A DNA stretch of 34,557 bases from an uncultured Roseburia sp. (GTDB lineage Bacteria; Bacillota; Clostridia; Lachnospirales; Lachnospiraceae), in the NCBI GenBank assembly GCA_947246475.1, contig CAMXSH010000025.1, positions 1 through 34,557 of the forward strand, read 5' to 3'. The notes under the pieces are model-generated. The model worked only from the letters and a program-made list of their open reading frames with translations. It was not told the DNA's origin and searched no databases. Every line of letters starts with the position of its first letter. Within the stretch, counting starts at the first letter, position 1. Positions 1 through 34,557 of this stretch are shown in pieces. Made by a program: the position numbers and the translations under genes.

Positions 1-2
1 TG

Positions 3-758
3 GTTTTAGAATCTTCGGATGATGAATTTTCAAAACTGCAAGATGAAATATATAAAACGATAACGGAACTTTACCAGACGAGGGAAGAAGCCCTAACAGC
101 ACGAAATAATTTTGCTGAAAATCTTTCTAATATTGCCCATCAGCTTAAAACACCGATTACGTGTATTTCCTTAACTGTCCAGATGGCGAAAGAATATTTG
201 GGAGATACCCGTGCCGCAGAAATAAAACGACAGATAAACAGGCTCATGCATTTAGAAGAAGCGTTATTGTTATTGTCCCGCATTGATGCAGGAACGCTTG
301 CATTTGACAGGAAACCGACAGATGTTTTTACAATCCTTTCTCTGGCATCGGACAATTTATATGAATTGTTTGTGCAGAAGGGCGTTCTGATTGATATTCC
401 AGAAATGGGTGAAATGAATATCAATGTGGATTTAAACTGGACGATGGAAGCAGTCATGAATTTGATGAAAAACTGTATGGAAGCAACAGGAACAGACACA
501 GCTGTCCATTGTTCCTATGAAAAAAATCCGCTTTATGTGCAGATACGGATATGGGACGAAGGGGAGGGATTTGCAAAAGAGGACTTACCCCATTTGTTTG
601 AGCGATTCTATCGTGGGGAAGCAAAAAATACTGGAATCGGGATAGGACTTTCCCTTTCAAAAGCAATCATAGAAATGCAGAACGGAATCATCCGTGCATT
701 CAATCTTCCGAATGGCGGAGCTTGTTTTGAGGTTCGTTTTTATATCTCGTACAAATAA
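3..758 (+). CDS. Sensor histidine kinase, 3' part (5' end outside window)
   Basis: The frame is open from the left edge and ends at TAA 756-758, leaving 251 residues. It begins in a helical linker, then shows the H-box (NIAHQLKTPIT) with the phospho-accepting His. An N-box (NLMKNCMEAT), a G1 box (DEGEGF), an F-box-like LFERFYRG and a G2 box (GIGIGLSLSKAI) follow. This is a complete HisKA plus HATPase_c core; the sensor and membrane part lies upstream of the window. The kinase would autophosphorylate and pass phosphate to a response regulator, presumably encoded further left. An ABC ATPase and FtsX-type permease follow after a 148-base gap, the usual order of Bce/Vra-like peptide-sensing modules in Firmicutes. 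That role is inferred from context. A more general kinase of the same fold is the alternative. Confidence 0.93.
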   Translation, partial: VLESSDDEFSKLQDEIYKTITELYQTREEALTARNNFAENLSNIAHQLKTPITCISLTVQMAKEYLGDTRAAEIKRQINRLMHLEEALLLLSRIDAGTLAFDRKPTDVFTILSLASDNLYELFVQKGVLIDIPEMGEMNINVDLNWTMEAVMNLMKNCMEATGTDTAVHCSYEKNPLYVQIRIWDEGEGFAKEDLPHLFERFYRGEAKNTGIGIGLSLSKAIIEMQNGIIRAFNLPNGGACFEVRFYISYK

Positions 759-817
759 TGTGAAGTACACAAAATATGGTATGCTTGGGGCGCAGTCACT
801 GAGATGTCACTTTCATT

Positions 818-850
818 TGTTATAATAAAAATACTTTGAGGAATCTCAAA
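818..850 (+). promoter_or_regulatory. Candidate extended -10 promoter and small dyad before the ABC transporter
   Basis: A perfect TATAAT lies at 821-826, preceded by TG at 818-819 (extended -10). No good -35 is seen 16-18 bases upstream, so an activator may be needed. Just after the expected start point, TTTGAG (835-840) and CTCAAA (845-850) form a perfect 6-bp dyad around GAAT, which could be an operator or a 5' hairpin. The ABC gene begins at 907 behind AGGAGG at 891-896. A transporter promoter separate from the kinase gene fits inducible expression by the adjacent two-component system. Confidence 0.5.
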
Positions 851-906
851 TAATAGAAAGGCTTATATCAAGGTATAGAGAATAACAAACAGGAGGATTT
901 GGCAGC

Positions 907-1587
907 ATGGAAATACTAAGATGTAACGGTATTGAAAAAGTATTTGGAAAAGGCGGCAATCAAGTTACTGCTTTAAATGGAATCAGCCTATCTATTGAAA
1001 AAGGCGAATTTGTCGCAATTATTGGGGCATCTGGCTCTGGAAAGTCAACACTCTTGCATATTCTGGGCAGCGTGGACAAGCCTACATGCGGCACTGTAAC
1101 AATAGATGGAGTTGACCTTGGCGGACTAAATGCTACAGATGCCGCAATTTTCAGAAGGAGAAAGGTTGGATTGGTTTACCAGTTTTACAATCTGATTCCC
1201 ACTCTGACAGCAAAGAAAAACATCCTTATGCCTATGCTGCTTGACAAGAGAAAGCCAGATTTGGATTACTTTACAATGATTGTAAAGACATTGGGAATAG
1301 AGGACAAACTGGAAAGCCTGCCGAGCCAGCTGTCTGGAGGACAGCAGCAACGGGTCGCAATCGCAAGGTCTTTGATTTACCGTCCTGCCATTCTTTTTGC
1401 TGATGAACCGACAGGAAACCTTGACCAAAAAAATTCAAAGGAAATTATTGACCTCTTAAAGCTGTCAAACCGAAATTTAAAACAGACGATACTCCTTATT
1501 ACCCATGATGAAAAAATTGCATTGGAAGCTGGCCGAATTGTGACCATTGAAGACGGACAAATTGTCAGCGACCAAAAGCGGAGGTGA
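907..1587 (+). CDS. ABC transporter ATP-binding protein (MacB/LolD/BceA type)
   Basis: This 226-residue cytoplasmic ATPase powers an FtsX-type permease. It has a Walker A motif GASGSGKST (residues 40-48), a Q-loop in VYQFYNLIPTLTA, the signature LSGGQQQR starting near residue 142, a Walker B motif ILFADEP and D-loop TGNLD, and an H-loop His in LLITHDE. Length and motif spacing are those of the LolD/MacB/BceA subfamily. AGGAGG sits 10 bases before the ATG. The stop codon is embedded in the ribosome site of the permease gene, so the two are translationally linked. With a kinase upstream and a large permease downstream, a role in sensing or resisting cell-envelope-active peptides is likely, but the substrate cannot be read from the sequence. 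Confidence 0.95.
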   Translation: MEILRCNGIEKVFGKGGNQVTALNGISLSIEKGEFVAIIGASGSGKSTLLHILGSVDKPTCGTVTIDGVDLGGLNATDAAIFRRRKVGLVYQFYNLIPTLTAKKNILMPMLLDKRKPDLDYFTMIVKTLGIEDKLESLPSQLSGGQQQRVAIARSLIYRPAILFADEPTGNLDQKNSKEIIDLLKLSNRNLKQTILLITHDEKIALEAGRIVTIEDGQIVSDQKRR

Positions 1588-1592
1588 GCGGC

Positions 1593-3800
1593 ATGTGGAA
1601 GGACTACTCCAGAAGCTATATTAAAAATAACCGAGCCTCCAGCATATCAATTATGACGGCGGCTCTGGTTGCTACAATGTTTTTGTCACTGTTATGCAGC
1701 ATAGGTTACAATTTTTGGGTGTATGATGTTGAACAAATTATGCTAGAGGAGGGCGACTGGCAGGGACGCATTGTTTGTGAAACATTAGGTTCAGGTGATT
1801 TATCGGAAGATAATATATTATCTTTGGTATGTCAATTTGCGAATGTAGAAAAAGCAGTCGCAGGCAAGAAATTATCCAAAAAAGAAGGAACAGTGGTGGA
1901 TGTTTATTTTAAGAATGCTAGAACGATTTATCATGATATGCCATTAATTGCAGCACAGCTCGGACTAAATAAAGATTCCATCCAATACAACTCATTGCTC
2001 TTATCCCGTTATTTTATACACGACCCAGAGGCTGCAACACCACCGATGCTTTTGGCACTGTATGTGATGATACTGATTATTGTGGCAGTGTCGTTAATCT
2101 TAATTATCCGGGGCTCCTTTGAATTATCAATGAATGCCAGAATCCATCAATTTGGTATATTTTCAAGTATTGGGGCGACACCAAGGCAAATCAGAACCTG
2201 TCTGCTACAGGAAGCAATGGTTTTAAGCATACTTCCAATGCTGCTTGGCAGTATAATTGGGATTTTAATAAGCTATGGGGTAATAAAAGCTGTCAATTTT
2301 TTTGCTGCAAATGTATCTGGACGCCACGAAGCTGTTTTTCAGTATCATCCGTCCATATTTGCGGTTACTGTTTTCATTTCGTTCTTAACCGTAATTTTTT
2401 CTGCGTGGATTCCAGCAAGAAGATTGAGCAGAATGACACCGCTTGAAGCAATCAGAAATACAAACGGTTTCATGTTAAAGAAAGCGAAACATTCTCGGAT
2501 TTTATCTTATATGTTTGGCATGAAAGGAGAGCTTGCAGGAAACGCATTAAAAGCCCAAAAGAAATCTCTACGGATATCCACATTATCATTATTGCTGTCT
2601 TTTCTGGGTTTTTCTATTATGATTTGTTTTACTACCCTTGCAGATATCAGTACCAGATATACTTATTTTGAACGGTATCAGGATGCGTGGGATATTATGA
2701 TAACCTTAAAGGACACAGAAATATCAGATTTTGGCTTAACAGATGAATTGCAGGATATTTCCAGGATACAAGATGCTTTGGTATATCAAAAGGCAGAAGC
2801 AATGACGTTACTGCCAGAAGGATTACAGAGCGATGAATTGTCATCCCTTGGCGGGCTTGAACCAATTGCGGGAACGCCGAAGACGAATGGACAGTTTCAA
2901 GTATCTGCGCCGATTGTTGTTTTGGATGACACAAGCTTTTTAAACTTCTGCTCACAGATTGGAATTGCGCCAGGTCTTGATGGGGCAATCGTATTAAATC
3001 AGATTTGGGATAGTTTAAACAGCAATTTCCGCTATAAAGAATATGTTCCTTTTGTGAGGGAGGATAACCGGACAACAACACTATATAAAAATGACAATAT
3101 TTTGGAAATTCCTGTTTTATCTTATACACAGAACCCCCCCGCGCTGAGGGAAGAATATGATAATTATGCCCTTGTACATTTTATCCCGCTTGCTATGTGG
3201 AATAAAACCTTAGGGGAGGGATTTGAAGCTGAATCTGACAGTTATATCCGTATTCTTTCAGACGGAACTGCAAATCTTGCGGATTTAAACGGTCTGGAAC
3301 AGGAAATTGTGCGGCTTGTATCGGAGCAGTATGAAATTGAAAGTGAAAACCGGGTACAGGAAAGATTGTCTAATGACAGTTTAATCCAAGGCATGGTAAT
3401 GATTTTAGGAGCTTTTTGTGTATTGCTTGCCATTATTGGAATTGCGAATGTCTTTTCAAATACGTTAGGATTTCTCCGCCAAAGGAAGCGGGAATTCGCG
3501 GGGTATATGTCCATTGGCTTGACACCACAGGAAATGAGGAAAATGTTCTGTATTGAAGCGTTTGTGATAGCAGGGACCCCCCTTTTGATTACATTGCCGC
3601 TTACTGTACTGTTTGTGCAGTTTGCCATAACAGCAAGCTATTTAGACCCGATGGTATTTTGGTCGGAAGCCCCGATTCTGCCTATTTTGATATTTGCGGC
3701 TGCGATTGTATTGTTTGTCACACTTGCCTATTATATTGGAGGAAAGCGTCTTTTGCAGTGTGATTTGAATGAAACATTGCGGAATGATACATTGATTTAG
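1593..3800 (+). CDS. FtsX-like ABC transporter permease, two-module type
   Basis: A 735-residue membrane protein partnering the ATPase just upstream. One N-terminal membrane segment (about residues 15-40) is followed by a ~110-residue extracytoplasmic stretch and three further segments (about 150-290). A second unit repeats the pattern: one segment near 330, a ~250-residue extracytoplasmic domain, then three C-terminal segments. Each unit carries the FtsX signature region (IGATPRQIRTCLLQEA and IGLTPQEMRKMFCIEA). The ATG at 1593 is chosen because GGAGG at 1580-1584 lies 8 bases before it; a GTG at 1584 is possible but poorly placed. At 735 residues it is longer than BceB (about 650). Transported or sensed peptides are unknown. 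The segment is AT-richer than the genes after 8 kb. Confidence 0.92.
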   Translation: MWKDYSRSYIKNNRASSISIMTAALVATMFLSLLCSIGYNFWVYDVEQIMLEEGDWQGRIVCETLGSGDLSEDNILSLVCQFANVEKAVAGKKLSKKEGTVVDVYFKNARTIYHDMPLIAAQLGLNKDSIQYNSLLLSRYFIHDPEAATPPMLLALYVMILIIVAVSLILIIRGSFELSMNARIHQFGIFSSIGATPRQIRTCLLQEAMVLSILPMLLGSIIGILISYGVIKAVNFFAANVSGRHEAVFQYHPSIFAVTVFISFLTVIFSAWIPARRLSRMTPLEAIRNTNGFMLKKAKHSRILSYMFGMKGELAGNALKAQKKSLRISTLSLLLSFLGFSIMICFTTLADISTRYTYFERYQDAWDIMITLKDTEISDFGLTDELQDISRIQDALVYQKAEAMTLLPEGLQSDELSSLGGLEPIAGTPKTNGQFQVSAPIVVLDDTSFLNFCSQIGIAPGLDGAIVLNQIWDSLNSNFRYKEYVPFVREDNRTTTLYKNDNILEIPVLSYTQNPPALREEYDNYALVHFIPLAMWNKTLGEGFEAESDSYIRILSDGTANLADLNGLEQEIVRLVSEQYEIESENRVQERLSNDSLIQGMVMILGAFCVLLAIIGIANVFSNTLGFLRQRKREFAGYMSIGLTPQEMRKMFCIEAFVIAGTPLLITLPLTVLFVQFAITASYLDPMVFWSEAPILPILIFAAAIVLFVTLAYYIGGKRLLQCDLNETLRNDTLI

Positions 3801-3867
3801 CAGATAAGGATACATGCGTTACCGGAGAAGTTGTGAAACAGGCTGTAATACCCCCAATCATTGTTGT

Positions 3868-4048
3868 CCAGAATATACACCTGGTTTTATAGCACTGGCA
3901 GAAAGCTACGGGGCGAAAGGCATCCGTGTTACAAAAGGAGGATAACACGATATCACGGATGACAATCAGCCTAACCAGCGATGACAGGGCTTTTGAACAG
4001 ATAAGAAAACAATTAAGCAGGAGCGTTGAAGCATTCTGCCAGATATGA
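3868..4048 (+). pseudogene. Fused remnant of acetolactate synthase genes (ilvB 3' end + ilvN 3' half)
   Basis: Two overlapping stubs remain. Frame 3868-3945 reads PEYTPGFIALAES then YGAKGIRVTK and a stop, matching the C-terminal end of acetolactate synthase large subunits. Frame 3935-4048 reads KEDNTISRMTISLTSDD, then AFEQIRKQLSRSVEAF and a stop, matching the ACT/C-terminal part of the regulatory small subunit IlvN. Neither has a start, catalytic region or full length. The ilvB end runs straight into the middle of ilvN, as if a deletion removed most of both genes; this enzyme normally makes branched-chain amino-acid precursors. Recognition is from memory of the conserved motifs, not from a search. 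The remnant suggests the upstream ABC module sits at a scar in an old ilv operon. Confidence 0.65.
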
Positions 4049-4101
4049 TATGATAATGACACCTGCAATTCGTATCATGTTTGGCTGTGGAAGGGAGAAT
4101 T

Positions 4102-4371
4102 ATGAGCAGCCGGCCTGTCGGGCAGTTATTGGAGGAAGATTTTGGACGTATGGAAGTGCGGTTTACTGCCATCATGGAAATGTTCTATTTGATCGTTTTC
4201 TAAAATGAAGAAAATATCGAAGTGATTGATTCAGATAATTTTTGTGACGAATGTGATGGATCTGCACTTTTTGAAATATTAACTTTTGAAACACTTATGA
4301 TACAAATATGTGGTATTCTGTTCTCTCAATGTGTAATAAAACAGGAACTTTTGGAATGGAGGGCAAGATGA
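4102..4371 (+). pseudogene. Small broken reading frame coupled to the response regulator
   Basis: An ATG at 4102 behind GGGAG starts a frame of 89 codons that ends at TGA 4369-4371, overlapping the ATG of the regulator gene (ATGA). One in-frame TAA at 4201-4203 (codon 34) interrupts it. The first part contains LLEEDFGRMEVRFTAIMEMF and the second IEVIDSDNFCDECDGSALFE; both look like real acidic/helical protein. Otherwise the frame is free of stops up to the ATGA junction. No family is recognised. It may be a decayed small gene, or chance, since the region also holds ilv remnants. Confidence 0.3.
4288..4305 (+). promoter_or_regulatory. Shared 18-bp element, copy 1 (before response regulator)
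   Basis: The 18 bases GAAACACTTATGATACAA are repeated with a single change at 7205-7222, before the C39 peptidase gene. Each copy contains TATGAT, a plausible -10 (here 4296-4301), with no strong -35 at normal spacing. This copy ends 62 bases before the regulator ATG. The placement suggests an activator-dependent promoter or operator shared by the two transcription units, with autoregulation by the regulator encoded immediately downstream as the simplest idea. Confidence 0.45.
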
Positions 4372-5021
4372 TAAAAATACTGATTGTAGAAGACGAGGCC
4401 CCCATCTCCAATCTCATATCCATGAGTCTGGAGAAAGCGGGGTATCAATGTGAGTGCGTATTTGATGGCATGGAAGCGGCGGACAGACTTGAAGAAGAGC
4501 ACTATGATCTGGTTCTTCTGGATATCATGCTGCCCAAAGTGGATGGATATGAGCTGATGGAATATATTCATCCAATGGGGATTCCGGTTATTTTCCTGAC
4601 GGCAAAGTCAAATGTCGAGGATACGGTAAAGGGACTTGAGATGGGGGCAGAGGATTATCTTACAAAACCCTTTGAGATCGTAGAACTGCTGGCGAGGGTG
4701 GAGGTAGTGCTCCGCCGATATGATAAAAATGAACAATATTTGCGGGTGGAGGACGTGGAGGTAAATACCCGCTCCCGGACAGTAAAGAAGGATAAGAAAG
4801 TGGTGCGGCTGACCAATAAAGAGTATGAGCTTCTGCTTATGTTTATAAAAAATAAAAATATTGCATTGTTTCGTGATGTGATTTACGAAAGAATATGGGA
4901 AAAGGATTATACCGGGGAAAGCAGGACAGTAGATCTTCATGTGCAGCGCCTGAAAAGGAAGCTGGGCTGGGAGGAAAAGATAAAAACCATTTATAAAATC
5001 GGTTACAGATTGGAGGTATAG
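4368..5021 (+). CDS. OmpR/PhoB-family response regulator
   Basis: A 217-residue two-domain transcription factor. The receiver domain (residues 1-115) has the acidic pocket E8-D9, phospho-acceptor D52 (VLLDIMLP), T78 in FLTAK and K100 in YLTKPFE. The C-terminal winged helix (about 125-217) has the expected LTNKEYELLLMF and TVDLHVQRLKRKLG recognition-helix region, ending GYRLEV. The ATG at 4368 is chosen because GGAGGG at 4358-4363 precedes it and the receiver starts at once (MIKILIVEDE); an upstream ATG at 4308 would add 20 unrelated residues. The cognate kinase follows 4 bases after the stop. Targets are unknown, though the repeated element before this gene and before the peptidase gene is a candidate binding site. 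Confidence 0.95.
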   Translation: MIKILIVEDEAPISNLISMSLEKAGYQCECVFDGMEAADRLEEEHYDLVLLDIMLPKVDGYELMEYIHPMGIPVIFLTAKSNVEDTVKGLEMGAEDYLTKPFEIVELLARVEVVLRRYDKNEQYLRVEDVEVNTRSRTVKKDKKVVRLTNKEYELLLMFIKNKNIALFRDVIYERIWEKDYTGESRTVDLHVQRLKRKLGWEEKIKTIYKIGYRLEV

Positions 5022-5025
5022 ATCC

Positions 5026-6450
5026 TTGAAAATCACATGGAAATTGTTTTTTTCAACCGTGATCACTATGATCGTAACATTTTGTCTGGCAGGGTATTTT
5101 TTAATCTCTGCCCTTTTTCAATCCGGGTATGAGCAGGCAGTGGATGGGGCGATCAATGTGGATCAGCTGTTTTTGCATGAATTCGGAAATTATATGGTGG
5201 GTGTTTCAAAAGAAGAAAATGCAGACCGGCATATCGGCGCTCTTGCGAATGAACTGCTGATGGAAAATATAAAGGTGCACATACAAAAAGAAGACGGCAC
5301 TATTTTGTATTCCAACACAGTTTTTCCAGAAGATGAGATAGAAGCGAAGGCAGAAGCGGAAGGGATGACCAGACGTCTCGTAAATTACGAGGGGAATTAT
5401 TATATTCAGGTAAGAAGCAGGGTTACAGTGGAAGATATGGAGTATCAGGCAGTACTTTTCCATGATGTTACGGACCTTTTTGTAAAAAGAGAAGAGGAGA
5501 TACAGATCTATCATCGTTTTCTTATTCTTTTCCTGCTGCTGGACGGGCTGGTCAGCCTGATCCTGGCAGGGTGTATCGTCCGGCCCATCAAAAAAATTTC
5601 CCGGAGTGCGGGACGTATTGCAGGAGGGGATCTGGAACACCGTATCCGTATCCGGGGAGGGGATGAGATCAGCCGTCTGGGATCGGACTTTAACCGCATG
5701 GCGGACAGCCTGGCAGGGAAAATACAGGAGCTGGAGGACGCGGCAGAGAGACAGGAGGAATTTATCGGAAGCTTTGCCCATGAATTAAAGACTCCCCTTA
5801 CCTCCATTATTGGCTATGCAGATCTGCTGCGCTCCAACCGCCAGACGGAGGAGCAGCAGTTTTTGTGTGCCAATTATATTTTCAAGGAGGGAAAGCGGCT
5901 GGAGAATTTGTCTTTTCGTCTGCTGGACCTGATCGTTCTGGAAAAAAGCGAGCTGCATCTCTGCAAAATAAATGCGGTGGATTTTCTGCAGGAGATTCAG
6001 GGGATGCTGATGCCGGTCATGGAGAACAAGGGGAAAAAGCTGGAGGTTGTGGCAGAGGAGGGAATTCTGTGGGGGGAACCAGAGCTGCTGCACTCGGTGT
6101 TCATTAATCTTGCAGACAATGCGGCAAAGAGTGCTGCAACGGTTATCGTATTGAGTGGTAAAGCGATGGAAGATGAGTATGAGATCGAAGTGTGTGATAA
6201 TGGACAAGGCATTCCACAAGAGGAACTGGTCAGGATCACAGAGGCATTTTATATGGTAGACAAGTCCAGAAGCCGCCGCCAGGGCGGCGCGGGGCTGGGA
6301 CTTGCCATTTGTCAGAAGATTCTTGATCTTCATGAGGCGTCGATGAATTTTGAGAGCCTCCAGGGAGAGGGAACCTGGGTAAAGATCCGGTTTCCCGCGA
6401 ATGTGGATGAAACTACAGAGATCGAAAAAGCAGAGGAGGGAAATGATTGA
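5026..6450 (+). CDS. Membrane sensor histidine kinase
   Basis: This 474-residue kinase pairs with the regulator just upstream. It starts at TTG 5026 with TGGAGG 9 bases before it. Layout: membrane segment about residues 10-30, extracytoplasmic sensor about 31-160, second membrane segment about 163-187, HAMP about 188-240 (IVRPIKKISRSAGRIAGGDL), HisKA with His252 in SFAHELKTPLTSIIGYADLL, then HATPase_c with N-box (FINLADNAAKSA), G1 (DNGQGIP) and G2 (GGAGLGLAIC). All catalytic boxes are intact. The stop overlaps the TTG start of the next gene (TTGA), so regulator, kinase and the following membrane protein form one unit. The stimulus is unknown. Confidence 0.94.
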   Translation: MKITWKLFFSTVITMIVTFCLAGYFLISALFQSGYEQAVDGAINVDQLFLHEFGNYMVGVSKEENADRHIGALANELLMENIKVHIQKEDGTILYSNTVFPEDEIEAKAEAEGMTRRLVNYEGNYYIQVRSRVTVEDMEYQAVLFHDVTDLFVKREEEIQIYHRFLILFLLLDGLVSLILAGCIVRPIKKISRSAGRIAGGDLEHRIRIRGGDEISRLGSDFNRMADSLAGKIQELEDAAERQEEFIGSFAHELKTPLTSIIGYADLLRSNRQTEEQQFLCANYIFKEGKRLENLSFRLLDLIVLEKSELHLCKINAVDFLQEIQGMLMPVMENKGKKLEVVAEEGILWGEPELLHSVFINLADNAAKSAATVIVLSGKAMEDEYEIEVCDNGQGIPQEELVRITEAFYMVDKSRSRRQGGAGLGLAICQKILDLHEASMNFESLQGEGTWVKIRFPANVDETTEIEKAEEGND

Positions 6451-7181
6451 AAAAATATGTTATGTCCATTGCGGTGTTTCTAATGTTCCTGGTAATTACA
6501 GCCGTATGTTTTTATCTGCCTCCCAGGCTTTTTACGCTGAGTGATAACCAGAGGAAAAAAGAGACAGCAGTGGGGAAAGAGGATATCGTGATTCAGGCAA
6601 ATGCCCAGATTCCTTTTAAAAATAAACTGGAACTGATCTATTATCAGCCTTCAAGTCTGGAATTGATCCCGGTGAGCCAGGGGACAGAGCAAAAGAAGGA
6701 TCTGGAAGAGGTGCTGCGGCAGGAAATTTCATCGTTAAAGAAAGTAAAAGCTCTGCCTAAAAAATTCCGCCCGCTTTATGATAAATTGATCAAAGAGCGG
6801 AACTTTGTGATCAATACAGACAACCCAGAGGAATATATGTATATTTGGACCATGGACATGCCAAATAATAGCGGCAGCATGTCACTGAGGGCAGCCATTG
6901 AGGAAGAGAGTGGAAAAGTAGTTTATTTTAGTATGTATAGCAGGGATGCTGCACTACCCATTGATAGAATGAGGAAAGGATATTGTAATTATCTGGGAAT
7001 GAATGACCTCGTACAATCTATATATTTTTCCCCGCAGGATCAATTGGGAGATCATGATTTTATCACGGGGATCTATGCTTATGAATACTTAGGATACATG
7101 GGAAATATGGGTGTGGGTAAAATTTATAAAGAAAACTCTAAGGAAAATGATTCTTCTGGACCAGGACCACAAACATATTAA
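6447..7181 (+). CDS. Membrane-anchored extracytoplasmic protein of unknown function, linked to the two-component system
   Basis: 244 residues from a TTG start (GAGGAGGG 6 bases upstream) that overlaps the kinase stop. One N-terminal hydrophobic segment (about residues 4-26, basic KK before it) serves as signal or anchor; VITAVCF has a Cys but is a poor lipobox. The remaining ~215 residues are hydrophilic and presumably outside the cell, with a Lys-rich helical part near 90-125 and a mixed Tyr-rich part afterwards. No enzyme motif or family is recognised. Translational coupling to the kinase suggests an accessory that modulates sensing, in the manner of YycH/YycI-type helpers. That is inference only. 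Confidence 0.75.
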   Translation: MKKYVMSIAVFLMFLVITAVCFYLPPRLFTLSDNQRKKETAVGKEDIVIQANAQIPFKNKLELIYYQPSSLELIPVSQGTEQKKDLEEVLRQEISSLKKVKALPKKFRPLYDKLIKERNFVINTDNPEEYMYIWTMDMPNNSGSMSLRAAIEEESGKVVYFSMYSRDAALPIDRMRKGYCNYLGMNDLVQSIYFSPQDQLGDHDFITGIYAYEYLGYMGNMGVGKIYKENSKENDSSGPGPQTY

Positions 7182-7204
7182 AATTTTAATAAGTATCTCT
7201 GAAT

Positions 7205-7222
7205 GAAACATTTATGATACAA
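7205..7222 (+). promoter_or_regulatory. Shared 18-bp element, copy 2 (before C39-like peptidase)
   Basis: GAAACATTTATGATACAA matches 17 of 18 bases of the element at 4288-4305. The internal TATGAT (7213-7218) could be a -10; no convincing -35 is present. It ends 46 bases before the peptidase ATG and lies in the only real gap of the cluster, so it probably starts a separate transcript for the peptidase under the same control as the regulator operon. Confidence 0.5.
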
Positions 7223-7268
7223 CGCTGGGTTATCCTGTCTTTATCAACTAAGGACAGGAGTGGTCAGG

Positions 7269-8249
7269 ATGGGTAGAAAGAGATCAAAAGATATGTATGT
7301 AGGAAGACGAAATCATATACGATGGGGACGGATCATGTTTATTCTTCTGGTGCTGGTTGTCATCGGGATTGCAGCCTGCACAAACCGGGCTGAATATGAG
7401 AGCGGAGCTGCCAGGGCACAGGAGGAGGGGGAGGAGGGAATTAAGAAAGTGGAGGAGCACACAAAGGAGACTTTGACAAAAGCCCAAAAACCTGTGCAGC
7501 AGAACAAAGGCAGCGATATTCGCCAGTTCCTCCAGAACGATCCCTATCAGAAAGAACTTCTGCAGCGGTACCAGAAAGATGAGAGAGTATATGAAATCGC
7601 AAAGAACCGGAAAAATTATCCGGATAAATTGATTGAGACACTGATCCAGTATCCTGAGACAATAGATTTTGTACTGGGCTACCCGGAGCGGAAAGTGTGG
7701 AAGAATAAAGAAATCCAAATTACGGAAGAGGTGGTTCAGGGAAAGATTCCGTTATTTATTCAGTGGGACAAACGCTGGGGATATATCCCCTATGGGAATA
7801 GTATTGTGGGCATCAGTGGGTGTGGGCCAGTCTGTCTCTCCATGGTTCTTATGGGACTTACCGGTGATACCAGATACGATCCTGCGTGGATAGCTTCCTA
7901 CAGTGAAATAAATGGTTACTGGGTGGAGGGAGTTGGAACCAGCTGGGAACTTATGGGAAAAGGGGCAGAAGAACTTGGTCTCATCTCAGAGCGTCTCCCA
8001 CTGCAGTGGGAGATGATCCGCAGCAGGCTGAACAGGGGGAATCCTGTCATCTGTAGCATGAAGCCCGGTGATTTCACATATAAAGGCCACTTTATCGTAC
8101 TGACAGGCATCAGCAAGGAAGGAAAGATTACCCTGTGCGATCCGAACAGTCAGGTAAACAGCAGGAAAAAATGGGATTCCCAGCAGGTTCTGGGGCAGAT
8201 GAAAAGTGCGTGGTCATACCAGTGGACCGGGGGGAAAAAGGGATATTAA
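7269..8249 (+). CDS. C39-like (papain-fold) cysteine peptidase, putative lipoprotein
   Basis: 326 residues. A basic N-terminus and hydrophobic stretch (about residues 22-36) end in IAAC with Cys37, a good lipobox, so the protein is probably lipid-anchored outside the membrane. A charged helical linker follows (about 40-150). The peptidase domain of the C39_2 type has Cys185 in GISGCGPVC, His274 in YKGHFIVLTG and Asp291 in LCDPNS, a full catalytic triad. The ATG at 7269 (GGAG 8 bases upstream) is preferred over the GTG at 7260. No ABC transporter domain is fused, so this is not a bacteriocin-processing exporter. Wall-peptide or signal-peptide cleavage is possible. A rho-independent terminator follows. 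Confidence 0.88.
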   Translation: MGRKRSKDMYVGRRNHIRWGRIMFILLVLVVIGIAACTNRAEYESGAARAQEEGEEGIKKVEEHTKETLTKAQKPVQQNKGSDIRQFLQNDPYQKELLQRYQKDERVYEIAKNRKNYPDKLIETLIQYPETIDFVLGYPERKVWKNKEIQITEEVVQGKIPLFIQWDKRWGYIPYGNSIVGISGCGPVCLSMVLMGLTGDTRYDPAWIASYSEINGYWVEGVGTSWELMGKGAEELGLISERLPLQWEMIRSRLNRGNPVICSMKPGDFTYKGHFIVLTGISKEGKITLCDPNSQVNSRKKWDSQQVLGQMKSAWSYQWTGGKKGY

Positions 8250-8272
8250 TATAGATTTAGGCAAAGGCGCCC

Positions 8273-8308
8273 AAAAAGATCCGTCAGAAAGACGGATCTT
8301 TTTGTCTT
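8273..8308 (+). terminator. Rho-independent terminator after the C39 peptidase gene
   Basis: A perfect 13-bp inverted repeat (8273-8285 and 8291-8303, cores AAGATCCGTC and GACGGATCTT) closes a 5-base AGAAA loop and runs into a T-rich tail (TTTTTGTCTTTT). It separates the two-component/peptidase cluster from the recJ unit. Confidence 0.92.
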
Positions 8309-8330
8309 TTCCTGCGGTATATGTTAAAAT
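8302..8330 (+). promoter_or_regulatory. Promoter for the recJ transcription unit
   Basis: TTGTCT (8302-8307) and TAAAAT (8325-8330) are separated by exactly 17 bases, and recJ starts 54 bases later. The -35 lies inside the tail of the preceding terminator, a compact arrangement. It probably drives recJ and the overlapping glycosyltransferase gene, and perhaps the moxR group. Confidence 0.6.
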
Positions 8331-8384
8331 GTATTTAGTATTTTGGAATTGGAACCAAAAGGCGAAAGAAAGGAAAGGGAAGGG

Positions 8385-10184
8385 ATGAAAAAACGTTGGA
8401 TACTTCAGACAAAGCAAGGGGATTTTCGCGGTATGGCAGAGCGCTATGGGATTTCACCAGTGACGGCGCGGTGTATGGTAAACCGGGGGATCTGCGGAGA
8501 CGAAGAGATTGATGCATATCTAAAAGGCGGACTGGAAAAGCTGCATTCCCCCTGGCTGTTTGCCGATATGGACAAGGCAGTACAGATCATATTGGAACAT
8601 AAAGAGGGCTATGGGGCCATTGCCTCAGATTTTGACTGTGATGGGATATTTTCTGCTTTTATATTAAAAAAGGGATTTGAGACCTGTGGCATCCGCAGCC
8701 GGATCTATACCCCTGACCGGGTAGAGGAGGGGTATGGGCTGAACCGGCGCATTGTGGATGAGGCGACAGCAGAGAAGGTCTCCTTTCTTATCACCTGTGA
8801 TAATGGTATTGCGGCGTTGGATGAGGTCAGATATGCCAGAGAACAGGGGCTTCCTGTGATCGTTACTGACCATCACGAGGTACAGGAAGAACTCCCGGAA
8901 GCGGACGCCGTGGTGGATCCGAAACGGGAGGACTGTCCCTATCCCTTCAAGGGATTATGTGGAGCCGGTGTGGCATTTCAGCTGGTCAGCGCTTTGTATG
9001 AAAAGATGGGGATCGTTCCAGAAAAAAGAGAAGAGCTGCTGGAATATGCGGCGATCGCTACGGTGGCGGATGTAATGGAGCTTCAGGGGGAGAACCGGGT
9101 TCTGGTAAAGGATGGTCTCCGGCGGCTGGGGGAGACAAAAAATGTCGGTCTGAGGGCACTTTTGGAGGTGCAGGGACTTTCCGGAAGGGATATCAAAGCA
9201 TATCATGTGGGATTTGTCCTTGGTCCCTGTTTCAATGCGGCGGGGCGTATCGACACGGTGGAGAAAGCTTTCACTCTTTTGGAGGAGACCAGTAACAGAA
9301 AAGCACTGGAGCTGGCGGAGGAATTAAAGGAGATCAACGAGACGAGAAAGCAGATGACCGAGGAGGCTGCCGGAGATGCCTTTGAACTTCTGGAGCAGGG
9401 AGGGAAGACCGAACAGTCAGTCTATATCCTGCATTTGCCGGAGTGCCACGAAAGTCTGGCAGGCATCGTGGCGGGAAGGATCAAGGAAGCCTATCATCAT
9501 CCAGTCATTGTCTTTACCTCCGTGGGAGAGGGGCTTGTAAAGGGTTCTGGGCGTTCCATTGAGAGTTATCATATGTTCGAGGGACTGATGGCATGCAGCG
9601 ACCTCATGATACGGTTTGGCGGTCACCGGATGGCCGCGGGTATGACGCTGCGCCAGGAGGACCTGCCGGAGCTGGAACGTAGACTCAATGAAAATGCCAG
9701 GTTATTGGAAGAGGATTTTCTGCCGGTGTTAGATATTGATGTTCCCCTCCCAGTGGGATATGTTTCGGAGAAGCTGATCGCGGATCTTGAGGTATTGGAA
9801 CCCTTTGGCTGCGGCAACCCAAAACCGGTTTTTGCCGAGCAGCATTTTCGGATCCTGCGTGCGGCAAGGAGGGGAAAACGTGCCAATGTGCTGACGATGA
9901 AGGTGGCGAATGAAGCGGGCACAACCATTGATGCCATCTGCTTTGATGATATAGATGGATTTGAGAAGCTGATCTGTCAGGAGTGGGGAGACGAGGAACT
10001 GGAAAAACTTTATGCCGGAAAGGAAAATGCAGTGGATATTGGGCTGGCATATTATCCGTCGGTAAATGAATATGGTGGATTTCGCACACTGCAGATTGTG
10101 GTGACGGATTTTTGCCGGATCCACCGGAAGACGGACACAGCAGCATTAGGCAGGGAAGAAAAGGAAAAGAGGGCAGGCAGATGA
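8385..10184 (+). CDS. recJ: Single-stranded-DNA-specific exonuclease RecJ
   Basis: 599 residues, near the family norm. RecJ degrades single-stranded DNA 5' to 3' in recombination and base-excision or mismatch repair. The DHH domain shows motif I D82-F-D84-C-D86-G, motif II CDNGIAA, motif III D162-H163-H164 and the later GPCFNAAGRID motif. The DHHA1 part has FGGHRMAAGMTL, and a C-terminal OB-like domain follows (FGCGNPKPVF onward). All metal ligands of the DHH family are visible. The ATG at 8385 is preferred because a purine-rich AGGAAAGGGAAGGG precedes it; the in-frame ATG at 8343 would add a charged tail without homology. The stop overlaps the next start (ATGA). Confidence 0.93.
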   Translation: MKKRWILQTKQGDFRGMAERYGISPVTARCMVNRGICGDEEIDAYLKGGLEKLHSPWLFADMDKAVQIILEHKEGYGAIASDFDCDGIFSAFILKKGFETCGIRSRIYTPDRVEEGYGLNRRIVDEATAEKVSFLITCDNGIAALDEVRYAREQGLPVIVTDHHEVQEELPEADAVVDPKREDCPYPFKGLCGAGVAFQLVSALYEKMGIVPEKREELLEYAAIATVADVMELQGENRVLVKDGLRRLGETKNVGLRALLEVQGLSGRDIKAYHVGFVLGPCFNAAGRIDTVEKAFTLLEETSNRKALELAEELKEINETRKQMTEEAAGDAFELLEQGGKTEQSVYILHLPECHESLAGIVAGRIKEAYHHPVIVFTSVGEGLVKGSGRSIESYHMFEGLMACSDLMIRFGGHRMAAGMTLRQEDLPELERRLNENARLLEEDFLPVLDIDVPLPVGYVSEKLIADLEVLEPFGCGNPKPVFAEQHFRILRAARRGKRANVLTMKVANEAGTTIDAICFDDIDGFEKLICQEWGDEELEKLYAGKENAVDIGLAYYPSVNEYGGFRTLQIVVTDFCRIHRKTDTAALGREEKEKRAGR

Positions 10185-11152
10185 TTGAAATTAGTCTTTG
10201 TATGATAGTAAAAAATGAAGAGAAGGTACTGGCAAGATGCCTTGACAGCATTGCCGACCTGATGGATGAGATCATTATCGTGGACACGGGGTCCACGGAT
10301 TCAACAAAAGAAATAGCGGCAAGGTATACCGATCAGATATATGATTTTGAGTGGGTGGAGGATTTTTCAGCGGCAAGAAACTTTTCTTTTTCCAAAGCCA
10401 CCAGTGATTATATCTATGCGGCGGATGCCGATGAGGTTCTGGACGAGGAAAACAGACAGAGATTCCGGGAACTCAAAGAGTTGCTTCTGCCGGAGATCGA
10501 AATCGTCCAGATGAAGTACTGCAACCAGCTGTCCCAGGGAACAGCATATAACTTTGATGAGGAATACCGCCCAAAACTCTATAAGAGACAGCGGGAATTT
10601 GTGTGGATCGAGCCGGTGCACGAGATGGTCCGCCTGGACCCAGTGGTATATGACAGCGAGATCTGCATTCAGCACATGCCGGAAACCCTCCACAGCAGCA
10701 GGGATTTTCAGGTCTTTCAAAAACAGATCAAAAAAGGAATGCGGCTGTCGAAGCGTCTGCATCATATGTATGCCATGGAGCTTTTCATATCGGGAGGAGA
10801 GGCAGACATTTTGGAAGCGGAGCCCTTTTTTTCGGCATCGGCAGAAGATGCTTCCCGCAGCATGGATGAGGTCAGGGAGGCAGCATGTGTTGCGGCCAGG
10901 GCGGCAAGGCTCCGGGGAGACAGCCATGGCATCCTGAAAATGTGCCTGAAAGACCTTCTGTCGGAGGGCTCCTCTGAGATGTGCTATGAGCTGGGAGAAT
11001 ATTTCTTTGCCAGAAAAGATTACGTCGAGGCGGCGATGTGGTATTATAATGCGGTTCATGAGACCCAGAGTGTCCTGGATATCCGCACGACGGAACAGGC
11101 AGAAAAAAAATACCAGGAGTGCTTGACTTTGAGTGGGCTCCAGGATTTATAA
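10181..11152 (+). CDS. Family 2 glycosyltransferase with C-terminal helical repeats
   Basis: 323 residues starting at ATG 10181, which overlaps the recJ stop (ATGA) with GAGGG upstream. The N-terminal GT-A domain has the family opening SLCMIVKNEEKVLARCLDSI, the nucleotide-binding DTGSTDST and the metal-binding DxD-type motif ADADEVL. The second half is helical, with TPR-like stretches (for example CYELGEYFFARKDYVEAAMW). This is the architecture of SunS-like and related Firmicutes transferases that move a sugar from a nucleotide donor to a protein or small acceptor. The acceptor is unknown and no peptide precursor gene is nearby. The link to recJ is probably only operonic. Confidence 0.88.
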   Translation: MIEISLCMIVKNEEKVLARCLDSIADLMDEIIIVDTGSTDSTKEIAARYTDQIYDFEWVEDFSAARNFSFSKATSDYIYAADADEVLDEENRQRFRELKELLLPEIEIVQMKYCNQLSQGTAYNFDEEYRPKLYKRQREFVWIEPVHEMVRLDPVVYDSEICIQHMPETLHSSRDFQVFQKQIKKGMRLSKRLHHMYAMELFISGGEADILEAEPFFSASAEDASRSMDEVREAACVAARAARLRGDSHGILKMCLKDLLSEGSSEMCYELGEYFFARKDYVEAAMWYYNAVHETQSVLDIRTTEQAEKKYQECLTLSGLQDL

Positions 11153-11185
11153 TAGAGAAAAAACACCAGGAAATGAGGGAAACGG

Positions 11186-12112
11186 ATGTCAGAAAAATTA
11201 GATCAGCTGCGGGGGGAGATCAATAAAGTAGTAAAAGGAAAAGCTGGTGTGGTGGACAAGGTTCTTTGTGCCATGCTGGCAGGGGGACATATTTTGCTGG
11301 AGGACATACCCGGTGTGGGAAAGACCACGCTTGCCATGACCATTGCCAAAGCCATGGCGCTGACATACCGGAGAGTCCAGTTTACACCAGATGTACTACC
11401 TAGCGATATCGTGGGCTTTTCCATGTACAATACCCAGACCAAAGAATTTGAGTACCGGGAGGGGGCGGTGTTTGCCAATCTGTTTCTTGCTGATGAGATC
11501 AACCGTACCTCCCCGAAGACGCAGTCTGCGCTTTTAGAGGCGATGGAGGAAGAAAAAGTGACGGTGGATGGTGTAGAGCATCGGCTTCCTGTCCCCTTTA
11601 CGGTCATCGCTACGGAAAACCCGGTGGGTTCATCGGGAACCCAGTTGCTTCCGGAGTCCCAGCTGGACCGCTTTATGGTCTGCCTTTCCATGGGTTATCC
11701 TGCCCACGATGATGCGGTAAATATTTTAAAAAATGATGGTTCCAGGCCTCTCTTGAATCTCCAGGAGATTATGACGGCGGAGGAGTGGCAGACATTAAAA
11801 GAGCGTGCGGAAGCCTGCTACGTCAGTGACGAGATGTATGATTATGTGGTCAGGCTCACCGAGCAGACCAGGAAAAATGTGTATGTCCTGCTGGGGGCGA
11901 GCCCCCGCGCCAGCATCGCGCTGCTGCGCATGGCAAAGGCGATGGCAGTCATGAGGGGCAGGGATTATGTTGTGCCAGAGGACGTCAGGGATGTATATTA
12001 TGATGTGTTTGGCCACCGTGTGAAGCTGGGGACAAAAGCCAAGGCAGAAGGAATGACTGTGACCGGGGTGCTGATGCAGGTATTTGACGGGGTTAAGGTG
12101 GTGAAGCCGTGA
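11186..12112 (+). CDS. MoxR-family AAA+ ATPase
   Basis: 308 residues with GAGGGA before the ATG. The AAA+ core has Walker A PGVGKTT (Gly43-Thr48), Walker B FLADEINRTSPKTQSALLEA, sensor 1 in VIATENP, and the lid domain with GASPRASIALLRMAKA (sensor 2 Arg). It matches the full MoxR layout. MoxR ATPases act as chaperone-like maturation factors and are commonly encoded with DUF58 and transglutaminase-like membrane proteins, exactly as here. The start of the DUF58 gene overlaps its stop. The cluster's client is unknown; an envelope role is the usual inference. Confidence 0.94.
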   Translation: MSEKLDQLRGEINKVVKGKAGVVDKVLCAMLAGGHILLEDIPGVGKTTLAMTIAKAMALTYRRVQFTPDVLPSDIVGFSMYNTQTKEFEYREGAVFANLFLADEINRTSPKTQSALLEAMEEEKVTVDGVEHRLPVPFTVIATENPVGSSGTQLLPESQLDRFMVCLSMGYPAHDDAVNILKNDGSRPLLNLQEIMTAEEWQTLKERAEACYVSDEMYDYVVRLTEQTRKNVYVLLGASPRASIALLRMAKAMAVMRGRDYVVPEDVRDVYYDVFGHRVKLGTKAKAEGMTVTGVLMQVFDGVKVVKP

Positions 12113-13116
12113 AACGCTTACGGTACATACTGGAATATTTGTTCTTGTTTGTGGCAAACGGGATTATGCTCTGGTTCTTCCGGGGGTATCTGAATCTGTT
12201 GATCGCGGTGGCAATGATCCTGCTTTTTTTCTATGCCGTCTTTTCCGTTCATCTTGTTAAAAAATATGTGTCACTGGAGATGGAGGCGCCGGCAGAGGAG
12301 ATCCCTAAAAATACAGAATTCTTTATCCGGATCCGGCTGGGGAACCGATGCTGGTTTCCCCTGGTGACGGCAAAGGTATTTCTGTGGACAGGAAACAGTT
12401 TCATGGGCGATTTGGCGGAAAACGTCATTGCTCTGCCGCTGAGACCGGGAAAGACAGTGGAGATACAGTATCCACTGACTTCAGCTTATGTGGGAAATGT
12501 GGAAGTTGGTTCTGAGAAAATTGTTTTATACGATCTTCTGGGTTTTCATAGCGTGACGGTAAAAGCCCATGCTTCAGAACGTGTATATATCCTCCCCGCA
12601 GGGGAGGGAGAAGAAGAATTTGTCCTCAATGATTATGAGACAGGTATGGATGAGGTAGAGGAGAGCAGGCTTATCGGCAGTGATTTTTCCGACGTGAGCC
12701 AGATCCGGGAGTACATTCCCGGCGATGCCATGAAAAATATTCACTGGAAGCTCTCTGCCAAAAAAGATATTCTGATGGTGAAGGAACGTCTTCATATGTC
12801 CTCCCGGAAATTACTGCTTGTGTTGTCTCTCGACAAAGAGGGGGCGGAAAAGACGGATGTGGCAGTGGAGCGGCTTTTTTCCTTTGGAACATTCTGCCTG
12901 TCAAACCGTGTGCCAGTGACTCTGTTCTGGTGGAGCGACAGATATCATGAGATCCGCCAGGAGACGGCGGAATCTGGGGAAGAATGGAAACATCTGATGA
13001 CTCGTCTTTTTTACGATCAGGCGGGAAACGGATATGTAGAGGAACATTTTCGGTCTGAATATCCGGGAAAAGGGTATATTCTTATGAAAAATGACGAGAT
13101 CCGGGCGGTAGGATAA
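12109..13116 (+). CDS. DUF58-domain protein with two N-terminal membrane segments
   Basis: 335 residues from GTG 12109 (AAGGTGG upstream), overlapping the moxR stop. Two hydrophobic segments lie at about residues 6-24 and 26-47. An extended beta-rich middle part follows, then the DUF58 signature SDFSDVSQIREYIPGDAMK and IHWKLSAKKDILMVKE near residues 190-230. The end has a vWA-like fold region (LLLVLSLDKEG). DUF58 proteins are regular partners of MoxR ATPases, probably in assembling or inserting envelope components, but no reaction is established. Confidence 0.92.
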   Translation: MKRLRYILEYLFLFVANGIMLWFFRGYLNLLIAVAMILLFFYAVFSVHLVKKYVSLEMEAPAEEIPKNTEFFIRIRLGNRCWFPLVTAKVFLWTGNSFMGDLAENVIALPLRPGKTVEIQYPLTSAYVGNVEVGSEKIVLYDLLGFHSVTVKAHASERVYILPAGEGEEEFVLNDYETGMDEVEESRLIGSDFSDVSQIREYIPGDAMKNIHWKLSAKKDILMVKERLHMSSRKLLLVLSLDKEGAEKTDVAVERLFSFGTFCLSNRVPVTLFWWSDRYHEIRQETAESGEEWKHLMTRLFYDQAGNGYVEEHFRSEYPGKGYILMKNDEIRAVG

Positions 13117-13157
13117 AGGGATATGTGTTGTCGGCTTTGATGTGATGAGGTGAAGCT

Positions 13158-15557
13158 ATGGAGATTTTTAAGAAAAAAGAAAACTGGGATCTTCAGATCA
13201 CGATCTCTGAGGGAGTCCGTGTGGGGCGGCCAAGGGCGGCGGGGCGCCAGAACACCCTTCTTAGCTGCATTCCCAAGGGGATCCTGGTATATATGGTGGT
13301 TTTTGGATCACTGGGAGGTTTTCTGTCTGCCTTTAACGTGGAGTGTACCTATCTTCTTCCGGGAATCCTTCTGCTGGTCTTTGCCCTGTATTTCAGCGGA
13401 TTATTTGCTTTTCGCAGGAGCCGCTATAAGGATATCGGATATTTAGTGTTTTTTTTGTTTTATGTCTTCGGGATCTATCTGTTTAAAGCCTATGTCAACA
13501 GTGGTTTTGCGGCCATCGTGAATATGGTGAGGCAGAGGGGGGAGATATATTTTGACCTGAATACTGGCAATGAGTTTGCGGAAAACATTGACGACCGGTA
13601 TCTCACCGTTACGATCACTTTTATTTTTATAGGAATTTTTGAAGTTCTGCTGCTAAACATCTTTGTATCGAATTATATGAGCCTGAAACTGGCGGTATTC
13701 CTGGCAGTACCAATGTATGGCATACCTCTGTATTTTGAGGTGGAGCCAGACCTCCCCTTTACCCTGTGTATGCTCGGCGGTCTCATGGGGATCTGGATCT
13801 TTAAAAACAGCGGACATTTTTGTGACGGCAGAAGCCGGCTGCGGTTTGAACAGGAAGAGAAGGGGAAGGTTCCGGAACTGACTTATACCCAGGACAACCA
13901 TGTATATGGCGGCGTTCTTATGGCAGTTTTGTGCTGTGTGCTTCTGGTGGGGGTTTTTACGAGCTTTTTTACCAAACATGAATTTGAAAAAAGAAGAGGG
14001 GTCAATTCGTATAAGGCGGCGACAGAGGATGGGGTATCCGGATTCCTGATGATCGGATTTCGTATCTTTTTCCCCAATTATTATCAGTCCGGCGGTATGA
14101 GCGGTGGCTATCTGGGAAATATTTCTGCCCTCCGGCCCACAAATGAAACCCATCTGATCGTAGAATTTGTACCTTATGATACGAATCCAGTCTATTTGAA
14201 AGCCTATACTGGAGTGCAGTATACCGGGGACCGTTGGCTTAATGGTTATACTCTGACCGGGACAGAATTTGGAAATTCTCCTTATTTTAAGGTGGAGAGT
14301 ATGGCAGAAGAGGCAAAACAGCTGGCAGGTCTTTATAAGAAACAGCCCCCAAAATACGGGAAAGGGATTATGAAGATTACCAACCGGGCAGCCAATCCCA
14401 ATTATGTCTACTACCCCTATTTTACGAAATTTGATGATTACAGTAAATATACCAATAACAAAGATCAGATATTTTTGCCGGGCAGTATCAACGAGACAAA
14501 GGAATTTACCTATTATCCCAATATCAATTATGAGGCGGAGATCCGGGAAGCAGTTTCTTTGGTTCCGGGGATGAAAACGATATCGGGCACGGCGGCGTAT
14601 ACACTCCTTCATCCCAGTAACGAGGCGGCTGTGGACCGGTTTATCCGAGAGGCGGGAGTAGGGCAGGGAGACGTAGATGCGGTGCAGAAGATAGTGGAGC
14701 ATTTTCAAAAAGAATATTCGTATAGTTACAGCCCGGGAAGGGTGCCCAGAGGGGATGACTTTGTAAATTATTTTCTGGAGGAGAATAAAAAAGGGATCTG
14801 TTCCCATTTTGCGTCAGCGGCAACATTGATTTTCCGTAGACTGGGTATTCCTGCCAGGTACGTGGAGGGTTATGCTTTTGGCTATGGACAGATTATGGGT
14901 TCTGAAAAAGTAGATACAAAAGAAGTATGGTATCGGGGCCATCGGCTTCTGAAAGAAGAGGATGCCAGGATAGTGGAGGTAAAAGATTCCAATGCCCATG
15001 CCTGGGTGGAGATCTACCAGGAGGGAAAGGGATGGATGATCGTGGATCCAACGCCGGCGGTATCCGAAGAAAGTATTGGTAGGAATGGTGGTTTGCTAAA
15101 TTCTGTCAGAAACTTATGGGAAAGTTCTCCAGGGTTTAGCATCGACAGCGATCTCTCCAGATTTAATCTTGGTTTCCTGAATTCAGACGGTGTCCGTCTG
15201 GCTGCCATTGGAGTAATGGCATTGGCACTTTTCCTGTTTTTTGCCAGATTTGTCGTGTTCCGTATCTACTGCTTCAGCCGCTGGCATACACAGGATCTGA
15301 GAAAGAACCTGCTCTGGTATTATGGAGAGTTCTGCCGGAAAAAGGGCCGGAGGGATAAGGAATTTAGGCGGCTTTCGGTGCCCTCAGAACAGATTCAATA
15401 CCTGATGGATAAGTGTGATATGGGAAAGAAGAAGAAAACTGCTCCGCCGGACACAGACCGGGTGGTGAGACTCTTGGAAGAGATCTGTTTTGCACCGGGT
15501 GAGCCGGACAGGGAAGATTACCAGTATGTTATAGAGACGTTGAAAAAGATGAGATGA
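13158..15557 (+). CDS. Transglutaminase-like domain membrane protein (TgpA-like)
   Basis: 799 residues behind GAGGTGA. Several N-terminal membrane segments (about residues 40-290) precede a large extracytoplasmic region. The transglutaminase-like core has Cys548 (GICSHFASAATLIFRRLG), His614 (SNAHAWVEIY) and Asp630 (MIVDPTP), a complete triad. One membrane segment near 675-700 and a ~100-residue cytoplasmic tail follow. Together with moxR and DUF58 it makes the classic three-gene set. The active site faces outward, so a role in cross-linking or cleaving wall-associated proteins or peptides is plausible. The substrate is unknown. Confidence 0.93.
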   Translation: MEIFKKKENWDLQITISEGVRVGRPRAAGRQNTLLSCIPKGILVYMVVFGSLGGFLSAFNVECTYLLPGILLLVFALYFSGLFAFRRSRYKDIGYLVFFLFYVFGIYLFKAYVNSGFAAIVNMVRQRGEIYFDLNTGNEFAENIDDRYLTVTITFIFIGIFEVLLLNIFVSNYMSLKLAVFLAVPMYGIPLYFEVEPDLPFTLCMLGGLMGIWIFKNSGHFCDGRSRLRFEQEEKGKVPELTYTQDNHVYGGVLMAVLCCVLLVGVFTSFFTKHEFEKRRGVNSYKAATEDGVSGFLMIGFRIFFPNYYQSGGMSGGYLGNISALRPTNETHLIVEFVPYDTNPVYLKAYTGVQYTGDRWLNGYTLTGTEFGNSPYFKVESMAEEAKQLAGLYKKQPPKYGKGIMKITNRAANPNYVYYPYFTKFDDYSKYTNNKDQIFLPGSINETKEFTYYPNINYEAEIREAVSLVPGMKTISGTAAYTLLHPSNEAAVDRFIREAGVGQGDVDAVQKIVEHFQKEYSYSYSPGRVPRGDDFVNYFLEENKKGICSHFASAATLIFRRLGIPARYVEGYAFGYGQIMGSEKVDTKEVWYRGHRLLKEEDARIVEVKDSNAHAWVEIYQEGKGWMIVDPTPAVSEESIGRNGGLLNSVRNLWESSPGFSIDSDLSRFNLGFLNSDGVRLAAIGVMALALFLFFARFVVFRIYCFSRWHTQDLRKNLLWYYGEFCRKKGRRDKEFRRLSVPSEQIQYLMDKCDMGKKKKTAPPDTDRVVRLLEEICFAPGEPDREDYQYVIETLKKMR

Positions 15558-15582
15558 TGTGACTTGAAGGAGTGAAAAGATC

Positions 15583-15675
15583 ATGATAACCCATAACATG
15601 GAAATTGCCCGACGGTCAGATCGGATCTATCAATTAAAAGAAGGTAAATTGTATGAAATTTCGCTTGAGGTGTAG
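15583..15675 (+). pseudogene. 3' stub of an ABC transporter ATPase gene
   Basis: Thirty codons from ATG 15583 read MITHNMEIARRSDRIYQLKE and GKLYEISLEV, then TAG. This is the H-loop and C-terminal end of a LolD/MacB-type ABC ATPase (compare ITHD/ITHN-x-E-x-A). Walker A, Q-loop, signature and Walker B are all missing, and only 25 bases separate the stub from the preceding stop, so the body has been deleted. The stub still overlaps the permease start at 15653, the arrangement of an intact ATPase-permease pair. Confidence 0.7.
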
Positions 15676-16939
15676 ATATATCTACAATAAGAAAAAACTT
15701 GCCATGATTGGTTTTGTCATTCTTCTTTCCCTGACGGGCATGTATGCCTTTTATGGTTTACTATTTTATCAGGCAAATGTGAATAAATGGCATCCTCTGG
15801 AGAGGATGGGAGAAGGGTGGTATTATTATCTCAGCGATATCTCTTCGATGGAGGAAGATCCGGGGCTGGCTTACATAGTACATAATTTTAAAACTCTGGA
15901 CACAAAGCGGGTTCATTCTTTTGATGGATATGATGTTTATTATTGTTCAGAGGAAGCCTGGGATATGTATGATTACCAGTTAAAAAAGGGAGATGATTTT
16001 TCCAGGTCAGATCCTAATCAGGTTATTATTTCCAGCGATCTGGAAAGAGAGCATCCCATTGGCAGTACCATGCAGGTGAGGATATGGAATACAAATTCGT
16101 TTTATGGAAAACCCAAACCAATAAAAACCATCGAATGTACAGTGGCAGGAGTTATGGGACAGGATAAGATATTATTCAGTCAGACTCCCGATAGTCCGGC
16201 GTTTAGCCAACGTATTTCTGAGTCAATGTTTTCAGAAGCATCAGGTGGAAGACTGGATCCAACGATGGTCAGCCAGCTTTTTTTGAATCCCAGGTTTGAA
16301 CTAGAGGATCCAAGCTGGTACCAACGCTCTTCTGGAATTTTCTTTCAGGCAGATGAGGCTGAAATGATAAAAGCGAAGGAAAAATGTAATAATTATGGGA
16401 CGATCTATAAAGTCAGTGACATTCTTACACAGAATAACCCGGTTTACGGAAATGACAGATATAAAAGCATCGTTACATGTGCATTTTTTTCATTGTTTTG
16501 TGTGATTTATATGGTAGTGTGGCTGACCTGTGTACTGCGGGCAAATGAAAAAGATTTTGCTTATCTTACATATATCAATGGACATCTGACAGGAGATCAG
16601 CAAAAGAAAAGAATCAATCTTTACTGCAGTAAAGTTTTTACAAATACTTTTTTGCTGATTCCACTGGTATTTCTTGTATCTTTTGCAGCATGGTTTCTGC
16701 CCAATGAATTAGATGGCTTTTGGGAGATGGAATTATTTATTCCTTCGATCGTTTTGGGAATTCAGTGTATGGTGTGTGTTCTGGGAGTATTGTGTCTAAA
16801 GCTTGTGAACAGAAAATTTCCACAAAAAGCTGCAGAATATCTTGGGAATTGTCCGCTTCAAAAATTATATATAGATGATCTGTCTGTGAAAGACAATCTT
16901 GTTTTGGTGTTGTCCGCGCAGGGGTATAAGATTAAGTAG
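15653..16939 (+). CDS. Orphan FtsX/MacB-like permease-type membrane protein
   Basis: 428 residues behind AGAAGG. One membrane segment (about residues 16-38) is followed by a ~240-residue extracytoplasmic domain, then three segments (about 280-303, 326-352 and 362-388) and a short tail. This is the four-segment layout of a half-size FtsX/MacB permease. The cognate ATPase survives only as a 30-codon stub just upstream, so transport is unlikely unless an ATPase elsewhere serves it. Base use looks AT-richer than in the transglutaminase gene before it. Family assignment rests on topology and the ATPase stub rather than strong motifs. It may be a relic. Confidence 0.65.
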   Translation: MKFRLRCRYIYNKKKLAMIGFVILLSLTGMYAFYGLLFYQANVNKWHPLERMGEGWYYYLSDISSMEEDPGLAYIVHNFKTLDTKRVHSFDGYDVYYCSEEAWDMYDYQLKKGDDFSRSDPNQVIISSDLEREHPIGSTMQVRIWNTNSFYGKPKPIKTIECTVAGVMGQDKILFSQTPDSPAFSQRISESMFSEASGGRLDPTMVSQLFLNPRFELEDPSWYQRSSGIFFQADEAEMIKAKEKCNNYGTIYKVSDILTQNNPVYGNDRYKSIVTCAFFSLFCVIYMVVWLTCVLRANEKDFAYLTYINGHLTGDQQKKRINLYCSKVFTNTFLLIPLVFLVSFAAWFLPNELDGFWEMELFIPSIVLGIQCMVCVLGVLCLKLVNRKFPQKAAEYLGNCPLQKLYIDDLSVKDNLVLVLSAQGYKIK

Positions 16940-17074
16940 GCAGAAGAATATGTGGCATTGGTATTGGAAAAACGGGAAGTCAGCTATTGTAAGAACAGGC
17001 GGGCAGATATGCTTTCCCAGGAGGAACGCATGATCATAAATGAAGTAAGAGATGAATTACTGCAGAGGATTTAA
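16940..17074 (+). other. Unidentified open stretch in frame after the permease stop
   Basis: Directly after the permease TAG (16937-16939) the same frame stays open for 44 codons, to TAA 17072-17074. It reads like protein: EEYVALVLEKREVSYCKN then MLSQEERMIINEVRDELLQR. It has no start codon near its beginning and no recognised family. It may be the tail of another deleted gene, which would fit the ATPase stub upstream, or a chance frame. Confidence 0.3.
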
Positions 17075-17089
17075 TTTTCTGCATCAGTT

Positions 17090-17135
17090 ATGACCGCTTT
17101 TGGTGTTTCAGCACAGTCAAAAGCGGTCATTTCTT
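17090..17135 (+). terminator. Hairpin between converging permease and pyrG genes
   Basis: A perfect 13-bp inverted repeat (17090-17102 and 17118-17130, arms ATGACCGCTTTTG and CAAAAGCGGTCAT) surrounds a 15-base loop and is followed by TTCTT. The T-tail is short, but the position between convergent genes makes a terminator, possibly working in both directions, the best reading. Confidence 0.65.
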
Positions 17136-17159
17136 AAAGTCATTCGGTGTATATTTTTA

Positions 17160-18770
17160 TCAGTTTTCCTCATTCAACGCCAGTGCCGCTCCTACGAAAC
17201 CTTTGAACAGCGGATGTGGGCGATTCGGACGGCTCTTGAATTCTGGATGCGCCTGGGTAGCGATAAACCAGGGGTGTTCTGGCAGTTCCATCATTTCCAC
17301 GATACGTCCGTCTGGTGAGAGTCCGGAGAATTTCATGCCGTTCCGGACCAGATCGTCCCTGTAATAATTATTCACTTCATAGCGGTGACGATGCCGTTCC
17401 TGAATGGTGTCGGTGCCGTACAGCTGGTATGCCTTGCTGGATTTGTCCAGAGTACAGGGATAAGAGCCGAGACGCAGCGTGCCGCCGATGTCTTCGATTC
17501 CATCCTGCTCCGGCATAAGATGGATCACCGGGTGGGTGGTGGAAGGCGCCAGTTCTGCACTGTGGGCGTCGCCCCAGCCAATGACATTTCTTGCAAACTC
17601 CACGATAGCCAGCTGCATACCGAGACAAAGTCCAAGGAATGGTATGTTATGTTCACGGGCATACTGAATGGCAAAGATTTTTCCGTCGATGCCACGATCC
17701 CCAAATCCGCCGGGAACAAGGACGCCGCTGACGTCGTTCAACAGTTCTTCTACATTTTCCTGTGTTACCTCTTCGGAATTGATCCACTTGATATTCACCT
17801 GGGCATTGTGGGCAAATCCACCGTGTTTCAGTGATTCCACCACGCTGATATATGCGTCGTGGAGGGCGGTATATTTTCCCACCAGCGCTATAGTAACTTC
17901 TTTAGAAAGATTTTTGATGGAATAAACCATATTTTCCCACTCGGCAAGATCTGGTTTCGGGCATTCCAGTTTGAGGCACTTGCAGGCGATATCTGCCAGA
18001 TGCTCTTCCTCCATGGCGAGGGGAACTTCATATAACGTGTCAACGTCCAGATTCTGAATGACCTGGTCGCTGGGTACATTACAGAATAAAGATATCTTGT
18101 CCTTGATGGATTTTTCCAGCGGAATCTCCGTGCGGCATACGATAATGTTTGGCTGGATTCCCATACCCTGTAATTCTTTTACACTGCTCTGGGTAGGTTT
18201 AGTCTTCAGTTCATCGGAGGCTTTCAAATAAGGGATCAGTGTGACGTGGATCAGGATCGCATTATCATGTCCCACATCCAGCTGGAACTGGCGGATGGCT
18301 TCTAAAAAGGGCTGGCTCTCGATATCTCCCACGGTGCCCCCGACTTCGATGATCGCGATCTGTGTCTCATCACATCCGTCATTCCGGTAAAAACGACTCT
18401 TTAATTCATTTGTAATATGTGGGATGACCTGCACCGTACCGCCGCCGTAATCGCCCCGTCGTTCCTTTGACAGCACAGACCAGTAAACCTTACCAGTGGT
18501 CACGTTGCTCTGTTTGGTCAGGCTCTCATCGATAAAACGCTCGTAGTGCCCCAGGTCGAGATCTGTCTCCGCTCCGTCGTCAGTCACGAATACTTCACCG
18601 TGCTGGATCGGGTTCATGGTGCCGGGATCGATGTTGATATAGGGATCAAATTTCTGCATCGTCACACGGTAGCCCCGCATTTTCAGCAGACGTCCCAAGG
18701 ATGCCGCAGTGATCCCTTTTCCAAGACCAGAAACAACTCCTCCTGTTACAAATACATATTTTACAGCCAT
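17160..18770 (-). CDS. pyrG: CTP synthase
   Basis: 536 residues, the normal size. It makes CTP from UTP, ATP and glutamine. The N-terminal synthetase domain opens [19 protein letters not shown] with the P-loop and contains the expected [20 protein letters not shown] region. The C-terminal class I glutaminase has the nucleophile Cys in FLGLCLGMQ and the His/Glu pair in [12 protein letters not shown]. The start at 18770 is set by AGGAGG four bases upstream; a longer frame to 18884 is excluded because it would run through the promoter's -10 and -35. The gene is monocistronic, divergent from ftsH, with about 80 bases of leader. A weak GCCGC/GCGGC hairpin is possible in the leader, but no attenuator is evident. 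Confidence 0.97.
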
Positions 18771-18855
18771 TTTTCCTCCTTCTTGCCGCCCTGTCTGTGG
18801 AAAGCGGCCTCTATGTGTATATAAATCATGATCGGTTGGGTAAAAATACTTATAT

Positions 18856-18884
18856 ATTATACTATTTTTGCTATGTTGTTTCAA
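18856..18884 (-). promoter_or_regulatory. pyrG promoter
   Basis: On the minus strand TTGAAA (18884-18879), a 17-base spacer and a perfect TATAAT (18861-18856) form a near-consensus vegetative promoter. Transcription should begin near 18849, about 78 bases before the ATG. Confidence 0.85.
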
Positions 18885-18925
18885 TAGGCAAAAATTTTTT
18901 TCACGAATTCTTCACATCTATAGCA

Positions 18926-18954
18926 TTGATTTATGGGGGGAAATCCATTATACT
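18926..18954 (+). promoter_or_regulatory. ftsH promoter
   Basis: TTGATT (18926-18931), a 17-base spacer and TATACT (18949-18954) lie 51 bases before the ftsH ATG. The spacer contains a GGGGGG run. The pyrG and ftsH promoters are back to back with 41 bases between their -35 boxes. Confidence 0.75.
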
Positions 18955-19005
18955 AAAGTGAGTGCGTAAATAATAGTACAGCACACCAGGAAAGGAAAGG
19001 GTTAA

Positions 19006-20940
19006 ATGGAAAATAACAGTAATCGCAAGCAGCCTGGCAATAAGAAAAAGAATAAAACAAATATAATCATTTGCATTGCAGCGGCATTTTTTGCCTTCGG
19101 ACTGATCTTGTTTTTAAATTCTGAAATTCAACGAAATACAAGAAAGGAAATTTCCTATACCAAATTTATCGAGATGCTCAAGGAGGGAAAGGTAGAAAAA
19201 GTAACCTTTGGCTCCAATGTGATCCATATTGAGCCCAAGACGGAAGAGCGGGTGGCGATGTTTAAAGTCACTTATTATACTGGTTATGTTAATGATACGG
19301 CGCTGGTCCAGGACATGCTCAACAAATATAACGTAGAGTTTTCAGCGAAGATTGAGGATACCAGCTCTGGTGTGCTGGAGTTTTTCCTGGCGTATATCCT
19401 TCCCTTTGTAGGGATGTGGGTGGTCCTCTGGCTTCTCATGCGCTTTATGGCAAGAAGCGGCGGGGGCGGCGGCCTGATGGGAGTGGGAAAGTCCACGGCG
19501 AAAATGTATGTGGAAAAAGAGACTGGGGTTACTTTTAAGGATGTAGCGGGAGAAGAAGAGGCGAAGGAGTCTCTGACGGAGCTGGTGGACTTCCTGAAGA
19601 ACCCAGATAAATACCGGAAGATCGGGGCGAGACTCCCGAAGGGAGCGCTTCTGGTAGGGCCTCCGGGTACTGGTAAGACCCTGCTGGCAAAAGCGCTTGC
19701 CGGGGAGGCCAGCGTGCCTTTCTTTTCCCTGTCTGGTTCAGATTTTGTAGAAATGTTTGTGGGTGTGGGGGCTTCCCGTGTCCGTGATCTGTTTAAACAG
19801 GCGCAGTCCATGGCGCCCTGTATCATATTTATCGATGAGATCGACGCCATCGGCAAGAGCAGGGATACCCAGTATGGCGGCGGCAATGACGAGCGGGAGC
19901 AGACGCTGAACCAGCTGCTCTCGGAGATGGACGGTTTTGATTCCTCCAAAGGTATCGTCATTCTGGGGGCGACCAACCGACCGGAGGTGCTGGACAAGGC
20001 GTTACTGCGTCCCGGGCGTTTTGACCGGAGGATCATCGTGGAGAAGCCGGACCTCAAAGGAAGGATCGATGTGCTCAAAGTGCATTCCCATGATGTGCTG
20101 ATGGATGATACCGTGGATCTGGAGGAGATCGCTCTTGCCACTTCCGGCGCAGTGGGGGCAGATCTTGCCAATATGGTCAACGAGGCGGCGATCATGGCGG
20201 TCAAGGATGGCAGAAAGGTAGTCAGCCAGAAGGATCTCTTTGAGGCGGTGGAGGTTGTCTTTGCCGGAAAAGAGAAAAAGGACCGGATCCTGGGCGAAGA
20301 AGAGAAGAAGATTGTGGCATATCATGAGGTGGGTCATGCCTTGATCACTACTTTGTTAAAAAATGCAGAGCCGGTGCAGAAGATCACCATCGTACCCCGT
20401 ACAATGGGAGCACTGGGCTATGTAATGCAGGTGCCGGAGGAAGAGAAATATCTTAGGAAAAAAGAAGAGCTGGTTTCTAAGATCGTGACCCTCTATGGCG
20501 GACGGGCTGCCGAAGAGATCATATTTGGCGACGTGACTACTGGTGCTTCCAATGATATCGAACAGGCTACATCCATTGCCAGAGCCATGATCACCCAGTA
20601 CGGAATGAGTGATAAATTCGGCATGATCGGGCTGGAGTCCATTCAGAACCGCTATCTGGACGGACGGACTGTCATGAACTGCGGCGACCGGACAGAGAGT
20701 GAAGTAGATCAGGAGGTAATGGCATTCCTAAAAGAATGTTATCAAAAGGCCTACAAGATGATCGATGAAAATAAAGAAGTTCTTCATAAGCTGGCGGCAC
20801 ATCTGGTGGAGCGGGAGACCATCACTGGAAAAGAGTTTGTCAGGATCTATGAAGAAGAGACAGGAATCGTTCTGAAAAAGGATGATAATGACGATAACAA
20901 GGATAAACCGGAGATTGAGGAGAATACGGATGGCATATGA
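19006..20940 (+). CDS. ftsH: ATP-dependent zinc metalloprotease FtsH
   Basis: 644 residues. It is a membrane-bound AAA+ protease that degrades misfolded membrane proteins and regulatory proteins. A Lys/Asn-rich N-terminus precedes membrane segment 1 (about residues 20-40). An extracytoplasmic domain (about 41-120), membrane segment 2 (about 122-145) and a Gly-rich linker ([17 protein letters not shown]) follow. The AAA domain has Walker A GPPGTGKT (218-225), Walker [11 protein letters not shown] and a second region of homology with RPGRFDRR. The peptidase domain has H440-E-V-G-H444 with the downstream Asp ligand region [12 protein letters not shown]. The usual Ala in HEAGH is Val here, which leaves the zinc ligands intact. 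The acidic/Asn-rich tail overlaps the next gene by 11 bases. Confidence 0.96.
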
Positions 20941-21733
20941 AGTATTGGTACTGGATGTAGACGGAACGTTGATGCGGACGGATAAGAGGATCTCAAAGAA
21001 GACCATCGATGCCATCGTGGACCTGCAGCAGTCCGGGGTCAAGGTGGCCATCGCCTCCGGCAGATGTACGGCAGGGATCCTTCCCACTGCCCGGATGATC
21101 CGGCTGGATGAATTTGGAGGTTATATTGTTTCCTATAATGGGGGATGTATCAGCAACTGCCAGACCGGAGAGATCATTTACAATATCAATCTCCCCGAGG
21201 GGATCGTGCAGGAGATCTATGAATTTTCCAAAAAGGAAAAGACTGGGATCATGACCTATCATGGAAATGATATTATCGCAGAAAATGATGCCGACCAGTA
21301 TATACAGATTGATGCGAAGGGCTGTGGCATCGATATCCATGTGGTAGAGGATTTCGGTAAAGAGGTTGTCTATCCAGTAAATAAATGCCTGCTGACGGGA
21401 GACCCGGATTATATGGCTGGCGTCGAACCGAGAGCTGCAGCGGCTTTTAAGGGACGGCTGAGTGTGTACCGGTCTGAGGATTTTTATGTGGAAATGATGC
21501 CTCTGGGCATCGATAAGGCATATGGATTGTCAAGACTGCTGGACCAGCTGGGTTATTCGAGAAAGCAGATGATCTGCTGCGGGGATGGATTCAATGACAT
21601 ATCCATGATCGAATATGCCGGCGTCGGCGTGGCGATGGCAAATGCCAGTGGGGAAGTGAGGGCAAAGGCGGATTATATCGCGCCCCACTGCGATGAGGAT
21701 GGACTGGTGGATGTGATCGAGAAATACTTTTAG
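20930..21733 (+). CDS. Cof-type HAD-superfamily phosphatase
   Basis: 267 residues. Motif I DVDGTL (Asp9-Asp11 region, nucleophile and acid), motif II in VAIASGR, a conserved Lys region before [10 protein letters not shown], and motif [14 protein letters not shown] are all present, with the C2-type cap between. Cof/YwpJ-type enzymes dephosphorylate sugar phosphates, pyridoxal phosphate or flavin nucleotides; the substrate cannot be predicted. The start at 20930 has GAGGAG upstream and begins right at the HAD core; the longer in-frame start at 20882 lies within the ftsH tail. It overlaps ftsH by 11 bases and sits 13 bases before uvrC, so the three are likely co-transcribed. Confidence 0.93.
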
Positions 21734-21746
21734 AGGAGGCGGCAGG

Positions 21747-23588
21747 GTGTTTGACTTAGAAGCGGAGTTGAAAAAACTTCCGGATAAGCCGGGAGTATAT
21801 CTGATGCATGACAAAGAGGATCATATTATTTATGTGGGAAAGGCTGTTGTGCTGAAAAACCGGGTAAGGCAGTATTTTCAAAAGAGCCGCAACGTATCTC
21901 CAAAGATCGCCAGAATGATCGAACAGATCGCCTGGTTTGAATATATCGTGACAGACAGTGAGTTAGAAGCCCTGGTGCTGGAGTGCAACCTGATCAAAGA
22001 ACACAACCCCAAATATAACACGATGCTGAAGGATGGCAAGAGCTATCCTTTTTTGAAAGCTACAATTCAGGAAGATTTTCCGCGGTTTGTCCTCGCCAGG
22101 CAGATGAAACGGGATGGAGCCAAATATTTTGGCCCTTTCACCAGCGGGGCGGCGATCCGGGATACCATCGAGCTTCTGAATAAACTGTTTCATCTGAGAA
22201 ACTGCCGCAAGGTTCTTCCGCGGGATGTGGGGAAAGAGAGACCATGCCTGTACCATCAGATGGGGCAGTGTCCGGCGCCCTGCCAGCAGGGCAGTGTGGG
22301 TAGAGAAGAATACAGGGAGAACTTTCAGAAGGCCCTTTCGTTCCTGAATGGAAACACGAAAGAAGTTATGAAGGATCTGCAGCAGAAAATGGAACAGCTG
22401 GCACAGAATATGCAGTTTGAGGAGGCAGCGGCCTACCGGGATCTCATCGACAGTGTCAGGCTGGTGACAGAGCGCCAGAAGATCACCAGCGATGACCAGG
22501 AGGACAGGGACATCATCGCCATCGCCAGAAATGAGGACGAGGCAGTGGTACAGGTATTCTTCATCCGTGGCGGGAAGCTGATCGGCAGGGAGCACTATTA
22601 CCTGACGGGAGTACTGGAAGAGGCGGAGGGACACATTTTAAGCGCCTTCATCAAGCAGATGTATGCGGGGACCCCCTATGTGCCACGGGAACTCTGGACG
22701 GAGTGCGAGCCGGAGGACAGCGGGGCGATTCTGGAATGGCTGGCGAAAAAGAGGGGGCATAAAGTCTTCTTCAGACATCCGAAGCGGGGAGAAAAGGTGC
22801 GGCTGCTGGATCTGGCAAAGCGCAACGCCCATATGGTTCTTGCCCAGGATGCTGAGAAACTTAAACAGGAGAGAGAAAAGACACTGGGAGCCATGGAAGA
22901 GATTGAGAGACTTCTGGGGCTTCAGGGGCTGAACCGGGTAGAATCTTACGACATTTCTAATATCAATGGGTTTGAGACGGTGGGGTCCATGGTGGTATTT
23001 GAGAAAGGGCGCGCCAAAAAAAATGATTACCGGAAGTTTCGTATCCGGACGGTGACGGGTCCCGATGATTACCGCTCTATGGAAGAGCTGCTGACGAGAC
23101 GTTTTACCCATGGTCAGAGACAGGAACTGGCGGAGATGGATTCTTTTCGGCTGTTTCCGGACGTGATATTTATGGATGGGGGAAAGGGACAGGTCAATGT
23201 GGCGGAGAGAGTTCTCCAGGAACTAAAGATCGACATTCCTGTATGTGGAATGGTAAAAGACGACCATCACCGGACGAGAGGGTTATTTTTCAGAAACGAA
23301 GAGATACCCATCGATATTCATGGCCAGGGCTTCCGGCTCATCACCAGAATTCAGGATGAAACCCACCGGTTTGCTATTGAGTACCATCGGCAGATCCGGG
23401 GAAAAGCACAGGTACATTCGATACTGGATGACATTCCCACTATTGGTGCAGCGAGGCGGAAGGCGCTGATGAAGTACTATGAATCCCTGGAGGATATCAA
23501 GAAAGCCACGGTGGAGGAGTTAAAGGAAGTGCCGGGGATGAACGAGCGGTCGGCGAAAGCTGTGGTAGAGTTTTTCAGGGAAGGGTGA
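21747..23588 (+). CDS. uvrC: Excinuclease ABC subunit C
   Basis: 613 residues from GTG 21747 with AGGAGG 7 bases upstream. UvrC makes the two incisions of nucleotide excision repair. The GIY-YIG nuclease domain at the N-terminus (PGVYLM ... [18 protein letters not shown]) cuts 3' of the lesion. A UVR motif for UvrB binding lies near residues 205-240 ([13 protein letters not shown]). The RNase H-like 5' nuclease ([38 protein letters not shown]) and two helix-hairpin-helix units at the C-terminus complete the protein. All parts are intact. Its stop lies 9 bases from the stop of the convergent wall-hydrolase gene. Confidence 0.97.
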
Positions 23589-23602
23589 GGAGTCACCTCA
23601 CC
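23584..23602. repeat. Short perfect dyad over the two converging stop codons
   Basis: GGTGAGG (23584-23590) and CCTCACC (23596-23602) form a 7-bp dyad with a 5-base loop covering the uvrC TGA and the TGA of the opposing gene. There is no T-run on either side, so it is at best a weak bidirectional end signal. Confidence 0.4.
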
Positions 23603-24953
23603 GGAACTTTGGATAGTCGTATGTATACAGCGCCTTTGTGGAATAACATCTGCTGAATAACAGGATCCGCTGGGCGATTTTTTCCGAGTACCATGGATCT
23701 GTGGCATACTGGTGGTTCAGATTCGACGGGTTAAACCGGAATTTAAAAATTGTGTTCTGGCTTGGCTTTGCCTCAAAGTAGTTTTCCCGGATGAATTTAG
23801 CGGCGCCATAGATTGCCTTGTCCACAGTGGTCCATCCTTTATAGTAGGCATGGGAGGTGGCACCGGTCTTTGGATCACTGTCATAGGCCTTGATTCCGTA
23901 CAGATTGTATACCGTGGCGGATCTGGGGATCTTTTTTGTGATAAATTTGCCTCCGGAACGGGCATAGGAGGGCAGTGCAACGCGGGTGATCCGGTTGCCC
24001 CTGGCGAGGGAGCTTGTGCCATAGGCGGACTCCAGGAATGTCTGGGACACAAAGTACATCGGATCAATGCCCTCTTTTTTCGCGGCGGCGAGCATTACCC
24101 TGCCTTTTCCATATAACACGCTGTAGGAGGGACCGTGTCCTTTGTTTTCACATGCATTCTTGATATAATAATTATAAGTAGATATAAATTTTTCTTCATT
24201 TACAGGGCGGAATTTATCCAGCCGGAGAAACTGGAATCCATAGGAAGTATCTTTTTTATAATTCACCAGCCGTTTATACTCTGCCAGAGAGGCGCGGCCG
24301 GTACGGTTTTTCTGGATCGCGGCATAATTGTTCAGCGTCCAGTTGTACCGGGTAAAGATCTTCTTTCCCACGAAATTCAGAACCGGTTTGGAGAGCTGTG
24401 CCACACCCAGGGCTTCATCCCAGAGATAGTTGATGCCCAGTGCCTGTACTACTTCCCGGAAAGGGACAAGGATAGTCTTAATCTCTGATTTACCATAGGT
24501 GACGGACACAGGCGCCTGGGGAAGAGCGCTGGTGTTCTGGTTCACTGTGATGGAAGGCTGGTTCAGATGCATGATGATAAATTTGTCATTTTTAGAAATG
24601 GTTATTTTCTTTAATTTCTTATTATATTTATAACTCACCTTAATTCCCTGACTGGCAAAAGTTTCTTTCAAAGGAACCATAACGGTTCCATTTATTTTGA
24701 CCGCCGGAGTTTTCTGTAGGTTGATCTGTTTGGACTCATAGACTACCGTGATCTTTTCGCCACGGTAGCTTACCTCCTGTCCGGCGATGGTGTAAGGCAC
24801 AGTAATGGCATTTTTCCCGCTGGCTGCCGATGGAGCCGGAGTGGCAGAATTCTGAACCTCCCAGACTGAAATGGCATCTGCACCTGTAGATAGTATATTT
24901 GCACTGAGACACATACACAGGAACAGGGCTAATAATGATCTCAAACGTCTCAT
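23598..24953 (-). CDS. Secreted glucosaminidase-domain protein with copper-amine-oxidase N-terminal-like stalk
   Basis: 451 residues, minus strand, with AAAGGA before the ATG. A signal peptide (about residues 1-27: MRRLRSLLALFLCMCLSANI, cleavage near ADA) shows it is exported. The stalk region (about 45-205) has the copper amine oxidase N-terminal-like pattern (VYYESK-like strands, INGTVMVPLKETF, TILVPFREVVQALG). The C-terminal half is a glucosaminidase domain with the catalytic Glu region SQTFLESAYGTSSLARGN and a later YKGWTTVDKAIYGAAKFI. It should cleave N-acetylglucosaminyl bonds in peptidoglycan, probably for wall turnover. No repeats for wall anchoring and no LPXTG are seen, so the stalk domain may bind the wall. 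Confidence 0.9.
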   Translation of the reverse strand: MRRLRSLLALFLCMCLSANILSTGADAISVWEVQNSATPAPSAASGKNAITVPYTIAGQEVSYRGEKITVVYESKQINLQKTPAVKINGTVMVPLKETFASQGIKVSYKYNKKLKKITISKNDKFIIMHLNQPSITVNQNTSALPQAPVSVTYGKSEIKTILVPFREVVQALGINYLWDEALGVAQLSKPVLNFVGKKIFTRYNWTLNNYAAIQKNRTGRASLAEYKRLVNYKKDTSYGFQFLRLDKFRPVNEEKFISTYNYYIKNACENKGHGPSYSVLYGKGRVMLAAAKKEGIDPMYFVSQTFLESAYGTSSLARGNRITRVALPSYARSGGKFITKKIPRSATVYNLYGIKAYDSDPKTGATSHAYYKGWTTVDKAIYGAAKFIRENYFEAKPSQNTIFKFRFNPSNLNHQYATDPWYSEKIAQRILLFSRCYSTKALYTYDYPKFR

Positions 24954-25006
24954 AATCGGGTTTCCTTTCTCATAGACTATTTAAAAAAGCGGAGTTCCGT
25001 GAAAAA

Positions 25007-26302
25007 ATGAAAATAGTATCGGGAATTAACAATGTGATGTGGAGTGGACCTCTGCTGATTCTTCTACTCGGGATACATATTTATTTTACTATAAGGACAG
25101 GATTTGTCCAGCGAAAAATAAAAAAGGCAGTAAAATACTCTGTCAAAGGGGAGGCTTCGGAGGGGATGAGCGCCTTTGGCACATTGACGACGACACTGGC
25201 TGCGACGCTGGGGACCGGAAATATCATCGGTGTGTCCACAGCCGTTTATCTCGGAGGACCGGGCGGGGTGTTCTGGTGCTGGGTCACCGGGCTGCTGGGG
25301 ATGGCGACCACCTATGGGGAGACTCTTCTCTCCTGCTGCTATCGGAGCAAGGATGCGGAGGGGCATAATGTGGGCGGAGTGATGTACGTTCTGGAGCGTG
25401 GCCTGGGAAAGAAAAGACTCGCCTTTTTTTACAGTTTCCTTATCTGTCTGTCTGCTTTCTGCGCAGGCTGTACCACCCAGTCCAACGCGATCTCGGAGAC
25501 GTGTATGGATGTGTGGGGGATTCCCAAATGGGCGGCGGGGATCGTGGTAGCGCTTCCGGTTGGCCTGGTTATCCTTCAAGGGGTCAAATGGATCGAACAA
25601 GTTTGTATGGCGCTGGTGCCAGCGATGGCATTTTTATTTCTGGGGGGCTGTATCGCATTTATCTTTCTGAATGCTTCTGTACTTCCGGAAGCTGTTCTTG
25701 TAATTATAGAATCTGCTTTTAGCAAAAGTGCATTTCTTGGGGGAGCGGTGGGCTTTTCAGTGGGAAGGGCATTGAGATATGGGGTGGCGAGAGGATTATT
25801 TACCAATGAGGCGGGGCTGGGAACTTCTGGTATCGCCGCGGCATCGGGATCGGAGCACACTTCACCAGAACGGCAGGGATTGATCTCCATGACAGCGACA
25901 TTCTGGGACACGGTGGTAATGTGCGCCATTACCGGGATTGTAGTGGTCATGTTTGTACTTAGAAACGAACAGGCGCTGGTGGATCTGCCCGCGGGGCTTC
26001 TCGTCAAGGGAGCCTTTGCCACCCTGCCCCTGCTGGGGGAGGAACTGATCGCGGTAGCTACGGTCTGTTTTGCGGTGGCGACACTGATCGGATGGTCCTA
26101 TTTTGGTCAGGTAGCGGCAGATTATATGGGAGGAAAATCTCTGGTGAGAAGCTACCAGTATATCTATGTGATTATGATCTTTGCCGGTGCGGTGATGCCG
26201 ATGGGGATCGTGTGGGAGATCACGGATTTTATCAACATTTTCATCCTGATTCCGGCAGTATATGCGCTGATAAAGTGCCGGAAGAATATATGGGGTCGCT
26301 GA
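25007..26302 (+). CDS. AGCS-family sodium:amino-acid symporter
   Basis: 431 residues with about ten membrane segments. Family signatures are clear: SAFGTLTTTLAATLGTGNI near residue 55, GPGGVFWCWVTGLLGMATTY, and RGLFTNEAGLGTSGIAAA near residue 265. The family imports alanine or glycine with sodium, or with protons in some members; which substrate applies here cannot be read. The ribosome site is weak (GGAG 12 bases upstream), and the 53-base gap to the divergent hydrolase gene shows no clear promoter. It ends in a hairpin that overlaps the stop. D-alanine ligase follows, so an alanine-supply role is attractive but unproven. Confidence 0.92.
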   Translation: MKIVSGINNVMWSGPLLILLLGIHIYFTIRTGFVQRKIKKAVKYSVKGEASEGMSAFGTLTTTLAATLGTGNIIGVSTAVYLGGPGGVFWCWVTGLLGMATTYGETLLSCCYRSKDAEGHNVGGVMYVLERGLGKKRLAFFYSFLICLSAFCAGCTTQSNAISETCMDVWGIPKWAAGIVVALPVGLVILQGVKWIEQVCMALVPAMAFLFLGGCIAFIFLNASVLPEAVLVIIESAFSKSAFLGGAVGFSVGRALRYGVARGLFTNEAGLGTSGIAAASGSEHTSPERQGLISMTATFWDTVVMCAITGIVVVMFVLRNEQALVDLPAGLLVKGAFATLPLLGEELIAVATVCFAVATLIGWSYFGQVAADYMGGKSLVRSYQYIYVIMIFAGAVMPMGIVWEITDFINIFILIPAVYALIKCRKNIWGR

Positions 26303-26318
26303 GAAGCGCGCCCCTTTT
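26292..26318 (+). terminator. Terminator overlapping the symporter stop codon
   Basis: GGGGTCGC (26292-26299) pairs with GCGCGCCCC (26306-26314) through one bulged C and one G-T pair, with loop TGAGAA holding the stop codon, followed by TTTT. The stem is GC-rich and the tail short. Confidence 0.6.
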
Positions 26319-26347
26319 CAAAATATTCTTAAATATAAGGAAAAAAC

Positions 26348-26376
26348 TTGTGATATAAGGAATATCATAGTAAAAT
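26348..26376 (+). promoter_or_regulatory. Promoter for ddl
   Basis: TTGTGA (26348-26353), a 17-base spacer and TAAAAT (26371-26376) place a start near 26383. The conserved hairpin at 26389-26418 would then be the first thing transcribed. Confidence 0.6.
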
Positions 26377-26388
26377 ATAAAGATACCA

Positions 26389-26418
26389 GGGTCAAAAGGT
26401 CAAAATGCCTTTTGACCC
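26389..26418 (+). repeat. GGGTCAA hairpin element, copy A (ddl leader)
   Basis: A perfect 11-bp dyad, GGGTCAAAAGG (26389-26399) and CCTTTTGACCC (26408-26418), with an 8-base loop, then CAACATC. It lies at the 5' end of the predicted ddl transcript, 53 bases before the start codon. There is no T-tail, so it is not a terminator. A related hairpin with the same CCCCAACA flank precedes dapF at 28051-28074. Confidence 0.7.
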
Positions 26419-26471
26419 CAACATCATAATATATGGGATAAGATTGCAGTAGAAAGGCATGGTGTAGAACA

Positions 26472-27527
26472 TTGAAAAAACAGGCAGCAGTAATATTTGG
26501 AGGAGTTTCTTCGGAGCACGAGGTGTCCTGTTCCTCCGTATTGAATGTAGTGAGTGGATTTGACGAAGATAAATACGAACTGACATTGATCGGCATAACG
26601 AAGGAAGGAAGATGGGTACTTGTGGATTCAGCAGCCAGTATCGAAGACGGTACCTGGAAAAATGGTACCCAGACGGCCCTTTTGTCTCCTGACAGGGGCA
26701 GGCCCGGTGTGCTGGTTCTGGGAAAAGATACTTATACGTTTAAGAACATAGATGTGATCTTTCCAGTGCTTCATGGCAGGTTTGGTGAGGACGGAACGAT
26801 CCAGGGCTTGTTCGAGATGTCAGGCATACCATACGTGGGCTGTGGAGTATTGAGTTCTGCGGTGAGCATGGATAAGATCTCCACGAAAATATTTGTGGAT
26901 CGGCTGGGCATCCGACAGGCGGGGTATGTGACGGATATCGCCAGGGACCTAAGTGAGCTGGAGCATACAGTAGAACAGGTGGAAGAAAAATTGGGCTATC
27001 CGGTATTTGTAAAACCATCGAATGCAGGATCTTCCTGTGGTGTCAGCAAAGCATGTGACAGGGAAGAGTTAAAGCGTGCTGTGCAGCTGGCGAAGGAGCA
27101 TGACACCCGTGTCCTGATTGAAGAAATGATATGCGGGCATGAGGTGGAATGCGCGGTGCTGGGCGGCAATGACCTACGGGCTTCCAAAGTAGGAGAGGTG
27201 CAGGCGGCGGCAGAATTTTATGATTATGAGGCTAAGTATCACAATGCCGAGTCGAAGACAGTGATCGATCCCCCGGAGATCCCAGCAGAGGCAAAGGAAA
27301 AAGTCAGGGAAAATGCAGTGGGGATATTTAAGGCGGTCAGTGGTTTTGGGCTGGCCCGGGTGGATTTCTTTATAGAAAATGAAACCAATGAAGTAGTGTT
27401 TAATGAGATTAATACTTTACCAGGATTTACAAATATCAGCATGTACCCTATGCTCTGCAACGACATGGGACTATCTATATCGGAACTGATTGACCGTCTG
27501 GTCGAGACTGCTTTCGAGAGGGAATAG
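26472..27527 (+). CDS. ddl: D-alanine--D-alanine ligase
   Basis: 351 residues. It joins two D-alanines for the peptidoglycan stem. Opening motif VIFGGVSSEHEVSCSS, ATP-grasp lysine region VFVKPSNAGSSCGVSKA, omega-loop FYDYEAKY, and metal-binding end FNEINTLPGFT are intact. The Tyr-containing omega loop matches D-Ala-D-Ala enzymes rather than the VanA/VanB D-Ala-D-Lac type, so this is a housekeeping ligase and not a vancomycin-resistance gene. The TTG at 26472 is the only workable start; its ribosome site is weak, which may matter for expression together with the leader hairpin. DUF1934 and dapF genes follow on the same strand. Confidence 0.95.
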   Translation: MKKQAAVIFGGVSSEHEVSCSSVLNVVSGFDEDKYELTLIGITKEGRWVLVDSAASIEDGTWKNGTQTALLSPDRGRPGVLVLGKDTYTFKNIDVIFPVLHGRFGEDGTIQGLFEMSGIPYVGCGVLSSAVSMDKISTKIFVDRLGIRQAGYVTDIARDLSELEHTVEQVEEKLGYPVFVKPSNAGSSCGVSKACDREELKRAVQLAKEHDTRVLIEEMICGHEVECAVLGGNDLRASKVGEVQAAAEFYDYEAKYHNAESKTVIDPPEIPAEAKEKVRENAVGIFKAVSGFGLARVDFFIENETNEVVFNEINTLPGFTNISMYPMLCNDMGLSISELIDRLVETAFERE

Positions 27528-27572
27528 TCAGCTGTGGCGTACAGCATAAAATAACAGATAAGGGGAAGACTA

Positions 27573-28004
27573 ATGAAAAAGAATGTAAAAGTTTCCATTA
27601 GCGGGATTCAGAATAATGACAATGAAGAGACGGTGGAGGTTGTCTCCGTGGGTGAGATGATGCAGAGAGATGACCACATCTGCGTCTCTTACGAAGAAGC
27701 GGCAGATAATGCGGCAGGCGTAGACTGTCAGCTGGTGAAGAGTATGCTGAAAGTAAAGCCGGACCAGATCGAGATCATCAAAAAAGGAGCTGCCCAGACC
27801 CATATGGTCTTTATCGAAGACCGGGATACCATTTCCTATTATTCCACTCCTTTCGGGGAACTGGAGGTGGCGATCCATACGGACCGTCTGGAGAGGAAAG
27901 AGCGGGACAACGGATTTCAGATCCTGTTGGAATATGCCCTGGAGATCAACGCCTCCCATATGTCAAACTGCAATGTGGATATACGGGTGGACTACTTGTC
28001 ATAA
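27573..28004 (+). CDS. DUF1934 (YwiB-like) beta-barrel protein
   Basis: 143 residues behind AAGGGGA. It is small and cytoplasmic with no signal peptide. The sequence follows the DUF1934 pattern: opening VKVSISGIQ, central KGAAQTHMVFIEDRDTISYY with TPFGELEVAIHT, and ending LEYALEINASHMSNCNVDIR. Family structures are lipocalin-like barrels of unknown function. It sits 45 bases after ddl and 92 bases before dapF, so it may be transcribed with the wall-precursor genes. Confidence 0.82.
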   Translation: MKKNVKVSISGIQNNDNEETVEVVSVGEMMQRDDHICVSYEEAADNAAGVDCQLVKSMLKVKPDQIEIIKKGAAQTHMVFIEDRDTISYYSTPFGELEVAIHTDRLERKERDNGFQILLEYALEINASHMSNCNVDIRVDYLS

Positions 28005-28050
28005 GGATTGCAGGAGTTGTGAAACAATATACCAATGCGTGGCATTAGCC

Positions 28051-28074
28051 GGGGTCAAGATATCTTTTGGCCCC
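28051..28074 (+). repeat. GGGTCAA hairpin element, copy B (dapF leader)
   Basis: GGGGTCAAGA (28051-28060) and TTTTGGCCCC (28065-28074) pair over 10 positions as RNA, using two G-U pairs, with loop TATC. The flanking CCCCAACA repeats copy A. It ends 22 bases before the dapF ATG and 6 bases before its ribosome site region. The G-U pairs point to a function as RNA structure rather than as a DNA site. Confidence 0.6.
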
Positions 28075-28096
28075 AACAGAGGAAGGAGGGTGCGTC

Positions 28097-28939
28097 ATGA
28101 AATTTTCATTTACAAAAATGCACGGTACCGGGAATGACTATATATATGTGGATCTTTTCCGGCAAAAACTGGAGAATCAGGCAGAAGTCGCAAAGGTAGT
28201 CAGTGACCGGCGTTTTGGCATCGGTTCTGACGGTCTGATCTGCATTGCACCGTCGGAGACGGCGGACTGCCGGATGATCATGTATAATGCCGATGGCTCC
28301 GAGGGGGCGATGTGCGGCAATGGGATCCGGTGCGTGGCAAAGTATGTCTATGATCGTGGCATTGTGCCAAAGGATCATATGTCTGTGGAGACAAAAAGCG
28401 GCATCAAACAGCTGGAGCTGACAGTGGAGGATGGAAAGGCTGTGTATGTCAAGGTAAATATGGGAGAGGCGGTATTGAAGCCATCGGAGATCCCGGTTCA
28501 GGCGGAGGGAGAGGACTTTATTGCCCGCCAGATTGAGGCAGGGGGCAGAACCTACACCGTAACCTGCGTATCCATGGGAAATCCCCATTGCGTGGTATTC
28601 ACAGAGGGAATAGATGGGTTGGATCTGGAAAAGATCGGTCCCCTGTTTGAAAACCATCCTTTGTTTCCGGACCGCATCAACACAGAATTTGTGGAAGTCA
28701 TAGACAACCATACACTGAATATGCGGGTTTGGGAGAGAGGATCCGGGGAAACGGTCTCCTGTGGCACGGGAACCTGTGCGGCTACGGTAGCTGCAGTGCT
28801 GAATGGATACTGTCCACAGGGGGAGGAGGTCGAAGTGAGGGTACGTGGCGGCGAGCTCTATGATACATACCTGGAAAATGGCGAGGTTCTTATGAAGGGA
28901 CCCGCAACTGAAGTTTTTCAGGGTGAAATAGAGATTTAA
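28097..28939 (+). CDS. dapF: Diaminopimelate epimerase
   Basis: 280 residues. It converts LL- to meso-diaminopimelate for lysine and peptidoglycan synthesis. The start KFSFTKMHGTGNDYIYVD is diagnostic. The two catalytic cysteines lie in MCGNGIRC and SCGTGTCA, and the NADGSEGA and GNPHCVVF motifs are present. GGAAGGAGGG lies just before ATG 28097; an in-frame ATG at 28067 would cut into the leader hairpin and is rejected. Its presence implies meso-DAP cross-linked peptidoglycan, in line with ddl upstream. Confidence 0.97.
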   Translation: MKFSFTKMHGTGNDYIYVDLFRQKLENQAEVAKVVSDRRFGIGSDGLICIAPSETADCRMIMYNADGSEGAMCGNGIRCVAKYVYDRGIVPKDHMSVETKSGIKQLELTVEDGKAVYVKVNMGEAVLKPSEIPVQAEGEDFIARQIEAGGRTYTVTCVSMGNPHCVVFTEGIDGLDLEKIGPLFENHPLFPDRINTEFVEVIDNHTLNMRVWERGSGETVSCGTGTCAATVAAVLNGYCPQGEEVEVRVRGGELYDTYLENGEVLMKGPATEVFQGEIEI

Positions 28940-29007
28940 CCGTTGGTCTGGATGGTGCTGGCGCTGTGGCACGAATATTTTTAAACAGCGCAGAAAAGAG
29001 GAAAATT

Positions 29008-29208
29008 ATGGCGATTCGGTTAAATGAGGACGAGGCAGTGGTTCAGCAGGTTCAGGAAGGGCTCAAGGCGAGGGACGGTTATTGTCCCTGTGTCCTGCAG
29101 AAAAGTGAGGACACAAAATGTATGTGCCGGGAATTTCGGGAGCAGATCGCAGATCCGGAGTTTGAGGGCTATTGTCATTGTATGTTATATTATAAAGAAA
29201 AAGATTAA
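29008..29208 (+). CDS. Ferredoxin:thioredoxin reductase catalytic-subunit-like protein
   Basis: 66 residues with AGAGGA upstream. Six cysteines fall in three pairs: Cys26-Pro-Cys28, Cys38-Met-Cys40 and Cys56-His-Cys58. This matches the CPC...CxC...CHC signature of ferredoxin:thioredoxin reductase catalytic chains, where four Cys hold a 4Fe-4S cluster and the other two form the redox disulfide. By analogy Cys28 and Cys58 would be the redox pair. The spacing between pairs (9 and 15) differs from the plant/cyanobacterial enzyme, and the protein is much shorter. Thioredoxin follows 16 bases later, which strongly supports a role in reducing it with ferredoxin electrons. A longer in-frame start at 28966 lacks a good ribosome site. 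Confidence 0.82.
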   Translation: MAIRLNEDEAVVQQVQEGLKARDGYCPCVLQKSEDTKCMCREFREQIADPEFEGYCHCMLYYKEKD

Positions 29209-29224
29209 AAAATGAGGTGATCGT

Positions 29225-29545
29225 ATGGCAGCGATAGAATTAAATGCATCAAATTTTGAAGAAAAGGTTTTAAAATCAGATAAGCCTGTGCTGGTGGATT
29301 TCTGGGCAGTGTGGTGTGGACCCTGTAAGATGATGTCTCCCAGAGTGGACGAGATCGCAGAGGAGCAGAAAGACCGACTGGTAGTGGGCAAATTAAACTG
29401 TGATGAAAACATGGAGATTGCCCAGAATTATGGGATCACAGGGATTCCAGCATTTTTTCTCTTTAAGGGAGGAGAAGTGGTGGAGAAGGTAATGGGGGCG
29501 ATGCCCAAAGGAGAGCTTCTGGCCGCTATTGAAAAACATCTATAA
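29225..29545 (+). CDS. trxA: Thioredoxin
   Basis: 106 residues behind GAGGTGA. The fold is complete, with redox site WCGPCK after VLVDFWAVW, the cis-proline region TGIPAFFLFK, and the C-terminal helix. It reduces protein disulfides such as ribonucleotide reductase and peroxiredoxins. Being 16 bases behind an FTR-like gene, it is probably the direct electron acceptor of that protein. AVW replaces the usual AxW tripeptide without effect on the site. A strong terminator follows. Confidence 0.96.
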   Translation: MAAIELNASNFEEKVLKSDKPVLVDFWAVWCGPCKMMSPRVDEIAEEQKDRLVVGKLNCDENMEIAQNYGITGIPAFFLFKGGEVVEKVMGAMPKGELLAAIEKHL

Positions 29546-29567
29546 AAATGAAGACAGTGTAACGTAT

Positions 29568-29620
29568 AAATTCCCGGTCTGACAGAGAAATAATAAAATC
29601 TGTCAGTCCGGGAATTTTTT
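29568..29620 (+). terminator. Strong terminator between trxA and convergent trpS
   Basis: An almost perfect 19-position inverted repeat (29568-29586 and 29599-29617, one T-T mismatch, cores AAATTCCCGG and CCGGGAATTT) ends in TTTTTT. It also reads as a hairpin for trpS on the other strand, though with a weaker tail. Confidence 0.93.
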
Positions 29621-29628
29621 GGGGAAAT

Positions 29629-30672
29629 TTATTCAAAATAATCTATTTTCATCGCGTGTTTTACTTCGGAAAGAGTCTGGGCGGCTACCTCTCTGGCTTT
29701 CTGGCTTCCTTTGTGAAGAATCTCCATCACGGCAGGGATGTCTTTTTCCAGCTCGTGGCGTCTCGCCTGGATCGGTTCCAGTTCCTCCATCAGAACGGCA
29801 TAGAGGAATTTCTTTACTTTGACATCTCCCAAACCGCCTCTCGTGTAGTGGGATTTCAGTTCCTCCAGAGAAGCGTACTCCGGTAAATGATGTTCAAAAT
29901 GTTCCTCCCGGCAGAAGGCGTCCAGATATGTAAATACACAGTTACCCTCCAATTTTCCGGGATCTTCCAAGCGGATATGGTCTGGATCGGTGTACATGCT
30001 CATTACCTTTTTGCGAATATCCTCCGGGGTGTCTGAGAGATAGATGCAGTTGCCCAGGGACTTGCTCATTTTGGCCTTGCCGTCTGTGCCCGGAAGGCGC
30101 ATACACGCTTCGTTGTCGGGAAGAAGGGCTTTGGGCTCCACCAAAACCTCATCATAGGTGGAATTAAAGCTGCGGACGATCTCCCTCGCCTGCTCCAGCA
30201 TAGGCAGCTGATCGTCTCCCACGGGAACGGTGGTTGCCTTGAAAGCAGTGATATCCGCCGCCTGGCTGATGGGATAGGTAAAAAAGCCCACCGGGATACT
30301 GGTGTGGAAACCGCGCATGCTGATTTCTGTCTTTACCGTGGGGTTTCGCTTCAGCCGGGAAACCGTCACGAGATTCATATAGTAAAAGGTGAGCTCTGTC
30401 AGCTCCGAGATGTATGACTGAACTAAAAGGGTAGATTTTTCCGGATCGAGCCCACAGGACATATAGTCCAGAGCCACTTCTGAGATATTGCTGCGGACCT
30501 TATCCGGGTTGTCAAAATTATCCGTCAGCGCCTGGGCGTCTGCGATCATGATGTATATGTCATCGAATTCTCCAGAGTTCTGGAGCTCTACCCGCCGTCT
30601 CAGAGATCCAACATAGTGCCCCACATGAAGTCTTCCGGTGGGACGGTCACCTGTCAAAATTATTTTCTTCAT
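29629..30672 (-). CDS. trpS: Tryptophanyl-tRNA synthetase
   Basis: 347 residues, class Ic. It charges tRNA-Trp. The HIGH-type motif is in [15 protein letters not shown] and the KMSKS motif in [10 protein letters not shown], with the helical C-terminal region complete. The start at 30672 follows AGGAAAGGA; a longer frame to 30741 would add 23 residues before the Rossmann core and is rejected. On the minus strand its upstream region has two tandem dyads but no T-box signature, although many Firmicutes trpS genes are T-box controlled. Confidence 0.96.
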
Positions 30673-30772
30673 ATATGTTAATCCTTTCCTATAAGATACA
30701 TTTTCAAAGACAATTTTATCGGTTTTCCGGTGAAAAGTCAACCGAAGGAAAGAATTCTCCTGCGATCTCTTT

Positions 30773-30825
30773 CAATTCGCCGGGATGCCGATGCGCGAAT
30801 TGTGTGATTTCGTGTCTGAAATCAC
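30773..30825 (-). promoter_or_regulatory. Two tandem hairpins in the trpS leader
   Basis: Dyad 1 pairs CAATTCGC (30773-30780) with GCGAATTG (30795-30802). Dyad 2 pairs GTGATTTC (30804-30811) with GAAATCAC (30818-30825) around a 6-base loop. Both are perfect 8-bp stems and lie one base apart. Dyad 2 abuts a consensus TTGACA on the plus strand, so it could equally be an operator. Confidence 0.5.
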
Positions 30826-30954
30826 TTGACAAGGAAAAATGTAATTTTATGTAAATATATAAATATAACGTTTTTTCGCGGTTTGCGACAATTATTATGG
30901 AAAAAATGAAGAAACAGATCGAAATTTCAGACACGAAATCACAGCATTCGCGCA
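30792..30954. repeat. 163-bp structure with 31-bp terminal inverted repeats
   Basis: Bases 30792-30822 match the reverse complement of 30924-30954 at 29 of 31 positions; the two differences are adjacent. The 101-base interior is AT-rich and has no reading frame. Ends such as TGCGCGAAT...ATTCGCGCA look like a small non-autonomous transposable or REP-like element, though no target duplication is evident. A pair of operators for a divergent promoter region is the alternative. Confidence 0.55.
30862..30891 (-). promoter_or_regulatory. Candidate trpS promoter
   Basis: Minus-strand TTGTCG (30891-30886), 18-base spacer, TATATT (30867-30862). It is moderate in quality and lies between the two inverted repeats; it would give a ~180-base leader containing both hairpins. 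Confidence 0.35.
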
Positions 30955-30961
30955 CCAGGGG

Positions 30962-30990
30962 TTGAAATAAGAGTTGTTTTGTGATATGTT
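30962..30990 (+). promoter_or_regulatory. Candidate promoter for the modular protease gene
   Basis: TTGAAA (30962-30967), a 17-base spacer and TATGTT (30985-30990) end 42 bases before the ATG at 31033. It begins just outside the right inverted repeat. Confidence 0.5.
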
Positions 30991-31032
30991 GCAGATGATA
31001 CATTCAAAAATTGTAAATATAAGGAGGGAAAT

Positions 31033-34000
31033 ATGAAAAAAATGTACACATTGGGGAAAAGGAAGACGAAGGGATGGGGAAATGAATCCAGGTCAAGAGT
31101 TATGTCATTGTTATTGATCCTGTGTCTGGTTATGAGTTCTGTCATGTCGGCGCCGTCGAGCAGGGCAGACAGCCAGACTACCAATAGGAAGACATGGGAA
31201 GGCGAAGAGTCTGGTTACCGACTTGAGGTGTCTCAGTCTTCCGCCTGGGAAGGCGGTTATGTGGCGGAGGTCACAGTACGGAACACGGGAGAGGATGAAC
31301 TTAGGAACTGGTCTGTAGCGGCGGTGCTGCGAGAGGGAGATATCGAGAACTCGTGGAATGCCACACATAAAAAGATTGGAAAGCAGGAAGTGGTCTTTGA
31401 ATCAGAACAGCACAACATGGTGATTCCCTCCGGGGAAAAAGCGGTCTTCGGATTCAAAGTGACAGGGGGAAGTTTTGGTGATCTTATCTCTCTTAAGCTG
31501 GTTCCCGGAAAGATCCTAAGTACCAGCCGGGCAGACATAACCTTTAAAGAGACCGGGAGCTGGGCCGGCCACAAGATCATAGAGGGCACCATAACAAATC
31601 AGAGTGGAAAGACCATCCGGGACTGGTCACTCTCCTTTGAGATGGAGGGCAGAATAGTAAATATATGGAACGCAGAGGTGACAGAGGAATGCGGCAGTAC
31701 GTTTCATGTGAAAAACAGTGGGTACAATGGAGTTCTCGAAGCGGGGGAACGGGCTGTATTCGGCTTTGAGGCTACCTATGACACAGAATCCTTCAGCGGC
31801 ATCCACGATGTCAGAATATTTGCCGGCGGACAGGGAACAGAAGGAGGGGATGTAAAACCAGAAGACACGCCGGAGCCGACAACGACAGCTAATGCCACCG
31901 CGGTTCCTGCCACGGAAGCGCCCACAGCGACAGCCACACCGAAGCCCGCAGTGACGCCGTCCGTGACGGAGAAGCCGGAAGAAGAAATTTCTGAAGATGA
32001 TATCCAGTTTATCCAGGTGGAGAACCGGGACTGGAATATGGATATGATCCACGCCAAGGATCCGGTGGTGCAGGCGGCAAAAGGAAAAGCCGGCAGAAAG
32101 ATCCGGGTTACCATGTTAGACTCCGGTATTAACTACAGTGATGAGGTTGAGGTTGTACAGCGGAGGAATTTTGTCGAGGGGCAGGATGAGATGAGCTGTC
32201 TCTTTGAAGATGGCAGCGGTCACGGAACAGCTATCGCCGAAATACTGGCCTCCGATCCCAATGCGGCCTTTGACGAAGACAGCGGCAGCGGGGATGAGGA
32301 GGATGATTTTGGAACCTATACATATTACAGTGAGCCCGACGACGAGGAAGACGATGATGACGAAGAGACCATTTATGCGGGGAAGGCAGGGAAGGTATCC
32401 ATGGGAGACCTGCTGGACAGCGGGTATGAATGGTCCGAGGGTGTGAACCCCAATATCGAATTGTTTTCGGGTAAAGTATTGGATGAGAAAAATGAAACCA
32501 CTGTGGACCGGGTAGTGGAAGGCATCGAGTGGGCGATCGAAAATGAGACGGATATACTCAGCCTGAGCCTGGGCATGGACAAGGATTCCGAGAAGCTGCA
32601 CAGGGCGGTCAAAAAAGCAGCAGAGAGCGGAATACTGATCATCGCTGCAGTGGGAGAGGACGAGAAGGTGGACTATCCGGCGGCATACCCGGAGGTTATG
32701 GCTGTGGGCATGGTGAACAGCATGGGAGAATCCGCCGGCGTCAGGTCAGAAGTATCCGCCCCCGGAGATTTCATCGTGTCCCGCGGTGTATTTGACAGCA
32801 TGCAGGTCTTCTCCGGCAGCAGCATGGCAGTTCCCCATGTGGCGGGGCTGGCGAGTATCCTCTGGCAGCAGGACACCACAAAGGATGCGGCGTTTATCCG
32901 CGGTCTGATCGACGTGTCTGCCAATCAGCGCCTGGAGGAAGAAGGCGGTTATGGTCTCATCGACTGCCGCTACGCGCTGGAGTCCTATGAGGAATTTGAG
33001 AAACAGGTTCGGAATGAACCCGGTCTGTTAGACCGGATCTCCAGGAACAGGAATCCAGAGAAGGTCAGGGAAGAGGTGGCGGAAACTATCGATAACGAGA
33101 CCGAGGTGGAGACCGAGGAAGAGATGGAAAAGCTCCATGGGAGCTGGGAATCGGATCTTCACAAGGAGTTTGTCAGCGTTAAGTATAAGGAAAAATGGAC
33201 GAATGGGAAAAAGTACGTGAAGGTATTACAAAGCGGGTTGTCTTTTGTGGATAATGAAAGACTTAACCCAGATTGTTACGGCATGCGGGACCATCCCTGG
33301 TTCCACGGTTTTTATGGCGGGGTAGAGAAGACCGACGGCTCCGGCGGAAAGACGCCGAGATCCAACTATATGACCAGTTTCCGTACGCTGCTGGAGCTGG
33401 CGGACGGTATGCGGCGCCAGGGGGAGATCAAAGATATCCGCACAGAAAGTTCATATCCAGCAGTGGAAAGTACCTTGAAGGGTATTAAAAAAGCTTTCCG
33501 GGACAGGGATAAGGTGGGAAGCCAGAGATGGGAGGATATTGATGGGTATTGTGGGAAAAAAGGCAGATCGGTTCCTAAGGACTGCCGGAGCCTGCTGATC
33601 TATGGCATGGCGCTGCACACGATGGGTGATACCTTCTCCCACAGCAGTTTTGGTCTGGAAAAGGTTGTCACTCAGAAGAAGTCGCAGAGTAAAGATAAGG
33701 CGATTGCCGGGAAGGTGAGGTGGAAGAGATACTCCCATGGCGAAAATAAAAAGGGAGAGTGGTACGCCGACAATACGAAAAGCAGAAAACTCCGGTACCA
33801 GTCTGCTAAGGCGGCTACCAAAGCGGCGATAAAAAAGATAGAGGTAGATCCGGAAAAAGGGCTGGCGGGTTATGAGAATTACAGCACGGCGGTAGAGGCT
33901 TTTTGTCCCAAAAAGAAATTTGAAAAGCTGAAAGAGATGTTTGTCACGGTGAAAGACAAAGAGGGCAAAAAAGTAAAAATTCCAAAGATAGAATATCTCG

Positions 34001-34557
34001 AGGAGGGGTATGCCTTAAAAGATTTTGCCAATAGCTATGAAAAGGAAGTGAAGATCACAGGCAGGACATCCAAAGATATGGAGAAATATCTAACATATGT
34101 GGATCAGGAACAGTTAAAGGATCGGTTAAAAAAGTGCGGACTGTTCAAGATCAAGCAGGATCGGAAAATGGGAATGGATAAGAATTCTACGCTCAAGGTG
34201 AAAGTGGGGGGCAAAACCATCCTGGATCTGCTGCCCAAAGGAGACAGTATATTCCTTTTACTGCCGGAAGATCTGGAGTGTCAGGTGGAAAATACCAGAC
34301 CTCAGGGATCCAACACCATTTGTACCATCGAGGAAGGTGCCTTATACGATGAGATCGGTAGAAAGATGCGATATCACGTGCTGGAGGATACCGGAGAACT
34401 GGACGAAGAGGAGGAAATGAAGCTGTGTGATCTGAGGGAATATGAGATGTCTACGGATTGTCTGGTCAAGGGTAAGGTGGTCTATTTTGATTATACGGTG
34501 GGATCGGCTTCTAAAGAGAATATGCCCGGACTGGGGGGAGTGAATATCCGCTTCCAG
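31033..34557 (+). CDS. Secreted modular subtilase-like protein with CBM2-like domains (3' end outside window)
   Basis: The frame is open for 1175 codons to the window edge, with AGGAGG 5 bases before ATG 31033. Signal peptide: about residues 1-45 (core MSLLLILCLVMSSVMSA). Two tandem CBM2-like beta domains, about 65-165 and 170-270, each have a conserved NWS/DWS, a WNA and an FGF strand. A Thr/Pro/Ala linker spans about 280-330. The subtilase domain has Asp363 (TMLDSGIN), His397 (GSGHGTA) and Ser597 (FSGSSMAVPHVAG). Between His and Ser lies a ~60-residue insertion rich in Asp/Glu (about 410-450). At the oxyanion position, where AAGN is expected, the sequence is AAVGED (Glu542). After the subtilase, a long Lys/Glu-rich region contains His862-x3-Asp866-x3-His870 (LHTMGDTFSHSS), reminiscent of zinc phospholipase C-like helical domains. 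No close whole-length relative is recognised. Activity as a protease is uncertain. Confidence 0.85.
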   Translation, partial: MKKMYTLGKRKTKGWGNESRSRVMSLLLILCLVMSSVMSAPSSRADSQTTNRKTWEGEESGYRLEVSQSSAWEGGYVAEVTVRNTGEDELRNWSVAAVLREGDIENSWNATHKKIGKQEVVFESEQHNMVIPSGEKAVFGFKVTGGSFGDLISLKLVPGKILSTSRADITFKETGSWAGHKIIEGTITNQSGKTIRDWSLSFEMEGRIVNIWNAEVTEECGSTFHVKNSGYNGVLEAGERAVFGFEATYDTESFSGIHDVRIFAGGQGTEGGDVKPEDTPEPTTTANATAVPATEAPTATATPKPAVTPSVTEKPEEEISEDDIQFIQVENRDWNMDMIHAKDPVVQAAKGKAGRKIRVTMLDSGINYSDEVEVVQRRNFVEGQDEMSCLFEDGSGHGTAIAEILASDPNAAFDEDSGSGDEEDDFGTYTYYSEPDDEEDDDDEETIYAGKAGKVSMGDLLDSGYEWSEGVNPNIELFSGKVLDEKNETTVDRVVEGIEWAIENETDILSLSLGMDKDSEKLHRAVKKAAESGILIIAAVGEDEKVDYPAAYPEVMAVGMVNSMGESAGVRSEVSAPGDFIVSRGVFDSMQVFSGSSMAVPHVAGLASILWQQDTTKDAAFIRGLIDVSANQRLEEEGGYGLIDCRYALESYEEFEKQVRNEPGLLDRISRNRNPEKVREEVAETIDNETEVETEEEMEKLHGSWESDLHKEFVSVKYKEKWTNGKKYVKVLQSGLSFVDNERLNPDCYGMRDHPWFHGFYGGVEKTDGSGGKTPRSNYMTSFRTLLELADGMRRQGEIKDIRTESSYPAVESTLKGIKKAFRDRDKVGSQRWEDIDGYCGKKGRSVPKDCRSLLIYGMALHTMGDTFSHSSFGLEKVVTQKKSQSKDKAIAGKVRWKRYSHGENKKGEWYADNTKSRKLRYQSAKAATKAAIKKIEVDPEKGLAGYENYSTAVEAFCPKKKFEKLKEMFVTVKDKEGKKVKIPKIEYLEEGYALKDFANSYEKEVKITGRTSKDMEKYLTYVDQEQLKDRLKKCGLFKIKQDRKMGMDKNSTLKVKVGGKTILDLLPKGDSIFLLLPEDLECQVENTRPQGSNTICTIEEGALYDEIGRKMRYHVLEDTGELDEEEEMKLCDLREYEMSTDCLVKGKVVYFDYTVGSASKENMPGLGGVNIRFQ

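Follow-up and report, generated by a model that had tools for sequence, protein, structure and literature searches.

The last gene of the window, that is, of the whole 34,557-nucleotide stretch of DNA from an uncultured Roseburia sp. that was analysed, probably encodes a secreted precursor of two enzymes, in which a subtilase cuts between Ser704 and Trp705 and the resulting N-terminal tryptophan activates a fused hydrolase resembling phospholipase C and nuclease P1, with leucine-rich-repeat (LRR) proteins as candidate partners and agr-type control. The hydrolase is expected to work only once it is cut free, and the protein may thus carry its own activation switch. If this is true, it would be a novel way of activating secreted phosphodiesterases, one that comes with a one-residue prediction, and the LRR-partnered effectors, with their agr-type control, would likely form a new class.

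The open reading frame (1175 aa) has an ATG start, with AGGAGG ending 5 nt upstream, and is open at its 3' end, where the contig (G000:C25, identical with the window) stops. From the 1331-aa orthologue L039, about 160 residues are estimated to be lost; the closest relatives have 1318-1384 aa, with starts chosen mechanically. The protein is built as follows.

31033..34557, + strand: secreted CBM2-CBM2-subtilase-zinc phospholipase-like gene (open reading frame and Pfam; 3' end missing)
31033..31167, + strand: signal-peptide-like N-terminus, residues 1-45 (sequence and hydrophobic run; end set by eye)
31210..31512, + strand: first CBM2-like domain (two CBM_2 stretches; limits approximate, by eye)
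31534..31785, + strand: second CBM2 domain, residues 168-251 (best PF00553 stretch)
31816..31998, + strand: Thr/Pro-rich linker (sequence; limits approximate)
32092..32955, + strand: subtilase (S8) domain, residues 354-641 (PF00082; triad D363, H397, S597)
32656..32658, + strand: Glu542 at the usual position of the oxyanion-hole Asn (alignment of 51 rows)
32956..33144, + strand: subtilase-hydrolase linker with L-H-G-S at its end (cut predicted between 33144 and 33145)
33145..33147, + strand: Trp705, predicted mature N-terminal metal ligand (invariance; signal-peptide junction in L155)
33148..33192, + strand: hypervariable cassette, 15 residues after Trp705 (comparison of relatives)
33145..34092, + strand: zinc phospholipase C/P1-nuclease-like domain (profiles, alignments; C-terminal limit uncertain)

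The signal peptide, CBM2 pair, Thr/Pro linker, subtilase triad and HxxxDxxxH region of the original prediction were all confirmed by the open reading frame, Pfam and a residue check. CBM_2 membership is clear, with 93.3 bits over two stretches against a Pfam cut-off of 24, and the pair may tether the protein to a glycan. The proposal of a polymer-bound protein is plausible in the window, but CBM_2 is present in 20 of the 43 fusion members and binding would be optional in the family. The same count can be read as nutrient scavenging, in which a CBM-targeted protease and phosphodiesterase would act on plant or mucus material to supply amino acids and phosphate and would not form an antagonistic or host-directed effector. 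We find this rather doubtful; the gut habitat, guessed from genus names, speaks for it, whereas the tandem LRR arrays, the hypervariable cassette and the RHS carrier of the domain described below fit conflict better.

In the self-activating precursor that we favour, the cut would be made by the subtilase, which scores 92.5 bits at residues 354-641 against the Peptidase_S8 cut-off of 21.8 (Pfam) and contains an acidic insert at about residues 408-450. Asp363, His397 and Ser597 are invariant in a 43-row alignment that spans both domains and includes the window, so that profile and triad agree on S8 membership. Truncated, duplicate and non-subtilase open reading frames were left out of this alignment, and L095 was kept in. 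In a second set of 51 rows, the catalytic Asp and His are seen in 48 and the Ser in 50, and the rows that do not show the full triad are two truncated rows and an RHS protein. Left out of the 51 rows were five with <150 residues before the Trp, L095 and L097, in which W-x4-H does not occur at the expected distance, and L103, a differently built protein without that Trp. The oxyanion-hole Asn, a residue common in S8 that lies outside the Pfam threshold, is replaced by Glu542 in the window protein; another residue than Asn occupies this position in 17 of the 49 subtilase rows covering it (RHS row set aside).

The C-terminal domain is probably a member of the zinc phospholipase C/S1-P1 nuclease superfamily and keeps its ligand set. 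Its likely ligands, assigned from known members, are W705, H710, D740, H758, H862, D866, H870, H902 and D913. His862, Asp866 and His870 lie where they had been placed before and are invariant in 43 members, the motif itself having been used for picking relatives; W705, H710, D740, H758, H902 and D913 had been overlooked. The phospholipase-like reading of this region holds, in that two siblings (L072, 30.8 bits; L091, 30.3 bits) and a stand-alone homologue (L155, 38.7 bits) pass the PF00882 cut-off of 26.8 with the ligands conserved, although the window's own domain stays below it at 13.9 bits. The ligand series W, H, D, H, H, D, H is found in 40/40 aligned members (the motif's H/D/H kept by selection), from which the duplicate L044 and three chance motif matches had been left out; H902 is conserved in only 36/40 and D913 in 38/40. 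In all 43 aligned fusion copies, the triad and seven of the nine ligands (W705, H710, D740, H758, H862, D866, H870) are retained, nine of these members having been admitted only if W-x4-H occurred somewhere. Profile-profile comparison with other PF00882 proteins gave a weak, local match. Among PDB sequences, the 40-row profile had no match at E<=1, and a 10-row profile found no related chain and one weak match, to a designed protein (E 1.6). A structure model of the domain, built from the window sequence together with five close orthologues (L039-L043), failed with a mean pLDDT of 34.5, so that it is the alignment that places the Trp at the metal site.

Trp705 is internal in the fusion, 108 residues past the catalytic Ser, and opens the W-x4-H whose Trp and His (W705, H710) are invariant in the 40 members. 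W1 of Listeria PC-PLC coordinates a metal through its main chain, and adding one residue ahead of it abolishes activity (PMC10576769). In L155, from another clostridial genome, the signal peptide ends with ...MNAFA directly before Trp28, and the family profile aligns from Trp28 onward. The zymogen reading follows from these three positions of the Trp, which must be N-terminal in Listeria PC-PLC, is internal here and stands at the signal-peptide junction in L155; most likely, the phospholipase-like enzyme is freed by its own subtilase. The cut would fall between Ser704 and Trp705, made by the subtilase on its own chain or on that of another copy, and the new N-terminal Trp would fold back as a ligand of the metal cluster. 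This ligation would activate the hydrolase, a phospholipase C/S1-P1 nuclease superfamily enzyme, for attack on a phosphodiester substrate, most likely a phospholipid. That the protein processes itself or a partner, as the original prediction had it, is thus something we infer from the internal Trp just past the subtilase and from the signal-peptide end of L155.

The surroundings of the predicted cut are partly conserved. The residue four before the Trp is V/L/I/A in 50/51 rows and that two before is G/A in 51/51; the residue directly before it varies and is mostly Ser (25/51). Ser before the cut is not the usual choice of subtilisins. The 15 residues following the Trp often form a hypervariable cassette in the relatives. 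The domain also occurs on one RHS protein, where the Trp stands at the position that an RHS autoprotease would expose; 299 genomes scanned for more RHS carriers gave none, a negative that carries no weight.

A clear junction of signal peptide and Trp is known from one protein, L155; a Trp also follows the signal peptide of L156, which has no Pfam match, but there the profile aligns a different residue to the Trp position. No signal peptide followed by Trp was found among the 29 PF00882 open reading frames listed, so the Trp is not universal in PF00882. This result, together with the unusable structure model, would suit a Trp that stays internal, the C-terminal domain being a binding or structural module or being active without a free N-terminus. 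We regard that as quite improbable, since the Trp and most ligands are invariant and the L155 signal peptide ends exactly at the Trp.

Release of the Trp by another protease, with the fused subtilase acting separately on host, diet or competitor proteins, is unlikely. Its precedent is Listeria PC-PLC, for which the metalloprotease Mpl serves as activator in trans (PMC10576769), and the window subtilase lacks the oxyanion Asn; yet a subtilase uninvolved in processing would be less expected to keep its triad intact, and the order subtilase-linker-Trp unchanged, in 43/43 members. The latter argument is softened by the existence of stand-alone and RHS-borne forms and by the gathering of all members via the hydrolase domain, by which other effector domains on the same carrier could not appear.

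For the zymogen cut by its own subtilase, secreted LRR proteins, probably encoded downstream, may restrain or aim the enzyme. In relatives, 41 of the 54 downstream neighbours (56 minus two duplicates) match LRR_5, and tandem LRR arrays reach up to four diverging copies. LRR identity ranges over 76-91%. The partner could quite well be an adhesin or target receptor, though we lean away from this: in two loci, the second LRR gene gives a match to the LRR adhesin model HupY/LrrG, with scores (65.5 and 70.3 bits) far below the cut-off of 1250, whereas arrays of up to four diverging copies look like immunity arrays, and Imm-LRR is already a named immunity class (PMC3482391). More tentatively, the locus may represent a secreted system of antagonism in gut Clostridia under quorum regulation, with effector zymogen and activator on one polypeptide, a subtilase that makes the N-terminal Trp ligand assembling the active site, tandem diversifying LRR proteins as immunity or targeting partners, and an arms race seen in the 15-residue cassette.

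Three elements lie upstream of the gene.

30792..30822, + strand: left arm of a 31-nt inverted repeat (a copy adjoins an agr locus on contig C1)
30924..30954, - strand: right arm of the 31-nt inverted repeat (a copy adjoins an agr locus on contig C1)
30962..30990, + strand: promoter-like TTGAAA-17-TATGTT, TG-extended (by consensus match alone; orthologues have a similar one)

As a pair, the inverted repeat occurs elsewhere in its own genome only beside an agr quorum-sensing locus. An invertible promoter was considered and rejected, the spacer orientation being identical in 6/6 orthologous loci and the repeat recurring beside agr. These same two observations make a regulator's operator the preferred explanation of the repeat, and the gene is probably under agr-type quorum control.

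The fusion of subtilase and phospholipase recurs and is no isolated case; the window's own genome has a complete family member on contig C1, a paralogue of 850 aa. The original statement that no family joins these parts stands to the extent that no single Pfam or NCBIfam model spans the whole protein, and yields where this recurrence is concerned. Of 397 genomes sampled from the host's family, 23 gave relatives of the domain; stand-alone forms were found in G699 only, among 11 genomes of the family of G699. The viral contigs scanned held no relative, nor did plasmids searched with two queries. Phage carriage was rejected, the sole match in phage records being to an unverified scaffold from faeces, with 34% identity across 61% of the query. 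A defence role was likewise set aside; PADLOC gave only a generic subtilase and IetS resemblance, and nothing further supported it.

Among known systems, S1/P1 nucleases (PF02265) are of the same superfamily as the window domain, whose W-x4-H spacing and last ligand Asp agree with nuclease P1; PF02265 itself matched nothing in 196 genomes of the class, among them that of the window. Het-C (Tox-HET-C) shares HxxxDxxxH with the domain; it occurs in toxin systems and has been predicted to be related to PLC and S1-P1 (PMC3482391). The Het-C profile PF07217 gave the window domain no match at E 0.1 and is matched weakly by 3/40 members only (best E 0.019). In polymorphic toxins that have a built-in processing peptidase, this precedes the C-terminal effector, and subtilisin is listed among the processing proteases (PMC3482391). 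The window family likewise has a peptidase ahead of a C-terminal effector-like domain, which also occurs behind an RHS core, but differs in its CBM2 targeting and in an internal Trp that must become N-terminal. Listeria PC-PLC is a proenzyme activated by removal of what precedes the Trp (PMC10576769). It and PF00882 resemble the window family in a comparable ligand set and a conserved Trp, whereas the window family has the protease on the same chain, the W-x4-H spacing, D-x3-H in its HxxxDxxxH motif and a CBM2 and LRR context. Because a Listeria-type phospholipase C depends on an exposed N-terminal Trp, any organism making one has to generate this terminus where and when it is needed. Signal peptidase does so in some known cases and a distinct protease in others; here, in a family from many gut-type Clostridia, the Trp-freeing protease appears to be fused to the enzyme itself.

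The window (G000:C25) is one entire contig of an assembly of 2.66 Mb in 98 contigs. Its fusion ORF has an ATG start preceded by AGGAGG and an open 3' end. The active-site residues of the original prediction, the subtilase triad and HxxxDxxxH, are correctly placed in the sequence, and Pfam recovers its two CBM2-like domains and subtilase as CBM_2 twice and Peptidase_S8. For the predicted phospholipase-like C-terminal region, the final 536 residues, the sole Pfam match is to Zn_dep_PLPC and lies below threshold. NCBIfam returns sub-threshold models only, mainly subtilases, and no convincing model for the C-terminal part.

31033-34557, + strand: fusion gene (signal peptide, two CBM2 domains, linker, subtilase, phospholipase C/P1-nuclease-like domain)
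32254-32382: acidic low-complexity insert in the subtilase domain, lying after the His motif and before the Ser motif

Three fusion-family members are present in the genome, on contigs C25, C1 and C28. A protein search of 145 related genomes matched 20, from 2 of 100 genera. Within the family, the profile A1 of the C-terminal domain found relatives in 23 of 397 genomes (20 of 334 genera), several weak matches being proteins of other build; with the broader profile A7, the yield was 7 of 341 genomes across the class and 2 of 249 across the phylum. Among 43 members aligned over both domains, Pfam finds S8 in 43, CBM_2 in 20, PF00882 in 19 (E ≤ 0.01) and CarboxypepD_reg in 7; two of these (the window protein and L053) lack the 3' end, and the ORFs of L063, L065 and L072 begin only at the catalytic Asp. 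We also note that a human faecal scaffold recorded as unverified "Bacteriophage sp." (MT839366.1) codes for a piece of the family and is perhaps a bacterial fragment.

W705, H710, D740, H758, Y779, H862, D866, H870 and R921 are invariant in 40 aligned C-terminal domains; for H862, D866 and H870 this follows from selection of the rows by that motif, which did not involve the Trp. Of the 40 domains, 36 retain H902 and 38 retain D913. The 43-row alignment again shows these residues as invariant, likewise the S8 triad, with R921 and D913 at 90% or more. The PF00882 cut-off is passed by three related proteins (L072, L091 and the stand-alone L155), and single scans of the 40 domains at E ≤ 0.1 give PF00882 in 28, DUF6765 in 8 and Het-C in 3. 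The W-x4-H spacing (W705/H710) and the final Asp match nuclease P1, so that the domain may be either a phospholipase or a nuclease. A shared fold and active site for Het-C, PLC and S1-P1 nuclease are predicted, and HxxxDxxxH is given as the Het-C motif, by Zhang et al. 2012 (PMC3482391).

The role of an N-terminal Trp is documented for Listeria PC-PLC, whose proenzyme form the protease Mpl activates (PMC10576769). According to the same paper, the main chain of W1 coordinates metal, every tested W1 substitution except Phe lowers activity and, citing another paper, a single residue added ahead of W1 switches the enzyme off. In the fusion, the Trp sits 108 residues C-terminal of the catalytic Ser. 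Stand-alone homologues are present in G699, a genome from another family of the class. In L155 a signal peptide (MNTKFKK...MNAFA) ends right before W28, where the A7 alignment (127.8 bits) begins exactly; this suggests that signal peptidase can produce the Trp end there and that the fusion proteins would need a different cut. In L156 (44.5 bits), Trp likewise follows a similar signal peptide (...SITSFA); its A7 alignment begins later and places another residue at the Trp position, and it therefore lends weak support. A third G699 protein, of 502 residues, carries a membrane segment followed by NAFVW, and its A7 alignment begins beyond that stretch. Among the 29 ORFs listed for ordinary PF00882 proteins of the order, none has a signal peptide followed by Trp.

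L155 6374-7882: the 502-residue protein, adjoining the stand-alone secreted homologue, of odd membrane-bound, regulator-like build (weak N-terminal HTH match, membrane segment, phospholipase-like domain)

Upstream of the Trp, 51 sequences have V (36), L (9), I (4), A (1) or R (1) as the fourth residue before it and G (46) or A (5) as the second, while the residue directly before it is variable (S 25, F 6, Y 6, R 5, others). A hydrophobic fourth residue before the cut suits subtilisins. The triad is complete in every one of the 51 rows that covers it, an RHS protein excepted. At the oxyanion position, 33 rows have N, 9 E, 6 D, one K, one Y and one a gap. The RHS protein accounts for one N and is not a subtilase; with it set aside, the Asn is absent in 17 of 49 covered subtilase rows, including the window protein. 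This calls for caution about the subtilase, though even a weak protease might suffice for self-cleavage.

In that RHS protein (L105) the hydrolase domain lies behind an RHS core with the junction D-R-S-G-H|W.

L157 769-4251: 1160-residue RHS-repeat protein (L105 is part of it), its C-terminal part being the phospholipase-like domain with Trp at the RHS cleavage position

The distance from Asp to the putative cut equals that in a studied Rhs toxin, for which PMC8636562 gives cleavage at Leu1342/Ala1343 and a catalytic Asp1338; the RHS motif is also treated in PMC9637101. Of 15 genuine RHS ends taken as a control, one has Trp at the cleavage position (18 pattern matches across 30 loci, 3 judged spurious). 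This single protein lends modest support to exposure of the Trp as N-terminus.

In comparisons of close orthologues, the 15 residues after the Trp are often much more diverged than the remainder: by 53% between L041 and L042, against 3.7% for the rest, and by 53% against 3.8% between L060 and L067. In 10 of 32 close-orthologue pairs no other 15-residue window is equally diverged. Other pairs share this cassette (L060/L066, 0% divergence; L039/L041, 7%) or diverge in it to an unexceptional degree (L059/L069, L046/L048), so that it behaves like two alleles in two groups. Within the enzymatic part, the 20-residue block containing the Trp varies most in both groups, and in the first group the N-terminal block 41-60 varies more. 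The pattern suggests that recombination and selection act where the new N-terminus is predicted.

Downstream neighbours were taken as the longest same-strand ORF beginning near each fusion stop, a mechanical choice that begins ahead of the upstream stop in 22 of 56 cases. LRR_5 (E ≤ 0.01) matches 41 of 54 neighbours, many of them mutual orthologues; LRR_8 matches 26 and LRR_4 13, in overlapping sets. The genome itself has 31 LRR_5 segments, in 17 frames by our count, and none stands beside its five hydrolase-less subtilase genes (C34, C52, C23, C21, C3). Two LRR_5 genes adjoin the C1 fusion, and the C28 fusion has a neighbour with a weak LRR match only. C25 ends at the fusion gene. Contig C66, which opens within an LRR gene, shows synteny to the region that follows the orthologues. 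Tandem LRR genes occur in L039, L041 and L042 (two each) and L040 (four), with identities of 76-91% among these loci; such repeats may have caused the assembly break. LRR proteins are listed among immunity proteins by Zhang et al. (PMC3482391).

L040 5963-9754: four tandem genes for secreted LRR proteins, downstream of the fusion gene

Upstream of the fusion gene lies a 31-nt inverted repeat, 94% complementary, with arms 101 nt apart. It recurs in five orthologous loci (87-94%), and its spacer has identical orientation in 6 of 6 loci. Its 17-nt core has six sites in the genome at ≤2 mismatches (backward control, 0): two form the window pair, two more a pair at C1:96399/96450, and the others are singles with two mismatches.

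30792-30822 and 30924-30954: arms of the inverted repeat
L205 (C1 stretch) 4886-4916 and 4951-4981: C1 copy of the repeat, agr-type promoter region
L205 2021-4982: agr-type quorum-sensing cluster (LytTR regulator, GHKL kinase, AgrB, 42-residue ORF which we take to be AgrD-like), ~8 kb from the C1 fusion paralogue
L041 5462-5626 and L042 5610-5774: a second, 36-nt inverted repeat upstream of the fusion gene, in these two only of six loci scanned

The C1 pair adjoins agrB (87.6 bits, cut-off 23), with the LytTR response regulator and GHKL kinase near. Among loci of other genomes, L050, L057 and L161 have regulator and kinase genes adjoining the fusion gene, with agrB too in L050 and L057, and in L159 such genes lie close to a family member in pieces; these are 4 of 55 loci examined, several of which are incomplete or unrelated. 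From the repeat pair beside the agr locus and these neighbouring genes, it is fair to infer that the fusion gene is under agr-type control.

Among the matches listed from the open-access literature, no paper treats the fusion of a subtilase to a phospholipase-like domain or the LRR genes next to it. Its separate parts, like the general principle of a processing protease built into the chain, are already known.
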